This document shows positions 1 to 64,000 of a stretch of 64,000 nucleotides of DNA, one piece after another (within the stretch, counting starts at the first letter, position 1; every line of letters begins with the position of its first letter). The notes under the pieces were generated by a model. It was given only the letters and a program-made list of their open reading frames with translations, did no database searches and was not told where the DNA came from. Origin of the DNA: Polynucleobacter sp. (GTDB taxonomy: Bacteria > Pseudomonadota > Gammaproteobacteria > Burkholderiales > Burkholderiaceae); assembly GCA_024642065.1 (NCBI GenBank), contig JAHEBW010000045.1:62001-126000 (forward strand). Direction: 5' to 3'. The position numbers were made by a program, and so were the translations under genes.

Positions 1-811
1 CATCACAGCCTTTGCACTTGAAGCTGCTCCACGCACAACACGTGCGCAAAGTTTAGATGTGTTGTCATCACAAGCCAACATTGCAGGCTACAAAGCTGTG
101 ATGGTTGCTGCTAACGAATATCAGCGCTTTATGCCGATGTTAATGACAGCAGCGGGCACAGTCAAAGCAGCTCGTGTATTGATTTTGGGTGCTGGTGTTG
201 CGGGCTTACAAGCGATTGCTACAGCAAAGCGTCTTGGCGCAGTCATTGAAGCATCTGATGTTCGTCCTGCCGCAAAAGAACAAATCGAATCCTTAGGAGC
301 TAAATTTGTTGATGTTCCTTACGAGACAGATGAAGAGCGTGAAATCGCTCAAGGTGTTGGTGGCTATGCTCGCCCAATGCCTGCATCTTGGATGCAACGC
401 CAAGCCGCTTTAGTAGCTGAAAGAGCTAAGCAAGCGGATATCGTGATTGCAACAGCTTTGATCCCAGGTCGTAAAGCGCCAACTCTTTTACACACAGAAA
501 CTGTTCAACAGATGAAGCCAGGTTCTGTAGTGATTGACTTAGCTGCTGGTAAAGGTGAAAACGGTGCTGGTAATTGCCCGCTCACTGAAGCCGATAAAGT
601 TGTTGTAAAGCACGGTGTGAAATTAATCGGCTACACCAACCTAGCCAGCATGGTTGCAGCAGATGCATCTGCTCTTTATGCTCGAAACCTAATGGACTTC
701 ATGAAATTAATTATTAATCAAGAAGCTCAATTAGCCATTCCGACTGATGACGATATCGTAACGGCCTGCTTGATGTGTCAAAGCGGCCAAGTTATTCGTC
801 AGAACGCTTAA
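1..811 (+). CDS. pntAA: NAD(P) transhydrogenase alpha subunit, NAD-binding part (5' truncated by window)
   Basis: Soluble dI domain of proton-translocating transhydrogenase, which binds NAD(H) and works with PntAB and PntB at the inner membrane to couple hydride transfer between NADH and NADP+ to the proton gradient. The reading frame is open from base 2, so the true start lies before the window; an internal GTG at 59 is not a start. Visible motifs are the Rossmann glycine loop GAGVAGLQA, the RPAAKEQ stretch typical of the alanine dehydrogenase/PNT family, and the conserved VVIDLAAGKGEN segment. Followed after 17 bp by pntAB, as in bacteria that split PntA into two polypeptides. Confidence 0.95.
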   Translation, partial: ITAFALEAAPRTTRAQSLDVLSSQANIAGYKAVMVAANEYQRFMPMLMTAAGTVKAARVLILGAGVAGLQAIATAKRLGAVIEASDVRPAAKEQIESLGAKFVDVPYETDEEREIAQGVGGYARPMPASWMQRQAALVAERAKQADIVIATALIPGRKAPTLLHTETVQQMKPGSVVIDLAAGKGENGAGNCPLTEADKVVVKHGVKLIGYTNLASMVAADASALYARNLMDFMKLIINQEAQLAIPTDDDIVTACLMCQSGQVIRQNA

Positions 812-828
812 GGTCATAAAGGAAAATC

Positions 829-1143
829 ATGGACGCTATTAGCCCAACTATCTATAACCTCATTATTTTCGTTCTAGCTATCTACGTGGGTTACCACGTA
901 GTTTGGAACGTAACTCCAGCACTTCATACGCCACTCATGGCTGTGACCAATGCCATTTCCGCCATCATCATTGTGGGTGCCATGTTGGCAGCTGCTTTGA
1001 CAGAAGGCACGCTCGGCAAATCTATGGGCACTATTGCTGTAGCTTTGGCTGCTGTGAACGTTTTTGGTGGCTTCTTGGTAACAAGACGCATGCTAGAAAT
1101 GTTTAAGAAGAAAGAGAAAAAATCTAAAGGAGAAACAGCATGA
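829..1143 (+). CDS. pntAB: NAD(P) transhydrogenase alpha subunit, membrane part
   Basis: A 104-residue hydrophobic protein forming the small membrane portion (dIIa) of the transhydrogenase. It shows three or so membrane helices (about residues 5-25, 35-60, 65-85) and a lysine-rich cytoplasmic tail (FKKKEKKSK). An AAGGAA ribosome site lies just before the ATG. Its stop codon overlaps the pntB start by 4 bp (ATGA), indicating translational coupling. Length and position between pntAA and pntB match the split-subunit arrangement. Confidence 0.93.
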   Translation: MDAISPTIYNLIIFVLAIYVGYHVVWNVTPALHTPLMAVTNAISAIIIVGAMLAAALTEGTLGKSMGTIAVALAAVNVFGGFLVTRRMLEMFKKKEKKSKGETA

Positions 1144-2585
1144 GCTTAAATCTCGTTACGCTTCTCTATTTAGTAGCCTCAATTTGCTTTATCCAGGCTT
1201 TAAAAGGTTTATCACACCCAACCACCTCTATTAAAGGTAATGCCTTTGGTATGGCGGGCATGGCGATCGCTATCGCTACAACGGTAGGTCTTGTGATGAT
1301 GCTAGCCCAACAATCAGCAATCACTGGCATGACTTATGTCTTAGGTGGTTTAGTGATTGGTGGCGGTGCTGGCGCAATCATGGCTAAACGTGTAGAAATG
1401 ACCAAGATGCCAGAGCTAGTTGCCTTCATGCACAGCATGATTGGTTTAGCAGCTGTGTGTATTGCTGTAGCTGCTGTAGCTGAGCCTCATGCATTCGGTA
1501 TCGCTGCAGTTGGTGAACCGATTCCATTTGGTAACCGCTTAGAGTTATTCATCGGTACTTTTGTTGGCGCGATTACATTCTCTGGATCAGTAATTGCTTT
1601 CGGTAAGTTATCTGGCAAATACAAGTTCCGCTTATTCCAAGGCGCGCCAGTTACCTTCCCTGGACAACACTTGTTAAACCTTGCTTTAGCAATTGTGATG
1701 GTTGGTAGTGGTGTGATGTTTGCAATCGCCCCAGGTGCCGAGCCAGCATGGAACTACTTTGTTGTTATGACAGTAGTGGCATTTATCCTAGGCGTATTGA
1801 TCATCATCCCAATTGGTGGCGCTGATATGCCAGTGGTTGTATCGATGCTGAACTCTTACTCTGGTTGGGCTGCTGCAGGTATTGGTTTCTCACTAAACAA
1901 CTCCATGTTGATTGTGGCAGGTTCATTGGTAGGCTCATCAGGCGCGATCTTGTCCTACATTATGTGTAAAGCGATGAATCGCTCATTCTTCAACGTGATC
2001 CTTGGTGGTTTCGGTGGAGATGCTGGTGGTGCAGCAGCTGCGGGTTCACAAGAACAACGTAATGTGAAATCAGGTTCAGCTGATGACGCAGCGTTCTTAA
2101 TGACCAATGCTGAAACAGTGATCATTGTTCCTGGTTATGGCTTGGCTGTAGCTCGTGCTCAGCATGCTCTAAAAGAATTAACTGAGAAACTTACTCACGC
2201 TGGCGTAACTGTTAAATATGCGATTCACCCAGTAGCGGGTCGTATGCCAGGCCACATGAACGTTCTTTTAGCTGAAGCTGAAGTTCCATATGATCAAGTA
2301 TTTGAAATGGAAGATATCAATAGCGAATTTGGTCAAGCCGACGTTGTCTTGATCTTAGGCGCTAACGACGTTGTTAACCCTGCAGCAAGAACGCCTGGTA
2401 GCCCAATCTTTGGCATGCCAATTCTTGAAGCCTACAAAGCCAAGACAGTGATCGTGAATAAACGCTCAATGGCTTCTGGTTATGCTGGTTTAGATAACGA
2501 GTTGTTCTACATGGACAAGACTATGATGGTCTTCGGCGATGCGAAGAAGGTCATTGAAGATATGGTCAAGAGTGTAGAAATTTGA
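1140..2585 (+). CDS. pntB: NAD(P) transhydrogenase beta subunit with C-terminus supplied by element E1
   Basis: 481-residue beta subunit: an N-terminal membrane domain of about nine helices (residues about 1-260) and a C-terminal NADP-binding dIII domain (about 300-481) with VPGYGLAVARAQ and GRMPGHMNVLL motifs. The last codons are not the ancestral ones. An 80-bp direct repeat of the 3' end (2491-2570) recurs at 8633-8712, where the displaced native end reads MVKAVE and then stop; the present gene ends MVKSVEI. The integration therefore kept the frame and replaced only the last few residues. The gene's apparent native terminator is now 6 kb downstream at 8746-8766. Confidence 0.95.
   Translation: MSLNLVTLLYLVASICFIQALKGLSHPTTSIKGNAFGMAGMAIAIATTVGLVMMLAQQSAITGMTYVLGGLVIGGGAGAIMAKRVEMTKMPELVAFMHSMIGLAAVCIAVAAVAEPHAFGIAAVGEPIPFGNRLELFIGTFVGAITFSGSVIAFGKLSGKYKFRLFQGAPVTFPGQHLLNLALAIVMVGSGVMFAIAPGAEPAWNYFVVMTVVAFILGVLIIIPIGGADMPVVVSMLNSYSGWAAAGIGFSLNNSMLIVAGSLVGSSGAILSYIMCKAMNRSFFNVILGGFGGDAGGAAAAGSQEQRNVKSGSADDAAFLMTNAETVIIVPGYGLAVARAQHALKELTEKLTHAGVTVKYAIHPVAGRMPGHMNVLLAEAEVPYDQVFEMEDINSEFGQADVVLILGANDVVNPAARTPGSPIFGMPILEAYKAKTVIVNKRSMASGYAGLDNELFYMDKTMMVFGDAKKVIEDMVKSVEI
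2491..2570 (+). repeat. attL of element E1: direct repeat in pntB 3' end
   Basis: 80-bp segment repeated in direct orientation at 8633-8712 with two mismatches (2510 C versus T, 2567 C versus T), both synonymous in the pntB frame. The central 56 bp, 2511-2566, are identical to 8653-8708 and must contain the crossover. Duplication of a gene 3' end on either side of an integrase-bearing segment is the signature of tyrosine-recombinase integration. Just inside lie two direct copies of GGAATTTG (2616-2623, 2629-2636) that could be arm-type sites. Confidence 0.93.
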
Positions 2586-2664
2586 TTTAAGTAATTATTA
2601 ATCAATAAGTTATGAGGAATTTGTAGAGGGAATTTGATATAAACCTGTTGCACTGGAGTTGCTT

Positions 2665-3651
2665 ATGGCATCAATCAGAAACAGGAACGGTAAATGGCAA
2701 GTTCGCATTAATCGTCAAGGTTTTCCCTCTACAACTAAAACTTTCAATTCCCGTAGTCTTGCTCAGCGATGGGCAAAGCAAATTGAAAATGAATTTGATA
2801 TTGGCAATTATCAAAACGCCAATATAGTTCGGCAGATAAATTTCAAAGAAGTTATTGAACGTTATCTGGATGAGGTTACTTCCAAATCTAAAAGTCTTAA
2901 AGAAGATACATTTCGCCTTAGAGCACTGATGCGTCATTGGATTGGGGAACTTAAATTAAATGAATTAACACAATTTACAGTTGCCAGATACCGTGATGAA
3001 CGACTTCAACAAGTATCTAATGGAACAGTCATTAGAGAGTTAGCATACTTTTCAAGCATCATTAATCATGCAAAAAGAGAATGGGGATTTGACATAACAA
3101 ACCCGATACCTTTAGTTAAAAAACCACCATCACCACCAGGACGAAATAGAATTCTTACTGAAGATGAGATTAATCGTCTTTTTGAAGCATGTAAACCAAG
3201 AGTGCGCAATGGAAATCCATGGATTCTTCCTATAGTTAGATTTGCATATGAGACTGCTATGCGAAGGTCAGAAATTTTAGGACTTACATGGGATTGCGTG
3301 GATTTAAATAAACGCATTGCACTATTGCATATTACAAAAAATGGAGACTCAAGAAAAGTACCTCTCTCATTAGTAGCAATACAAATTCTTGAATCTTTAC
3401 CTAAAAACACAACAAATAAAATTTTTCCAATAAATCATGCAAATTTCACTGCTCACTTTGAGAGAGTTAGAAATACTGCCAGTATTCAAAATTTACACTT
3501 TCACGATTTAAGGCATATGGCAATTACAAGAATGGCAAAAAAATTACCGAATGTTATTGAATTAAGTTCTGTATCAGGTCATAAAAGTTTAAAAATGTTG
3601 CAACGCTACTACCATCCTGATGCTGAAGAATTAGCGAGAAAATTAGACTAA
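2665..3651 (+). CDS. Tyrosine recombinase (integrase) of E1
   Basis: Integrase of about 328 residues, 79 bp after pntB and just inside attL, the usual place for the enzyme that made the insertion. It has an N-terminal arm-binding-like region (GKWQVRINRQG), a helical core-binding domain (about 60-150) and a C-terminal catalytic domain with the family residues: Arg in MRRSEILGL (about 200), HDLRH (about 280-284), GHKS (about 306) and Tyr in QRYYHP (about 315). ATG 2665 is chosen over an upstream TTG at 2659 because CTGGAG lies 7 bp before it. It directs insertion into pntB, judging by position. It is clearly different from the E2 integrase. Confidence 0.93.
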   Translation: MASIRNRNGKWQVRINRQGFPSTTKTFNSRSLAQRWAKQIENEFDIGNYQNANIVRQINFKEVIERYLDEVTSKSKSLKEDTFRLRALMRHWIGELKLNELTQFTVARYRDERLQQVSNGTVIRELAYFSSIINHAKREWGFDITNPIPLVKKPPSPPGRNRILTEDEINRLFEACKPRVRNGNPWILPIVRFAYETAMRRSEILGLTWDCVDLNKRIALLHITKNGDSRKVPLSLVAIQILESLPKNTTNKIFPINHANFTAHFERVRNTASIQNLHFHDLRHMAITRMAKKLPNVIELSSVSGHKSLKMLQRYYHPDAEELARKLD

Positions 3652-3827
3652 ATCACTACTAGATGAGTTCTAAATTAGTTCACTAATTAGTATCAATATC
3701 TCTCTTAAAACTAGACCCCATAATCATTCCGCATTGCAGCAATTAATTTGGGGAATAATGCAGATATTTCATAATGTGGAATAAAAAGTGCGTTTTTGAC
3801 GACCTATGTTGCATAAATAAATGTGTA
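3652..3827. other. AT-rich intergenic region downstream of the E1 integrase
   Basis: No gene seen. A short palindrome (arms AATTAGT at 3673-3679 and ACTAATT at 3682-3688) has no T-run and is not a convincing terminator. A TTGACG hexamer at 3796-3801 followed by a poor TAAATG box is a weak promoter candidate for the downstream structured region; the matching place in E2 has no similar sequence. Confidence 0.4.
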
Positions 3828-3839
3828 GGAAATGAACCG

Positions 3840-4310
3840 ACACAACAATTGCAAGCATTGACATAGGTAGGTATGCAGATGCAAGTCACTATATGAAGTA
3901 TTACCAAAGACAGATTGGGTAAACAAACATTACTGTCACGATGGGTGCTCTGAGAAAAAGCAACACCCGATTGTTTAGAAATCGTTCATGTGGTTCTAAA
4001 CAGTTCCCGTTGAGTTGCAAAGCAGATGTAAAGGAAACCGATTAACCGTCCTTCTAAGTCAGATTGATTTAGTTATCTACATGAAGGTGTCTGAAGGTTC
4101 TATATTCAGGTACTTACTTTGCCGTAATAGGCAAAGTGTATCTTCAGATCCTGCTTCAGATACATTAGTTACTAGATATAACTATAGTAATTGCACTATC
4201 GCTTCGCTCTAGTGCAAATTCGCTTTGCTCATATGTCCTATTGATTGAATCTATGAACGAAGTGAATGTTGATGCGAATGAAATGAGTATCAACTGATTA
4301 AGAACTAATC
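3840..4310 (+). ncRNA. Candidate structured RNA (or ssDNA structure) shared with E2
   Basis: About 470 nt, nearly identical to the minus strand of 48040-48530 in E2. Many stems can be drawn: 3970-3980 with 3994-4004 (11 bp), 4087-4095 with 4105-4113 (9 bp with two wobbles), 4116-4123 with 4130-4137 (8 bp), 4137-4143 with 4158-4164, 4167-4174 with 4185-4192, 4191-4198 with 4210-4217 (8 bp) and 4268-4275 with 4287-4294 (8 bp). Where the two copies differ, pairing is often kept: C4202-G4206 becomes T-A in E2, and a G-T at the 4268-4294 stem becomes A-T. No family is recognised. It could be an independent RNA, a long leader of the following gene, or a folded DNA site such as an origin of transfer. 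Strand is assumed from the downstream genes. Confidence 0.6.
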
Positions 4311-4408
4311 CATATAAATACCTGTAGTGCAATGTGGTAGGTAGTAAGTACCTATCGCTAAAGCACATTTCAAGTGCTTGCTAATCTATAACTAATCCAA
4401 GGAGATAA

Positions 4409-4582
4409 ATGAATCCAAATCCAAGTAAATTAACTAAAGATGTTCACATGAGAGTATCCGAATCTCTCCAGCAACTAATCCATGAAATTGCTGTCCAGAA
4501 TCACATGAAACCTAGTTCACTTTGTAGAGTTATTCTTGCTAGAGAACTCCCGAACTACACCCGTAATCGTTTCTTTGGGTGA
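4409..4582 (+). CDS. Small ribbon-helix-helix-like protein (E1 copy)
   Basis: 57 residues, preceded by a good site (AAGGAGATAA) at the end of the structured region. The segment KDVHMRVSESLQQLIHEIA followed by MKPSSLCRVILAREL has the look of a ribbon-helix-helix DNA-binding protein (short strand, two helices), a fold of CopG/Arc-type repressors and of relaxosome accessory proteins. The E2 copy at 47788-47958 shares 52 of 56 positions. Its last 66 nt overlap an antisense ORF (4517-4663). It probably heads a two-gene unit with the 62-residue gene at 4681. DNA-binding is inferred from sequence pattern only. Confidence 0.7.
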   Translation: MNPNPSKLTKDVHMRVSESLQQLIHEIAVQNHMKPSSLCRVILARELPNYTRNRFFG

Positions 4583-4663
4583 ATCAATGACTTTCATAAC
4601 CCATTCCAATTCACCTTCAAGAACAGGTATATCGTCTAGTTCATCAATCTCATCTTTATTCAT
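4517..4663 (-). CDS. Antisense small acidic protein overlapping the RHH gene (E1 copy)
   Basis: 48-residue ORF beginning at ATG 4661-4663 and ending at TGA inside the RHH gene on the other strand. The E2 counterpart (47698-47850) has 50 residues. The N-terminal parts differ mostly by conservative changes (DEIDELDDIPVL versus DELEQFKDIPVL; LEWV versus LDWI) and by synonymous changes in this frame, a pattern expected of translated sequence. The last 13 residues are identical (VVREFSSKNNSTK), where both strands would be coding. No good ribosome site is seen and the start is close to the divergent 62-residue gene, so expression is uncertain. Function unknown. Confidence 0.5.
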   Translation of the reverse strand: MNKDEIDELDDIPVLEGELEWVMKVIDSPKETITGVVREFSSKNNSTK

Positions 4664-4680
4664 ATTAGGATGGTATCAAT

Positions 4681-4869
4681 ATGAGTAGAGAACTAGATTT
4701 ACTTGCAAAAGAGTATGCAAAAGGTGATGTAACTGTTGTAAGAAAAGATGTGAATCTGTATCAAAGAAACCTAACAACTGAGTTATCAGGTTTCATAAGA
4801 GATGTGGAACGTATTGCTAAGAAAGAGAAGAAGGGTAGTGTTACTGTTGTTGCGGTGGTAGAAAGTTAG
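4681..4869 (+). CDS. Conserved 62-residue protein of the E1/E2 module (E1 copy)
   Basis: Not a recognised family. 62 residues with alternating charge, predicted largely helical (LDLLAKEYAKGDVTVVRKDV, then SGFIRDVERIAKKEKK) ending in a hydrophobic strand-like tail (VTVVAVV). No signal peptide. The E2 copy at 47492-47680 matches at 57 of 62 positions and sits at the same place after the RHH gene, so the two genes travel together. A purine-rich AGGATGG precedes the ATG. A role in element maintenance or transfer is a guess from context. Confidence 0.75.
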   Translation: MSRELDLLAKEYAKGDVTVVRKDVNLYQRNLTTELSGFIRDVERIAKKEKKGSVTVVAVVES

Positions 4870-4870
4870 T

Positions 4871-5263
4871 TTATTCTGGTATCAGAACCTTCTTTTTGAG
4901 CGAAACACTTTTTTTAGATTTTTTCACTTCTGATTTTTTAATCTCACGTATTACCCTTGGTTTTTGTTCATTCAGTTTTCCCCATCTAACTGGTACTCTG
5001 AATTCTTGTATCAATAACCAAGGTCTGCACTTTTCAAAAATAAAATGTTTGAGTGATTTGTAATCATCAAATTTATTAATATGTTTTTGGCAATCATCGC
5101 CATATATTTTTATAAATTCGTGTATTACCGTAGGTGGCAATGGTGCCAATATAGTTTTTAGTGTATTAAAAACACCCTTGTGTTTTGCCTCTGCCGAATC
5201 TACCCTTCGTTGAGCAATAGATTTCCTCTCGGTCATCCCGTGGCATTTTCTGCCTTTAATCAT
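4871..5263 (-). CDS. Hypothetical basic protein
   Basis: 130 residues, not recognised. Very basic at both ends (MIKGRKCHGM and a C-terminal run rich in KKS), with a central region predicted to be helical containing PLPPTVIHEFIKIYGD. The start ATG follows directly on the TGA of the upstream gene (5264-5467), so the pair is probably co-translated; a second possible start is Met-10. Converges with the 62-residue gene, the two stops being 1 bp apart. The basic composition fits nucleic-acid binding, but nothing more can be said. Confidence 0.6.
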   Translation of the reverse strand: MIKGRKCHGMTERKSIAQRRVDSAEAKHKGVFNTLKTILAPLPPTVIHEFIKIYGDDCQKHINKFDDYKSLKHFIFEKCRPWLLIQEFRVPVRWGKLNEQKPRVIREIKKSEVKKSKKSVSLKKKVLIPE

Positions 5264-5467
5264 TCAAGACTCATTAATGGTTTTGTTATTACCCAGTTTT
5301 GGTGAGTATTTAGCAGAGAATTTTTCAAAATAGATAATTCCTTTGAGTGTGCCATCAGTAATCATTGCTGCTCGTTTAGCAACTATTATTGCTCTGCTTG
5401 CTGCAAATCTTACTTGTAATGGAATCTCAATAGGTTCTTCATCATATGAATTGTTTTTTTTGCTCAT
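5264..5467 (-). CDS. Hypothetical 67-residue protein
   Basis: Not recognised. A short acidic N-terminus (SYDEEPIEIP) followed by an alanine-rich helix (VRFAASRAIIVAKRAAMI). First gene of a two-gene leftward unit with 4871-5263; the stop and next start abut with no gap. Upstream 5468-5631 is AT-rich with no clear promoter. Confidence rests on length, the tight coupling and the absence of an alternative gene. Confidence 0.55.
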   Translation of the reverse strand: MSKKNNSYDEEPIEIPLQVRFAASRAIIVAKRAAMITDGTLKGIIYFEKFSAKYSPKLGNNKTINES

Positions 5468-5631
5468 GTTTGATTAGTTTTTTATTAGCAATTACTTTTT
5501 TAGTTCATCACATTGAAGATTTCAAGTTTTTATTAAAATATTTTTAATTCGGTCATCTTCATTAATTAAAGGTGGATATATCACTCAGTTAGTCAGTTCA
5601 GAAATCATTCAACAATCAAATGGTTGAGTAA

Positions 5632-6153
5632 TTATCTTGCAATGATCCTAATGCTTTGTTTCTTGCTAACCAATAAGTGATTTTTAGGGCAAAACCATTC
5701 ATTTGTCCATTTGCTAGTCTTACCTATATGCTCTTTATCTTTAGTTGTTTCAAATATTTCTGTATGCCAAGTTAGGCAAGTTGGACACCAAAATTTAAAC
5801 CAACCTCTTTGAATGAAATCTAAGTCGTATGCTTTAAGAAATTCTCTTTGATTGTGATCCAAAAGAGTCGTGCCGCTATTGTTTGGTTCTATATCTTTTA
5901 TCCATTTTGGAAAATATTCTTTTGCTTGTTGAGATGGCGTATGACTTGTCCATGTATTTACAGCATGGTTACTTGACCATTCATACATTTTTGTTAGGTC
6001 AATCAATAATGTTCCAATAAAGTCTTGGTCATAATCTGGACTGTTTAAAACTGCCCAACGATTTGGTGTTTTGGTGGGTGCTTGATAAGTATCCTTTGAG
6101 ACCATTGTTGCATAGTCATTTTTGAGAAAGTTAACTACATCAGATATTTTCAC
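5632..6153 (-). CDS. Hypothetical protein with a zinc-ribbon-like cysteine/histidine motif
   Basis: 173 residues, family not recognised. The C-terminal part holds WCPTCLTWH and, about 30 residues later, WFCPKNH, which together could bind one zinc ion as a small zinc ribbon. The N-terminal two thirds are rich in aromatic residues (NRWAVLNSPDYDQDF, MYEWSSNHAVNTW) and look globular and cytoplasmic, with no signal or membrane segment. Lies leftward after 6179-6814 with a 25-bp gap, so the two may be co-transcribed cargo of E1. Confidence 0.6.
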   Translation of the reverse strand: MKISDVVNFLKNDYATMVSKDTYQAPTKTPNRWAVLNSPDYDQDFIGTLLIDLTKMYEWSSNHAVNTWTSHTPSQQAKEYFPKWIKDIEPNNSGTTLLDHNQREFLKAYDLDFIQRGWFKFWCPTCLTWHTEIFETTKDKEHIGKTSKWTNEWFCPKNHLLVSKKQSIRIIAR

Positions 6154-6178
6154 AATTTATAAATCTTATAAGTGATTG

Positions 6179-6814
6179 CTAAAATCGAAAGTTAATAGAT
6201 AGTGATTTGTTACCTGTGCAAATATAGAATCGTGTTCCATTATCTGTCTCAATACTCCTAATTTCACTTAATCTAACGCTTCCAAGTAGGTGCCATTCTG
6301 ACTTGATACTGAAAAAACTTTTTTTGTCTTCCTTGTAAAAAAGAACAAGGTCAGCATCTGTCTCCCCTATGATTTCATAATCATATTTAAAAAATGGATT
6401 GAGATTTCGACAAAGATCAAGTAGTGAAAAAAGAGTGTGTCTACTTCTTTCGCTATTGTCATATGAGACTGAAAATTTTAGATCGCTTGATTTAACTGCA
6501 TTGCTGAAAATTTTGTTATATAAAGCATACTCATGCTCAAGAAATTCTTTCTTTCCTTGCAGAAACTTTTCAAGGTATATCCTAGCACTAGGAATCCTTA
6601 AGTCCCACTCAACGTTAGATAGATAAAATTCATATGTTGTGTCAATTAAATTTGGAAAATTATTGTTTCCACTATTGGTCATTTGATATTGCTTTACATT
6701 AATTGAATCTTCAATTAAATCATTTACTGAGTCTAGATGAACGCCAATTACTTTATTTTTATTGGGCGTTAAGAAGAGAATCTCAGAATTATTTTTTAGA
6801 ATATATGTGCCCAT
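6179..6814 (-). CDS. Hypothetical protein, E1 cargo
   Basis: 211 residues, not recognised. Soluble-looking mixed alpha/beta composition, with DADLVLFYKEDKKSFFSIKSEW and a C-terminal ETDNGTRFYICTG segment; no signal peptide, membrane helix or obvious catalytic motif. Very AT-rich codon use (AAT, AAA, TTT), like the rest of E1 and unlike the neighbouring core genes. Leftward, upstream of 5632-6153. Confidence 0.6.
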   Translation of the reverse strand: MGTYILKNNSEILFLTPNKNKVIGVHLDSVNDLIEDSINVKQYQMTNSGNNNFPNLIDTTYEFYLSNVEWDLRIPSARIYLEKFLQGKKEFLEHEYALYNKIFSNAVKSSDLKFSVSYDNSERSRHTLFSLLDLCRNLNPFFKYDYEIIGETDADLVLFYKEDKKSFFSIKSEWHLLGSVRLSEIRSIETDNGTRFYICTGNKSLSINFRF

Positions 6815-6871
6815 TTATTAGAGGATATCTAGTAGTAGTCAGTAAACTCCCAATTTACCACTAAGTTAAGA

Positions 6872-6961
6872 AGTTCAGAAAACCATAAAAAAGACCCATG
6901 ATGGAACATGAGTCGGAAGTTCAATTTTGAATAAATTTTCAGAGTTCAGAAATCAAATGTT
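6872..6961. repeat. 90-bp sequence shared with E2 (inverted copy at 44991-45080)
   Basis: About 90 bp matching the reverse complement of 44991-45080 at roughly nine positions in ten. It contains a hairpin (GAC-CATG arms around ATGGAA) next to an A/T run that reads as a terminator on the minus strand here and on the plus strand in E2. GTTCAGAAA-type words lie at both ends. In both elements it follows the 3' end of a cargo gene, so it may be a module border or recombination patch. Confidence 0.7.
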
Positions 6962-6995
6962 AAAAAAATCACCACAAGAAAAGATGTGGTGATTT
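6962..6995 (-). terminator. Terminator of the carbonic anhydrase gene
   Basis: Minus-strand hairpin with 11-bp arms (AAATCACCACA and TGTGGTGATTT; plus-strand 6966-6976 and 6985-6995), 8-nt loop, followed on the minus strand by a T-run. It lies 17 bp beyond the stop codon of the carbonic anhydrase gene. Confidence 0.85.
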
Positions 6996-7012
6996 TAGTG
7001 ACTGAGAAATAA

Positions 7013-7762
7013 TTATTCAGTTGCTTGAATTGTTCTACCATTCAAAGGTTGAACAGGTCTAGCGTTCATTTTGAATATATTTTTAAAAGAACCTAATTGA
7101 GCGTTAGACATTTCAATTGGCGTTTTTAAGATGAAGAATGAAACTTCTTCACTACAAGGTGGTGTAGTCAAAGAACCTGTGTAACTGTAATTTGCTGATG
7201 AACTAGGCAAAATATCAGCAGCATTAAATTTATTTTTAAGGTTAATTTTTGACTCAGATTTTGGCAAATTACTAAAAACATCTTTTAAAGGGGCATTCTC
7301 TTTTCCCTCTTTGAAGAAAACACCAATTACACCTAATTTACCATCCGCAGATTTATGAACTAAATGTGCATTAATTGGATACGCTTTGCCATCAATTTTT
7401 TCTTCAGATGGCGTATGGAAGTGGAATTGCAAAATTTTATAATCTTTACCACCTAAATTTGCAGTACCACCATCTGCTAAATTAACTTGAATAGTGTGTC
7501 CATTATTAACTAATTCAGCGGCAGAAGATTTATAGTTAACATTAACTTTTCCAGTATTTGATTTCTTAACAACTTTAGTATCAATATCTAAAGGTGATTG
7601 CGATTTACCTAACTTACATGTCTTGAATTCTTCGCTAATCTCACCCCAATGAGATGGACCTTCTTTACCCTCATAAGACCAATGCCCATGCCCACCTGCG
7701 GCAAAAGATGTGCCACAACCGATGGAAACCAATAAGGTTAATAATAGTTTTGTCATTTTCAT
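7013..7762 (-). CDS. Periplasmic alpha-carbonic anhydrase
   Basis: 249-residue alpha-class carbonic anhydrase, converting CO2 and water to bicarbonate in the periplasm. An N-terminal Sec signal (KLLLTLLVSIGCGTSFA, cleavage before AGGHGHW) is followed by the family features WSYEGKEGPSHWG, QSPLDI, the two-histidine zinc strand QFHFHTPSE, the third ligand region AHLVH and the SLTTPPCSEEV loop. All three zinc histidines are present, so it is probably active. Lies as cargo inside E1 with its own terminator. Likely role: supply of bicarbonate or pH balance. Confidence 0.95.
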   Translation of the reverse strand: MKMTKLLLTLLVSIGCGTSFAAGGHGHWSYEGKEGPSHWGEISEEFKTCKLGKSQSPLDIDTKVVKKSNTGKVNVNYKSSAAELVNNGHTIQVNLADGGTANLGGKDYKILQFHFHTPSEEKIDGKAYPINAHLVHKSADGKLGVIGVFFKEGKENAPLKDVFSNLPKSESKINLKNKFNAADILPSSSANYSYTGSLTTPPCSEEVSFFILKTPIEMSNAQLGSFKNIFKMNARPVQPLNGRTIQATE

Positions 7763-7820
7763 GTAAGTCCTTAAATAAGTAAATTAAGCAACAATTCTAC
7801 ATGCTCACTATGAAAGATAA

Positions 7821-8399
7821 TTAAATTACCGAATAAACAGTTCCAATACCAATTTGAAGTTCTTTTGCAATCTGTTTGATACCCATCCCCTTTTCACGCA
7901 ATAGAACGACTGCTTGTTTCATTCCATCATTCATCTTTGATGGACGACCTAACTTTACTCCTCGTGCTTTTGCTGTTTGAAGTCCTGCACATACTCGTTC
8001 ACGAATCAAACTACGTTCATATTCAGAGAGGGCACCGAAGATACTGAACATCATTCTTCCTGAACTTGTTGATGTGTCCATTCCTTGTTGAAGAAAATAC
8101 AAGTCAACTTTGATTGATTGCAGTTCATTGAGTATTTCTACGAGATTTTGAAGACTTCTACCTAATCTATCAATTGACCAACACATCACCATGTCAAATC
8201 GTCCTCTAACTGCATCTTTCATCATCGCATCAAGAGAAGGTCTATCGTAACGAGATTTGGCACCCGAGATGCCGTTATCTACGTATTCTTGAGTGATGAC
8301 ATACCCCATACGAGTTGCGACTGCTCTGAGTTCGTTTAATTGATTCTCAGTAGTCTGTTTATCAGTAGATACACGAGCATAGAGTGCAACTTTCTTCAT
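7821..8399 (-). CDS. Serine recombinase (resolvase/invertase family), E1 copy
   Basis: 192 residues. N-terminal catalytic domain with the nucleophile serine in YARVSTDKQ (about residue 10), the long E helix after LSEYERSLIRERV, the GRPSK linker and a C-terminal helix-turn-helix (IKQIAKELQIGIGTVYSVI). Length and domain order match Tn3 resolvases and Gin/Hin invertases. The E2 copy (42808-43389) differs at only five internal positions plus one extra N-terminal residue. In both elements the gene sits near the att site opposite the integrase and faces inward. It may resolve multimers or control inversion; no substrate site is proven. Confidence 0.93.
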   Translation of the reverse strand: MKKVALYARVSTDKQTTENQLNELRAVATRMGYVITQEYVDNGISGAKSRYDRPSLDAMMKDAVRGRFDMVMCWSIDRLGRSLQNLVEILNELQSIKVDLYFLQQGMDTSTSSGRMMFSIFGALSEYERSLIRERVCAGLQTAKARGVKLGRPSKMNDGMKQAVVLLREKGMGIKQIAKELQIGIGTVYSVI

Positions 8400-8433
8400 A
8401 ACTTACCTTTCGGAAAAGATTGTTCGGTAAGTT
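8400..8433. promoter_or_regulatory. Inverted repeat before the E1 serine recombinase
   Basis: 8-bp arms AACTTACC (8400-8407) and GGTAAGTT (8426-8433), spanning the ribosome site. The equivalent place in E2 (42775-42804) keeps the arrangement with changed bases in the arms (GATACC and GGTCTC, one mismatch). A binding or crossover site of the recombinase, or an operator, is possible. Confidence 0.5.
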
Positions 8434-8632
8434 GGACGGTATCAGGGGTGGATGGAATGGCAACCACCCTTCTCTAATCATTAAATATGTTTCTCAGGGA
8501 CTGAGTTTATTTTCTTGGTCTATGTTACGGTACAAATTCTGTCCAAATATTGTCCAAATTTGGCATGATTTTTTTAACATTTTAGGTTTATATCTATTTG
8601 CTTGAAATTTCTCTGAGTTAGTAATCTATTGA
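8434..8632. other. Right end of E1, non-coding
   Basis: No gene seen. It holds two direct copies of TGTCCAAAT (8540-8548 and 8551-8559, 11-bp period), a possible arm-type integrase site, and an AT-rich stretch leading to attR at 8633. Confidence 0.4.
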
Positions 8633-8724
8633 TAGATAACGAGTTGTTCTATATGGACAAGACTATGATGGTCTTCGGCGATGCGAAGAAGGTCATTGAA
8701 GATATGGTTAAAGCTGTTGAGTAA
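8633..8724 (+). pseudogene. Displaced 3' end of pntB, attR of E1
   Basis: Remnant of pntB: in frame from 8635 it reads DNELFYMDKT and continues to MVKAVE and TAA at 8722-8724. It matches 2491-2570 with two silent differences. It has no start codon and no longer belongs to a full gene. Excision of E1 would restore an intact pntB ending here, directly ahead of the terminator at 8746. Confidence 0.92.
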
Positions 8725-8745
8725 ACAGTTAAGACTAAATAAAGA

Positions 8746-8766
8746 ACCGCCTTCGGGCGGTTTTTT
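8746..8766 (+). terminator. Original terminator of the pnt operon
   Basis: Arms ACCGCC (8746-8751) and GGCGGT (8756-8761) around the TTCG tetraloop, followed by a T-run. It is 22 bp past the old pntB stop at 8724 and is now cut off from pntB by E1. Confidence 0.9.
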
Positions 8767-8794
8767 ATTGCCTCAATTTTATGTATGATGAACC

Positions 8795-8965
8795 ATGAAT
8801 ATCAAAAAGCGCTTAACACTGGCACAAATCAAACGGCAAGCTTTGCTGAAAGCAGGAATTGCTCCTAGTTCTTACGGTTCTAAAAAGTTAACTCAAGTTG
8901 TTGCGAGTAAGAAGAGAAAGCTGGAAAGCCGCAAACAGAAACATAAGCATGTTGATTTACATTGA
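8795..8965 (+). CDS. Small basic protein, 56 residues
   Basis: ATG at 8795, TGA at 8963-8965. Rich in lysine and arginine (KKRLTLAQIKRQALLKAG, then KKRKLESRKQKHKH) and without a membrane segment. Family not recognised; the composition suggests nucleic-acid or ribosome contact. It is the only open frame between the pnt terminator and the groEL terminator. Its 3' end runs into a tandem repeat (8951-8990). No clear ribosome site is seen, so it is given moderate confidence. Confidence 0.45.
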   Translation: MNIKKRLTLAQIKRQALLKAGIAPSSYGSKKLTQVVASKKRKLESRKQKHKHVDLH

Positions 8966-8990
8966 TACACATTGATTTACATTGATTCAC
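8951..8990 (+). repeat. Four 10-bp tandem repeats
   Basis: Units GTTGATTTAC, ATTGATACAC, ATTGATTTAC, ATTGATTCAC (pattern RTTGATNNAC). They begin inside the 3' end of the small basic ORF and continue past its stop, ahead of the groEL terminator. Confidence 0.8.
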
Positions 8991-9012
8991 ATGTAATTCA
9001 AATTGATTGAAT

Positions 9013-9044
9013 AAAAAAAGGCGCCGCATGCGGCGCCTTTTCAA
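9013..9044 (-). terminator. Terminator of groES-groEL
   Basis: Perfect palindrome at 9020-9037 (9-bp arms GGCGCCGCA and TGCGGCGCC) flanked by an A-run on the left and T-run on the right, so it can act in both directions. It lies 21 bp past the groEL stop. Confidence 0.92.
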
Positions 9045-9058
9045 TGAGCGGGGCTCAA

Positions 9059-10729
<1,671 letters not shown>

Positions 10730-10737
10730 TTATTTAA

Positions 10738-11028
10738 TTACTTCTGAACAACAGCCATGATGTCTTCTTCGCGCATAACTAGAAGCTCATTGCCATCAAC
10801 TTTGACTGTTTGACCAGCATACTTACCAAACAAAACACGGTCACCCACTTTGACATCCAAAGGGATTACCTTGCCTGAATCGTCTTTTTTGCCTGTACCA
10901 ACTGCAAGAATTTCACCTTGATCAGGTTTCTCAGCAGCAGTTTCAGGAATAACAAGACCTGAAGCTGTTTTAGTTTCGTTGTCCAAACGCTTGATGATCA
11001 CACGATCATGCAAAGGGCGTAGATTCAT
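10738..11028 (-). CDS. groES: Co-chaperonin GroES (10 kDa)
   Basis: 96 residues starting [14 protein letters not shown], the standard GroES N-terminus, with the mobile loop around [19 protein letters not shown] and the conserved [13 protein letters not shown]. Forms the heptameric lid of GroEL. First gene of the heat-shock operon, with an AGGAG site before the ATG (minus strand) and a CIRCE element about 90 bp upstream. Confidence 0.99.
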
Positions 11029-11117
11029 ATTGACTCCTTCAATAGGTTAGTAAGCGTTAACTTATTAGTTAGTAAAAACATTTAATTATAATTTCCATAA
11101 GTAGTTCTAATATTTTA

Positions 11118-11144
11118 TTAGCACTCTATATGGTTGAGTGCTAA
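11118..11144. promoter_or_regulatory. CIRCE operator (HrcA site) of groESL
   Basis: Perfect inverted repeat TTAGCACTC (11118-11126), nine bases, GAGTGCTAA (11136-11144), the exact CIRCE consensus. HrcA is expected to repress groES-groEL here until heat shock. Confidence 0.97.
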
Positions 11145-11300
11145 TTATAGGGATGCTAACCCACCTTTTCAAGGGTCATGGCTGAGTTTTATGTATTAAA
11201 AAACGATGCCGCCCTTTATTTAAAAGCATTTGAGAGGCTGACAGGCTCCCCAAGTCATCACTGAAAATATGTAACTAATTGATTCTTATTGGATTTATTT

Positions 11301-12140
11301 ATGAAACCGAAGTCCCGCCTATATTCCTTAGTTAGAAATTGGAGCCAAAAGCCTCAACTATCGGTTAAAGACGTTGGTCTGAAGCAAGCCTATCAACTCT
11401 CAGATGAGCCCGACCAAGCCCAATTAGAAAACTGGGCTAAAGCTCAGGAACTGTCATTTGAGCTAGTTTTATCTACGCAGGAAGAATATGTTCAAGCTGT
11501 CATCATGAAAGCCTTATCTGATTGCAAGACTGATGATGTCCTTCGCTTATTCAATGATGGCGTGAGAGCTGCCAGTTACTGGTATAGCTTTGCCAAACCA
11601 ACTCCCTTAATTTTCCCAATGCAAACAGAATGGTTGCTCAATCCCATCATTCTGAACGGCATTCAGAACGCGCTATTGAACTGTCACTTACCGATTGGAT
11701 TAATCCAAATAGGATTAGTTGATAGAGCGATGCCAGATCAATTTATTTCAGCTCAAAGCGCGCTAATTAAATTGCAAAGGATGGGGATACTTCTACATCT
11801 ATTTAATTTTCAAGGTGAAGAACAAGATTGCCAGCTCATTCATGAACACGCATTCACACATGTTCATTTAACAAGCCACATTGTTAGGCAAGCCATTCCA
11901 GGAAGTCTTTGCGAAAAGAAGTTGATTTACTTAATCAAAATGATTCATGAATATGGGTACAAGTCAGTCGCAGGGCCTCTCAAACTTTTACACGACAAAT
12001 CAGTAGCTAAGACTCACAAAATTGATTGCTATTACGGCCCGAATGTCATGCCAGCAATGACGCTGCACCAGGTAATCAAATTAGGTCGCAGACCTCAACA
12101 AAAAACAATTGCTCACAGCCTGATCAATAAGAAATCTTAA
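11301..12140 (+). CDS. Degenerate EAL-domain protein
   Basis: 279 residues. The body (about residues 60-255) follows the EAL fold pattern (ILNGIQNALLN, HLPIGLIQIGLVDRAMP, LIKLQRMGILLHLFNF, IHEYGYKSVAGPL, DCYYGP) but the acidic and metal-binding motifs of active c-di-GMP phosphodiesterases are replaced: ELTE-type glutamate is IQIG, DDFG is FNFQ and EGVE is AGPL. It is probably catalytically dead and works by binding. ATG 11301 is preferred over TTG 11289 because GGA lies 7 bp ahead. Its place before a BvgA-like regulator and a hybrid kinase recalls bvgR of Bordetella. Confidence 0.7.
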   Translation: MKPKSRLYSLVRNWSQKPQLSVKDVGLKQAYQLSDEPDQAQLENWAKAQELSFELVLSTQEEYVQAVIMKALSDCKTDDVLRLFNDGVRAASYWYSFAKPTPLIFPMQTEWLLNPIILNGIQNALLNCHLPIGLIQIGLVDRAMPDQFISAQSALIKLQRMGILLHLFNFQGEEQDCQLIHEHAFTHVHLTSHIVRQAIPGSLCEKKLIYLIKMIHEYGYKSVAGPLKLLHDKSVAKTHKIDCYYGPNVMPAMTLHQVIKLGRRPQQKTIAHSLINKKS

Positions 12141-12147
12141 GAAATTT

Positions 12148-12771
12148 ATGCGTAAAACAGTTTTATTAGTCGATGACCATCCAGCTATGCTGTGGGCTCT
12201 AAAAAATATGCTTTCAGAATCCGTTCACTTTGAAATTATTGGTGAGGCTACCAATGGTGATGAGTGCATTGAGTTTTCAAGAATTCAAAAAGCAGATCTC
12301 ATCATTCTGGATATTGATATGCCCAAGACGGATGGCTTAGACGTAATTAAGAGATTGAAGACACTAACCCCAAAGTCCCGAGTACTTGTAGTTTCAAGCC
12401 TTGATGCACAGGTTTATGGGGGCAGAATTAGAACTATTGGTGGGCACGGCTTTATCAATAAAACAGCTAGCTCAGACATCATCATGGCCGCATGCATTGC
12501 GGTATCACAGGGCTATACCTTTTTTCACACCAACCAGAGTGGCCAAGCAGTTAGTAGTGATGAAGAAATCATTTCATCATTTTCACCAAGAGAATTTCAA
12601 GTACTGAAGTACCTAGCAGATGGTTATAGCAATTGTGATATTTCAGAGTTTTTACATATCAGCAATAAAACGGTATCGACCTATAAAAATCGTATTTACA
12701 GAAAGCTAGGCGTTAACAATATTGCTGAATTAATTGCATTTTGTAGAACTAACAAAATAGTAGATATCTAA
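12148..12771 (+). CDS. LuxR/FixJ-type response regulator
   Basis: 207 residues: receiver domain (about 1-120) with acidic pair in LLVDDHPAML, phosphoacceptor Asp in LIILDIDMPKTDG and a conserved Lys in GFINKTAS, then a LuxR-type helix-turn-helix (SPREFQVLKYLADGYSN to NKTVSTYKNRIYRKLGV). The domain plan is that of BvgA/EvgA. The kinase gene follows after 1 bp, so they form a pair. Expected to bind DNA when phosphorylated; targets are unknown, the adjacent dacB being a candidate. Confidence 0.93.
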   Translation: MRKTVLLVDDHPAMLWALKNMLSESVHFEIIGEATNGDECIEFSRIQKADLIILDIDMPKTDGLDVIKRLKTLTPKSRVLVVSSLDAQVYGGRIRTIGGHGFINKTASSDIIMAACIAVSQGYTFFHTNQSGQAVSSDEEIISSFSPREFQVLKYLADGYSNCDISEFLHISNKTVSTYKNRIYRKLGVNNIAELIAFCRTNKIVDI

Positions 12772-12772
12772 A

Positions 12773-14368
12773 ATGCAGGGATACCTAGAGTTTGCAAGCG
12801 CCGCTCTTTCGGCGAGCTGCTTATTATTAATTTATAAAAATATAAAATCATTACGGTTAATTAAAACTTTAATGATGGAATCAGCGCATCTCAAAGAGGC
12901 CAATCAATACAAGCAAGATGCTCTATCAAACATTAGCCATGAAATAAGAACACCCATCAGTGCCATTTTGGGTGCCCAAGAAAAAATTTTGCGTGAACAT
13001 CAATTGCCAGAGCACGATCGGAAGATTCTTTCCAGCGCTCATGCTTCAGCAAAGTCAATGCTTGAAATGCTAAATCAAGTTCTAGACCTTTCGAAAATAG
13101 AGGCCGGAAAGTTGGCGCTTGATGAAAACGCCTGCGACTTAAAGAATCTTCTCAAGCAAATCGAAAGAACATTTCTAACGTTGGCCAAGCAATCGGGAAA
13201 CCGTTTGCAATTTGAAATATGTTCAGACATTGCAGATAGCCTCATCCTGGACGGCACTCGACTGGGGCAAATTATTCACAATCTATTAAGTAATGCCATC
13301 AAACAAACCCGCAACGGTGAAATACTCATTAGCACTAAGGTAATTGCCAATGATCACTTTGGACAATTGATCTATTTTGAATGTGCTGATACCGGCTCAG
13401 GCATGTCAGACTCTGAGATGAAGAGACTATTGCAGCCCTATGAACAAAACCTTAAAAATGTCACTCAATTTTCAGAAATGGGGGCTGGCTTAGGTCTAGC
13501 CATTACAGAGCATCTTCTTCATTTAATGCATAGCCGTCTAAATATCGAATCTGAAGTTAATCTGGGTAGTTCATTTAGCTTTACCTTAGCTCTAAGAAGA
13601 TCAATCGACCACCCGCGGTATGGTGAGGAAAAGATAGCAATACATAAGCCCATGTCACCGGCTGAACAAAATAAGACTGTGATGATTGTGGATGACCATA
13701 CCCCTAGCCGCCTTATTACCGAATCTCAATTTAAGGAAATGGGCTATTGCGTGCATAGTTGCCGAAATGGAGAAGAAGCACTTGCATTAATGGAAAACCA
13801 CTTGTTTGATATGGTTGTTACAGATTTCTCTATGCCCGGAATGAGCGGAGAAGATTTAGCGAAGCAAATAAGATCGTCTCAATATGGGCCATCCATAAAA
13901 ATATATGGAATTACTGCGCGTACTGAAGGCGCTAAAGAACTACTTCAACCAGACAATCCCTTTGATAATATTTTGATTAAGCCAGCCTCACTAGCTGATT
14001 GGCATAGAGAGATTTATTTAAAAGATACCTATTTAGAGCATTTAATCAAGCTTGCTGGTGATGCACCGAATGTCTGCAGCATTATTGCTGAAGAAATCTT
14101 GCATCATCAAAAACATGTTTTCTCTATTTTGAAGAGGTCTTATGAAGCTGGAGGGGTCAGTATTGATGACAAACAGATCAAACAGATAGCCCACAAGTTA
14201 TTGGGTGGTGCAAAACTCAGCAATGATCTAACGCTGATCAAACTCTGCGAAAGAGTGCAAAAGAGCTCCTTAAAAATCCAAGCCAATCTTTTAACTGAAA
14301 TCTGCATTGCCCTTACAAAATCAAATCGAATCTTAAATGAACTAGTTCAGGAAAATAAGATGAAGTAA
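12773..14368 (+). CDS. Hybrid sensor histidine kinase with receiver and Hpt domains
   Basis: 531 residues. One N-terminal membrane segment (about 5-25) and no sizeable periplasmic domain; HisKA with SNISHEIRTP (about residue 55), HATPase with NLLSNAIKQT, DTGSGMS and GAGLGLAI; a receiver (about 300-415) with VDDH and VVTDFSMPGMSG; and a C-terminal Hpt domain with AHKLLGGAKL (about 470). This is the phosphorelay order of BvgS/EvgS, but the solute-binding sensor part is missing, so it probably senses through the membrane segment, cytoplasm or a partner. Coupled to the response regulator before it. Confidence 0.92.
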   Translation: MQGYLEFASAALSASCLLLIYKNIKSLRLIKTLMMESAHLKEANQYKQDALSNISHEIRTPISAILGAQEKILREHQLPEHDRKILSSAHASAKSMLEMLNQVLDLSKIEAGKLALDENACDLKNLLKQIERTFLTLAKQSGNRLQFEICSDIADSLILDGTRLGQIIHNLLSNAIKQTRNGEILISTKVIANDHFGQLIYFECADTGSGMSDSEMKRLLQPYEQNLKNVTQFSEMGAGLGLAITEHLLHLMHSRLNIESEVNLGSSFSFTLALRRSIDHPRYGEEKIAIHKPMSPAEQNKTVMIVDDHTPSRLITESQFKEMGYCVHSCRNGEEALALMENHLFDMVVTDFSMPGMSGEDLAKQIRSSQYGPSIKIYGITARTEGAKELLQPDNPFDNILIKPASLADWHREIYLKDTYLEHLIKLAGDAPNVCSIIAEEILHHQKHVFSILKRSYEAGGVSIDDKQIKQIAHKLLGGAKLSNDLTLIKLCERVQKSSLKIQANLLTEICIALTKSNRILNELVQENKMK

Positions 14369-14407
14369 GTATTGTCGATATTTATGTTTTAGCTATAGTA
14401 TTTGCCT

Positions 14408-15985
14408 ATGAATCATCTTTTTTCTAGGAGCCTCTTTACCCTTGCAGCGCTAATATTCATTAGCTCCCCCTGCTCCGCTAATAACACTCCTGGAAATACA
14501 AACCTTCCAACTCCGATTGCTCAAGCCATTAAAAAAAGTGGCATTCCTGCTGAATCAATTGCTTTATCAATCGATAAAATTAATGTCAAAAGCCCCTCTG
14601 AGAAAAAATATCTCAGCAAAAGTTTGATTCACTGGCAAGCGAATATTCCAATGAACCCAGCATCAACCATGAAGCTGGTAACAAGTCTTGCAGCAATGGA
14701 AGTCCTAGGGCCCCAATATCGCTGGAAAACAGACTTATTAACTAACGGTCGAATTCAAAATGAAATCCTCAAGGGTGACTTGCTCATTAGAGGAAGTGGA
14801 GATCCCAAGCTAATCCCTGAAGAAATTAATAAGATGCTGTTAAATCTTAAGAGTATTGGCGTTAAGAAAATTGATGGCAATCTAATCTTTGATCGAAGTG
14901 CTTACGACAACTCCGTTAAAGAATCTTCATTCTCAGACGGAGAACCCACAAGGGCTTACAACGTATCGCCAGATGCCCTTCTGTTTTCCTTCAATAGCTT
15001 CAGCTTTCAGTTCTTCCCTAATATCAATAATGATCTGGTTCTCATTAAACAAACTCCACGCATTGCCAATTTAAAAATTGATAACAATTTAAGAATTATT
15101 GAGGCCCCCTGCACTGACTGGAAAAAAGACATCAACATGTCTATTGGTGTGCAAAAAAATGGCGAATGGCTTGCAAGCTTTGATGGTCTATATCCAAGTG
15201 GCTGTAAAACCGCTTTTTGGAATGTCGTTGCCAGCGATAGCGATAGTTTTTTACTTCAAAGCTTTATTGCAGCATGGGAAGATATAGGTGGCGTGTGGAT
15301 TAAAAAACCCACATTAAAAAATATGCCTCTATTAAGTAACTTCAAACCCATTGTGACGCACTTTGGCGTACCTCTTTACGAATCTGTAAAAGACATCAAT
15401 AAGCTCTCAAACAACGTTATGGCTAGACAAGTTCTACTAACAATGGCATTGGAGAAATCAGGTAAACCAGGCAACACAAATAACGGCATGAAAATTGTTA
15501 AAGAATGGTTAAACAAAAATCAACTCAACATGCCAGAACTAGTTATAGAAAACGGATCTGGATTATCACGGGTCGAGCGTATTAGCAGCCAACACCTGAA
15601 TCAGATCCTTCTCTTAGGTCTTAACTCATCCACTAATAACTATTATCTTGAATCACTTCCAATTGCTGGATTTGACGGTACGATGAAACATCGCCTCTTA
15701 GATAAATTTAGAAAAGTAGTGCCCAATAAGAAGGAAGCTGCGGCATTAGAAAAAAACACAGAACTATTTCCGGATGGCCTCAAAAAATATGGGGCCTATA
15801 TCAAGACAGGTTCACTGGTTGATGTGAGAAGTATTTCGGGCTATGTGGTGAGTCGATCAGGCCATGTTTATGCCGTTACTTCATTTATCAATGATCGCAA
15901 TGCCAATGCTGGCAGGGGTATTCATGATGCAGCGCTTAGCTGGCTGCTAGATGATGGTCCACAAGCCCACCCTGTAAAACATTAA
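14408..15985 (+). CDS. dacB: D-alanyl-D-alanine carboxypeptidase/endopeptidase (PBP4 type)
   Basis: About 525 residues of the S13 (DacB) family, a periplasmic enzyme trimming or cutting peptidoglycan cross-links. It has a signal peptide (LFTLAALIFISSPCSA) and the three penicillin-binding motifs: SxxK in NPASTMKLV, SxN in KLSNNVMA and KTG in IKTGSLVD. ATG 14408 is chosen rather than the TTG at 14402. The stop abuts that of the convergent tsaC gene with no gap. It follows the hybrid kinase by about 40 bp, where a separate promoter is possible. Confidence 0.95.
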   Translation: MNHLFSRSLFTLAALIFISSPCSANNTPGNTNLPTPIAQAIKKSGIPAESIALSIDKINVKSPSEKKYLSKSLIHWQANIPMNPASTMKLVTSLAAMEVLGPQYRWKTDLLTNGRIQNEILKGDLLIRGSGDPKLIPEEINKMLLNLKSIGVKKIDGNLIFDRSAYDNSVKESSFSDGEPTRAYNVSPDALLFSFNSFSFQFFPNINNDLVLIKQTPRIANLKIDNNLRIIEAPCTDWKKDINMSIGVQKNGEWLASFDGLYPSGCKTAFWNVVASDSDSFLLQSFIAAWEDIGGVWIKKPTLKNMPLLSNFKPIVTHFGVPLYESVKDINKLSNNVMARQVLLTMALEKSGKPGNTNNGMKIVKEWLNKNQLNMPELVIENGSGLSRVERISSQHLNQILLLGLNSSTNNYYLESLPIAGFDGTMKHRLLDKFRKVVPNKKEAAALEKNTELFPDGLKKYGAYIKTGSLVDVRSISGYVVSRSGHVYAVTSFINDRNANAGRGIHDAALSWLLDDGPQAHPVKH

Positions 15986-17023
15986 CTAGATAATTCCTGA
16001 GCCTATAGCAGCTCTACCCAAGCGATCCCTTATTGCATCCCAAGCTTCCCCCTTAGGAAGATGCTCAAAAGCAATCGCATCATAGTTAGATTGATCTAAT
16101 TGGCGTAGCAAGGCATATAGTTGCTGCGCTAGTAACTGCGCTGAATCTGGAAGAACTATTTCTGTTAGTGCATATGAATCTAATTTCTTAAGAGTCAATG
16201 ATTCATCATTAAAGTGAACCCAAGCAATTTTTGAAGCTGGTTGCGTGTGACTTTTTAAAAGATCTTCAAGTTGCTCTTTTTCATATAAGAACATTTTTGT
16301 TTTTGGCGCATAGTGCGCACTCAAACTCCCTGACACTCTAGGCGCTGAATGGTCAGCTGCTTCATCAGCTAACTTAGGAACAATCACTCCGGCTTTACTT
16401 AGCGCATCATTCAACATCTGTTGACTAATGGCGCCAGGCCTCAAAATAACGGGTCCATGTGTATCCCAACGGCTCAAATCAACAATGGTTGATTCAATAC
16501 CAACCTCACATGAACCACCATCTAAAACCATGATGGCATCAGAGAACTCTTCACGAACATGCTGAGCTGATGTTGGAGAGATCCTACCAAAACGATTGGC
16601 AGAAGGTGCAGCAAGCCCGCCTCCAAATTGGTTCAACAAGGCCTGCGCCAGTGGATGGTTAGGGCATCTAATGCCAACAGTTTCTTGACCACCTGTGACT
16701 TCAGAGATCACATTTTTAGCTTTTGGAAAAATTATTGTTAATGGGCCTGGCCAAAATGCCTTAGCTAATGACAACGCAGCTGGAGAAACATCTCTCGACC
16801 AATGAGACAAAATGTATTGCCACGCTTCATCAGTTGCTTCTTTGGGAGAGGCAACATGAACAATCAGAGGATGTCCGGCAGGACGCCCTTTGGTGCTAAA
16901 TATAAGATTGACGGCCAGAGGGTTGTCGGCATCAGCAGCAAGACCATAAACAGTCTCGGTTGGAATGGCGACTAAACCACCATCTCTTAGCACCTTAACT
17001 GCGCCTTCTATCAAGTCTGGCAT
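15986..17023 (-). CDS. tsaC: L-threonylcarbamoyladenylate synthase (Sua5 type)
   Basis: 345 residues, the long Sua5 form with a YrdC domain (about 1-200) and a C-terminal Sua5 domain. It makes threonylcarbamoyl-AMP for the t6A37 modification of ANN-decoding tRNAs. Motifs: VAIPTETVYGLAADA at the N-terminus, KGRPAGHPLIVHV, and SAN-containing GLAAPSANRFG, with VSGSLSAHYAP in the linker. Last gene of the leftward pgk-to-tsaC run, 8 bp after purK. Confidence 0.94.
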   Translation of the reverse strand: MPDLIEGAVKVLRDGGLVAIPTETVYGLAADADNPLAVNLIFSTKGRPAGHPLIVHVASPKEATDEAWQYILSHWSRDVSPAALSLAKAFWPGPLTIIFPKAKNVISEVTGGQETVGIRCPNHPLAQALLNQFGGGLAAPSANRFGRISPTSAQHVREEFSDAIMVLDGGSCEVGIESTIVDLSRWDTHGPVILRPGAISQQMLNDALSKAGVIVPKLADEAADHSAPRVSGSLSAHYAPKTKMFLYEKEQLEDLLKSHTQPASKIAWVHFNDESLTLKKLDSYALTEIVLPDSAQLLAQQLYALLRQLDQSNYDAIAFEHLPKGEAWDAIRDRLGRAAIGSGII

Positions 17024-17031
17024 AAGTATGC

Positions 17032-18210
17032 TTAACGCGTGATGCGCAAAACCTCAATGGCTTTTTTACAGGCAGCGCTTACATCAGAAGATGTTGGCCC
17101 TACAAAATTGATATGCCCCATCTTGCGAGCTTGTCGTGGCTCAGCCTTGCCGTAAAGATGTAGCTTAGCAGCCGGGTCTTCCAAAACCGTATTCCAACTT
17201 GGTTCAACTTGCGACCCTGTCACCAACCACTCATCACCTAAGATATTCAGCATGATGCTTGATTGAACTAAAGCAGTGCTTCCTAATGGCACTCTAGCCA
17301 TTGCACGAACCTGTTGTTCAAACTGACTTGTGACACATGCATTTTGTGTGTAGTGCCCTGAGTTGTGAGGTCTAGGTGCAATCTCATTAGCAACAATCTC
17401 ACCGCTCTTTAAAACAAAAAATTCAACACAAAGAACGCCCACATAATCTAGACGGCGAATAATTGCTTTAGCAGCTTCAACAATTCTCACTTCTTGAGTT
17501 GGTTTTAATGAAGGCGCTGGAACAGTAGTGGTGTGCAAAATGCCATTTTTATGGATGTTTTGCGCCACCGGGTAAGCCACTACTTCATCATCATGTCCAC
17601 GAGCTACCAAGGCAGAGACTTCAAAGTCCAAATCCATGCGTTTTTCTAAAACACACTGAACTTGACCAAAGGTATGCCATGCGTTTTCTAATTCAGCACG
17701 CGTATGAACAGTTACCTGGCCCTTACCGTCATAACCCATACGAGCTGTTTTTAAAATGCCGGGCAATAAATCATCACTAATATGGGCTAAGTCAGCATCT
17801 CGCTCAATCACATGATGCATTGCTGGGCCAATGCCAGCTTCAGCTTGCCATGTAGCCAAAAATTTCTTCTCAGTAATTCTGTTTTGCGCTACTGAAACGC
17901 CACCACTCTTAGGTGCCACATAAACACCCAAAGCCTCTAACTCATCCAAAGCTTGCGCCGGAACATTTTCAAATTCAGTGCTGGCAGCAGAACACAATGC
18001 AGCCATTTCTTTTAAGGCAGCGTGATCTGTGTAATCTGCTTTTATATGCTTTTCTGCAACGGCACCTGCTGGGCTATTTGCATCCGGATCAAGGACGCAA
18101 ACTTTGTAGCCCATTGCTTGAGCTGCATGTGTAAACATACGGCCCAATTGGCCACCACCCAAAATACCTAAATATGAGCCCGGCAGAATTGGATCTAAAC
18201 GATCAGCCAT
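17032..18210 (-). CDS. purK: N5-carboxyaminoimidazole ribonucleotide synthase
   Basis: 392-residue ATP-grasp enzyme converting AIR, bicarbonate and ATP to N5-CAIR in purine synthesis. N-terminal glycine loop LGILGGGQLGRM, ATP-grasp segments ILKTARMGYDGKGQ and CVEFFVLKSGEIVANEIAPR, and NSGHYTQNA. Only 3 bp separate it from purE upstream, whose product uses its labile intermediate, consistent with co-expression. Confidence 0.97.
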   Translation of the reverse strand: MADRLDPILPGSYLGILGGGQLGRMFTHAAQAMGYKVCVLDPDANSPAGAVAEKHIKADYTDHAALKEMAALCSAASTEFENVPAQALDELEALGVYVAPKSGGVSVAQNRITEKKFLATWQAEAGIGPAMHHVIERDADLAHISDDLLPGILKTARMGYDGKGQVTVHTRAELENAWHTFGQVQCVLEKRMDLDFEVSALVARGHDDEVVAYPVAQNIHKNGILHTTTVPAPSLKPTQEVRIVEAAKAIIRRLDYVGVLCVEFFVLKSGEIVANEIAPRPHNSGHYTQNACVTSQFEQQVRAMARVPLGSTALVQSSIMLNILGDEWLVTGSQVEPSWNTVLEDPAAKLHLYGKAEPRQARKMGHINFVGPTSSDVSAACKKAIEVLRITR

Positions 18211-18213
18211 AGA

Positions 18214-18711
18214 TTAAGAATGCCCTGGTAAGTTCATGCCACGAGCTGTTTCAGTTTGGCTTGCTCTAAATGCCGTTAACTTTTGTGCGAGCGCCGCATC
18301 ATTCACTGCCAAATTAGCAATAACGTGAAGGGCCGCATTAGCAGCACCTGCTTCACCAATCGCAAATGTAGCTACTGGAATACCTTTTGGCATCTGCACA
18401 ATCGAGTAAAGAGAATCTTCACCACGCAAATACTTAGAAGCAACAGGCACGCCAAAAACTGGAATGATTGTTTTTGCAGCGATCATGCCAGGTAAATGAG
18501 CAGCGCCACCTGCACCGGCCACAATCGCTTTTAAGCCACGCTCAGCAGCAGTTTGGGCATAGGCAAACATATCATCAGGCATGCGGTGAGCCGAAACAAC
18601 CTTGGCTTCATAGGCAACGCCAAATTCTTGAAAAATTTGAGCTGCATTTTGCATGGTGTCCCAATCAGAATTGGATCCCATCACAATACCTACTAGTGGC
18701 TTCTGACTCAT
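18214..18711 (-). CDS. purE: N5-carboxyaminoimidazole ribonucleotide mutase
   Basis: About 165 residues, class I PurE, which rearranges N5-CAIR to CAIR. Motifs [23 protein letters not shown] and [10 protein letters not shown] are complete. An in-frame ATG nine codons earlier is possible, but [10 protein letters not shown] gives the family N-terminus and has GGAAAACAC just before it. Sits between purC and purK. Confidence 0.97.
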
Positions 18712-18741
18712 GTGTTTTCCTTTAAATACTTTTAGCAATAT

Positions 18742-19635
18742 TTAAGCAGTTAGTGTTTCTAAAGCTTCGCGATATTTTGCAGCTGTTTTTTCAATCACAT
18801 CATTAGGTAATTTTGGTGCTGGCGCTGATTTATTCCATGGCTTACCATCAACCAAAGCTGACTCTAACCAATCGCGCACAAATTGTTTATCAAACGATGG
18901 CGGATTAGATCCCACTTGGTAAGAGCTAGCAGGCCAAAAGCGTGATGAGTCAGCTGTCAACACTTCATCCATCAACACCAAATGACCCGCCTCATCCAAA
19001 CCAAATTCAAATTTAGTATCAGCAATGATGATGCCTTTTGTAGCAGCGTAGTTAGAAGCTTCTTGATAAAGACGGATACTTACATCTCTAATTTTTGCAG
19101 CTAGCTCTTTACCAATTCGGTCTTCAACTTCTGCATAAGAAATATTTTCATCATGCTCACCCACTTCGGCTTTAGCGGCTGGCGTAAAAATAGGTTCTGG
19201 CAATTTCTGCGCGTTTTGCAAACCTGCAGGTAACTGAATACCGCAAACAGAACCTGTCGCTTGGTAATCTTTCCAGCCACTACCTGATAAGTAGCCACGG
19301 ACAACTGCTTCAACCATAATTGGCTTTAAGCGTTTAGTCACAATGGCACGACCTTGAACTTGATTTACCTCGTCAGCGGCAACAACTGACTCTGGAGCAA
19401 TCCCAGTTAAATGATTAGGAATCACGTGAGATAACAAATCAAACCAAAAGTTGGCCATTTGGTTAAGAACAATTCCTTTTCCAGGAATTGGCTCACCCAT
19501 CACCACATCAAATGCAGATAAACGATCTGTTGTGATCATTAATAACTGGTCATCGCCAATTGCATAGATATCTCGAACCTTACCTTTTGAAATTAAAGGT
19601 AAAGACTTAATGGAAGATTCATAAAGGGCTTGCAT
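18742..19635 (-). CDS. purC: SAICAR synthase
   Basis: 297 residues. Ligates aspartate to CAIR using ATP in purine synthesis. Motifs: [19 protein letters not shown] at the N-terminus, [34 protein letters not shown] and the C-terminal [15 protein letters not shown]. Longer than the 240-residue E. coli form and like the form usual in beta-proteobacteria. Preceded by fba after 7 bp and followed by purE. Confidence 0.97.
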
Positions 19636-19642
19636 GGATACC

Positions 19643-20707
19643 TTACTTAACTAATTGAGCCAATTGGCCAGCTTTGTAACGCTCAGCCATTTTGTCTAAT
19701 GGAATAGATTTGATCTTTCCAGCTTGACCTTCACAACCAAATGCAAGGTAACGTGCTTTACAAATATCTTTAGCTGCTTCACGAGCAGGCTTTAAATAAT
19801 CACGTGGATCAAACTTACCTGGATTTTCAAATAAGTACTTGCGAATCGCAGCAGTCATTGCCAAACGAATATCTGTATCAATATTGATTTTTCTAACGCC
19901 GTGCTTGATGCCTTCTTGAATTTCTTCTACTGGAACACCGTAGGTTTCTTTCATGTCGCCACCAAACTCACGAATGATTGCTAACAACTCCTGAGGAACG
20001 CTAGATGAGCCATGCATTACCAAATGAGTATTTGGAATACGTAGGTTGATTTCTTTAATACGATCGATTGCCAAGATATCGCCAGTTGGCTTCTTAGTGA
20101 ACTTATAAGCTCCATGACTGGTACCAATAGCAATTGCTAGTGCATCACATTGCGTCTTCTTCACGAAATCAGCGGCTTGTTCAACATCAGTTAATAATTG
20201 TTCGCGTGTCATTGCACCTTCTGCGCCATGACCGTCTTCTTTATCACCCATCATGGTTTCCAAAGAACCTAAAACGCCCAACTCAGCCTCAACCGTTACT
20301 CCGATTGAGTGCGCAAATTTAACAACTTCTTGAGAAACCTCAACGTTGTATTCATAAGAAGCTACTGACTTACCATCAGCCATCAAAGAGCCATCCATCA
20401 TCACAGATGTAAAGCCAGAACGAATCGCCGCCATACAAACAGCAGGGCTTTGACCGTGATCTTGATGCATCACTACTGGAATATGAGGATAAGCTTCTAC
20501 CGCTGCATCAATTAAGTGGCGCAAGAAAGCTTCACCAGCATATTTTCTGGCGCCCGCTGATGCTTGCATAATCACTGGTGCATTGACTTCATCAGCAGCA
20601 GCCATAATGGCTTGAACCTGCTCTAAATTATTCACGTTAAACGCTGGCAAACCATATGCATTCTCTGCAGCATGGTCTAACAATTGGCGCATGGATACGA
20701 GTGCCAT
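19643..20707 (-). CDS. fba: Fructose-bisphosphate aldolase, class II
   Basis: 354 residues. Zinc-dependent cleavage or formation of fructose-1,6-bisphosphate. Motifs: [14 protein letters not shown], the zinc site region [15 protein letters not shown] and HGSSSVPQE, plus [12 protein letters not shown] near the C-terminus, typical of the class IIA Calvin-cycle/glycolysis (CbbA-like) subfamily. Lies after pyk (23-bp gap) in the pgk-pyk-fba order. Confidence 0.97.
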
Positions 20708-20730
20708 AACTATTCCTTCAATTTAAAAAT

Positions 20731-22161
20731 TTATTTCACATCTACAATTTTTAGAGTGTTTGTTCCGCCAACTTGCCCCATAGGCTCGCCAACAGTCAAA
20801 ACAATCTTATCGCCAGAGCTAACAACGCCCAGCTTTTTAATTCGATTCTCAGCCTGCTCTAATGCAGTATCACGATCATTACTTGTATCTAAGTGCAGCG
20901 GATGAACGTTTCTGTATAGAGCCATTGTTCTTTGACTAGCTACTTTGGTAGTCATTGCAAAAATAGGCACCTGAATTTTGTGACGGCTCATCCAAAGAGC
21001 GGTTGAACCTGAATCAGTTAATGCAGCAATTGCTTTAACACCTAAGTGATAAGCCGTGAATAAGGCACCAAATGCAATTGACTGATCAATACGTGTAAAT
21101 TTTTGATCAAAGAAGTCAGCGTCCAAGTGATGAACTTCTGTTTTTTCAGCTTCCAAACAAATAGCAGCCATTTGCAACACGGTCTCTACAGGGTATTGAC
21201 CTGAGGCAGTTTCAGCTGACAACATCACAGCATCAGTTCCATCCAATACAGCATTCGCTACGTCACTCACTTCTGCACGTGTTGGAACCGGATTAACAAT
21301 CATCGACTCCATCATTTGCGTCGCCGTGATAACCACCTTATTAGCTTCACGAGCCATACGGATCATTTTCTTTTGCAATGCAGGCACGGTGGCATTGCCA
21401 ACTTCAACCGCCAAATCGCCACGAGCAACCATGATGCCATCGCTCACCTCTAGAATCCCTTCAAGAATTCCTGGTAAGACAGCTTCTGCTCGCTCAATTT
21501 TGGCGATCAACTTTGTTTTATGTCCTAGCTCTTTACTAGCCTGTTCAGCCAAGTCACGAGCAATCTTCATGTCATCCGCATTCTTAGGGAAGCTGATGGC
21601 AATGTAGTCGGCGCCCAAACCAACAGCCGTCTTTAAATCTTCTTTATCTTTTTCAGTTAATGCTGGAGCAGTCAATCCACCGCCAGCACGATTAATACCT
21701 TTGTTGTTGGATAGCTCACCGCCTAATTCAACAACTGTATGAATACAGCTACCTTTTACATCTTCAACACGAATCACCAAAAGGCCATCGTTCAAAAGTA
21801 ACTTATCGCCAACTTTGACATCATTGGGAAGATTTTTGTAATCAAGCCCTACGCAATCTTGATTACCCAAAGTGCAATTAGCATCTAATGTGAATTTTTC
21901 ACCAGCTTTGAGAATAATTTTATTGTTCTCAAACTTGCCGACTCGAATTTTTGGACCTTGCAAGTCAGCCATGATTGCCACTTCGCGACCCAACTCTTTT
22001 GAAACCTCGCGCACTTGTTTTGCTCTAGCTTGATGGTCTGCAGCTGTGCCATGTGAGAAATTCAAGCGAACAACATCAACACCTGCTGTGATGAGTTGTT
22101 TTAAAACATCAGCACTGCTTGATGCAGGGCCTAGAGTTGCAACAATTTTTGTCGCGCGCAT
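20731..22161 (-). CDS. pyk: Pyruvate kinase
   Basis: 476 residues. Converts phosphoenolpyruvate and ADP to pyruvate and ATP. N-terminal RATKIVATLGPASSS, substrate-site VRLNFSHG, catalytic Lys in KLIAKIERAEA, and metal site DGIMVARGDLAVEVG; a C-terminal allosteric domain ends in VGEPMGQVGGTN. The ATG overlaps the pgk stop by 1 bp, pointing to coupled translation. Confidence 0.98.
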   Translation of the reverse strand: MRATKIVATLGPASSSADVLKQLITAGVDVVRLNFSHGTAADHQARAKQVREVSKELGREVAIMADLQGPKIRVGKFENNKIILKAGEKFTLDANCTLGNQDCVGLDYKNLPNDVKVGDKLLLNDGLLVIRVEDVKGSCIHTVVELGGELSNNKGINRAGGGLTAPALTEKDKEDLKTAVGLGADYIAISFPKNADDMKIARDLAEQASKELGHKTKLIAKIERAEAVLPGILEGILEVSDGIMVARGDLAVEVGNATVPALQKKMIRMAREANKVVITATQMMESMIVNPVPTRAEVSDVANAVLDGTDAVMLSAETASGQYPVETVLQMAAICLEAEKTEVHHLDADFFDQKFTRIDQSIAFGALFTAYHLGVKAIAALTDSGSTALWMSRHKIQVPIFAMTTKVASQRTMALYRNVHPLHLDTSNDRDTALEQAENRIKKLGVVSSGDKIVLTVGEPMGQVGGTNTLKIVDVK

Positions 22162-23375
22162 TATTGAGCTGCCCTTTCAACCAAAATAGCAAATGCTGGC
22201 AAAGTTTTACCTTCCAAGAACTCCAAGAAAGCCCCACCGCCAGTTGAGATGTAATCAACTTGTTTTTCAATACCGTATTTAGCAATCGCTGCCAAAGTAT
22301 CACCGCCACCTGCAATAGAAAAAGCAGGCGAGTGAGCAATTGCTGCAGCTAACATTTTTGTACCGCCGCCAAATTGGTCAATTTCAAAAACACCAATAGG
22401 GCCATTCCAAACAATTGTTCCTGCGTGAGCAACAATACTTGTTAATTCAGCAGATGTTTTAGGGCCAACATCCAAAATCATGTCATCAGCTTGGACTTCT
22501 GTTGAGGCCACTCTGTTAGCTCTTGCTAAAGGTGACAATTCATTGGCAACCACCACATCAACCGGAATAGGCACGCTGGCACCACGCTTAGCCATCATTT
22601 CCATAATAGTTTTAGCTTCTCCAACTAAATCAGGCTCAGCTAAAGAACGGCCAATCGGTAAACCTGCTGCCAACATAAATGTATTTGCAATACCGCCGCC
22701 AACAATTAACTGGTCAACCTTTTCTGCTAAAGATTTAAGAATCGTTAACTTTGTTGAAACTTTAGAACCAGCAACAATCGCTACCAAAGGACGCTTCGGG
22801 TCTGTTAGCGCTTTACCTAAGGCATCTAACTCGGCAGCCATCAAAGGACCGGCGCACGCAATTGAAGCGTACTTAGCCATACCGTAAGTTGTAGCCTCTG
22901 CACGGTGAGCCGTACCAAATGCATCGTTCACATAGACATCGCAAAGTTGGGCCATTTTTTGAGCCAACTCATCGTTATTCTTTTTCTCACCTTTATTGAG
23001 TCGGCAATTTTCCAAAAGAACTAAATCGCCTGGGGCAACTTCAAAACCACCATCAACCCAATCACTGATCAAGGGAACTTTTCTTCCCAACAACTCAGCA
23101 ATTCTGTGCGCCACCGGAGCCAATGTGTCTTCAGGTTTAAATTCACCTTCAGTAGGTCTACCTAGGTGAGATGTCACCATTACAGCTGCACCAGCATCAA
23201 GGGCTAACTTAATCGCTGGAATAGATGCCTTGATACGCGTGTCTTCAGTAATATTGCCAGCATCATCTTGGGGAACGTTCAGGTCTGCACGAATGAAAAC
23301 TCGCTTCCCTTTAAGTTGTCCAGAAGCTGCTAAATCTGAAAGACGATTGAATTTAAGTTGTGATGTGCCTGGCAT
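22161..23375 (-). CDS. pgk: Phosphoglycerate kinase
   Basis: 404 residues from [15 protein letters not shown]; the open frame extends upstream, but that extension is unlike the family and overlaps the probable promoter. Transfers phosphate from 1,3-bisphosphoglycerate to ADP. Motifs [54 protein letters not shown] and the C-terminal [14 protein letters not shown] are all present. First gene of the leftward operon. Confidence 0.98.
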
Positions 23376-23799
23376 GATGAATAAGGTTTTTAACCAAAAG
23401 ACTAGAAACGTAGATTTTACCTTTTTACGTACTTCCCACGACAAATTTCAAGCTAAAAAACCTAGAGATATCTTAGGCTTCATATAAGCCATTTTGGGTG
23501 GGCACTAAAGGCTTTTGCGCTAGCAATTTCCGGGTTAAACCGGATTAACAAGAATAAATATCATTAACTGTTGTTATAAATACATTAAATATCTCTAAAT
23601 TTGATTAAGTAATGCTAAAAATTTAAAAAACCTCATTTATTAAGATCAACAAGCCAAACTAAAGCATCAATTTGGACCAGCGCCTCGTTTTAAGAAGCAA
23701 TCAAGGCTAAAAAGATCCTTTTATGAACATGGCGATCAAGCATGCGCTGTTTTACAATGCGGATTCAACCAATTTTTCTCAGAATTTAGGAAATACACC
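23376..23799. other. Divergent intergenic region between pgk and ilvE
   Basis: About 420 bp. No RNA gene or convincing ORF is seen. It must hold the divergent promoters of the pgk operon and ilvE. A short palindrome TCCGG-GTTAAA-CCGGA occurs near 23528-23543. The section 23560-23640 is very AT-rich. An AGGAAA ribosome site precedes ilvE. Confidence 0.5.
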
Positions 23800-24720
23800 A
23801 TGTCAATGGCAAATCGTGATGGCTTTATCTGGATGGACGGTAAGTTAGTACCGTGGCGCGACGCTAATATCCACGTTCTAACTCATACTCTCCACTATGG
23901 CATGGGCGTATTTGAAGGTATCAGAGCTTATAAAACTGATGCTGGAACCGCAATTTTCCGCTTGAAAGAGCACACACATCGATTATTCAACTCAGCAAAA
24001 ATCTTCCAAATGAAAATGAACTACACGGAAGATGAAATCATTGCTGCAACACTTTCAGTTGTTAAAGAAAATAAATTAGCTTCTTGCTACATTCGCCCAA
24101 TCGTTTGGATTGGCTCAGAAAAACTAGGTATCTCTGCAAGAAGCAACTCAACTCATTTAGCTGTCGCAGCTTGGGAGTGGGGTGCTTACTTAGGTGAAGA
24201 TGGTCTTAACAAAGGTATTCGCGTTAAGGTTTCTTCATTCACAAGACATCATGTCAACGTTTCTCTTGTGAGAGCAAAGGCATCTGGCTACTACATCAAC
24301 TCAATCCTAGCCAACCAAGAAGTAACTGCTCAAGGATATGACGAGGCTTTGTTGTTAGATACTGATGGTTATGTTTCTGAGGGATCTGGCGAAAACGTAT
24401 TTATCGTTAAGAACGGTATTGTTTACACGCCTGATCTAGCTTCTTGTTTAGACGGTATTACAAGAGATGCTATTTTCACTATCGCTAAAGATCTCGGTAT
24501 TGAAGTTCGTGAAAAGCGTATTACACGCGATGAAATGTACTGTTGTGACGAGGCATTCTTCACAGGCACAGCTGCAGAAGTAACTCCAATTAGAGAGTTA
24601 GACGATCGCATCATCGGTGATGGCAAGCGCGGCCCAATTACTACAAAGATTCAACAAGTATTCTTTGATGCAGTTGCTGGCAAAAATGATAAATACCGTC
24701 ATTGGTTAACCATCGTTTAA
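23800..24720 (+). CDS. ilvE: Branched-chain amino acid aminotransferase
   Basis: 306 residues, class IV PLP aminotransferase making or degrading leucine, isoleucine and valine. N-terminal DGFIWMDGKLVPWRDA, HTLHYGMGVFEGIRAY, PLP lysine in VSLVRAKASGYYINS, and phosphate-binding EGSGENVF and GITRDAI. AGGAAA lies about 7 bp before the ATG. Followed after 18 bp by the small zinc-finger gene. Confidence 0.97.
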   Translation: MSMANRDGFIWMDGKLVPWRDANIHVLTHTLHYGMGVFEGIRAYKTDAGTAIFRLKEHTHRLFNSAKIFQMKMNYTEDEIIAATLSVVKENKLASCYIRPIVWIGSEKLGISARSNSTHLAVAAWEWGAYLGEDGLNKGIRVKVSSFTRHHVNVSLVRAKASGYYINSILANQEVTAQGYDEALLLDTDGYVSEGSGENVFIVKNGIVYTPDLASCLDGITRDAIFTIAKDLGIEVREKRITRDEMYCCDEAFFTGTAAEVTPIRELDDRIIGDGKRGPITTKIQQVFFDAVAGKNDKYRHWLTIV

Positions 24721-24738
24721 GTTGGGTCAGGAAAACAT

Positions 24739-24930
24739 ATGAGTGATAAAAACTTAATCCAAGTTGACGGTCATAAAGATTTACCGCTGTACTGCCCTAA
24801 CGGTAAACCTTCATCACTGCATTCACACCCACGTGTCTTTCTTGATGTGACTTCTACTGGTGAAGCCAAATGTCCCTATTGCGGCGCCCACTACAGCCTG
24901 ATTCCTGGCACCGCGCCGCACGGTCACTGA
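24739..24930 (+). CDS. Small zinc-finger protein (CHCC type)
   Basis: 63 residues with a zf-CHCC motif: LYCPN, then HSHPRVFLDV and KCPYCGAHY, giving Cys-His-Cys-Cys ligands. The domain is related to the NDUFS6 zinc finger of mitochondrial complex I. In betaproteobacteria such a gene commonly lies between ilvE and waaF, as here. Its stop overlaps closely with the next start (1-bp gap). Exact role unknown. Confidence 0.88.
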   Translation: MSDKNLIQVDGHKDLPLYCPNGKPSSLHSHPRVFLDVTSTGEAKCPYCGAHYSLIPGTAPHGH

Positions 24931-24931
24931 T

Positions 24932-25948
24932 ATGAAAAATATTCTCATCATCGCACCCAACTGGATTGGTGATGCGGTGATGACTGAGCCTCTTATCTCG
25001 AAGCTCAAAGAAGATCATCCCCATAGTTCTATTGATGTTGTTGCTACCCCATGGGTAGCCTCCGTCATGCGCGCTATTCCGGCAGTTAACAAAGTCATTG
25101 CTGTTGATTTGAAACATGGCGCATTGCAATGGGCTGAAAGAAAATCTTTGGCTTTGCAACTTCAGCAAAACCATTACAGCCATGCATATGTTTTACCCAA
25201 TAGCTTTAAGTCTGCATTAATTCCATGGATGGCAAACATTCCAAACAGAATTGGATATCGTGGCGAGTTACGTTGGGGTCTGATTAATCAGGCTCTAAGC
25301 AACCCATCTCGCTCTCACCGCCCTCCAATGTCATTGCATTACTTTGCGCTATCAAATGCGCAAAGCACTTCAGTGCCACAACCCCAATTAAGTCTTTCAA
25401 GCGAAGCTTTAGTTTCAATTAAGCAAAAGCTTCAGTCACTTAAAGAACATACAAAGTTGTTTGTGATTTGTCCTGGTGCAGAGTACGGGCCAGCAAAACA
25501 ATGGCCGACAGAACACTATGCTAAGTTAGCTAAGAAATTAGCTCAGGAAGATCCCCATCATCTAGTACTTATTTTAGGCAGCAAAAAAGAATCTCCTTTA
25601 GGCGAGCAAATATCAACGCTGAGCACCCACCCTCATCAAGTGATTAACTGGTGCGGTGAAACAACTTTAGATGAAGCCATTGCATGCATTAGCGTAGCTA
25701 CAGCTGTGGTTAGCAACGACTCTGGTCTGATGCACATTGCTGCAGCATTTAGCCGCCCTCAAATAGCCATCTTCGGATCAAGCGACCCAAGACATACACC
25801 GCCTCTTTCAAGCTTGGCTAAAGTCCATTGGTTGCATTTGGAATGCAGCCCCTGCTTCAAAAGAACCTGCCCATTGGGGCACTTAAAATGTTTAGTAGAC
25901 ATCAACCCTACAGACGTCCTAAACTCCATTCATCAATCAACTCGATAG
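24932..25948 (+). CDS. waaF: Lipopolysaccharide heptosyltransferase II
   Basis: 338 residues, glycosyltransferase family 9. Adds the second heptose to the LPS inner core at the cytoplasmic face of the inner membrane. N-terminal ILIIAPNWIGDAVM, middle CPGAEYGPAKQWP, and donor-binding VSNDSGLMHIAAA. Together with gmhB (61909) this implies a heptose-containing core. Start at the ATG 1 bp after the zinc-finger stop. Confidence 0.95.
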   Translation: MKNILIIAPNWIGDAVMTEPLISKLKEDHPHSSIDVVATPWVASVMRAIPAVNKVIAVDLKHGALQWAERKSLALQLQQNHYSHAYVLPNSFKSALIPWMANIPNRIGYRGELRWGLINQALSNPSRSHRPPMSLHYFALSNAQSTSVPQPQLSLSSEALVSIKQKLQSLKEHTKLFVICPGAEYGPAKQWPTEHYAKLAKKLAQEDPHHLVLILGSKKESPLGEQISTLSTHPHQVINWCGETTLDEAIACISVATAVVSNDSGLMHIAAAFSRPQIAIFGSSDPRHTPPLSSLAKVHWLHLECSPCFKRTCPLGHLKCLVDINPTDVLNSIHQSTR

Positions 25949-25954
25949 AAAATC

Positions 25955-26389
25955 ATGCCAAGTCAAGCCCGCCTCTTTCAACTACCCGATGAAGTAATTG
26001 ATGCATGGCGTGAATCATTGCATCGCAATGATCTTGATGGTTCTCTTGATTTATGGATGGATGAAGATTCCATCACTTGTATCTTGCCAGGCGGCAAACG
26101 ATTAACTGGTCATGCTGAATTACGAGAAGGTCTTAAGAAAATTCTAGAAGATCATTTTCTTTGGTTAGACCCCATTCAAGTGATTGGTCACACAGCTATC
26201 GGTATTGCTTTTTTTGACTCTACAGAAGCAGTTCGTCTTGAATCAGAACAAGTTGAACCAGAATTCTTTTTGAACTTTACCTACATTTTGGTTCAAGGTC
26301 CTATGGGCTGGAGAATCGCGCACATCCACACAAGCCCAGCCCAAGAAGAGCATATTCAACTACCAAGCACGATTCACGGCTTTCATTAA
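25955..26389 (+). CDS. NTF2-like (SnoaL-type) protein
   Basis: 144 residues with a cone-shaped NTF2-like pattern: N-terminal helix (VIDAWRESLHRNDLDGSL), DLWMDEDSITCILPGGKRL, HAELREGL and a C-terminal sheet with WRIAHIHTSPA. No signal peptide. NTF2-like proteins include small-molecule binding and isomerase members; no specific activity can be assigned. Follows waaF by 6 bp, so likely in the same operon, and faces the M48 protease gene. Confidence 0.8.
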   Translation: MPSQARLFQLPDEVIDAWRESLHRNDLDGSLDLWMDEDSITCILPGGKRLTGHAELREGLKKILEDHFLWLDPIQVIGHTAIGIAFFDSTEAVRLESEQVEPEFFLNFTYILVQGPMGWRIAHIHTSPAQEEHIQLPSTIHGFH

Positions 26390-26414
26390 TTGAATAACCA
26401 CTTAGGTGGCTTAT

Positions 26415-28067
26415 CTAGCTAGGGTTTTGACGATTGTTTTTCAATTCTTGACGATAAGCTTCTTGTATTTGTCTTGCTCGAGCATCAATTTCTGATGCTT
26501 GATAAAAATCAGCGTCACCCGCGGCCTTAGCTAGCTTCATTTGCTCGATAGCACCGACCCAAGCCCCCTCAGTTACATATTTTTCCGCAAGCGCCGCATG
26601 CTGCAATGCTCGCTTACCTGATTGTGAATACGCTTGAGATAACAAAGACCACCAAAGTGTTTCATCAGGTCTAGATTTAGATTGCACTTTTAACCATGAG
26701 ATTGCTTGCTCATATTGGTGAGTTTTTAATTGAGAATTCACCATGGCAACATTTAAAGCTCTTGATCTTGGGTAAATATTTTTAACTTGGGCTATTTGCT
26801 TTAAGGCAGCATCATGTTGCCCTTTAGCAACCATGATGTCTATTGCAGTACTCTCAACTGACAAGCTTAGCTTTTGCACAGGCGAACCTTGAGAAACTAA
26901 TCCTTGCAAACTAACTCTCGTTTTTTGCAGATATGCTTCAGCATCACTATTGCGACCTTGCTTAAGGCTCAAGAGACTTAAGCCGTAGTTACCCTCTAAT
27001 TGTTTTGGCAAATCTGGTCTTCTTGCCAAGCTCTCAAAATACTGTTTTAACTCTGGATAACTGCTCGAGCTAGAAGTTTGAATTAGTCTTGCTCTCGCTT
27101 TTAATAAATAGAACTCAACAGAAGAAAGCACTTTTCTACTTGGCAAACCTCTCACACGATCTTGCATATCAGCAATACGATCTGTTGTTAAAGGGTGACT
27201 TCTGACATAGCCCGGCACACCACTCTCCATAATGCTATTAGCTCTTTGCATTCTTTGGAAAAAATCAGGCATTCCTTGAACGTCAAAACCACCAGCCTGC
27301 AATATCTGAAAGCCCACTCGATCTGCTTCTCTTTCTGCATCTCTTGAATAAGATAATTGATTTTGAATTGCCAAGGCTTGACCACCCATGGCAATACCTT
27401 GAGCGGCATTGGGATTGCGGCTAGCTGCAATCACAGCCAAAAATAATGAGGCCAGAGCAATCATCGAATTCGTGCCCTGCTGACCATACATTCTTGCAAT
27501 GTGTTTTTGGGTCACGTGGCCAATCTCATGACCTAACACTGAAGCCAACTCAGATTCCGATTCAGCTGATACGATCAAGCCTGTATGCACACCAATAAAT
27601 CCGCCAGGCAAGGCAAAAGCATTAATTGTTCTATCTCTAACACCAAACAATTCAAAATTAATGGCAAAGGTTCCACTGCCATCAAGACCAGGAATGCCAT
27701 CTTTTTTAGCAGCACGAACTAATGTTTGACCAATGGTGTTGAGGTAATCGTAAAAAACCAAGTCATTCGAGTAATCAGGATCCCTACGAATTTCTCGCAT
27801 AATCCGCTCACCCAACTGCCTTTCATCGGCAGGCGATAAGGAAATACTGGATGAGTCACCTAAATCCGGCAAGACCAATGATTGTTGAATTGGTTTATTG
27901 ACTTGAGGAATACCTGCTGAGTTAGGACTTGATCGCATCGCACGATCAATATTGTCTTGCGCAATCCGATTGGAATCAGTCTGAGCCAACAACATGCTTG
28001 GCTGAAATAAAAAAGCCAAGGCACTTGCTATGATTTTTTTGCTCAATCGATGTCTTTTATTGCTCAT
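26415..28067 (-). CDS. M48-family metalloprotease with TPR-like repeats (BepA-like)
   Basis: 550 residues from [11 protein letters not shown]; a longer open frame upstream would overlap moaC and lacks a signal. Signal peptide ([16 protein letters not shown]), then a peptidase domain with the zinc motif [12 protein letters not shown] and ERE in [11 protein letters not shown], and a C-terminal helical repeat region (about 330-545). This is the plan of BepA/YfgC, which degrades misfolded outer-membrane proteins and aids LptD assembly. All zinc ligands are visible. Divergent from moaC. Confidence 0.92.
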
Positions 28068-28093
28068 ACGCTCAATTATGGTACAAATATCAC

Positions 28094-28570
28094 ATGAATA
28101 AGTTAACTCATTTTGATGAAAGTGGCCAAGCCCACATGGTTGATGTTGGGCAAAAAGCTCATACACATCGTATTGCAACGGCTACAGGCAGCATTCAAAT
28201 GCAAAAAAGTACATTTGATATGGTGGTTTCTGGCTCCCATAAAAAGGGGGATGTTATTGGCATTGCTCGAATCGCTGCTATTCAAGCGACCAAGAGAAGT
28301 CCTGATTTAATTCCCTTATGCCACCCAATCGCACTCACGCGTGTTGCAGTAGATTTTCAAACAGACGAAAAAACATCATCTATTCAATGCACAGTTACAA
28401 CAGAGACTGTAGGACAAACTGGTGTAGAAATTGAAGCTTTGACTGGTGTTCAAATCGGATTGCTCACCATTTATGACATGTGCAAAGCAGTAGACCGCGG
28501 CATGGTGATTAAAGAAGTGAAACTACTAGAAAAAAGTGGCGGCAAGTCTGGGACTTGGGTAGCTCAATAA
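28094..28570 (+). CDS. moaC: Cyclic pyranopterin monophosphate synthase
   Basis: 158 residues. Works with MoaA to make cyclic pyranopterin monophosphate, the first step of molybdenum cofactor synthesis. Motifs: [50 protein letters not shown] and [10 protein letters not shown], all standard. Complete and followed by a strong terminator. Confidence 0.97.
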
Positions 28571-28588
28571 TTCAATTAGATTTAAATA

Positions 28589-28620
28589 AAAAAGGGCATC
28601 CTCAGATGCCCTTTTTATTT
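28589..28620. terminator. Terminator between moaC and the pilin gene
   Basis: Arms AAAGGGCATC (28591-28600) and GATGCCCTTT (28605-28614), loop CTCA, with T-run on the plus strand and A-run before it. It serves moaC and could also end the convergent pilin transcript. Confidence 0.9.
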
Positions 28621-28651
28621 TGTAGTTCTTAGCTTGGTGACCTTAGTGACC

Positions 28652-29146
28652 TTACTTGCAGTCAGCTGGTAATAGCTTTGGAGAAAGAGTTGTTGATGCA
28701 GACTTGCATGACCAAATACCCGCCCAAGGTTGAGCTTGTTTACTGCTCAAATCTAGTGCCTCAACAGTCTCAGACGCTGAGTTGTTAACTGGCACGATAC
28801 CCAACACATTGGCACCATCAGGCGCTACGCTAGATTGATAAGTAATCAAGATTGCACCACTTTTATCAATCTTCACTTCTTTAACGCTATTTGTAGTTGT
28901 GCTTTTAAAGCTCTGTGATGTGGCATCAGCCATATCAGCTGGACCTTTTCCTGAATACACTTCAGTAATAGCCAACTTTGCATCAGCCGCCAAACTCAAG
29001 CCTTCTGCAACACGCGTTTTGGCAATGTAATCCTGGTACTTAGGCACCGCTAATGCAGCCAAAATACCAATAATGGCAATAACAACCATTATTTCAATCA
29101 AGGTAAAACCGTTTTTATTTTTCAAGACTTGCTTCCTATCATTCAT
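28652..29146 (-). CDS. Type IV pilin (PilA-like)
   Basis: 164 residues. Prepilin leader ending KNKNG, then [20 protein letters not shown] with Glu at mature position 5, the class III leader for PilD cleavage and methylation, and [14 protein letters not shown] as in major pilins. The C-terminal domain has a cysteine pair (WSCKSAST to LPADCK) that would close the D-region loop. Isolated, with its own upstream region (29150-29250). Major versus minor pilin cannot be decided, but length and sequence favour a major subunit. Confidence 0.9.
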
Positions 29147-29259
29147 CTTTTGAAATCCTCCGTTGGTGAGGCATCATCATGTCAGATGATACCTACCAAG
29201 GGGACTGATATACGTGTAGGAAATTACTGATTTTTGTTTTGCATCAAAAGAATCAGAAA

Positions 29260-29952
29260 TTATTTCTTCTTTCGTTTCATGACTTCGCCAGCAAGCATGA
29301 CACCGATGGCAGCAACGACGCCTGCAGCTGTTGAGTAAGTTTCAATATCTGGTCCAACATACTTAATGAGACCTGGATCAGAGAAGATCATACCGCCAGC
29401 AATCCAACCTAATAGACCTGCACCTAGCGTCACAATCCATGGGAAACGATCGATCAGATATAAAACGATTTGGCTACCGCCAACGATCAATGGAATTGAC
29501 ACTAACAAACCAAATACGATGTAACCAAATTGGTGATGTGCGGCATCTACCTGACCAGCAGCACCTGCAATAGCAATCACGTTATCAACACTCATAGCTA
29601 CGTCAGCAACGATAATTGTTTTAACTGCTGCCCATAATTTGTCTGAAGCCTCTAGCTCATGACCATCCTCTTCTTCAGACTGAACCATTAACTTATAACC
29701 AATCCAAAGAAGCAGTAAACCGCCTGTGAATTTTAAGAATGGGATTTGCAATAAAGTAACCGCGAAAGCAACTAAAACTATACGCAAAATAATCGCGCCA
29801 GCTGTGCCCCACATAATGCCTTTACGACGCTGATTTGGATGCAAATTGCGACAAGCTAATGCAATCACAACTGCGTTATCACCGCCCAACAAAATATCAA
29901 TCATGATGATTTGAGCAATAACAGCCCAATCCATCGTTGCTAGGAATTCCAT
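29260..29952 (-). CDS. TerC-family integral membrane protein
   Basis: 230 residues with seven or so membrane helices. Family markers: DILLGGDNAVVIALAC near the N-terminus and VADVAMSVDNVIAIAGA in the middle, each with conserved acidic residues inside the membrane. Family members are linked to tellurite resistance and to metal export (for example manganese), but the substrate here is unknown. Leftward, downstream of sucD and separated from it by a terminator. Confidence 0.9.
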   Translation of the reverse strand: MEFLATMDWAVIAQIIMIDILLGGDNAVVIALACRNLHPNQRRKGIMWGTAGAIILRIVLVAFAVTLLQIPFLKFTGGLLLLWIGYKLMVQSEEEDGHELEASDKLWAAVKTIIVADVAMSVDNVIAIAGAAGQVDAAHHQFGYIVFGLLVSIPLIVGGSQIVLYLIDRFPWIVTLGAGLLGWIAGGMIFSDPGLIKYVGPDIETYSTAAGVVAAIGVMLAGEVMKRKKK

Positions 29953-29980
29953 ATCGTCCTCATTATTGGTTTTTTTAATT

Positions 29981-30016
29981 CAAACAAAAACGGGAGCCAG
30001 GCTCCCGTTATTTTTT
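29981..30016 (-). terminator. Terminator of sucCD
   Basis: Arms AACGGGAGC (29989-29997) and GCTCCCGTT (30001-30009) around CAG, followed on the minus strand by a T-rich run. It lies 24 bp past the sucD stop. Confidence 0.9.
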
Positions 30017-30032
30017 GCCCTTAAAGCGAATA

Positions 30033-30926
30033 TTACAACAATGCTTTAAGTAATTTACCCATTTCTGATGGATTACGTGTCACTGTGAAGCCACACTCTT
30101 CCATAATGGCCAATTTGGCATCCGCAGTATCAGCACCGCCAGAGATCAACGCACCGGCATGGCCCATACGCTTACCTGCAGGAGCAGTAACACCAGCAAT
30201 AAAGCCTACAACTGGCTTTTTCATATTGGCTTTGCACCAACGAGCTGCTTCAGCCTCGTCTGGACCACCAATTTCACCAATCATGATCACTGCATCTGTA
30301 TCTGGATCATCATTAAAGGCCTTCATCACGTCAATGTGCTTAAGACCGTTAATTGGGTCACCACCAATACCAACTGCTGAAGATTGGCCAAGACCAATTT
30401 CTGTCAACTGAGCAACAGCTTCATAAGTCAAAGTACCTGAACGGCTTACTACACCGATACGACCCTTACGGTGAATGTGACCTGGCATGATGCCGATCTT
30501 GATTTCGTCTGGTGTGATCAAACCTGGACAGTTTGGTCCCAACAACAAAGTCTTTTTGCCACCTTTTGCTTCTTTAGCTGCCATTCTGTTGCGAACTTCT
30601 AACATGTCGCGAACAGGAATACCTTCTGTAATACAGATAGCTAAATCTAAGTCAGCTTCAACAGCTTCCCAGATTGCAGCTGCAGCACCTGCTGGCGGAA
30701 CATAAATAACTGAAACTGTTGCGCCTGTTTCTGCAGCAGCCTCTTTTACTGATGCGTAAATAGGAATATCAAAAATTCTCTCGCCAGCTTTTTTAGGATT
30801 TACGCCCGCAACAAAACATTCTTTGCCGTTTGCGTACTCTTGACACTTTTCAGTGTGGAACTGACCAGTTTTACCAGTGATACCTTGAGTAATAACTCGT
30901 GTGTTTTTATTAATAAGAATAGACAT
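30033..30926 (-). CDS. sucD: Succinyl-CoA ligase alpha subunit
   Basis: 297 residues. Binds CoA and carries the phosphohistidine in succinyl-CoA to succinate conversion in the TCA cycle. Motifs QGITGKTGQFHTE, PPAGAAAAIWEA, LLGPNCPGLI, GVVSRSGTLTYEA, and the active-site histidine in GKRMGHAGALISGG. Follows sucC after 25 bp in the same orientation. Confidence 0.99.
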   Translation of the reverse strand: MSILINKNTRVITQGITGKTGQFHTEKCQEYANGKECFVAGVNPKKAGERIFDIPIYASVKEAAAETGATVSVIYVPPAGAAAAIWEAVEADLDLAICITEGIPVRDMLEVRNRMAAKEAKGGKKTLLLGPNCPGLITPDEIKIGIMPGHIHRKGRIGVVSRSGTLTYEAVAQLTEIGLGQSSAVGIGGDPINGLKHIDVMKAFNDDPDTDAVIMIGEIGGPDEAEAARWCKANMKKPVVGFIAGVTAPAGKRMGHAGALISGGADTADAKLAIMEECGFTVTRNPSEMGKLLKALL

Positions 30927-30951
30927 TTAAATTCCTTTCGTGGCCTGAGGC

Positions 30952-32112
30952 TTACTTAACTGCTGCAACAGCTTTAGTCGCTGCTTCAGCCATCGTGTCT
31001 GCACTAATAATCGGCAGGCCAGATTCAGCCAACATCTTCTTACCGAGCTCTTCGTTTGTACCCTTCATACGAACTACCAAAGGTACGCTCAAGTTCACGG
31101 CTTTACATGCAGTGATCACGCCATCAGCGATCACATCACACTTCATAATGCCGCCGAAAATGTTAACCAAAATCGCTTTAACATCTTTGTTCTTCAACAT
31201 GATCTTGAATGCTTCTGTTACTTTTTCAGCAGTAGCACCGCCACCAACGTCCAAGAAGTTTGCTGGTTCGCCACCGAACAACTTAATTGTGTCCATAGTA
31301 GCCATCGCCAAACCTGCACCGTTAACTAAACAGCCGATATTGCCGTCTAGTGAGATGTATGCCAAGTCAAACTTAGAAGCTTCAACTTCAGCTGGATCTT
31401 CTTCGTCCAAGTCACGGTATGCAACGATTTCTGGATGACGGAACAAAGCGTTTGAGTCAAAGTTGAACTTAGCGTCCAAAGCCTTGATATTGCCGTTACC
31501 TTCAAGAATCAATGGGTTGATTTCAACCAATGATGCATCTGTATCCATATAAACTTTGTACAAGCTTTGCAAAACTGCTTTTGCTTGAGCTTGTGAAGCC
31601 TCTGGAACACCAATACCTTGCGCTAATTTAGCTGCATCAGCATCTGTTAAACCAACTAATGGATTAGCAAATACTTTGATAATTTTTTCTGGAGTTACTG
31701 CTGCAACTTCTTCAATATCCATACCGCCCTCGCTTGAAGCCATCACAACCACTGATTGAGTTGCACGGTCAGTCAAAAGACCTACGTAATATTCTTTTTT
31801 GATGTCAGCGCCGTCTTCTACCAACAAACGACGTACTTTTTGACCTTCTGGACCTGTTTGGTGAGTCTTCAACTGCATACCCAAGATTTGAGTTGCGTAA
31901 GTCTTCACTTCCTCAAGGCTCTTAGCTACCTTAACGCCGCCACCTTTACCGCGACCACCAGCGTGAATCTGAGCTTTTACAACCCAAACTGGACCACCTA
32001 GTTTTTTAGCCGCTTCAACAGCTTCGTCAACGCTTAACGCTGGAATACCATTTGGTACTGGTACATTGAACTGACGCAAGATTTCCTTGCCTTGATACTC
32101 ATGGATCTTCAT
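30952..32112 (-). CDS. sucC: Succinyl-CoA ligase beta subunit (ADP-forming)
   Basis: 386 residues with an ATP-grasp domain at the N-terminus ([32 protein letters not shown]) and a C-terminal CoA-ligase domain with GSAS-type loop [20 protein letters not shown] and [11 protein letters not shown]. Nucleotide-binding subunit of the TCA enzyme. First gene of the sucCD unit. Confidence 0.99.
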
Positions 32113-32240
32113 TGAGGCTCCCTCTTTAATAGTCGCAAAATATTAATATTTTTAACTTACTTAACTCTGTCTTTTTTGGCTTTTTTACAACTTAGCCCTC
32201 CATTATCGCTTTTTCACTAAGCGTTTGGCTGTTTTTGGCT

Positions 32241-32813
32241 TTATTTTGAGGTTTGTTTGCTAACAACTGGGGCACCAAACCAGGCGGAATGGTACTTTTT
32301 GACCGCTTCCCCATCTGTTCGAAGGGCATGGCAACCGTTGAGCTGAAAAGGCATTTGACCATTTCCCTGGTCCGTTACCTTGATGATTTCGCCAGCAAAT
32401 CCCTGAATAGCTACCGTAGGGAGCACTGAGCATAGTTCTGTCATGTGTGAACAGCCCGCAACTCCAGCAAAAAGCTCTTTTAAGGCATTACGGAAGCCCT
32501 TGACTAAGTTAAGACCAACTAACTTTGAATAATCAGGCTCAATTTCTTGGCAATGACCTAAATAGGGTGCAGCTTTTGTAGTCGCTTTTGCCGCCACAAT
32601 ATTAAAACTGCTATCAATCGTGACACACAAGGTCATGTCATGAATCGCCTCACCCTTAGGGCGCACACCTGATGAAAGGGCGAAATCTTTCCCTTTTGTA
32701 TCAATCAAGCTAGCTTCAAGATCCCAAAGGCCGTCTTCCCGGAGAAATACTTGGGTACTGATTTTTCTTGTATGAATGAGCTCGCGAGCAACTGGTGAGG
32801 TGGTGTTAGGCAT
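32241..32813 (-). CDS. DUF2889 protein
   Basis: 190 residues of the DUF2889 family, common beside recX and sucC in Burkholderiales. It has RKISTQVFLREDGLWDLEA, the conserved HDMTLCVTIDSSFNI and AGCSHMTEL, whose Cys and His could bind a ligand or metal. No signal peptide. Function unknown. Confidence 0.85.
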   Translation of the reverse strand: MPNTTSPVARELIHTRKISTQVFLREDGLWDLEASLIDTKGKDFALSSGVRPKGEAIHDMTLCVTIDSSFNIVAAKATTKAAPYLGHCQEIEPDYSKLVGLNLVKGFRNALKELFAGVAGCSHMTELCSVLPTVAIQGFAGEIIKVTDQGNGQMPFQLNGCHALRTDGEAVKKYHSAWFGAPVVSKQTSK

Positions 32814-32849
32814 CAGGAAAGTCTACACCAGATCAAAAATTAGAGATTC

Positions 32850-33320
32850 TTAACTATCCAAGCCCTCTGGAGGGGAATATCGCCCAGAAATAATCTTTGA
32901 CACAATATCTAAAGGGAATCCCTTTGAGACCAAATAGCGAATTTGTTTGGCTCGCTCTTTTTGATCTTCAGCAATGGTTGAAAATTTTCTATCCCACAGC
33001 TCCCAAGCTCGTTGGGCATCACTATCTTTTAACTGATGTTTAAGCCGGCTGATAGTTTCTGGATCAATGCCATTTTGTTTTAATTCATCAACAATCTTCA
33101 AGCTGCCGTATCGATCAGATTTACGTCTAGCCAGGCCCTCTGCAAAACGCTCATTAGAGAGCCATCCCTGCTTTTCAAGCTTAAGCAATAAATCTGCTAA
33201 CTCTTGCTCTGACTCCGCAAAAGGCAAGAGCTTCTTGCGAAGCTCTTGTTGACTATGCTCTCTTCTAGATAGATATCTAAGAGCACGCCCCATTAAACTT
33301 GGAGCGGGCTGTTTAGGCAT
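32850..33320 (-). CDS. recX: Regulatory protein RecX
   Basis: 156 residues made of three-helix repeats: [39 protein letters not shown], and [20 protein letters not shown]. Limits RecA filament growth. Its start overlaps the recA stop by 8 bp, which ties its translation to recA. Confidence 0.95.
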
Positions 33321-34395
33321 CTGCTGCTTCTTTAGAAGGAATTACATCACCGCCTTTAACACCTAATTTCTCACGAATCTTCGCTTCAATTTCTTTAGCG
33401 ATATCTGGATTCTCTTTTAAAAATTCGCGTGCATTGTCTTTGCCTTGACCAACTCTCTCACCGTTGTAGCTATACCAAGCACCAGATTTTTCAACGATGT
33501 CGCATTCAACACCCAAATCAATCACTTCGCCTTGGCGAGAAATACCTTCGCCATACATGATGTCAAAAATAGCTTCTCGGAATGGTGGCGAAACTTTGTT
33601 CTTCACAACCTTCACACGAGTCTCATTGCCAACAATGTCATCACCTTTTTTAATGCTACCAATTCGGCGAATGTCTAAACGCATAGATGCATAGAACTTC
33701 AATGCATTACCGCCAGTTGTTGTTTCTGGTGAACCAAACATGACACCAATCTTCATACGAATTTGGTTAATGAAGATCACCATTGAATTAGTGCGCTTGA
33801 TAGTGCCTGTTAATTTACGCAAAGCTTGGCTCATTAAACGCGCTTGTAAGCCAGGCAATGAATCGCCCATATCGCCTTCAATTTCAGCACGTGGAACTAA
33901 TGCAGCTACTGAGTCAATGACGATTAAATCGATAGAACCAGATCGAACTAATGCATCTGCAATTTCCAATGCTTGCTCGCCTGTATCCGGCTGAGAAATT
34001 AATAAATTATTAACATCAACGCCTAATTTAGCTGCGTACTGAACGTCTAAGGCATGCTCTGCGTCAATAAACGCACAAGTGCCACCTAGTTTTTGCATTT
34101 CAGCAACCGCATGCAATGTCAAAGTTGTCTTACCTGATGATTCTGGGCCATAAATCTCAATGACTCGACCTCGAGCCAAACCGCCAACGCCCAAAGCAAT
34201 ATCTAAACCAAGCGAGCCAGTTGATACAACTTGGATATCTTGGCCAATATCACTATCCCCAAGACGCATGATGGAACCTTTACCAAATTGCTTTTCAATC
34301 TGAGCAAGGGCTGCGTTCAGTGCTTTTTGCTTTTCTGAGCTCATGCCTTCAATGTCAGCAGGAGCAGAGCCAGATTTCTTCTTATGGTCTTCCAT
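33313..34395 (-). CDS. recA: Recombinase RecA
   Basis: 360 residues. ATP-dependent strand exchange and LexA co-protease. Walker [25 protein letters not shown] signature, L2-type loop [18 protein letters not shown], and [14 protein letters not shown]. The upstream region holds a LexA box, so SOS induction is expected. Followed by an overlapping recX. Confidence 0.99.
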
Positions 34396-34454
34396 AATCG
34401 TCCTTATTTAAAATTAGGTGTATTTTTGTCATATATTGTTAATTTACAGTACTA

Positions 34455-34470
34455 CTGTATATAAAAACAG
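34455..34470. promoter_or_regulatory. LexA box of recA
   Basis: CTGT, eight A/T bases, ACAG: a full match to the CTGT-N8-ACAG SOS operator, 60 bp before the recA start. An overlapping palindrome ACAGT-ACT-ACTGT adjoins it on the left. Confidence 0.92.
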
Positions 34471-34585
34471 TATTCTATGCAAGGCATTTTTTATACCCGT
34501 CTAGAATATCGATTAGAACTCTATATTTTGTTGAAATGTATCAGCAAAATTTTATTAACTTGTAGGGATTTGCGGATAAGGTTGT

Positions 34586-35296
34586 ATGAGAATACTGATA
34601 GCAGAAGACGATAGCGTATTAGCTGATGGGTTAACCCGTTCACTCCGCCAATCTGGTTATGCAGTTGATCACGTTAAAGATGGTCAATCTGCCGATTTGG
34701 CTTTATCTGCCCAAGCCTTTGATCTTTTAATTCTGGACCTTGGTTTACCAAAAATGACTGGCATTGAGGTTCTTAAGCGCCTCAGATCCCGAAACTCGAT
34801 GTTGCCAGTTTTAATTTTGACTGCCGCAGACTCTACTGAAGAGCGAGTTAAAGGCCTTGACCACGGCGCTGATGACTACATGGCGAAGCCTTTTGCTCTA
34901 TCAGAACTAGAGGCTCGCGTCAGAGCCCTAACGCGTCGCGGCACTGGTGGCGGACCAACAGTTGTTAAACATGGCCCTCTTCAGTTTGATCAAGTGGGTC
35001 GCGTAGCCTATATCGATGAAAAAATGTTGGAATTGTCAGCGAGAGAGCTCGGCTTATTAGAAGTCTTACTCAAGCGTGTCGGCAGACTTGTTTCTAAAGA
35101 TCAATTAGTAGATCACCTTTGCGAATGGGGTGAAGAAGTTAGTAATAACGCTATTGAGGTTTACGTACACCGTTTACGTAAAAAAATCGAAGTGGGTGGA
35201 ATACGTATTGCAACCATTAGAGGCCTTGGTTACTGCTTAGAAAAGTTTCAAGCGCCTGCCGTACCAGCAACACCAGTTCAAGACCCTAACGCCTAA
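34586..35296 (+). CDS. OmpR-family response regulator (TctD/QseB-like)
   Basis: 236 residues. Receiver domain with MRILIAEDDSVLADG, phosphoacceptor Asp in LLILDLGLPKMTG and Lys in DDYMAKPFALSELEAR, then a winged-helix DNA-binding domain (LSARELGLLEVLLKRVGRL, AIEVYVHRLRKKI). The kinase gene follows after 8 bp. Best read as regulating the small DUF4212 protein and transporter genes downstream, by analogy with carboxylate-transport two-component systems. Confidence 0.93.
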   Translation: MRILIAEDDSVLADGLTRSLRQSGYAVDHVKDGQSADLALSAQAFDLLILDLGLPKMTGIEVLKRLRSRNSMLPVLILTAADSTEERVKGLDHGADDYMAKPFALSELEARVRALTRRGTGGGPTVVKHGPLQFDQVGRVAYIDEKMLELSARELGLLEVLLKRVGRLVSKDQLVDHLCEWGEEVSNNAIEVYVHRLRKKIEVGGIRIATIRGLGYCLEKFQAPAVPATPVQDPNA

Positions 35297-35304
35297 TTTT
35301 TCTT

Positions 35305-36795
35305 ATGGTAGACGTTCAACCCGCTGTTGATGCGGAGCTTCAAAAACTTCTACCACCTGAATCGTACGAACTACGTTCGAACCAAAAAGGGCCTCGCTCA
35401 CTTTTTGGAGAAATCCTAGATTGGATGTTAGCGCCACTTTTACTATTGTGGCCAATGAGTATTGCCGTTACTTATCTCGTAGCTCAATCGATTGCCAATG
35501 CTCCATTTGATCGAAGCCTTGAAAATAGCGTTCAGGCCATTGGTCAGCAAATTAAAAAAGTGGATGGGAAAATCTCTTTAACTCTCCCTATGTCGGCCAG
35601 AAAAATTTTACGTGCCGATGAAAACGATACGATTTACTTTCAGGTGATTGGTTATAACGGTGAATTTATCGCTGGTGATAAAGATTTACCGCTTCCCATT
35701 GATGGTGACCCACTTCAAATTGGTGTTGTCACTTTCCGTGACAGCCGCATTAATGGCAATGAAGTCCGAATTGCTGCCACCGAAATCACGCTAGAGTCTG
35801 ATGGAAGTTCTAAAACCATTCTTGTCCAGGTTGGTGAAACACTGGAAAAAAGAGCTCAGTTAGCTAATGAAATTATTAAAGGTGTCATCCTCCCCCAATT
35901 CATCATTCTTCCGATTGTGGTTGTTTTGGTGTGGTTTGGTCTCACTAGAGGTTTGGCGCCCCTGAACGCCCTCCAAAACCGCATTAGAAATAGGCTAGTA
36001 GACGACACCAGCCCCATTGAGGAAGGTGCCGCACCTCAAGAAATCATGCCTTTGATTTCTAGTTTTAATGATGTTTTGTATCAGCTCGAAGATTCGGTGT
36101 TATCGCAAAAACGTTTTATTGCAGATGCGGCTCATCAATTAAAAACACCACTAGCAGGTCTTCGCATGCAGGCTGAGTTAGCCCAAAGAGAAAATAGCCC
36201 TGAAGAACTTCAACGCTCCTTAGAGCAAATTGCTGATAGCTCTATGAGAGCTACCCGCCTAGTTCAACAGCTACTCTCTCTAGCCCGCATGGAAAACGCG
36301 ACGAACCTCAGTGAAAAGATTTTGATAGATCTTTCAGTGGCAGCTGAAGAAGCAACTAAGAATTGGCTTAATGCAGCCTGGGAAAAAAGTATCGATCTAG
36401 GTTATGAAGCGCCCAGCCAACCTTTAAAAATATATGGCAACCCAGTGATGTTGAAAGAGTTATTTAATAACTTAATTGATAACGCCATTAAATACACCCC
36501 ACCACATGGGCATATCACTGTTGACGTGAGACATTCAAATCGCCCAGGCATTCTAATTATTGAAGTCAAGGACACAGGCCCCGGCATTCCTCCCGAAGAG
36601 CGCCAACGTGTTTTGGAGCGCTTTTACAGGGTTCTTGGAAGCGATATCGAGGGTAGCGGTCTAGGCCTTGCGATTGTTAAAGAAATTGCTACGCAACATG
36701 GTGGAAAACTGGAAATTCTTGAGAACTTCTACAGCGAAGACCCAACAAAATACGGCACATGCATGCGTGTCTATCTCCCAGTAGGCAGACGATGA
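35305..36795 (+). CDS. Two-component sensor histidine kinase (TctE/QseC-like)
   Basis: 496 residues: two membrane helices (about 32-55 and 190-210) enclosing a periplasmic sensor of about 130 residues, then HisKA with IADAAHQLKTPLAGLR, and HATPase with NLIDNAIKYTPP, DTGPGIP and GSGLGLAIVKEI. Orthodox kinase partner of the preceding regulator. Its stop overlaps the DUF4212 start by 4 bp (ATGA). Confidence 0.93.
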   Translation: MVDVQPAVDAELQKLLPPESYELRSNQKGPRSLFGEILDWMLAPLLLLWPMSIAVTYLVAQSIANAPFDRSLENSVQAIGQQIKKVDGKISLTLPMSARKILRADENDTIYFQVIGYNGEFIAGDKDLPLPIDGDPLQIGVVTFRDSRINGNEVRIAATEITLESDGSSKTILVQVGETLEKRAQLANEIIKGVILPQFIILPIVVVLVWFGLTRGLAPLNALQNRIRNRLVDDTSPIEEGAAPQEIMPLISSFNDVLYQLEDSVLSQKRFIADAAHQLKTPLAGLRMQAELAQRENSPEELQRSLEQIADSSMRATRLVQQLLSLARMENATNLSEKILIDLSVAAEEATKNWLNAAWEKSIDLGYEAPSQPLKIYGNPVMLKELFNNLIDNAIKYTPPHGHITVDVRHSNRPGILIIEVKDTGPGIPPEERQRVLERFYRVLGSDIEGSGLGLAIVKEIATQHGGKLEILENFYSEDPTKYGTCMRVYLPVGRR

Positions 36796-37025
36796 AAAAT
36801 ACTTGGTCAAAAAATAAACGTTTGATCCTCATTCTTCTCATTATTTGGTTCTTAACCACCCTGTTGGTTGGGCTTGCGCCGGATGCTTTGCGCTTTTCAT
36901 TTTTTGGCTGGGAATTCACCTACTGGTGGGGCGCGCAAGGCGCCCTCTTAATTTACCTATTACTTGTATGGGTATACGCCTACAAGATGCATCAATACGA
37001 GAAAAAACAGCCTAAAAACACCTGA
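36792..37025 (+). CDS. DUF4212 small membrane protein (symporter small-subunit type)
   Basis: 77 residues with two membrane helices (LILILLIIWFLTTLLVGLA; GALLIYLLLVWVYAYKMHQ) and the FFGWEFTYWWGAQGA link characteristic of DUF4212. The family normally accompanies a large sodium:solute symporter subunit. Here the next gene encodes an MFS protein instead, so this small protein is either an orphan or works with a symporter elsewhere. ATG 36792 is fixed by the 4-bp overlap with the kinase stop. Confidence 0.88.
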   Translation: MKNTWSKNKRLILILLIIWFLTTLLVGLAPDALRFSFFGWEFTYWWGAQGALLIYLLLVWVYAYKMHQYEKKQPKNT

Positions 37026-37132
37026 TTTATAAGTGATTTCCCTTAGCTGTCAGCATTTAGTAAGTGCCCCCAAGAATGATGCATCTGGGGTCCTAAGTTT
37101 AGGGATCTTCTTATCAATAATTAGGAGGAATG

Positions 37133-38800
37133 ATGGCTAAAACTGCAGCCGCGCCGATGACCGCTGAAGAACGCAAAGTTATTTTTGCTTCATCATTGGG
37201 AACGGTATTTGAGTGGTATGACTTTTATCTTTACGGTTCGCTAGCCGCTGTTATCGCTAAGCAATTCTTTGCTGGCCTTGATGCTGGTTCTGCGTTTATT
37301 TTTGCCTTGCTCGCTTTCGCAGCTGGCTTCATTGTGCGTCCTTTCGGCGCCTTGTTGTTCGGTCGCCTTGGTGACATGATCGGTCGTAAATACACTTTCT
37401 TAGTGACGATTTTGATCATGGGTGGTGCTACGTTCATCGTAGGTATCTTGCCTAACTACAACACTATTGGTGTTGCAGCTCCAGTGATCCTAATCGCTTT
37501 GCGTATGTTGCAAGGTTTGGCTCTTGGTGGCGAGTACGGTGGTGCTGCTACTTACGTAGCTGAGCACGCTCCTGCTGGCAAACGTGGTGCTTACACAGCA
37601 TGGATTCAAACTACAGCTACTCTTGGTTTGTTCTTGTCTTTGCTTGTGATTTTGTTCACACGTGAATTCACAGGTGCAGCGTTTGAAGACTGGGGATGGC
37701 GTATTCCGTTCTTGGTATCAATCCTTCTATTGGCAGTGTCTGTATACATTCGTTTATCAATGAATGAATCTCCAGCTTTCCAAAAAATGAAATCTGAAGG
37801 TAAGACATCTAAAGCTCCTCTAACAGAAGCTTTCGGTCAGTGGAAAAACATGAAGATTGTTATTTTGGCTCTCTTCGGTTTAGTTGCTGGTCAAGCTGTT
37901 GTTTGGTACACAGGTCAGTTCTATGCATTGTTCTTCTTGACGCAAGTTTTGAAGGTCGATGGTAAGACAGCTAACTTGATGATTGCTGCTTCTTTAGTAA
38001 TCGGTACTCCATTCTTTATCGTGTTTGGTGCTCTTTCTGACCGTATCGGTCGTAAGATGATCATCATGTTAGGTTTGTTGTTAGCGATCATTACTTACAT
38101 TCCAAACACACCATTGTCAGTATTTAATGCGTTGACACACTATGCCAACCCAGCATTAGAAAAAGCGATGGCTTCATCACCAGCTACTATCACTGTTGAT
38201 GCTTCAGAATGTACATTCCAATTCAACCCAACTGGTACAGCTAAATTCACAAGTTCTTGCGATATCGCAAAACAAGTGATGGCTGGTAACTCAGCTAGCT
38301 ATGAAACTATCGCTGGCCCTGCAGGTACAGTTGCTAAGGTGAAGATTGGTGAAACAGAGATCACTGGTTACACATCAAAAGGTATGGATCCTGCTGCAGC
38401 TAAAGCAGAAGATGCTCGCTTCAAGAAAGAAGTTCGCGAAGCATTGAATGCTGCTGGCTACCCAGCTAAAGCTGATCCTGCTCAAGTTAACACGCCTGCA
38501 GTTATTGCATTGCTTGTTTACTTAGTGATCTTGGTAACAATGGTGTACGGTCCAATCGCAGCTTACTTAGTTGAATTGTTCCCAACACGTATTCGTTACA
38601 CATCTATGTCATTGCCATACCACATTGGTAACGGCTGGTTCGGTGGCTTGCTACCAACTATCTCGTTCGCTCTTGTGGCGCAAAACGGTAATATTTACTA
38701 CGGTCTCTGGTACCCAATCATCATCGCTGCGATGACATTGGTAATCGGTACATTGTTCATGCGTGAAACAAAAGACGTAGATATCTATGCTGGTGACTAA
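37133..38800 (+). CDS. MFS transporter, metabolite:H+ symporter (ShiA/ProP-like) type
   Basis: 555 residues with about 12 membrane helices. MHS-type features: SLGTVFEWYDFYLYG in helix 1, GRLGDMIGRKYTF loop 2-3, LRMLQGLALGGEYGGAA in helix 4 and FGALSDRIGRKMI between 8 and 9. A long insert (about residues 340-450) between helices 9 and 10 contains a cysteine pair (SECTFQF and SSCDIAK) and would lie in the periplasm. GCC, TTC and GGT are used often, suggesting high expression. ATG 37133 gives proper distance to AGGAGG (37123-37128). Substrate unknown, probably a small organic acid or betaine. Confidence 0.9.
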   Translation: MAKTAAAPMTAEERKVIFASSLGTVFEWYDFYLYGSLAAVIAKQFFAGLDAGSAFIFALLAFAAGFIVRPFGALLFGRLGDMIGRKYTFLVTILIMGGATFIVGILPNYNTIGVAAPVILIALRMLQGLALGGEYGGAATYVAEHAPAGKRGAYTAWIQTTATLGLFLSLLVILFTREFTGAAFEDWGWRIPFLVSILLLAVSVYIRLSMNESPAFQKMKSEGKTSKAPLTEAFGQWKNMKIVILALFGLVAGQAVVWYTGQFYALFFLTQVLKVDGKTANLMIAASLVIGTPFFIVFGALSDRIGRKMIIMLGLLLAIITYIPNTPLSVFNALTHYANPALEKAMASSPATITVDASECTFQFNPTGTAKFTSSCDIAKQVMAGNSASYETIAGPAGTVAKVKIGETEITGYTSKGMDPAAAKAEDARFKKEVREALNAAGYPAKADPAQVNTPAVIALLVYLVILVTMVYGPIAAYLVELFPTRIRYTSMSLPYHIGNGWFGGLLPTISFALVAQNGNIYYGLWYPIIIAAMTLVIGTLFMRETKDVDIYAGD

Positions 38801-38824
38801 TATCTAACTCATACTTAGATAAGT

Positions 38825-38856
38825 AAAACGGCAGCCCAAAAGGCTGCCGTTTTTTA
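38825..38856 (+). terminator. Terminator of the MFS transporter gene
   Basis: 12-bp arms AAAACGGCAGCC (38825-38836) and GGCTGCCGTTTT (38842-38853) with loop CAAAA, followed by T. It lies about 25 bp past the stop. Confidence 0.93.
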
Positions 38857-38898
38857 TTACTTAAAAAAATGAAGTGCTTAAATCAAGATCAGGTGAGA

Positions 38899-39072
38899 TT
38901 AGGTATACAAGTAATAAGGGATGACAATCAGCATGCTGATAATCGTGCCGTAAATCCAAGTACCTTTGATCAAGGCTGGCAAGGTAATCACTTTTGCCTT
39001 CTTAATTAAATAAGAGTAAGTGATAAATAGCGCAGCAACGTTGCTAAGAGTGAAAATGAGGAAGTAGTCCAT
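38899..39072 (-). CDS. Small membrane protein
   Basis: 57 residues from MDYFLIFTLSNVAAL with two hydrophobic helices (residues about 3-20 and 34-55) joined by a basic turn (LIKKAKVITLPALIKGTW). A longer start exists but gives a non-hydrophobic lead and lacks a ribosome site; GAAAGGATTC lies before the chosen ATG. No family recognised. Isolated between the transporter terminator and the divergent DUF6352 gene. Confidence 0.6.
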   Translation of the reverse strand: MDYFLIFTLSNVAALFITYSYLIKKAKVITLPALIKGTWIYGTIISMLIVIPYYLYT

Positions 39073-39246
39073 ATTGAATCCTTTCAGTGCTGAATTGATG
39101 ATAGCGCGATCTGCGACAACCAATTGAATTAGTCAAAATCAGCAAACTCATGGGATGATATCCATCTTCCATTAACCCTAAGAACTAAACGGTCAAATAA
39201 ACGCTTATATTTGATGAAACAATACTAAAAACACACTTAAATTCAT

Positions 39247-40263
39247 ATGCGTAAATACTGGCCACAAAGCAACTACCAATACTTAACAGTCAATCAAGAT
39301 AATCAACTTATCCTCACTGATGGCTTTCTTCGGTCTTATTTAAATAGACCTGAATTAGCCTTGATTCCTGAATCTTGCTCTCAAGAACAGCTTATTCATC
39401 AACAGCTTCTTGATAACCCCCTTGCAGCTATCGATCCTGCTGAGATTAAAAAAATGGCAGATCCAGATATTCAAGTTAACTATGAGATCTGGCTAAGATT
39501 CCGCGATAAATTATGCAAAGCAAAATCTATTGAGAGCTTCTACCTGAGCCTATTTGAAGGAAGCGGCGTTGATGTTCCACCATTATTCGTTGATCAGTTA
39601 ACTCAAATCTTATGCCAACACCTTTTGGGCGATAACCCAACAGCATTTGAAGCTAGAGCAGCCGAACTACTATTCAGAACCCAAAAAATCACCATCACTG
39701 ATGAGGGTCACATCATGTGTGCAGATCAACAAACTGTTGAGAAATTTGCGCAAACTGGGGGTTTTGGCAGTATTGGCGAATTACTCAAACAAAATGATGC
39801 CCCCTTAAGAACCATTGACCTAGATGTTCTAAGCAAAGAGAACTCAGATGAGTACTGGGGTCAAAATGAAAACTATAACTTTGTATTACAGCTGAACTTT
39901 GATCAAGCTGGTGCAGCTGCACTCGCCGGACTTTTAGAGAAGTGGGTATTTCACTTTCATGGCACCAAAGTCAAAATTACCCCTCAAGGAGAAATTACTG
40001 ACTCCAAGTGGTCATGGCATATTGGCTTAGACGTTACAGCGTCCGAGATACTCAACGCCCTCTACAAGGGGCAAACTGTTGATAACGCCAAGCTGGCTCA
40101 AGTATTGTGCTTATTCAAGCTCGAGTTTATCGATCAAGGTCGCGTTATGACTGAAATTGCAGGCAAACCTGTTTATTTAGGCATAGCCCATGACTCCGAT
40201 AAGCGCTTAAAGTTCAAACCACAGAACCTATTGATCAATTTACCCTTGGCTGAGACTTCTTAA
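39247..40263 (+). CDS. DUF6352 protein
   Basis: 338 residues matching what I know of DUF6352, found in beta-proteobacteria: N-terminal YWPQSNYQYL, ILTDGFLRSYLNRPELAL, PESCSQEQ and NYEIWLRFRDKL. No signal, membrane or catalytic motif. Function unknown. Single gene with its own promoter region upstream. Confidence 0.8.
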   Translation: MRKYWPQSNYQYLTVNQDNQLILTDGFLRSYLNRPELALIPESCSQEQLIHQQLLDNPLAAIDPAEIKKMADPDIQVNYEIWLRFRDKLCKAKSIESFYLSLFEGSGVDVPPLFVDQLTQILCQHLLGDNPTAFEARAAELLFRTQKITITDEGHIMCADQQTVEKFAQTGGFGSIGELLKQNDAPLRTIDLDVLSKENSDEYWGQNENYNFVLQLNFDQAGAAALAGLLEKWVFHFHGTKVKITPQGEITDSKWSWHIGLDVTASEILNALYKGQTVDNAKLAQVLCLFKLEFIDQGRVMTEIAGKPVYLGIAHDSDKRLKFKPQNLLINLPLAETS

Positions 40264-40308
40264 GATCAGATGTTCAAGTAAAAAATAAAGCACTTACCTG
40301 AACATCAA

Positions 40309-40689
40309 CTATCGTCTTTCAAATAGGTGCCTAATTTGTTGGGATAAAAGTGTAAATCGCTTCACCAATTTTTCCGTAGGCTTAACACGCCTTATGCGGG
40401 TATCTTTGTCTCCATTGTGCAACTCTATCCATCCATTTTTAATTAAAGTACGGAAGTGGTATCTGATACCCATATCACTGTATGGCAATGTTGCAAATAA
40501 AGCCTTAACGGTTAACTCATCTCCATCTTCATAGCCTTTAATAACCGCTAACAAAATATCAAACGGTATAAAGGAATGTCCAATGGGAAGCAAAACAGTT
40601 GTTTGCTTGCGCACCTCAGTTAGAACATTTACGACGGAAGAGTGTTGTATGAAATCCAAAGCAATAGTGTTTATGAAACTCGAAAACAC
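40309..40689 (-). CDS. Winged-helix (MarR-like) regulator
   Basis: 126 residues. The central part (FDILLAVIKGYEDGDELTVKALFATLPYSDMGIRYHFRTLIKNGWIEL) has the helix-turn-helix and wing arrangement of MarR/winged-helix regulators, the wing being NGDKDTRIRRVKPT. An N-terminal helix could mediate dimer contact. Divergent from the frameshifted outer-membrane protein gene and may regulate it; the sequence evidence is the fold pattern only. Confidence 0.7.
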   Translation of the reverse strand: MFSSFINTIALDFIQHSSVVNVLTEVRKQTTVLLPIGHSFIPFDILLAVIKGYEDGDELTVKALFATLPYSDMGIRYHFRTLIKNGWIELHNGDKDTRIRRVKPTEKLVKRFTLLSQQIRHLFERR

Positions 40690-40813
40690 TATAAATTCAA
40701 TAACTAATTTTTCATACGAAATTTGAGTACTAAGTTCGTATATTTCTTAAATTGAATAAGTTGTCACAAGCAACAAAAATGCTAATTCCTATAAACGTTT
40801 AACAGGAATTAAA

Positions 40814-41409
40814 ATGAAAAAACAATCTTGGCAACAGCACTTTTAGCACTCACGGTAAGCGCAAATGCTCAGTCGTCATATTTTGGCATTGAGGGTGGAG
40901 CGGCTTTTGCAGATATTAAGGCTGACGAAACAGCTCAATACTTGGCAAATGCATCTGGCAGAACAACTTCATACACTTACGACAAAGCGACTGGTGTGGC
41001 AAGAATTTATTACGGTACAAATGTTGCAAAAAATGTTGATGTTGAAATTGGTTACTTTGCAACAGGCGATCTCAAGGCTTCATATTCAAATAGCCTCGGT
41101 ACTGCAAATGAAAAATATAACGCTAAAGGTTTAGATTTATCAGTTGTATACAGGCCGGAAACTACTGGCTTATTTTTTAAAGCAGGTGCTCATCAGTCAA
41201 AGATTGACGGTAACGCTCGAGTAACAATTGGCAGTTATTCAGCTGCTGCGGGAGGCAGTGAATCTGGTGCGGGCTTGCTGTTTGGGGTGGGATACGATGC
41301 AAAACTTAGCAACGATTTGTATTGGCACACAGGATTGACTCATATGAACAAAGTCGCTGGCGAAATCAACGTTAACGTTGTGACACTAGGTATATCTAAA
41401 AAGTTCTAA
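40814..41409 (+). pseudogene. Outer-membrane beta-barrel protein with a frameshift in the start-proximal A-tract
   Basis: An OmpA/opacity-type small barrel: SSYFGIEGGAAFADIKADET, alternating strands and a terminal aromatic (GISKKF). The proper start, ATG 40814 with AGGAA upstream, is followed by six A residues and hits TAG at once. One more A would give MKKTILATALLALTVSANAQ, a perfect signal peptide fused to the long frame (40828-41409). So either a real one-base deletion, a phase-variable A6/A7 switch, or a read error. Without the shift the frame would have to start at TTG 40828 with a shortened signal. Confidence 0.82.
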
Positions 41410-41451
41410 TTAATAGCCCACTTAGGTGGGCTTTTTTAATTTAAGGCTCAT

Positions 41452-41883
41452 ATGAAAAATAGTTTTTTAATTATTTTGATTGCCCTCACTTTTACGGGCT
41501 GCGCTTCTATAACTGGCTCAAGAAACCAACCGGTATCAATTACAACCACTCATGAAGGAAAACCAATTACTGGAGCATATTGCAATCTAGTAAACGACAA
41601 AGGTAATTGGCACTCTACAACTCCAGGCTCCGTAGTTATTCAAAAAGCTTACGGCGATATGTCCATTACATGCAAAAAAGATGATCAATACAGTGGAGCG
41701 AATATTTTCAGATCATCTAATGAAGGCGCGGTTTGGGGCAACGTATTAGCGGGCGGTCTAATTGGTTATGCGGTAGATGCTAGCAGTGGCGCCGGATTTT
41801 CATATCCGCCAACAATGAATATTGAATTAACAAAATTAATAAGTGATTCTGCAATCACGGGAAAAGTAGAAAAGAAAAAATGA
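41452..41883 (+). CDS. Lipoprotein
   Basis: 143 residues with a lipoprotein signal (FLIILIALTFTGCAS; lipobox TGC). The mature part begins ITGSRNQPVSITTTHEGKPI, then GAYCNLVNDKGNW, with glycine-rich ANVLAGGLIGYAVDASSGAG near the end that could insert in a membrane. PEGA-like start. Overlaps the next lipoprotein gene by 4 bp (ATGA), so they are co-translated. Confidence 0.85.
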   Translation: MKNSFLIILIALTFTGCASITGSRNQPVSITTTHEGKPITGAYCNLVNDKGNWHSTTPGSVVIQKAYGDMSITCKKDDQYSGANIFRSSNEGAVWGNVLAGGLIGYAVDASSGAGFSYPPTMNIELTKLISDSAITGKVEKKK

Positions 41884-42434
41884 ATAAATTAATATTATTA
41901 GCAATATCAACACTAACGCTCAGCGCCTGTCAAACATATAATACTCAAATGTATGGTGTATCACCGGACACAAACTATGCAATTAAGTCTTTAAAAGTAA
42001 ATGAGGCGGTTACTGTTGGAGAGTTCTCATTAAGTAAACCACTAGACACAAACTGTCGAGCTGTTGGGCCAATTACATTACCAAACAATCTTTCATTTCA
42101 ATCGTATATTAAGAAAGCTTTTGAAGATGAGCTAAAAGTTGGGGGTGCATATGCATACCAATCACCTAAAATTGTACTCAGTGGTCGCATCAATAGATTA
42201 GACATGTCTAGCAGCAAAGGTTTAATGCGAGGCTATTGGGATATTGACATTACCGTTCAGTCCTCAAACGGAAAATCAATAACCGCCAGTGAATATTATG
42301 AATTTGATTCTGGATTTGATGGTTTTTCAGCATGTAAAAATACAGCTGATGGCTTTATGCCAACTATACAAAACCTAATTGGAAAAGTTATCAAGTCCCC
42401 CCAATTTAAAGATTTGGTTACCGTAAAAAAATAA
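41880..42434 (+). CDS. Lipoprotein
   Basis: 184 residues with lipobox LSAC after a short hydrophobic signal (LILLAISTLTLSAC). The mature part has FSLSKPLDTNCRAVGPI, SYIKKAFEDELKVGGAY and LSGRINRLDMSSS, a pattern seen in small periplasmic lipoproteins of unknown role. Second gene of the pair with 41452-41883. Ends about 107 bp before tRNA-Met. Confidence 0.82.
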   Translation: MNKLILLAISTLTLSACQTYNTQMYGVSPDTNYAIKSLKVNEAVTVGEFSLSKPLDTNCRAVGPITLPNNLSFQSYIKKAFEDELKVGGAYAYQSPKIVLSGRINRLDMSSSKGLMRGYWDIDITVQSSNGKSITASEYYEFDSGFDGFSACKNTADGFMPTIQNLIGKVIKSPQFKDLVTVKK

Positions 42435-42541
42435 AAAATAGTCAAATCAACCATTTTTCATCAAAAGTGATTGATTTACATAAGAAAACCAAAAAAGTTA
42501 GATTCCATCATAAATGCTCTTATGCTAGAATACTGGTCTTT

Positions 42542-42618
<77 letters not shown>

Positions 42619-42653
42619 TTTTATAAGGGTCTGGAGTCAATTCACAGATTCAG

Positions 42654-42679
42654 AGTATCTAAGTATCGACTTAGATACT
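42654..42679. promoter_or_regulatory. Inverted pair of ACTTAGATACT arm-like sites, left end of E2
   Basis: Perfect inverted repeat, 11-bp arms AGTATCTAAGT (42654-42664) and ACTTAGATACT (42669-42679) with 4-bp gap. The same 11-mer occurs twice in direct order beside the integrase (53958-53968, 53970-53980). Sharing between both ends suggests integrase arm-binding sites. Confidence 0.75.
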
Positions 42680-42696
42680 TTTAGAAAGAAAAAACT

Positions 42697-42732
42697 AAAC
42701 CCGCATATCTTCTTGGTGTGCGGGTTTTTTCT
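42697..42732 (+). terminator. Terminator at the left end of E2
   Basis: Arms AAACCCGCA (42697-42705) and TGCGGGTTT (42719-42727), followed by T-run. Probably ends transcription from the tRNA before it enters the element. Confidence 0.8.
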
Positions 42733-42774
42733 TTGTCAGACCCTTGCCATCCATCCTCCTCCTGATACCTTCCA

Positions 42775-42804
42775 GATACCGAACAACCATTTCTGAAAGG
42801 TCTC
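42775..42804. promoter_or_regulatory. Inverted arms before the E2 serine recombinase
   Basis: GATACC and GGTCTC (one mismatch in the pairing) spaced by 18 bp, at the same position as the 8-bp inverted repeat before the E1 copy. A further GATACC lies at 42764-42769. Candidate operator or recombination site. Confidence 0.45.
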
Positions 42805-42807
42805 AAA

Positions 42808-43389
42808 ATGAGTAAAAAAGTTGCTATCTATGCTCGTGTTTCTACTGACAAACAATCTACTGAGAATCAATTAAACGAACTCAGAGCAGTTGCAACTCGT
42901 ATGGGATACACAATCACTCAAGAATATGTAGATAACGGCATATCGGGTGCCAAATCACGTGCTGATAGACCTTCTCTTGATGCAATGATGAAAGATGCAG
43001 TAAGAGGTCGTTTTGACATGGTGATGTGTTGGTCAATAGATAGACTAGGTCGTTCTCTTCAAAATCTCGTAGAAATACTCAATGAACTGCAATCTATCAA
43101 AGTTGACTTGTATTTTCTGCAACAAGGAATGGACACATCAACAAGTTCAGGAAGAATGATGTTCAGTATCTTCGGTGCCCTATCTGAATATGAACGTAGT
43201 TTGATACGAGAAAGAGTCTGTGCAGGACTTCAAGTAGCAAAAGCACGAGGGGTTAAGTTGGGTCGTCCATCAAAGATGAATGATGGAATGAAACAAGCAG
43301 TTGTTCTATTGCGTGAAAAAGGAATGGGCATCAAACAAATTGCAAAAGAACTACAGATTGGTATTGGGACTGTTTATTCGGTTATTTAA
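42808..43389 (+). CDS. Serine recombinase (resolvase/invertase family), E2 copy
   Basis: 193 residues, about 97 percent identical in protein to the E1 copy at 7821-8399. Catalytic Ser in YARVSTDKQ, the DRLGRSLQNLV and GRMMFSIFGALSEYERSLI stretches and the C-terminal helix-turn-helix are all present. The upstream inverted arms (GATACC 42775-42780, GGTCTC 42799-42804) match the site seen at E1. The 3' end overlaps the convergent lipoprotein gene by 8 bp. Likely role: resolution or inversion during element upkeep. Confidence 0.93.
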   Translation: MSKKVAIYARVSTDKQSTENQLNELRAVATRMGYTITQEYVDNGISGAKSRADRPSLDAMMKDAVRGRFDMVMCWSIDRLGRSLQNLVEILNELQSIKVDLYFLQQGMDTSTSSGRMMFSIFGALSEYERSLIRERVCAGLQVAKARGVKLGRPSKMNDGMKQAVVLLREKGMGIKQIAKELQIGIGTVYSVI

Positions 43390-43753
43390 TTTCCTCACAT
43401 TCCCCATGCATAGAACTTCCACCTGAACTCATTTCAAATTTACCTGTTTTATGAAAAATACTTAATAGTATTTGCTCCTTACTAGAGTTGTGGAATTGAA
43501 TACTTAACCTACTATCAGTTTCAGCAACTAATTTTGGATATTTTTTAGTGTCTAAGTTTAAAAAAACTAATGAAGGAGTTTTATTTTTTGAATCGTAACT
43601 TACGTTAAAAACAATGTCTTTATAAACAGAAGAAGATGAAAAAAAACATGAAACAATTTTATTATTTCCATCACGAATAGATGGTAAAACAGATGAATTT
43701 CCACAACTAATGAGAAATAACGGTAACAAAATAAGTAAAAATAACCTCTTCAT
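43382..43753 (-). CDS. Lipoprotein, E2 cargo
   Basis: 123 residues with signal RLFLLILLPLFLISCGNSS (lipobox ISC). Mature region is mostly short beta segments (DIVFNVSYDSKNKTPSLVFL). Family not recognised. Leftward, 2 bp after 43756-43956. Overlaps the serine recombinase 3' end by 8 bp. Confidence 0.65.
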   Translation of the reverse strand: MKRLFLLILLPLFLISCGNSSVLPSIRDGNNKIVSCFFSSSSVYKDIVFNVSYDSKNKTPSLVFLNLDTKKYPKLVAETDSRLSIQFHNSSKEQILLSIFHKTGKFEMSSGGSSMHGECEEIK

Positions 43754-43755
43754 AA

Positions 43756-43956
43756 TTACCTCTTAGGCATTCTTCCACCCGCACTCAAACACTCTTGCAA
43801 TGTCTTAAATGGAGTGAATCTTTTAGTTTGTTCGTAGTAAGTAGAACCAGGTGCATGACAAATTCCTGAGTTACTCATCTTTACTGGCAAAGACTGAGCA
43901 AAAGCACCAGTAGAAATTATGACTGTTGCAATAAAGGAAATGATGCTAAATTTCAT
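43756..43956 (-). CDS. Small secreted protein with CHAPGSTYY motif
   Basis: 66 residues from MKFSIISFIATVIISTGAFA, a clear signal peptide; the longer frame start lacks one. The mature part SGICHAPGSTYYEQTKRF and FKTLQECLSAGGR looks like a short structural domain that often closes secreted nucleases and cell-wall proteins. No enzyme activity can be inferred. Upstream of the lipoprotein gene, and divergent from 43984. Confidence 0.7.
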   Translation of the reverse strand: MKFSIISFIATVIISTGAFAQSLPVKMSNSGICHAPGSTYYEQTKRFTPFKTLQECLSAGGRMPKR

Positions 43957-43983
43957 AACTAGAAGATTAGCACAGGATAAAAC

Positions 43984-44202
43984 ATGAAAAACAAATTTTT
44001 TTATATAGCAGTCATATTGCTTACTGTAGGTTGCACAACTCACACAGAAACGATGCTAAGAAATGATAAGGGCGAAACAAGATATTGCTACCTTACAAAT
44101 GACCATACTTTAATCAGCATGGGTGCAATGAGTGAATATAACAAATGCTTAAATGATGCAGGTACTGCTGGATTTAGAAAATCACACTCCACAGAAAAAT
44201 AA
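43984..44202 (+). CDS. Small lipoprotein
   Basis: 72 residues with lipobox VGC in FFYIAVILLTVGCTTHT. Mature part has two cysteines (RYCYLTND and KCLNDAG) that may pair. Family not recognised. Start lies 27 bp from the divergent 43956 gene, so the promoters overlap. First of a run of small rightward genes. Confidence 0.65.
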   Translation: MKNKFFYIAVILLTVGCTTHTETMLRNDKGETRYCYLTNDHTLISMGAMSEYNKCLNDAGTAGFRKSHSTEK

Positions 44203-44236
44203 TTTGAATGCAATGGTCTATCTCTTGGAGTATCAA

Positions 44237-44506
44237 ATGAAAACACTTAATAAATCCGAATTAAATAGTGCTTATGAATATTTTTTCAATGAAGCAATTA
44301 AATTCACTAAATGGTTCAAAGTTATATTCAGCATTTTTGTGATTTTTAGTCTACTTTCATTATTTGGGAATCTAACTCTAATCTCATTAACTCTCAGCAC
44401 AGGTATTGCATCCTTAGCAATCTATATCTATGCAAAAAGTTGTGAAATTCGTTGCGACATTTATATAAATTTTTTAAATAATCATGAAAATAATATTAAA
44501 GAATGA
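44237..44506 (+). CDS. Small two-helix membrane protein
   Basis: 89 residues from MKTLNKSELNSAYEYFF with TTGGAG 6 bp before the ATG; an earlier in-frame start (44153) overlaps the lipoprotein gene. Two membrane helices (about 28-46 and 50-66) between an amphipathic N-terminal helix and a C-terminal helix (CEIRCDIYINFLNNHENN). The layout recalls small two-helix effector-type proteins (SLATT-like), but this is a resemblance only. The stop overlaps the next start by 4 bp. Confidence 0.55.
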   Translation: MKTLNKSELNSAYEYFFNEAIKFTKWFKVIFSIFVIFSLLSLFGNLTLISLTLSTGIASLAIYIYAKSCEIRCDIYINFLNNHENNIKE

Positions 44507-44991
44507 ATACGTTCTTTTCCCACTTTTATGGGTTTAACTTTTCTATGAGAATAATCTTTACTTTCTTATTTCTGTTCTCAACTAATCTTTATTCTCAAAC
44601 ATTTGAATCATTCATATCTGGATGCGACCATTCTATTCAATGTAGCAAATGCCCACCAACATACAAAGAAACTTATCAGGTAAATGTATCAAAACAAATT
44701 GTTATCTACACAGGAATTGATTTAATCACAAATAAAGTTGACTCTCAAAAGTTAGAAAACTGCTCTATTATTGATAATAAAAATTATATCTGCGGCGAAA
44801 AGCAAGTCATCACTAGAAGTGATGGGGCAATAGTTACTTTAGATAACAGAACGATTGTAAGAAATGGTTTAGTGGAAGACCAACCACATATGACTATTAC
44901 CAAGAATGGCAGAGAATTTAATCCGCAGACACCTAAGAAAACATGCCGATTTAGAAAAAACTTTTTCGGGCAATATGAGGTAGTTAAATAA
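44503..44991 (+). CDS. Secreted protein, unknown
   Basis: 162 residues; ATG 44503 overlaps the previous stop (ATGA), though Met at 44545 (MRIIFTFLFLFSTNLYSQ) would give a tighter signal peptide. The mature part has cysteines in SGCDHSIQCSKCPPTY, NCSI, ICGE and KTCRF, probably disulphides in the periplasm. Family unknown. Followed by the 90-bp sequence shared with E1, which ends in a terminator-like hairpin. Confidence 0.6.
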   Translation: MNTFFSHFYGFNFSMRIIFTFLFLFSTNLYSQTFESFISGCDHSIQCSKCPPTYKETYQVNVSKQIVIYTGIDLITNKVDSQKLENCSIIDNKNYICGEKQVITRSDGAIVTLDNRTIVRNGLVEDQPHMTITKNGREFNPQTPKKTCRFRKNFFGQYEVVK

Positions 44992-45080
44992 ACATCTGAT
45001 TTCTGAACTGTTAAAAACTGTTCAAAATTGAACTTCCGACTCATGTTCCATCATGGGTCTTTTTTATGGTTTTCTGAACT
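44991..45080. repeat. 90-bp sequence shared with E1 (inverted copy at 6872-6961)
   Basis: Reverse-complement match to 6872-6961. On the plus strand here GACTCATG and CATGGGTC form an imperfect hairpin followed by six T, which would terminate the upstream cargo gene. Confidence 0.7.
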
Positions 45081-45116
45081 GGTACTATGCAGACAATTCA
45101 GAACAAAAAATATCAC

Positions 45117-45500
45117 ATGAAAAAAATAATCTCAACATTGTTTCTTTTACTTCTATCTGGCAACTGCGTTGCTGAATGGATACAGGTAGCATCATCTTCA
45201 GATGATGAGTCTACAGTTTTCATTTCATCAAAAAGCATTAAGGTCACTGGAAATATCAGAACTGCTTGGGAAGTCATGAATTACTCTAAAGTTTCACCAG
45301 ATGGGTCTATGTCCGCAAAAGTTCAACAGGAATATGACTGCGCTCATAACAAGGTGCGGATAATTAATGCATCATCCCACTCTCAGCATTTCGGCAATGG
45401 TTCAACATTACTATTTGCACCGAATACACCAACCAAATGGCAGGTAATTCCCAAAAACAGTATTGCTACTTATACAAAAAATTATATTTGTGAAAGATAA
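45117..45500 (+). CDS. Secreted protein, surface-adhesin E-like
   Basis: 127 residues from MKKIISTLFLLLLSGNCVAE, a signal peptide; a 10-residue upstream extension is ignored. The mature part WIQVASSSDDESTVFISSKSI, AWEVMNYS and EYDCAHNKVRI follows the surface-adhesin E pattern: short beta domain with two cysteines (EYDCA and YICER). Periplasmic or surface location expected. Adhesion in this organism is not shown. Confidence 0.7.
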   Translation: MKKIISTLFLLLLSGNCVAEWIQVASSSDDESTVFISSKSIKVTGNIRTAWEVMNYSKVSPDGSMSAKVQQEYDCAHNKVRIINASSHSQHFGNGSTLLFAPNTPTKWQVIPKNSIATYTKNYICER

Positions 45501-45503
45501 ACC

Positions 45504-46178
45504 ATGAAAACTACAATTAATTCAAAAGAGTGTCATTTACCTCATGAAAATTTTCTGAAGTTATCAAAACTAGGTATCTTAAATTTAGGAATTAATAATT
45601 CAAATGCTATGGATATTAGTAACAATAGTAATTTAAAACCAACTAGAACAACTGCATCTGCCGCATTTTTATTCTGGAGTTGGATTGGATTGGGCATTCT
45701 CGGAATCTCCATTTATCTCTCATTTACCTATCAATGGTGGTGTTTCATTATTGGTATTTTTCTTTGGCAATTACTATGGAAAGCAAACAAGAAAAGTAAC
45801 TCTCAAAACTTACTTGATGCCGCAATCATTGACGAATCTTTCTACACAAAAATATTAAATTTAAATGGTTGGATTTATCAGTGTGATGAGAACAACATCC
45901 CCCACATTAAACAAAATTCAATAGAAGCAATCTCTTTTGCAAAACAATTCTCATCTTCAGATTTAGAAAAAATATCAATTAGTGATTGCCTACATTTTTT
46001 TAGTGCCAGCGGTTTTGAAGTTATTAAAAGTTCCACCCCAATTGAGATTGGGTACTATGATTCGGTAATTACATATGATGATTTAGATATAAGAATAGTT
46101 GCTAAAAATATCTTAGCAAGAAAAATTTTAGAAGGTGATGTTGTTACATCAGGATATGAATTGATGGCACTAAATTAA
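45504..46178 (+). CDS. Membrane protein, unknown
   Basis: 224 residues, not recognised. Two membrane helices (about residues 54-72 and 77-92: AAFLFWSWIGLGILGISIYL; WWCFIIGIFLWQLLW) between a soluble N-terminal 50 residues and a cytoplasmic-looking C-terminal domain (about 100-224). It starts 4 bp after the adhesin-like gene and is probably co-transcribed. AT-rich codon use as in the rest of E2. Confidence 0.6.
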   Translation: MKTTINSKECHLPHENFLKLSKLGILNLGINNSNAMDISNNSNLKPTRTTASAAFLFWSWIGLGILGISIYLSFTYQWWCFIIGIFLWQLLWKANKKSNSQNLLDAAIIDESFYTKILNLNGWIYQCDENNIPHIKQNSIEAISFAKQFSSSDLEKISISDCLHFFSASGFEVIKSSTPIEIGYYDSVITYDDLDIRIVAKNILARKILEGDVVTSGYELMALN

Positions 46179-46261
46179 ATCATTAAAAATAATTTCTCTA
46201 AGTATTGACTTTGTTGTTCTGAATTTGCTACAAGGGGTCAAATTAACGAAAGGAACTGATT

Positions 46262-46603
46262 TTGACCCTCATGTATATCGACCCAAACGATCCCAATGAT
46301 ATTTTTCCTTATCAATCAAAGACATTAGAATCTTCCATTAAAGATTCTTTAAAAGAGTCTCAATTTCACCCTGATATTCAGTCCTTCATATCCACCAAAT
46401 GCCATATTCGTGAAGATGACTCATACTGGGTAGAGTTTTTCATGCAATATGGGACAAAAACACCAGCAACAGAAATTTATTTGAATAACTGGACTGATAA
46501 TGCAGAAATACTGAGTTTTCTTAAAAATCTCCACAATTCAGTATTTAAACTCATTCAATTTGCAGAAAAACATAACTTAACCTCAAAAGTTAAAAATGAG
46601 TAA
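46262..46603 (+). CDS. Hypothetical protein
   Basis: 113 residues if begun at TTG 46262, which is well placed after AAAGGAA; an ATG at 46271 is too far from that site. Acidic, aromatic-rich soluble protein with DPNDPNDIFPYQSK and DDSYWVEFFMQYG. Family not recognised. 20 bp before the J-domain gene and possibly co-transcribed with it. Confidence 0.55.
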   Translation: MTLMYIDPNDPNDIFPYQSKTLESSIKDSLKESQFHPDIQSFISTKCHIREDDSYWVEFFMQYGTKTPATEIYLNNWTDNAEILSFLKNLHNSVFKLIQFAEKHNLTSKVKNE

Positions 46604-46623
46604 TAAATTTATATAATCCAAAA

Positions 46624-47487
46624 ATGACCAAAGACTATTACAGAATTCTTGGTGTTCTAGATGATGCAGAAGATGTAGTGATTCGTGCTGCCTATAAGGC
46701 ATTAGCACAGAGATATCACCCTGATAAATGGACTGGTGACAAAGAAGAAGCAAATCGCCGAATGCAAGAAATCAATGAGGCATACGGTGTTCTATCTGAT
46801 TCCGCTAAACGTAAACAATATGATTCAACACTTGATAGAACTCAATATAGGGATGAAACAGATGATGAAACAAATTATCAGGATGATTTCAATAGAGATA
46901 TTGAGGATAAATGGAGAAAGATTGTAGATTTTTTACCTGACCTAGAACAAATCTATGATGATTTATCAAAGACATCAAGACAGTTAGCATATTCCTACAA
47001 GATTCTTTTAATTGAAAACAAAAACTTCAATGAAAGGCATGAAATTGCTAAAGCAATAGAAAATAATTTTCTTCAAAAGTATTTTGGTACAAGCAAAAAA
47101 ATTATCCAATTCGCAAAAGAACTTATTCGCAAAAATCGAAAAGATATGGCAAAAGAACTTAACATTGCCGTTCAACTACTTGGTTCAGATATTGAACCAA
47201 ACATAATTATTGATAGAATTTTATTAAAATTTCCTGAACCAATAACAACTAAAAATGAAGAAAAAAACTTTACAACTAAAAGTAAAAGAGAACTTTCTCA
47301 AATCTTCTTGAGAAATAAATCTCTTAATAATGCACTCAATTTATTTAAAGTATGTGATATTCCAGTTGTATCGGCGAGTTGGTTTTCAGTTAAATATTTC
47401 ATTAATAAAAATGGAATAAAAAAAGAAATAGATGAGGTTGAACTCATCAGGTATGCAGAAGATATCGCTAAAAAAATATTAGTTTAA
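46624..47487 (+). CDS. J-domain (DnaJ-like) protein
   Basis: 287 residues. A clear J domain at the N-terminus (about 1-68): DYYRILGVLDDAEDVVIRAA, HPD in RYHPDKWTGD, and INEAYGVLSDSAKRKQYD. The remainder is a helical, lysine-rich region without zinc fingers or the DnaJ substrate domain, unlike DnaJ or CbpA. J-domain proteins stimulate DnaK; here the partner or target given by the C-terminus is unknown. Convergent with the 62-residue module gene, 4 bp apart. Confidence 0.85.
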   Translation: MTKDYYRILGVLDDAEDVVIRAAYKALAQRYHPDKWTGDKEEANRRMQEINEAYGVLSDSAKRKQYDSTLDRTQYRDETDDETNYQDDFNRDIEDKWRKIVDFLPDLEQIYDDLSKTSRQLAYSYKILLIENKNFNERHEIAKAIENNFLQKYFGTSKKIIQFAKELIRKNRKDMAKELNIAVQLLGSDIEPNIIIDRILLKFPEPITTKNEEKNFTTKSKRELSQIFLRNKSLNNALNLFKVCDIPVVSASWFSVKYFINKNGIKKEIDEVELIRYAEDIAKKILV

Positions 47488-47491
47488 GCAA

Positions 47492-47680
47492 TTAATTTCC
47501 CACCACCGCCACCACAGTAACACTACCCTTCTTCTCTTTTTTGGCAATTCTTTCAACTTCTCTTATGAAACCTGACAGTTCAGTAGTCAGGTTTCTTTGA
47601 TACAGATTCACATCTTTTCTTAGAACTGTTACATCACCTTTTGCATATTCTTTTGCAATTAAATCTAGTTCTCTACTCAT
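47492..47680 (-). CDS. Conserved 62-residue protein of the E1/E2 module (E2 copy)
   Basis: 62 residues, 57 identical to the E1 protein at 4681-4869; changes are conservative apart from the last two residues. GGAGG lies ahead of the ATG on the minus strand. It follows the RHH gene by 107 bp in the same direction; that gap holds the start of the antisense ORF. Family and function unknown. Confidence 0.75.
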   Translation of the reverse strand: MSRELDLIAKEYAKGDVTVLRKDVNLYQRNLTTELSGFIREVERIAKKEKKGSVTVVAVVGN

Positions 47681-47697
47681 CCTGATATCCTCCAGAT

Positions 47698-47850
47698 ATG
47701 GATAAAGACGAACTAGAACAATTCAAAGACATTCCTGTTCTACAAAACGAACTAGATTGGATAATTGAAGTCATTGATGAGATCCAATCAAAAGAATCTG
47801 TTTCGGATGTAGTTCGGGAGTTCTCTAGCAAGAATAACTCTACAAAGTGA
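47698..47850 (+). CDS. Antisense small acidic protein overlapping the RHH gene (E2 copy)
   Basis: 50 residues, DELEQFKDIPVLQNELDWI and a C-terminus VVREFSSKNNSTK identical to the E1 version. It overlaps the RHH gene by 63 bp on the opposite strand and starts 17 bp from the divergent 62-residue gene, leaving little room for a promoter. Conservative and synonymous change between the copies argues for translation; the weak ribosome site argues against. Confidence 0.5.
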   Translation: MDKDELEQFKDIPVLQNELDWIIEVIDEIQSKESVSDVVREFSSKNNSTK

Positions 47851-47958
47851 ACTAGGTTTCATGTGATTCTGGATAGCAATCTCATGGATTTGCTGCTGGA
47901 GAGATTCAGATACTCTCATGTGAACATCTTTAGTTAATTTATTTGGATTTGGATTCAT
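47788..47958 (-). CDS. Small ribbon-helix-helix-like protein (E2 copy)
   Basis: 56 residues with 52 identical to the E1 protein at 4409-4582 (S6N, L23Q, V29I, T51I, and a one-residue shorter end). It has the same strand and two-helix pattern (KDVHMRVSESLQQQIHEIA; KPSSLCRVILAREL). CAGGAGATAA precedes the ATG. It follows the structured region on the minus strand. Confidence 0.7.
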   Translation of the reverse strand: MNPNPNKLTKDVHMRVSESLQQQIHEIAIQNHMKPSSLCRVILARELPNYIRNRFF

Positions 47959-48039
47959 TTATCTCCTGGATAAGTTATAGATTAATAAGCACAAGGAATG
48001 AGGTTTCTAGATAGTCGGTTACTACCCACCACAATCAGA

Positions 48040-48530
48040 TACAAGTATTTATATAGATTAGTTCTTAATGAGTTGATACTCATTTCATTCGTATCAACAT
48101 TCACTTCGTTCATAGATTCAATCAATAGGACATATGAGCAAAGCGAATTTGCACTAGAGTGAAACGATAGTGCAATCACTAGTGATATCTAGTAATCAGT
48201 GTATCTGAAGCAGGATCTGAAGATACACTTTGCCTATTACGGCAAAGTAAGTACCTGAATATAGAACCTTCAGACACTTTCATGTAGATAACTAAATCAA
48301 TCTGACTTAGAAGGACGGTTAATCGGTTTCCTTTACATCTGCTTTGCAACTCAACGGGAACTGTTTAGAACCACATGAACGATTTCTAAACAATCGGGTG
48401 TTGCTTTTTTCTCAGAGCACCCATCGGAACAGTAATATTTGTTTACCCAGTCTGTCTTTGGTAATTACTTCATATAGTGACTTGCATCTGCATACCTACC
48501 TATGTCAATGCTTGCAATTGTTGTGTCAGT
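48040..48530 (-). ncRNA. Candidate structured RNA (or ssDNA structure), E2 copy
   Basis: Minus-strand counterpart of 3840-4310. Similarity begins near 48530 and fades near 48040, just before the RHH gene, where the two copies diverge. Perfect 8-bp stem at 48149-48156/48168-48175 with inner pair T-A where E1 has C-G, and an 8-bp stem for GTTGATAC/GTATCAAC fully paired where E1 has a wobble. No clear promoter at the upstream end; the terminator of the 48582 gene lies directly before it, so it should be transcribed on its own if it is an RNA. Confidence 0.6.
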
Positions 48531-48548
48531 TCATTACATATTTATAAA

Positions 48549-48571
48549 AAACCGAGGTTCAAAACCTCGGA
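48549..48571 (-). terminator. Terminator of the 48582-48824 gene
   Basis: Hairpin CCGAGGTT-TTG-AACCTCGG on the minus strand (48552-48570), then a T-run. Confidence 0.88.
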
Positions 48572-48581
48572 TTATTTAGCA

Positions 48582-48824
48582 TTACTTATCAAATATATGC
48601 CCATACTTTTTCTCAAATTCCAGAGCACATTCTTTTTCATACTCCTCTTCTGTCTTACACCAGATAAGGTTCTCTTTAATAGAAATCGTATCTTCAGATT
48701 CACAGGAATCATTTCCGATATAGAAAGATGAATCTCGCACTAATTGAACTGCATCCTTTACAGAATTTGCTTTAACACCAACTACAACATAACCTTCACA
48801 ATATACTTTTACTGAATATTTCAT
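48582..48824 (-). CDS. Hypothetical 80-residue protein
   Basis: Not recognised. Begins MKYSVKVYCEGYVVVGVKA, a beta-strand pair followed by a helix (SVKDAVQLVRDSS), and ends with an acidic helix (EEEYEKECALEFEKKYG). Soluble. Ends in a good terminator. Its upstream area contains two inverted repeats and the divergent 48984 gene. Confidence 0.6.
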   Translation of the reverse strand: MKYSVKVYCEGYVVVGVKANSVKDAVQLVRDSSFYIGNDSCESEDTISIKENLIWCKTEEEYEKECALEFEKKYGHIFDK

Positions 48825-48849
48825 GTTTTTCTCCTAATAGGGATTATTT

Positions 48850-48887
48850 AAATGTATGAGGCAATATTTTTTATTCCTCATACATTT
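48850..48887. promoter_or_regulatory. 12-bp inverted repeat between divergent E2 genes
   Basis: Arms AAATGTATGAGG (48850-48861) and CCTCATACATTT (48876-48887), 14-bp AT-rich gap. It sits at the promoter side of 48582-48824. Could be an operator or a terminator-like stem. Confidence 0.6.
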
Positions 48888-48930
48888 ATATATGTGCGAC
48901 AAGTAACATTTTTTTGGAAATAACTAGAAA

Positions 48931-48963
48931 TTAGACATAAGTCTGATATAAAGTTATGTCTAA
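48931..48963. promoter_or_regulatory. 10-bp inverted repeat upstream of the 48984 gene
   Basis: Perfect arms TTAGACATAA (48931-48940) and TTATGTCTAA (48954-48963) with a 13-bp gap, ending 20 bp before the ATG. Size and place fit an operator for a dimeric repressor over the promoter. Confidence 0.65.
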
Positions 48964-48983
48964 GTCCCGATGCATATATATCT

Positions 48984-49616
48984 ATGAAGACCAATCTAAT
49001 CATCAAGAAAGACTCATACCGTATTTGGTTTGAATTCTACAAACTTGCAACTCAGAATAAGTCGCTCAAAGTTAACAAGCGTTTTTATGACTTATGGGGT
49101 GAAGATGTAGTAAGTATGAAATTTGATGATTGGTGGAAAACACATTCACATCTTTTTATTCAACCAATTGTGAAAGTAGTAGAACCTGATGGTCAAATTG
49201 AATCACCTTGGGGCATTCTGATTGATGTTCCTTTAAATAAATCAATAACAGAAACTCTTAGCGATATAAAAGATATATTAAAAAAGAATCAAAAGACAAA
49301 TAAGAAAAACAAGAGACTCTTAATTGGCAAATACACGCTATCAGAGAATTCAGAACCAAAACTCAAAGCAGTTAAAGAATTTCTCAATGTTTACAAAGAT
49401 GTTTACTTAAAGATGGATAACCCAAAAGGACAAAAATTCTATGAGGCAGTTACTCTCTACTACACATCTAGAAAGAAAAATGCTCGTATTCCACCTCAGT
49501 TGATTGATGTCAATAGAGGAAATGCAAGTGCAGTTAGAACATTAGGAAGATGGATTCAAAAAGCAAAAAAGATTGAATCTAATGTGGCAAATGGTGAGTT
49601 TCCAGGGAAGTATTAA
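48984..49616 (+). CDS. Hypothetical protein, E2 cargo
   Basis: 210 residues, not recognised. Basic and aromatic N-terminus (KKDSYRIWFEFYKLATQ, FDDWWKTHSHLF), central lysine-rich helix (KKNQKTNKKNKRLLIGKY) and a C-terminal helical part with ASAVRTLGRWIQKAKK, which resembles a helix-turn-helix end. DNA-binding is possible. Preceded by a 10-bp inverted repeat. Overlaps the HNH gene by 4 bp at the stop (convergent). Confidence 0.6.
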   Translation: MKTNLIIKKDSYRIWFEFYKLATQNKSLKVNKRFYDLWGEDVVSMKFDDWWKTHSHLFIQPIVKVVEPDGQIESPWGILIDVPLNKSITETLSDIKDILKKNQKTNKKNKRLLIGKYTLSENSEPKLKAVKEFLNVYKDVYLKMDNPKGQKFYEAVTLYYTSRKKNARIPPQLIDVNRGNASAVRTLGRWIQKAKKIESNVANGEFPGKY

Positions 49617-50398
49617 TTTTTCTTTAACAAAGTCTTTAATTCATCAGGTTTTAATGCTGGACTTTTTCTATGCAACATTGCATGACAGTTCGCACAAACA
49701 GGTATTAAATCCTTTACAGGATCAATATTCAACTCACCACCAACTTCACCCAAAGGTTCTATATGGTGAACATGACAGAATTCATTCCCCAATTCACCAT
49801 AAGTATCCGAGAATGAAAAGTTGCATATTTGACACTTATAACCATAGCGCTCAATACACTGAATTCTTTTATTAGGGTCTCTCTCATACCTGTTAACCAA
49901 CATTGGTATCTTTTTTGCAAAAGAAGGTGTTTTATCAACTCCAGAATCAACAACCCCTTCTATACCAATCGTTTGATTTGCAGATGAAAGAGATAAAGTT
50001 AATTTAATAGTATGTTTATCGTCTGGAATAGGAAAACCATCTTCAAAAGAAATTAACTGTCCAACTCCCAAATATATGAACTTTGTATTTTTGCTATTCC
50101 ATCGAGCAAAAAAATGTAATTTCAATTCTTTGTTAATTATCTTTTTAAAAGTTGGTTGAGATGAATGAGTATTGGGTTTCCCAAACCAAGTAACCTCTTC
50201 TTTTTCAGAGTCATATGCATTAGCAAAATCATGCCCAGTTCTACCAGCAGAATCAATGTTTAAGAATGCAATAAGGTCATCCCCCTCAACGACATACCCA
50301 GTATCCCAATTACCACCCTTAGGTTTTTCACCTGAATCTGGGTGATATGACTTCCAAATATCATTTCTCGTATATTGGGACCCTTTGATAAAGTTCAT
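49613..50398 (-). CDS. HNH endonuclease with N-terminal recognition-like domain (McrA-like)
   Basis: 261 residues. C-terminal HNH nuclease (about 170-250): CQICN, HVHHIEPLGEVGG and VCANCHAMLHR give the zinc cysteines and catalytic histidines. The N-terminal part (YTRNDIWKSYHP, GGNWDTGYV, RTGHDFANAY, WFGKPNTHSSQ) resembles the DNA-recognition domains found in type IV McrA-like enzymes, though this is a low-similarity judgement. Third gene of a leftward operon; its start overlaps the HNH-HIT stop by 4 bp. Suggests restriction of foreign or modified DNA. Confidence 0.8.
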   Translation of the reverse strand: MNFIKGSQYTRNDIWKSYHPDSGEKPKGGNWDTGYVVEGDDLIAFLNIDSAGRTGHDFANAYDSEKEEVTWFGKPNTHSSQPTFKKIINKELKLHFFARWNSKNTKFIYLGVGQLISFEDGFPIPDDKHTIKLTLSLSSANQTIGIEGVVDSGVDKTPSFAKKIPMLVNRYERDPNKRIQCIERYGYKCQICNFSFSDTYGELGNEFCHVHHIEPLGEVGGELNIDPVKDLIPVCANCHAMLHRKSPALKPDELKTLLKKN

Positions 50399-51396
50399 TT
50401 TTTATCCTCGTAATAACCTTTACCTGCAATTAAATGCCTAATTCCACCTCTAGGGTTCTCAACATCACCTTTTCTTCGTGGAATCAAATGAACATGACAA
50501 TGAAAGACTGTTTGTCCTGCAGTTTCTCCACAGTTCATACCGATGTTGTAACCATCAATCGTCTTATCAAATTTATCTAATTTAGTCTTTTGTTCCTGAA
50601 TTAGTTGATTGATTGCATTGACTTCTGCTTGAGTGAGTTCAAAGTAGTCTTTTGCATGTCTTTTAGGGATAAACAGAGTATGAAACTCAGTTACAGGGAA
50701 TCCGTCACGAATTGCATATGCCAATGAGTTCTCTGCAATTACTCTTTGTCTATCTTTAGATTGAACATCACAGAACAGGCAGTTTTCTTCACGATGAGAG
50801 TATTGATTCTCTAGTTCTTTGAAGTTCGTCTTATCTCTATTACCTTTGTTCGTATTACATTCCCAACACAATGCTTGATAGTTAGAGATATCGTTTAATC
50901 CACCCAAACTTCTAGGAATAATGTGGTCAACATCAATTGCTTTATCTGCCACTGATGCACCACACATCTCACATCTTCTACCTGCTCTGAGTAATACTTG
51001 GTATCTGACTGACCCACTGATTGCTTCTCTGTCAGTTGCTCTGTGCTCCCAAATCTTATCTCCTCGTTTATCTTCATACTCAACGAGTTTGTCCATGCAG
51101 AGATTAATCAGTTCATCAACTTGTTCTTGAGTCAGTTCTGAGAAACCATTTAGATGATGAACAGTCTTTTCTCTAGTAGTGATTTGACGATTTGCAAGAA
51201 CTTTACCAACCATGTTCCTGACTTTATCAATGTAATAGTCAAGTTGCGTAGGGTCACGATTAAGAATGACTTGTGCAATCTCTTCTTCTTTTGCAGAACC
51301 TTTATTCTTCAATAACTCAATCAACATCACAGGTTGATAGATATGCGACATAGACATATCTTCTGCAATGAATTTTTTGAGTTCTTGGAAAGTCAT
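50395..51396 (-). CDS. HNH-HIT fusion protein
   Basis: 333 residues in three parts: an N-terminal helical winged-helix-like region (about 1-110), an HNH domain (about 115-200: CEMCGASVADKAIDVDHIIP, CWECNTNKGNRD) and a C-terminal HIT domain (about 210-333) with CLFCDV, FHTLFIPKRH and the triad FHCHVHLIP. HIT enzymes hydrolyse or transfer nucleoside phosphates, and Aprataxin-type members remove AMP from DNA ends. A nuclease joined to such a domain implies cut and end-processing or a nucleotide-sensing effector. Motifs of both domains are intact. Confidence 0.85.
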   Translation of the reverse strand: MTFQELKKFIAEDMSMSHIYQPVMLIELLKNKGSAKEEEIAQVILNRDPTQLDYYIDKVRNMVGKVLANRQITTREKTVHHLNGFSELTQEQVDELINLCMDKLVEYEDKRGDKIWEHRATDREAISGSVRYQVLLRAGRRCEMCGASVADKAIDVDHIIPRSLGGLNDISNYQALCWECNTNKGNRDKTNFKELENQYSHREENCLFCDVQSKDRQRVIAENSLAYAIRDGFPVTEFHTLFIPKRHAKDYFELTQAEVNAINQLIQEQKTKLDKFDKTIDGYNIGMNCGETAGQTVFHCHVHLIPRRKGDVENPRGGIRHLIAGKGYYEDKK

Positions 51397-51399
51397 TTT

Positions 51400-51672
51400 T
51401 TAATCTTGTGGAATCAAAGTACAACCACAATGCTTGCACTTTCTTGCATCTTTTCTAACAAGTTCTCTGCAATCAGGGCACCTAACATGAGTATCAGGAG
51501 TCACACCATCTGGAAAATTTTTAAGATTCTTCAGAACTAATACAAAAATTAGTCCAAGTAATGGGGAAATTAATAACGATATCAAAAACCAACCGAATCC
51601 TGACCGACCCCTATTTGATGCAAGAATGCCTATCGCTATTGAAAAGCAGAACCAAAATAAGAAAATATCCAC
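51400..51672 (-). CDS. Two-helix membrane protein with C-terminal zinc ribbon
   Basis: 90 residues. Two membrane helices (FLFWFCFSIAIGILA; FGWFLISLLISPLLGLIFVL) followed by a zinc ribbon, CPDCRELVRKDARKCKHCG. Proteins of this type are frequent small membrane proteins without assigned function. It is 3 bp before the HNH-HIT gene and leads the three-gene unit, so it might tether the nucleases to the membrane or be unrelated to their job. Confidence 0.75.
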   Translation of the reverse strand: MDIFLFWFCFSIAIGILASNRGRSGFGWFLISLLISPLLGLIFVLVLKNLKNFPDGVTPDTHVRCPDCRELVRKDARKCKHCGCTLIPQD

Positions 51673-51754
51673 AACATCTCCATACGATTTAGTTACTATT
51701 TGTATAAGAGATATTACAGCAGTTATTGAACTGTTTTAGAACTTTATAAAATTG

Positions 51755-51786
51755 AAAATGCCCACATCCGTGGGCATTTTTTAATA
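51755..51786. terminator. Terminator between the 51802 gene and the HNH operon
   Basis: 11-bp arms AAAATGCCCAC (51755-51765) and GTGGGCATTTT (51770-51780), loop ATCC, with T on either strand. It follows the 51802-52602 gene on the minus strand. Confidence 0.82.
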
Positions 51787-51801
51787 CTTAAATTCTTATT
51801 T

Positions 51802-52602
51802 CTAGTTGCTTTTGTTTGAGTCTGCAATATCTTTTATAGGACGTAGATTAAGTTCAATCTTTACAAGTAACAAAGTCCAAATAATTGCCAGAAAAACTCC
51901 AAATGCAGAACCAGCAGTTACCAAATATCCTCCAATTGATGCTTTACTTTCAAGATATTCAGCATACTTTTTCTGAAACTTTTTCTGCTTTTCAATATTT
52001 TCTTCTCTTAATGATTTGACTGCATCACCTACTTTATTAACGTGCCATTGCAATAACTTATCAATGTCAATTTGTTTCGTTGCATCAGACTTAATAGTTG
52101 GAATTTCTTTATCTAACTCATTTGCAATAGTTAGTAATGTTTCATAGTAAAACTTTTGAACATCTTGATTATAAAGTTGATTGTTTCTTGGGTAATTAAG
52201 GACAATATTAATAACTCTTTCCTTATCAATTTGCTTTCCCTCTACCTCTTGGAAATACTTTATTAGTATTGTTGCTATTTTTTCTGCGTGTTCTTTACTA
52301 AATTTTTGAAAAGAGTCCTCCTTTGGAGCAGTCGATTGCTCCTCTTTAGGTGCTTCTTGTTTTGTTACTTTTTTCGGTTCATTGTCAGTTCTAAATGCAT
52401 TTAATGAAAATCCTTTTTTATATTCATTTGCACGTTCAGAAAACTCTGTATTAGTAGGTTTTGTTGGTTCAGAACTTATTGTTGACCCTAGTGCTAATAG
52501 TCCAGTTATCACTACAGTAATAAGAGCAATTGTTGCTCCTATTAATATGGCGTACCTTAATATATTTAAGTATGTACCTTCTAATTTTGTTGCGAGATTC
52601 AT
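51802..52602 (-). CDS. Membrane protein with central coiled-coil-like region
   Basis: 266 residues, not recognised. N-terminal membrane helix (about 15-38: YAILIGATIALITVVITGLL), a long charged region (about 45-220) with helical stretches EHAEKIATILIKYFQE and REENIEKQKKFQKKYAEYLE, and a C-terminal membrane helix (about 226-250). Both ends anchored suggests a periplasmic or cytoplasmic loop of some size. Lies between integrase and HNH operon. Confidence 0.6.
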   Translation of the reverse strand: MNLATKLEGTYLNILRYAILIGATIALITVVITGLLALGSTISSEPTKPTNTEFSERANEYKKGFSLNAFRTDNEPKKVTKQEAPKEEQSTAPKEDSFQKFSKEHAEKIATILIKYFQEVEGKQIDKERVINIVLNYPRNNQLYNQDVQKFYYETLLTIANELDKEIPTIKSDATKQIDIDKLLQWHVNKVGDAVKSLREENIEKQKKFQKKYAEYLESKASIGGYLVTAGSAFGVFLAIIWTLLLVKIELNLRPIKDIADSNKSN

Positions 52603-52689
52603 GTTTTCATCCTTATTTTTTATGGAAATAAGTTTTTAACATACTCTTATTAAAAAATATAAATAATTATGAGATGCAATTGCCAAATG

Positions 52690-53922
52690 TTATGTTTTCT
52701 TTGATTTGACAGTCTTTTGGGCAATCTTTTTCTTCTCTACTGACTCAAATCTATGTAAATGTTCTCGGACTTGGTCAGTAGTTAAATGAGCAGCATAAAA
52801 CTGGTCAATCATCTGTTGAGATGTTCTTGCATTTCTCGCAAGATGCAGAGTATTCACATTGCCTTTCACTAATCTCATCATGATTGCAGTGTGTCTTAAC
52901 GAATACAACGTCACATTCTTGTCAGTCTGTTCTGCGATACCTGTTCTATCGAGTATTTCTCTGAAGAGTCTTCCTATCACTGACATTGCAGTATCTCGAA
53001 TCTTGTATTGCGGAAAGAATACAAATTCGTCAGGAGATATCTTCTTTTGAGTTTTTAATCGCAAATCACAGAGTTGTTTATAGATGCCAACCGTTGCAGG
53101 CATTGCTTGCACTTCATTTGCAGTTGTTTTTGTTGCGGGATGACTGAGAACGATCCATGCATCTTCTCCGTCTTTCTTGATATTGACGTGTTTATGTTTC
53201 AACACTCGTAAATCAGATGGACGGATGAAAGAATTCACCATGAACTGTATTAATAACTTCATCTCTAGGGTGATGGTGACACCTCGAACGATTGTTTGTT
53301 CAGATGCACACACTTCACTCATCTTAATCAGTGAGTCATATTCTTCATCGGTCAAATAGTCTCGTTTCTGACTGGTTTGCAATTTGCCGTGCACTTTTGG
53401 AAATACTGGCAACTTATCAATCAAGTCATTCGCAATCGCAAATTTGAGTATCTTTCTCAGTACGACTAAGTAATGCGTTTGTGTTGCGGATGAGGAACCG
53501 TCTTTTTTGAGAGTTGCGAGAAAACGACTGATTTGAGCATTGGTGATGGTTTGGATGTCTTGTTCACCGAAAAACGGAACTAATGCGTGATTGAAACGAG
53601 ACAAATCGTTTCTGTAGGTTTGTTTGAGTTGAGTGTTTTCGACTGAATCTAGATACGCACGACCTACTACTGCGAAGGATTTGTTGGTTTCTGATGGATC
53701 ATCGGATAGGACGGAATTGACTAGAGTTTGTTCGTAGAACTTGATGGCGACTTGTTTTGCTTTTTTGACATCATTTGTTTTGGTTGATTGGGTGTGATAT
53801 TTGCCTTGATAGTAGACACGGGTCCAGTAAAATTGACTTGCAGGAGTTAGATATATGACTAACTTTTTAGGATAACCGTTAATCGTTTGAATACTTGATG
53901 GAATGGGGGTTGTTCGACTCAT
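52690..53922 (-). CDS. Tyrosine recombinase (integrase) of E2
   Basis: 410 residues. N-terminal arm-binding region, SAM-like core domain (about 80-180), catalytic domain with Arg in SFIRPSDLRV (about 234), LYSLRHTAIM (Arg and His about 345; the usual first His is Tyr), RTSQQMIDQFY with the terminal Tyr nucleophile. About 130 bp inside attR, transcribed into the element. It inserts at tRNA-Met. Larger than the E1 integrase and not evidently its close relative. Confidence 0.92.
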   Translation of the reverse strand: MSRTTPIPSSIQTINGYPKKLVIYLTPASQFYWTRVYYQGKYHTQSTKTNDVKKAKQVAIKFYEQTLVNSVLSDDPSETNKSFAVVGRAYLDSVENTQLKQTYRNDLSRFNHALVPFFGEQDIQTITNAQISRFLATLKKDGSSSATQTHYLVVLRKILKFAIANDLIDKLPVFPKVHGKLQTSQKRDYLTDEEYDSLIKMSEVCASEQTIVRGVTITLEMKLLIQFMVNSFIRPSDLRVLKHKHVNIKKDGEDAWIVLSHPATKTTANEVQAMPATVGIYKQLCDLRLKTQKKISPDEFVFFPQYKIRDTAMSVIGRLFREILDRTGIAEQTDKNVTLYSLRHTAIMMRLVKGNVNTLHLARNARTSQQMIDQFYAAHLTTDQVREHLHRFESVEKKKIAQKTVKSKKT

Positions 53923-54050
53923 ATTGATGAGTTTACATCGTAAATATAGGGTAGATGACTTAGATACTCACTTAGATACTCCAATTTTATGAAACTTGCA
54001 AGTCATTGATTTATATGATATAATAGTAGGTTTATGAAAAAGTGGGTCTT
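53923..54050. other. Right end of E2 between integrase and attR
   Basis: Non-coding. Two direct ACTTAGATACT copies (53958-53968 and 53970-53980, 12-bp period), the likely arm sites of the integrase, then an AT-rich stretch. TATGATATAATAG near 54015 looks like a promoter -10 region. Confidence 0.6.
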
Positions 54051-54096
<46 letters not shown>

Positions 54097-54103
54097 AATA
54101 CTT

Positions 54104-54132
54104 AATAGCCCATACCTGTATGGGCTATTTTC
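54104..54132 (+). terminator. Original terminator of tRNA-Met
   Basis: 11-bp arms AATAGCCCATA (54104-54114) and TATGGGCTATT (54119-54129), loop CCTG, then T. It begins 7 bp past the displaced CCA end, so it was the tRNA terminator before insertion. Confidence 0.88.
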
Positions 54133-54194
54133 TTTAGTGCCTATCTCAAGTATCCTAGGTCACAACCCAACAAATCATGACTTTGGAGATATTG

Positions 54195-54620
54195 ATGACT
54201 TCTATTATTAAAACGGTATTGGCTTTTGCCTTTGCCTGCTTTGCAACTCTGTCACACGCTGAAGATAAAGTGGTTTATCACATTGATGATGCCTCTGTTC
54301 AAGCCACTAAAGGTTTGCGTAACATTCGCAACCACCTAGATGTTGCTCCTGCCACCAAGATTGTTGTAGTGACCCATGCCAATGGTGTTGATTTCCTAAT
54401 GGATGGCGCTAAAGATCCTAAAAACCCTAATATTGACTACGCATCTTTAGTCGGCGCTTTGAAGGCTAGAGGCGTTAAATTTGAAATTTGCGAAATCACG
54501 CTTAAAAATCGAAGTTTGAAAAAAGAGCAATTCATCATGGATGCTGACTTCACACCGTCTGGAGTGGCTCGCGTGGGTCAACTTCAATCTAGAGAGAGAT
54601 TCGCTTATATCAAGCCTTAA
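54195..54620 (+). CDS. DsrE-family periplasmic protein
   Basis: 141 residues from MTSIIKTVLAFAFACFATLSHA, a signal peptide with TTGGAG 6 bp ahead. The mature part KVVYHIDDASVQATKGLRNI, NHLDVAPATKIVVVTHANGV and ALKARGVKFEICEITL has the DsrE fold with one conserved-place cysteine (FEICE). DsrE/DsrF proteins bind or carry sulfur in some systems; a sulfur role here is inference. Ends at a strong terminator. Confidence 0.85.
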   Translation: MTSIIKTVLAFAFACFATLSHAEDKVVYHIDDASVQATKGLRNIRNHLDVAPATKIVVVTHANGVDFLMDGAKDPKNPNIDYASLVGALKARGVKFEICEITLKNRSLKKEQFIMDADFTPSGVARVGQLQSRERFAYIKP

Positions 54621-54645
54621 TACTCGATTTCAAATAGGTATTGAG

Positions 54646-54676
54646 AACCGCTCAGTTATTAACTGAGCGGTTTTTT
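54646..54676 (+). terminator. Terminator of the DsrE-like gene
   Basis: 12-bp arms AACCGCTCAGTT (54646-54657) and AACTGAGCGGTT (54661-54672) with a 3-base loop ATT and T-run. Confidence 0.93.
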
Positions 54677-54704
54677 ACTTTAAAGCACGTAAAATAGCGT
54701 TTAT

Positions 54705-56042
54705 ATGAAAAAAGTCTATATCCGCACCTTTGGCTGCCAAATGAATGAGTACGACTCAGACAAAATGGCTGATGTACTCAATGCCAAACAGGGATTAATC
54801 AAAACAGAGACTCCTGAGGATGCAGATGTGATTCTTTTGAACACCTGCTCTATTAGAGAAAAGGCTCAAGATAAAGTTTTTTCAGACTTGGGTCGCTTAA
54901 GAGAATTAAAAGCAAATAAACCAGATTTATTAATTGGTGTTGGTGGATGTGTTGCTAGCCAAGAAGGCAAACACATCATTACTAGAGCACCCTATGTGGA
55001 TATGGTGTTTGGCCCTCAAACATTACATCGCCTTCCTGAACTTATCAACGAAAGAAGAAAAACAGGAATCCCTCAAGTTGATATCAGCTTCCCAGAAATT
55101 GAAAAATTCGACAACCTCCCTCCTGCGCGCGTAGAAGGTGGGGCTGCTTATGTATCAATCATGGAAGGTTGCTCAAAATATTGCAGCTACTGCGTAGTTC
55201 CATATACAAGAGGCGAAGAAGTTTCTAGACCTTTTGATGATGTATTGACTGAAGTTGCTGGCCTTGCTCAACAGGGTGTTCAGGAAATTCATTTGCTAGG
55301 CCAAAACGTGAATGCCTATCGTGGCCCTATGAGTGGCTCAACTGAAATAGCTGACTTTGCGATGTTGCTAGAGTATGTTGCAGAAATACCAGGCGTTGAA
55401 CGGATTCGTTTTACAACAAGCCACCCTAAAGAATTTACTCAACGACTGATTGATGCCTACGCGAAAATACCTCAGTTAGTTAGCCACCTTCACTTGCCTG
55501 TGCAACACGGCTCTGATCGCGTTTTAGCAGGTATGAAGCGCGGCTACACCATCCTTGAATACAAGAGCTTAATTAGAAAGTTAAAAGCTGTTAGACCTGA
55601 TCTCACGCTATCAAGCGACTTTATTGTTGGCTTCCCAGGCGAAACAGAAGAAGACTTCCAGCAGCTAATGAAGTTGGTTACAGAACTTAAATTTGATAAT
55701 AGCTATTGCTTTGTTTACAGCGAGAGACCGGGCACACCAGCGGCGAATCTACAAGATAACACTCCGAAAGAAGTTAAAAATAGACGCCTCAAAGAATTAG
55801 TCGCCAAAATTGATGAGCATGTTTTTGAGTTCAACCAACAGATGGTTGGAAAAACAGAGCGCGTCATGATGGAAAGCATGGCTAGAGATGGTCTTCACCT
55901 ACAAGGTCGCACGGAAAATGGTCGAGTAGTCATCATTGCCATTGATACGGAACAGGCCAAACGCCTAATTGGCAAATTGATTGCCGTTAAGTACACAGAA
56001 GCACTACCTCACTCTTTACGCGGGGAGCTTGTCCTTCAATGA
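54705..56042 (+). CDS. miaB: tRNA-2-methylthio-N6-dimethylallyladenosine synthase
   Basis: 445 residues. Radical-SAM methylthiotransferase acting on i6A37 of tRNA. N-terminal UPF0004 domain ([25 protein letters not shown]), radical SAM cluster motif [14 protein letters not shown] (CxxxCxxC with preceding Cys), and C-terminal TRAM domain. Its stop overlaps the ybeY start by 4 bp. Confidence 0.97.
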
Positions 56043-56506
56043 TAAAAAAAGCCTACCGCTTAAATTTGGACCTGCAGTTTGGCACAGCAAAACTGCAGGA
56101 AAAATGGGAAGAAGAAATCACCCCTTTGAAAGTGAAAAAATGGGTGAAGTCAGCGCTACAAGATAACGCTACGATCACACTTCGATTTGTTGGTAGCGCA
56201 GAAGGTAAAAAACTTAACCTAACCTACCGCCATAAAGATTACGCCACCAATGTTCTAACTTTTCCTTATGAGCCGATGCCTGGCGCTGAGGAAGTCTTTG
56301 CAGACATCGTTATTTGTTTACCGGTTGTTGAAAAAGAAGCTAAAGAGCAAAAAAAGACTTTTGAACAACATCTCATCCATTTAATTGTGCACGGCACATT
56401 ACACGCCCAAGGCTTCGATCATGAAGATGATGTGGAAGCGGAAGCGATGGAAGAATTAGAAATTGCCATTCTTAAAAAATTAAAGCAGGTAAATCCCTAC
56501 ATTTAA
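56039..56506 (+). CDS. ybeY: Endoribonuclease YbeY
   Basis: 155 residues. Metal-dependent RNase for 16S rRNA maturation and ribosome quality control. The zinc motif [18 protein letters not shown] fits HGxLHLxGxDH, and [15 protein letters not shown] precedes it. Coupled to miaB (4-bp overlap) and followed by corC, a conserved order. Confidence 0.96.
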
Positions 56507-56536
56507 TGTAATAAAAATGCGTTATTCTTATTAAAT

Positions 56537-57382
56537 ATGACAACTGAACCTGAGCCCCAAAGTCTTTTAGAGCGTCTAGCAAACTTGCTATCGCCAACCC
56601 CTGCAACACCTTCCGAAAGAAGAGTCGAGCTTCTTGAAACTCTTAAAGAAGCACAAGCGGATGGCTTAATTGACGCAGATGCTTTAGCAATGATTGAAGG
56701 CGTCTTCCAAGTCGGAGAACTATCAGCAAGAGATATTTTGATCCCTAGAGCTCAAATTGATTGGATTGATATCAATGGCTCCATCGAGGATACGATCGCA
56801 GAAGTGATCAAAGCGGCTCACTCAAGATTCCCCGTATACGAAAACAGTAGAGATAACGTTATTGGCATTTTGCTAGCCAAAGACTTACTCAGACACTCTC
56901 AAGAAGAGGACTTTCAACTAAGAGACTGGCTAAGACCAGCCGTGTTCATTCCTGAGTCAAAGCGTCTGAGCGTTTTATTGAAAGATTTTCGCGACCATCG
57001 CAATCACATTGCCATTGTTGTTGATGAATATGGTGGCGTTGCAGGCTTAGTAACCATTGAAGATGTACTTGAACAAATTGTTGGTGACATCGAAGACGAA
57101 CATGACACTGATGATATTGAAGACAACATCACCAGCATGGAAGATGGCAAATTCAGAATCCGCGGCATTACAGAATTAGAACAAGTAAATGAAGTACTAA
57201 AAACTTCATTTGAAGATGAAGATAACGACACTCTTGCAGGCTTCATCCTCAAGCACTTAGGCCGAGTGCCTCACAAAGGCGAGTCAGTCAATATCAATAA
57301 CATTCATTTTGAAGTTCAGCGCGCTGATGCTAGACAGGTGCATGTTCTTTTAGCAAGCCCCCTTCAATCTGATCACAATTGA
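56537..57382 (+). CDS. corC: HlyC/CorC family CBS-domain protein
   Basis: 281 residues: two CBS domains (about 70-190, with VGELSARDILIPRAQIDWI and VVDEYGGVAGLVTIEDVLE) and a C-terminal CorC/HlyC domain (about 200-280). No membrane helix, as for the short CorC of this operon. Linked to magnesium and cobalt efflux through CorA. Stop overlaps the lnt TTG start. Confidence 0.94.
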   Translation: MTTEPEPQSLLERLANLLSPTPATPSERRVELLETLKEAQADGLIDADALAMIEGVFQVGELSARDILIPRAQIDWIDINGSIEDTIAEVIKAAHSRFPVYENSRDNVIGILLAKDLLRHSQEEDFQLRDWLRPAVFIPESKRLSVLLKDFRDHRNHIAIVVDEYGGVAGLVTIEDVLEQIVGDIEDEHDTDDIEDNITSMEDGKFRIRGITELEQVNEVLKTSFEDEDNDTLAGFILKHLGRVPHKGESVNINNIHFEVQRADARQVHVLLASPLQSDHN

Positions 57383-58839
57383 TTCAAGCGCTTTTTTTCT
57401 TCCTACTGGGTAGTGCTTGCTCATGGCTCATTGAGCTACCTTATGGCGGATGGCTCATTATTCTTGGGCTTAGCTTTTCACTGCATCGTATCTTTTCAAA
57501 TCAGAAGCCATTTAAATCTGCCTGGATTTTTAGTTTAGGTTACTTCTGCAATGCTCTTTGGTGGATTTATATCAGCCTTCATGATGTTGGTGGCATGATG
57601 GCACCGTTATCAATTTTTGCTGTAGTAGCACTCTCTTCTTATTTAGCAATTTTCCCAGCAATAGCAATTAAGCTGGCTACCAAAATTAAAGGCCCCATTT
57701 GGCAGGTCTTAAGTATCGCCAGTCTCTGGACAATCTTTGAATGGTTAAGGGGCCAACTATTTACTGGATTCCCCTGGGCAGGTATTGCAGAAACACAAGT
57801 AGATGGACCTTTTTTTGCTTGGGCTCCCATAGCTGGTGGACTCGCTTGCACTTGGGCTGCCTTAGCAATAGCTGGCTTTATCAGTCAGAGCAAAACTAGT
57901 CTTTCAAGCAAATTTATTGTTTGTGTTTCTTTTATTTCAATCAGTCAGATTCTTGGTTTGGCGTCGTTCACTCAACCTATTGGCGAACCAATTGACCTCA
58001 CTTTGATTCAAGGAAACTTCCCTCAGTCTTTAAAATTCAACCCGCAATATTTACAAACTCAAGTGAACTTCTATGAGCAAAGTATTCGGGAGAGTAAAAG
58101 CACCTTAGTTATTGCCCCAGAAACAGCATTGCCAATTCCTCAGAGAAATATCCCCGATTCTTTTTTCAAAAATTTATCAAACAACAACCCCAAGAAAAAT
58201 ATTCTCGTTGGGCTTGTGGGTGAAAGCTCAACTGGTCAATACTCAAACTCAGCACTTGGTCTACAGCTCAATAAAGATCACTACAAGTACAACAAAAGTC
58301 ATTTAGTTCCATTCGGCGAGTTTGTACCTTGGGGTTTCCAATGGTTTGTTGATGCTATGCATATTCCTCTGGGTGATTTTTATCGGGGATCAAAGAATCA
58401 AGATCCATTCATGATTGAGCATGCAGGTGGATTTATTGCTGCTGGCGTCATGATTTGCTACGAAGATGTATTCGGCGATGAATTGGCAGCCAGACAACGC
58501 GATGCTGCAACCAAGCATAATTTATGGATCAATATGACCAATTTGGCTTGGTTTGGTGACAGTCAGGCATCAGAACAACAACTAAGATTAGCCCAATTGC
58601 GATCCCTAGAAACCGGAATCCCGACCTTGAGAGCAACCAATACTGGCATTACGGCCATCATTAACCATGAAGGTCAGGTTGTAGACCAATTGCCATCATT
58701 CCAGCAGGGCATCCTTAAAAACAATGTCCAAGCCTATACAGGGCTCACCCCCTTTGTTAAGTGGGGAGACATGCCTATTTTGTTGCTTTCTTTAATATTG
58801 CTTGTTCTTGGGTGGCAACAAACTAAAAAGTGGTCCTAA
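57379..58839 (+). CDS. lnt: Apolipoprotein N-acyltransferase
   Basis: 486 residues: about six N-terminal membrane helices and a periplasmic nitrilase domain with the Glu-Lys-Cys triad in APETALPIP (Glu), the GLVGES to SHLVPFGEFVP stretch (Lys zone) and VMICYEDVFG (Cys). Adds the third acyl chain to lipoproteins in the inner membrane. TTG start overlaps the corC stop (TTGA), so coupled translation is likely. Confidence 0.95.
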   Translation: MIQALFFFLLGSACSWLIELPYGGWLIILGLSFSLHRIFSNQKPFKSAWIFSLGYFCNALWWIYISLHDVGGMMAPLSIFAVVALSSYLAIFPAIAIKLATKIKGPIWQVLSIASLWTIFEWLRGQLFTGFPWAGIAETQVDGPFFAWAPIAGGLACTWAALAIAGFISQSKTSLSSKFIVCVSFISISQILGLASFTQPIGEPIDLTLIQGNFPQSLKFNPQYLQTQVNFYEQSIRESKSTLVIAPETALPIPQRNIPDSFFKNLSNNNPKKNILVGLVGESSTGQYSNSALGLQLNKDHYKYNKSHLVPFGEFVPWGFQWFVDAMHIPLGDFYRGSKNQDPFMIEHAGGFIAAGVMICYEDVFGDELAARQRDAATKHNLWINMTNLAWFGDSQASEQQLRLAQLRSLETGIPTLRATNTGITAIINHEGQVVDQLPSFQQGILKNNVQAYTGLTPFVKWGDMPILLLSLILLVLGWQQTKKWS

Positions 58840-58884
58840 ACCCCTCAAGAAAGGTAAAATCTCAGGGTTCAGGAAACCTATCAT

Positions 58885-59772
58885 ATGCTTACCTTTCAGC
58901 AAGTCATTCTTACATTACAAAACTATTGGGACCAACAAGGTTGTGCCCTTTTGCAACCTGTTGACCTTGAGGTCGGGGCTGGTACTTCACATACAGCTAC
59001 TTTCCTAAGATCTCTTGGCCCAGAGCCATGGAAAGCGGCGTACGTTCAGCCTTCAAGACGCCCTAAGGATGGTCGTTATGGCGAGAACCCCAACAGACTC
59101 CAACATTACTATCAATATCAAGTTGTTCTAAAGCCTGCTCCAGAAAATATCTTGGATTTATACCTAGGTAGTTTGGAAGCTCTTGGCCTTGACCTCAAAC
59201 AAAACGACATTCGTTTTGTTGAGGATGATTGGGAAAACCCAACATTAGGCGCTTGGGGATTGGGTTGGGAAGTTTGGCTGAATGGCATGGAAGTGACTCA
59301 GTTCACTTACTTCCAACAGGTAGGTGGTATTGACTGCAAACCTATCTTAGGTGAAATCACATACGGTTTAGAGCGTTTAGCCATGTATCTACAAAAAGTA
59401 GAAAACGTTTACGACCTTGTTTGGACAGATGGCGTGAGCTATGGCGACGTCTACCACCAGAATGAAGTTGAACAATCAACATATAACTTTGAGTATTCCA
59501 ATGCCGATTTGCTATTCCAGCAATTTGGTAACTATGAGAATGAAGCTAAACGCTTGATGGAAATCCCTTTAGCTTTACCAGCTTACGAAATGGTTTTAAA
59601 AGCTGCTCACACTTTCAATCTTTTAGATGCTCGTGGAGCCATCTCTGTAACTGAAAGAGCTGCCTATATCGGTCGCATTCGAAATCTTTCACGCAGTGTT
59701 GCTCAAGCCTACTATGAGTCCCGCGAAAAATTAGGATTCCCAATGTGTCAAAAAAATGGAGGTGCAAAATGA
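58885..59772 (+). CDS. glyQ: Glycyl-tRNA synthetase alpha subunit
   Basis: 295 residues of the tetrameric (alpha2beta2) bacterial glycine enzyme. N-terminal [54 protein letters not shown] motif 2, and [19 protein letters not shown] motif 3. Complete. Its stop overlaps the glyS start by 4 bp. Confidence 0.98.
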
Positions 59773-61904
59773 GTCAAGCACCTTTACTACTAGAACTTTT
59801 CACAGAAGAGCTTCCTCCAAAAGCGCTTAAGAAATTAGGTCAAAGCTTTTCAGATGGCATTAGTCAGTCTTTAAAAAGCCAGGGTCTATTAAGCGACACT
59901 AGCGTCACCACAAGTTTTGCAACCCCACGCCGATTAGCCGTTCACATTTCTGATGTTCTTGAAAAGGCCCCTAATCGTCGTGCTCAAGAAAAACTATTAC
60001 CTGTCTCTATTGCTTTAGATGCTGAAGGTAAAGCAACAGCACCTTTGTTGAAAAAGTTAGCTGCTCTAGGTTACCCAGATGTAGCCATTACATCTCTTGA
60101 AAGACAGGGTTCAGATAAATCAGAAACCTTCTACCTCAGCGTAGATGTTGAAGGTGTTGAATTATCAAAAGGATTACAAGCTGCAATTGAACAAACAATT
60201 AGTAAATTGCCAATTCCTAAAGTGATGCGCTATCAAATTGCGCCAGGCACCCCTCAAGTTCAAGATGTTGAATTTGTTCGCCCTGCACATGGCCTCTTGG
60301 CACTTCACGGCAAGGAACTTGTTTCTATCAAGGCTCTTGGTCTTACCTCGAGTAAAACAACCTTAGGTCATCGCTTCTTATCTTCCGGCCTTATTGAAGT
60401 TAAGCATGCTGATGAGTACGCGACAGCTTTAAAAGAATCTGGAAAAGTTATTGCCAGCTTTGATCTTCGTTTAGAGCAAATGAGAGCAGCACTCATTGAA
60501 GCATCAAAAGGTAAGCAAGTATTGATGCCTGAATCTCTTATGGAAGAGGTCTGCTCTTTGGTTGAATGGCCAGTTGTTTATACCTGCCAATTCGAAGAGG
60601 AGTTCTTAGCGGTTCCTCAAGAGTGTTTGATTTTGACCATGCAAACAAATCAAAAATACTTTGCCATGACAGATGCTAATGGCAAGCTATCTAACCAATT
60701 CTTGATCGTTTCAAACATTCAAACCGAGACACCAGAAGCCATCATTTCAGGTAATGAGAGAGTTGTGAGACCCCGTCTTGCTGATGCTAAATTCTTTTAT
60801 GAGCAAGATCGTAAGAAACCTCTTATCGAAAGAACAGCCCTGCTATCTAAAGTTGTTTATCACAACAAGCTAGGAACTCAACTTGAGAGAACTGAAAGAG
60901 TCAGCAAAATTGCCAGCCTCATAGCCAGCCAACTCAAGAAACACAAACCATCTATAGATGTATCTTTAGCTGAACGTGCAGCAAAGCTTGCCAAGGCTGA
61001 CTTATTAACGGATATGGTTGGTGAGTTCCCTGAGCTTCAAGGCGTCATGGGTCGTTACTACGCATTAAATGACAAAGAACATCCTGACGTGGCTGCAGCC
61101 TGTATGGAGCATTACGCGCCAAGATTTGCTGGTGACCTATTACCGCAAACTGATACAGGAACGATCTTGGCTCTTGCTGATAAATTAGAGACCCTCGTGG
61201 GTATCTGGGGCATCGGTTTATCTCCTACCGGAGAGAAAGATCCTTTTGCACTTCGCCGTCACGCCCTAGGTATTTGTCGCATCTTATTGGAAAAGAAACT
61301 TCCTTTAAATATCTGCGAATTAATTGATACAGCTTTAACTCAATTTACCCAAGCTGAAGTTAAAGAAAATGCTAAAACTGATGTAATTCATCAATTCATT
61401 CTAGATAGACTTAGAGCTTATCTAAAAGATCAAAGCCTAGATGGAAAAAACTATTCAACGAATGAAGTTGAATCCGTTGTTAGCCAATCACCACAATTGC
61501 TAGATGATGTTTTGCAAAGACTTGAGGCGGTTCGCTTATTCAGTGGGCTAGATGCAGCACCTGTTCTTGCTGCTGCCAATAAGCGTATTGGCAACATCTT
61601 GAAAAAAGTTGATTTTGAAATTCCAAAATTAGTGGATAGCAAACTACTAACCTTAGATGCTGAAAAATCCTTAGCCAAAGCATTAGAAGCCATCATGCCT
61701 GAAGTAACGCGTGCATTTGAGCAGGGTAACTTTACGGCGGCTCTTCAAGCATTTGCAACTCTAAGAAATGACATCGATCAATTCTTTAACGATGTCATGG
61801 TGATGGATCCAGATACTGCTTTAAGAAATAATCGTTTGGCATTGTTATCAACCTTGCATAGCTTGATGAATAAAGTTGCTGACATTGGTAAGTTAGCTGC
61901 ATAA
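59769..61904 (+). CDS. glyS: Glycyl-tRNA synthetase beta subunit
   Basis: 711 residues from [20 protein letters not shown]; an eight-residue upstream extension is ignored because ATG 59769 overlaps the glyQ stop. It supplies tRNA recognition: an HD-like middle region ([14 protein letters not shown]), the [15 protein letters not shown] stretch and a C-terminal anticodon-binding domain (DALR-like). Coupled to glyQ. Confidence 0.97.
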
Positions 61905-61908
61905 AGTT

Positions 61909-62469
61909 ATGGCATCTAAAGCTCCTCACTCAAAACTAGTGATCCTTGATAGAGATGGTGTTATCAATGAAGATAGCGACCTTTACATCAAATCACCAGA
62001 TGAGTGGCTACCCATCCCAGGCAGCTTAGAAGCCATTGCAAAACTGAATCAAGCTGGATACCACATTGCCGTAGCTACGAATCAGTCAGGTGTAGGCAGG
62101 GGTTTTTACGACATGGATATGCTCAATGCCATTCATGAAAAATTCCATCGCCTTTTAAGTAAAGTGGGCGGTCATGTTGATGCCATCTTTTTCTGTCCAC
62201 ATACCGATGCTGACAAATGTAATTGCAGAAAACCACTCCCAGGAATGATTCATCAAATTTCTGAAAGATATGGCATTCCTATTAAAGGTGTTCCCATAGT
62301 CGGGGACAGCGTTAGAGATTTGGTAGCTGGAGTTGCTGTTGGTGCAGAACCACATTTAGTATTAACAGGCAAAGGCGAGAAAGCACGCGCAAGCGGAGAA
62401 CTCCCTCCATATACAGCCATTCATCAAGATTTAATGGCTTTTGCTAATCACTTCATACAGCGCTCATGA
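61909..62469 (+). CDS. gmhB: D-glycero-beta-D-manno-heptose-1,7-bisphosphate 7-phosphatase
   Basis: 186 residues of the HAD family. Motif I LVILDRDGVINED, motif II ATNQSGVGRG, zinc-binding CPHTDADKCNCRKP, and motif III/IV VGDSVRDLVAG. Makes heptose for the LPS inner core, complementing waaF at 24932. 4 bp after glyS, and the stop overlaps the next gene's start. Confidence 0.95.
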   Translation: MASKAPHSKLVILDRDGVINEDSDLYIKSPDEWLPIPGSLEAIAKLNQAGYHIAVATNQSGVGRGFYDMDMLNAIHEKFHRLLSKVGGHVDAIFFCPHTDADKCNCRKPLPGMIHQISERYGIPIKGVPIVGDSVRDLVAGVAVGAEPHLVLTGKGEKARASGELPPYTAIHQDLMAFANHFIQRS

Positions 62470-63206
62470 TTTATCTTCGCTCGATTACCCTTTTCTTATG
62501 CATGCTGGCATTTACTCCAGTATGGGCAACAATTTGTATCGTTAGCTTCCCATTGCTTCCAGCATCAAAAAGATATGAATTGGCGCGCGTTTGGAATATT
62601 ACGATCACTTTTTTAGCCAAAGTGATCTGCGGTATCGAATATGAAATTCGCGGGATGGAAAACATTCAGACAATGCTTGATAAGCCAGTTATTTTGCTAT
62701 CAAAACATCAGTCTGCTTGGGAAACCATCGCATTACTGGCATTAATGCCAAAACAACTCTGCTTTGTATTTAAAAGAGAGTTACTCTGGATTCCATTTTT
62801 TGGCTGGGCTCTTGGTTTATTAAGAATGATTCATATCAATCGTTCAAAAACTGCCGCAGCTTCGCAGTCAATTGCCTCACAGGGCAAAAAATATTTATCT
62901 CAAGGCCTTTGGATCATTATTTTTCCAGAAGGTACACGCACACCGGTAGGCACACATCAGGCCTATCACAAAGGTGGTGCACGCTTAGCTAGTGCCACGA
63001 ATGCATGGGTCATTCCTATCGCCCATAATGCCGGACACTTCTGGCCTAAGAATAGCTTCTTGAAATACCCTGGAAAAATTATTGTCTCAATTGGTCCTGC
63101 GATTAGTTCTGAAGATAAATCTGCCGGGCAATTACATCAAAATGCTGAGCAGTGGATTGAAGCTGAGATGCGCGTTATTGATGCGCCAGCTTACAAGCCC
63201 AATTAA
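62466..63206 (+). CDS. plsC: 1-acyl-sn-glycerol-3-phosphate acyltransferase
   Basis: 246 residues. N-terminal membrane helix, acyltransferase motifs: SKHQSAWE (HX4D-like; here the position after H is QSAWE with Glu, a known variant), FKRELLWIP, and IFPEGTRTPVG. Forms phosphatidic acid in the inner membrane. Overlaps gmhB by 4 bp. Its last 32 bp overlap the convergent rsmA 3' end. Confidence 0.92.
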   Translation: MIYLRSITLFLCMLAFTPVWATICIVSFPLLPASKRYELARVWNITITFLAKVICGIEYEIRGMENIQTMLDKPVILLSKHQSAWETIALLALMPKQLCFVFKRELLWIPFFGWALGLLRMIHINRSKTAAASQSIASQGKKYLSQGLWIIIFPEGTRTPVGTHQAYHKGGARLASATNAWVIPIAHNAGHFWPKNSFLKYPGKIIVSIGPAISSEDKSAGQLHQNAEQWIEAEMRVIDAPAYKPN

Positions 63207-63975
63207 TATAGTCCTGCACTGGGATATCCTGCGCCCTTAATCCAAGAACCTCATCAGACAGCCCCAACTGATCTTTCACTGAAGAAAGGTTGTTTCTGAG
63301 AACTTTACGGCGCTGTGCAAATGCCATCAAAACCAAAGACTCTAGCGAACGATATTCTTCAGCGCTCAACTTTAGATCTTTTCTTGGAATCATTTTTACA
63401 ACAGCAGAATCCACCTTAGGCGGCGGATCAAATGCGTCAGGCGGAACATCTAAGACATTCTCCATATGGTATCTAGATTGCAACATCACAGACAAGCGAC
63501 TGTACTCTGAATCACCATGCTGAGCCACCATTCGCTCAATCACCTCTGCTTGCAACATAAATACCTGCTCATCAACAATATCAGCAGCAGACATTAAATG
63601 GAATAACAAAGGTGAAGAAATGTTGTAGGGCAAGTTTCCGACTATCTTGACCCTAGCAAGCGAATTACTTTGTTGCAGTTGCTGTTTTGCCCCACTAGCC
63701 CAAGCCAAAAAATCAAACTTCAGAGCATCCGCCTCATGAATAGTGAGATTTGCAATCGATTCGTTTTTCCAACGCTTAACCAAGTCTCTGTCTAACTCAA
63801 CAACTGACATTTGATTTAAGGAAGCTAACAATGGTCGCGTCATGGCGCCTAAGCCTGGACCAATCTCGATCACTGCATCCTCTGGGTCAGGCTCTATAGC
63901 TCTGACAATGGCATGGATGATGCCACTATCAACTAAAAAGTGCTGTCCGAAACGTTTACGAGCCTGATGTGCCAC
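63175..63975 (-). CDS. rsmA: 16S rRNA (adenine1518-N6/adenine1519-N6)-dimethyltransferase
   Basis: 266 residues, KsgA family. N-terminal RKRFGQHFLVDSGI, SAM-binding VIEIGPGLGAMTRPL, catalytic NLPYNISSPLLF, and C-terminal VPPDAFDPPPKVDSAVV. Dimethylates A1518 and A1519 in 16S rRNA. Start ATG at 63975; its promoter or upstream partner gene lies beyond the window. Overlaps the plsC 3' end by 32 bp. Confidence 0.97.
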   Translation of the reverse strand: MAHQARKRFGQHFLVDSGIIHAIVRAIEPDPEDAVIEIGPGLGAMTRPLLASLNQMSVVELDRDLVKRWKNESIANLTIHEADALKFDFLAWASGAKQQLQQSNSLARVKIVGNLPYNISSPLLFHLMSAADIVDEQVFMLQAEVIERMVAQHGDSEYSRLSVMLQSRYHMENVLDVPPDAFDPPPKVDSAVVKMIPRKDLKLSAEEYRSLESLVLMAFAQRRKVLRNNLSSVKDQLGLSDEVLGLRAQDIPVQDYINWACKLAHQ

Positions 63976-64000
63976 GACTATTCCTTGCCATTTTTTCGGC

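Follow-up and report, generated by a model that had tools for sequence, protein, structure and literature searches.

GOLLD and ROOL are large structured RNAs of phage-related DNA that often lie near tRNA genes; both are Rfam families, and GOLLD rises during lysis (excerpts of PMC12286853). Among phage satellites, each PLE carries an abundant non-coding transcript between inverted repeats and the helper ICP1 also makes abundant non-coding RNA (excerpts of PMC7567579), and PICMI satellites are described without capsid-remodelling genes (excerpts of PMC10803314). Tycheposons, in the parts of PMC10872708 that define them, are islands bordered by tRNA genes that carry a tyrosine recombinase and a variable cargo, and they are reported from Methylophilaceae as well; the terms ncRNA and non-coding are absent from that paper. 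Two Rfam families of relevance, RF01712 (Methylobacterium-1) and RF01718 (Polynucleobacter-1), both appear in a table in PMC2864571, where the excerpt on RF01712 draws no link to elements or late promoters, and in the literature searched RF01712 is named in this one paper only. The late promoters of T4 and KVP40 are characterized by TATAAATA and those of S-PM2 by NATAAATA (excerpts of PMC2984593), whereas in those of Aeh1 a/gC replaces TA and a -35 element is absent (excerpts of PMC2988020). Among the titles listed in a literature search on satellites and T4-type late promoters, none dealt with satellites using such promoters.

The locus described here shares with GOLLD and ROOL a large structured RNA in mobile DNA, often by tRNA genes, but its carriers are small islands and its RNA is shorter; identity with either was rejected, as neither is among its Rfam matches listed up to E 1. 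PLE and PICMI are likewise small integrative elements, with virulent helpers according to the same excerpts, whereas the helper here is putative and the element layout includes a serine recombinase; AlpA and primase, as the excerpts give them for PICMI, were not recognised in the elements here. Tycheposons differ in the width of their definition, which extends from 4 to 200 kb in the defining parts of PMC10872708. Integration at att sites with an own integrase, a criterion for phage satellites, was found for both elements of this locus, and att repeats also for the relatives in genomes G114, G110, G561 and G013.

The window analysed, a stretch of 64,000 nt from Polynucleobacter sp., contains two att-bounded integrative elements with their own integrases, E1 (6.2 kb) and E2 (11.5 kb). 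The left repeat of E1 (2491–2569, 79 nt) lies at the 3′ end of pntB and is 97.5% identical to the right repeat at 8633–8711; between them lie a tyrosine integrase (2659–3651, + strand; Pfam Phage_integrase, 1.3e-29) and a serine recombinase (7821–8399, − strand; Pfam Resolvase, 2.4e-45). In E2, the left repeat (42573–42618, 46 nt) lies at the 3′ end of tRNA-Met and is identical to the right repeat at 54051–54096, with a serine recombinase at 42808–43389 (+ strand; Pfam Resolvase, 1.7e-45) and a tyrosine integrase at 52690–53922 (− strand; Phage_int_SAM_1 over its cut-off at 1.4e-7, Phage_integrase just under at 6.7e-6). The tRNA-Met repeat places the far end of E2 at 54096, so that the element is larger than the E2 of an earlier note on this DNA may have been; the mobile setting which that note had proposed is borne out by the att repeats and integrases of both elements. 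Repeats and an integrase likewise delimit the relatives in G114 (tRNA-Pro, 8.8 kb, 18-nt repeat), G110 (tRNA-Ser, 9.1 kb, 18-nt repeat with one mismatch), G561 (tRNA-Met, 9.4 kb, 48-nt repeat) and G013 (tRNA-Met, 13.7 kb, 46-nt repeat), and the L023 element lies at tRNA-Asp with only a weak 17-nt repeat. Serine recombinases are present in E1, E2, G114, G561, G013 and L023 (G110 was scanned in part). No relaxase or replication protein was found among the scanned proteins of E1, E2 and their relatives, which represent part of the ORFs, in keeping with the earlier statement that both elements lack a relaxase; nor was any capsid, terminase or replication protein recognised in E1 or E2, whose proteins were scanned with Pfam, with PHROGs used for the ribbon–helix–helix (RHH)-like protein only. 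Most small proteins of the elements fall in no family.

The cargo of these elements is varied. E1 carries a eukaryotic-type carbonic anhydrase (7013–7762, − strand), and E2 carries HNH plus DUF3427 and HNH plus HIT proteins (49613–51396, − strand) that resemble parts of defence systems (PtuB, ThsC and ZorE models). A 90-nt stretch, 93% identical between E1 and E2, occurs in opposite orientation at 6872–6961 and 44991–45080. In G110, a flagellin N-terminal domain is fused to a lactonase-type beta-propeller (L014, 5481–7325, + strand); the G128 RNA is preceded by a gene for a type III restriction enzyme subunit (L036, 1676–3922, − strand); and a G013 protein (L016, 9117–9746, − strand) comes nearest to a structural protein, as it hits a phage protease family at 3.9e-8 and shows weak similarity to a family of head maturation proteases (1.7e-4).

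The region at 3840–4310, which the earlier note had singled out as structured and non-coding, is a real structured RNA whose fold is under selection. Those coordinates are nearly right, as the motifs that bound the RNA lie at 3812–3819 and 4313–4320; from these its ends are set at 3820–4312 (+ strand), and the corresponding RNA of E2 is placed, again with inferred ends, at 48054–48538 (− strand), so that the full length appears to be ∼480 nt. A conserved core of six helices occupies 3906–4082 of E1 (+ strand) and scores 222.6 and 191.6 bits with two covariance models, R1 and R2, values that are not independent since both models were built with the E1 sequence itself; the core of E2 (48282–48459, − strand) scores 217 and 187.3 bits, respectively. 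The RNAalifold consensus adds a long-range helix (5′ strand 3867–3873, partner 4074–4080, + strand) that is paired in only part of six loci. A long hairpin domain 3′ of the core (4087–4164, + strand) is seen in the fold and in the RNAalifold consensus and is conserved, yet its consensus over an eight-row alignment is weak (15 pairs, 4 compensatory), perhaps because its repeats permit two alternative pairings. Variable hairpins, read in the sequence and the fold, fill the remaining 3′ part (4165–4311, + strand). These include the pair exchanges described earlier, all of which are present: C4202–G4206 of E1, which closes a TTC loop, is T–A in E2; the change in the 4268/4294 stem corresponds to G4274–T4288 in E1 and A–T in E2; and the foot of the 4167–4192 stem differs between the elements by wobble exchanges. 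E1 and E2 are, however, 92% identical over 583 query positions of the RNA region, so that the pair on its own is weak evidence for a fold. A hidden coding gene was rejected on the grounds that no ORF of at least 80 aa overlaps 3840–4310 and that indels are many among the homologues; the longest stop-free stretch within 3812–4320 is 70 codons.

Folding energy alone gives no choice of strand, as the + strand of E1 (3826–4311) folds at −125.5 kcal/mol with a z-score of −2.86 (none of 100 shuffles equally stable) and the opposite strand folds equally well (z −3.00). It is the covariation among homologues that decides, beyond energy, that the fold is real. In an unfitted MAFFT alignment of six loci, RNAalifold returns 80 pairs, of which 25 show compensatory change. 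In structure-fitted alignments, both-sided change is observed in 23/39 core pairs with seven loci, 33/39 with nine and 37/39 with 14, with 97.4, 96.5 and 96.7% of cells paired, respectively. None of 500 shuffles matched the observed double changes, paired cells or covariation score in any of the three sets, whereas further pair types, a weaker measure, were equalled by 34 of 500 shuffles in the seven-locus set. As fitted alignments favour their own structure and the loci are related, the covariation figures are upper views; this bias is bounded by the unfitted alignment and by controls with partners slid by 1–3 columns, in which pairing falls to 29–47%. The covariation check called for by the earlier note, here carried out by shuffles rather than with R-scape, and the Rfam search that it also proposed both leave the RNA reading standing, together with the claim of selection on the fold.

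The composition of the paired cells identifies the folded strand. The nine-locus alignment holds 137 A–T, 134 G–C, 57 G–T, 4 A–C and 8 other cells, and as G–U pairs would appear as A–C on the opposite strand, the excess of 57 to 4 marks the + strand, which lies 3′ of the upstream motif, as the one that folds. These counts bear on the earlier suggestion of a folded single-stranded DNA site such as an oriT, with which the RHH-like neighbour and the lack of a recognised relaxase in the elements would agree. Against it stand the ratio of G–U to A–C cells, the promoter-like motif that precedes each locus (exact in 17, with one mismatch in two) and the compensatory changes, which are spread over six helices and 177 nt in the 14-locus set; an RNA fits these data better, and we regard a DNA site of this kind as very improbable.

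The earlier note recognised no known RNA class here, which is incorrect for part of the RNA. Positions 3906–4014 (+ strand) match RF01712 at 49.9 bits (gathering cut-off, 40 bits), and the 103 nt spanned by that model overlap the first three stem-loops of the core; the rest of the ∼480 nt lies outside the Rfam model. RF01712 is one domain of a ∼480-nt RNA carried by att-bounded integrative elements. Other loci score 56 (G561), 49 (G013) and 47.7 bits (G571), E2 (39.4 bits) and L023 (31.1 bits) fall below the cut-off, and nothing was found in G114 or G110 at a limit of E 0.1. RF01718 (cut-off, 37 bits) has no match in the 64-kb window or in genome G000; it represents a 5′ domain without a counterpart in the matches of E1. 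Across 30 Polynucleobacter genomes, consisting of 10 in which R2 had matches and 20 from the list of those in which it had none, eight RF01718 copies were found in six genomes, five of them first seen in this search. In each of the eight copies (∼3-kb loci), an R2 match follows 13–19 nt 3′ on the same strand, although these matches are weak (22.3–28.3 bits; E 5e-7 to 3e-5 in 24.5 kb) and the whole-genome R2 search had reported just three of the eight, namely the three weak places of the 186-genome search, which sit 14–19 nt behind RF01718 matches. With an R2 match behind every copy, the two orphan Rfam families appear to belong to a single class. In view of the low scores, homology is likely rather than proven, and it is safer to speak of a shared architecture behind a late-type motif. 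The neighbours at the loci examined are DUF6641 and integrases rather than an RHH gene. A DUF6641/phrog_31551 gene, assigned by Pfam on two loci and PHROGs on three, lies divergently upstream of the RNA in 3/3 loci (L046, 4393–4833; L048, 6246–6683; L047, 4056–4493), and three tyrosine recombinase genes, the third barely exceeding the Pfam cut-off, surround one Polynucleobacter-1 RNA in L046 (2826–7650).

Searching 186 Polynucleobacter genomes at the DNA level gave matches in seven, comprising the genome itself, two tiny matches (G108 and G113) and four new loci (G114, G110, G561 and G013). A pattern scan of genome contigs gave seven matches, two of them real: L023, from Methylophilales bacterium LSUCC0135, and L025, apparently the contig of G114; RNA-bearing islands thus occur in two bacterial groups. 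The pattern matches L019, L022 and L024 were set aside on reading as they have no RNA context, and R1 gave nothing better than E 0.33 on the five remaining matches (L019, L020, L021, L022 and L024). Built from E1, E2 and G561 only, R1 recovered the other four known loci at 104–131 bits and added G571 and G128 within the genus. R2, built from nine loci, added G062 (70 bits) and G045 (66 bits) as well as three weak places at 24.6–28.3 bits, which brings the R2 total to 10/186 genomes, or 9/186 without the weak places. Wider samples returned only the own genome, with 1/399 for the order (R1), 1/266 for the class (R2) and 1/398 for the phylum (RF01712), and the family of L023 returned 1/187, the L023 genome itself; owing to the stricter filters of large searches these counts are lower bounds. 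Neither the E1 RNA nor one Polynucleobacter-1 RNA had a blastn match among 50,697 phage or 72,556 plasmid records, the RF01712 consensus letters gave short chance matches only against plasmids and phages, and four exact patterns and one peptide scan, which are sensitive to close copies only, found no relative in IMG/VR. The IMG/VR matches L017 and L018 are coding-like sequence with no other part of the RNA and were discarded.

The RNA lies behind a motif of the form TATAAATA or NCTAAATA, which is exact in 17 of 19 loci (11 of E1 type and eight Polynucleobacter-1) and carries one mismatch in E1 and G110. In E1 the upstream motif is CATAAATA (3812–3819, + strand), which has one mismatch to TATAAATA and fits the NATAAATA of S-PM2, and a second, exact TATAAATA lies 3′ of the RNA (4313–4320, + strand). 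In E2 both copies are exact (48539–48546 upstream and 48046–48053 downstream, − strand), and a terminator-like hairpin found by sequence scan directly precedes the upstream one (48552–48570, − strand). The 64-kb window holds five copies of TATAAATA on both strands, three of which bound the RNA in E1 and E2. Among the first nine loci, in which the upstream motif lies 90–149 nt before the first core helix, six have TATAAATA (E2, G114, G561, G013, L023, where it occurs twice, and G571), two have one mismatch (E1 and G110, the latter with TATACATA) and one, G128, has CCTAAATA. Before the RHH-like gene, the first eight loci show TATAAATA in six (E1, E2, G114, G110, G561 and G013), GATAAATA in L023 and CCTAAATA in G128. 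Local Markov shuffles put the chance of six out of nine upstream at ∼1e-11 and of six out of eight before the gene at ∼2e-12, figures that are flattering as they treat the loci as independent. The background elsewhere is 0.03 per kb and strand for TATAAATA (13 in 436,312 bases, with the window included twice) and ∼0.06 for CTAAATA (13 in 223,012 bases, seven loci). The NCTAAATA variant was adopted after G128 and then tested on later-found loci, and all seven loci found after the motif idea agree (G062, G045 and five Polynucleobacter-1 loci): G062 has ACTAAATA before the RNA and CCTAAATA 38 nt before the RHH-like gene, and G045 has one site of each form, TATAAATA before the RNA and CCTAAATA before the gene. 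At Polynucleobacter-1 loci the motif stands in front in 8/8, seven as [AG]CTAAATA and one as TATAAATA, at −62 to −67 in seven loci and at −33 in one. The occurrence of NCTAAATA at both sites of G128 and of G062 looks as if one factor reads both sites. Taken together, this placement suggests a candidate T4-type late promoter directly before the RNA.

The motif is also similar to a host −10 box. The RNA might then be transcribed by the host as part of an integrative element with no phage link, TATAAATA serving as the −10 box; TATAAA is close to the sigma-70 −10 hexamer and no helper is known. A consensus scan for sigma-70-type promoters on both strands around the RNA, however, returned none at 3650–4450 and none at 47900–48700, where shuffles average 3.7 and 3.9, and NCTAAATA departs from a −10 box, yet is present at 7/8 Polynucleobacter-1 loci as well as at each of the two sites in G128 and in G062. 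We therefore consider host transcription rather unlikely.

Behind the second motif, the gene next to the RNA is RHH-like, as previously noted. In E1 it encodes 57 aa (4409–4582, + strand; homologue alignment and profile) and its counterpart in E2 is at 47788–47958 (− strand; homologue alignment). A profile of seven such proteins matches the CopG-like plasmid protein ORF56 (PDB 2k9i) at E 3e-4, and the G114 homologue exceeds the Pfam RHH_3 cut-off (22.2 versus 21.6 bits). The AlphaFold model of the E1 protein (pLDDT 75) has no strand, and its top Foldseek matches are CopG and Arc, all at E >1; for these reasons an RHH fold is likely rather than established. The gene is found 3′ of the RNA in 10 of the 11 E1-type loci (E1, E2, G114, G110, G561, G013, L023 and, by eye, G128, G062 and G045), and none was recognised near the G571 RNA among ORFs of at least 50 aa. 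A second small ORF follows in E1 (62 aa; 4681–4869, + strand), with small ORFs of low identity at the same place in other elements, including E2 (47492–47680, − strand; position and alignment); over seven aligned loci, identity to the first locus is 15–53%.

This neighbour raises the alternative that the RNA acts in cis, as a leader controlling the gene behind it. In neither E1 nor E2 did the scan reveal a terminator-like site at the RNA's 3′ end, between it and the gene, so that the RNA may continue into the RHH gene. A leader is at odds, however, with the second promoter-like motif, which precedes the gene in all 10 loci, with the distance of the gene in L023 and G062, where it starts ∼1.1 and ∼0.8 kb behind the core, and with three Polynucleobacter-1 loci, where no such gene was recognised within 1.5 kb. 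A leader function is, in our estimate, distinctly unlikely. The promoter scans favour a satellite that reads phage signals and the missing terminator slightly favours a leader, and neither changed our weighting.

For a conserved RNA that stands behind T4-type late-promoter motifs in small elements with att ends, the simplest interpretation is a satellite able to sense a T4-like helper via its late sigma factor. We thus lean towards E1 and E2 being satellites that would read the late programme of T4-like helpers, with the RNA made on infection. The elements would rest in the chromosome until a T4-like phage infects, whereupon the gp55-type late sigma factor of the phage and its sliding clamp would recognise the TATAAATA or NCTAAATA sites, the site upstream of the RNA giving the ∼480-nt structured non-coding RNA and the site upstream of the gene the RHH-like protein together with the second small protein; the RNA would then serve the element's own spread. 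Points that weigh against a satellite are the −10 box likeness of the motif, its one mismatch in E1 and G110, the lack of a terminator-like site, the empty phage, plasmid and IMG/VR searches, the many small proteins that belong to no family, the weak likeness of one G013 protein to head maturation proteases, and the G571 and three Polynucleobacter-1 loci in which an RHH gene was not recognised nearby.

As to the task of the RNA, our guess is that it acts in trans on the late machinery of the helper (packaging or assembly), because no capsid, terminase or replication protein was recognised in E1 or E2. RNAII, which acts in the replication of ColE1 plasmids, has about the length of the RNA here, and the RNA might in a similar way prime or control replication of the element; the lack of a recognised replication protein and the profile match to ORF56, a plasmid copy control protein, would be in accord with such a role. 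No plasmid form was found among the 72,556 plasmid records, however, and a late-promoter motif would be unusual at an origin that is used early, so that we hold this to be unlikely. Among possible tasks our guess ranks diversion of the helper's late machinery ahead of replication priming, with a leader function last. More tentatively, and with somewhat less than even confidence, the form of the motif (TATAAATA or NCTAAATA) may indicate the lineage of the helper, and the RNA may be the tool by which an element with no capsid, terminase or replicase takes over the late stage of its helper.

For two orphan Rfam families this provides a common architecture, a carrier and a time of expression that can be tested. 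Should the promoter reading prove right, one could recognise satellites of T4-like phages from their sequence, and the role of large phage-linked RNAs could be addressed in a small system of one RNA, one RHH-like gene and one small ORF.
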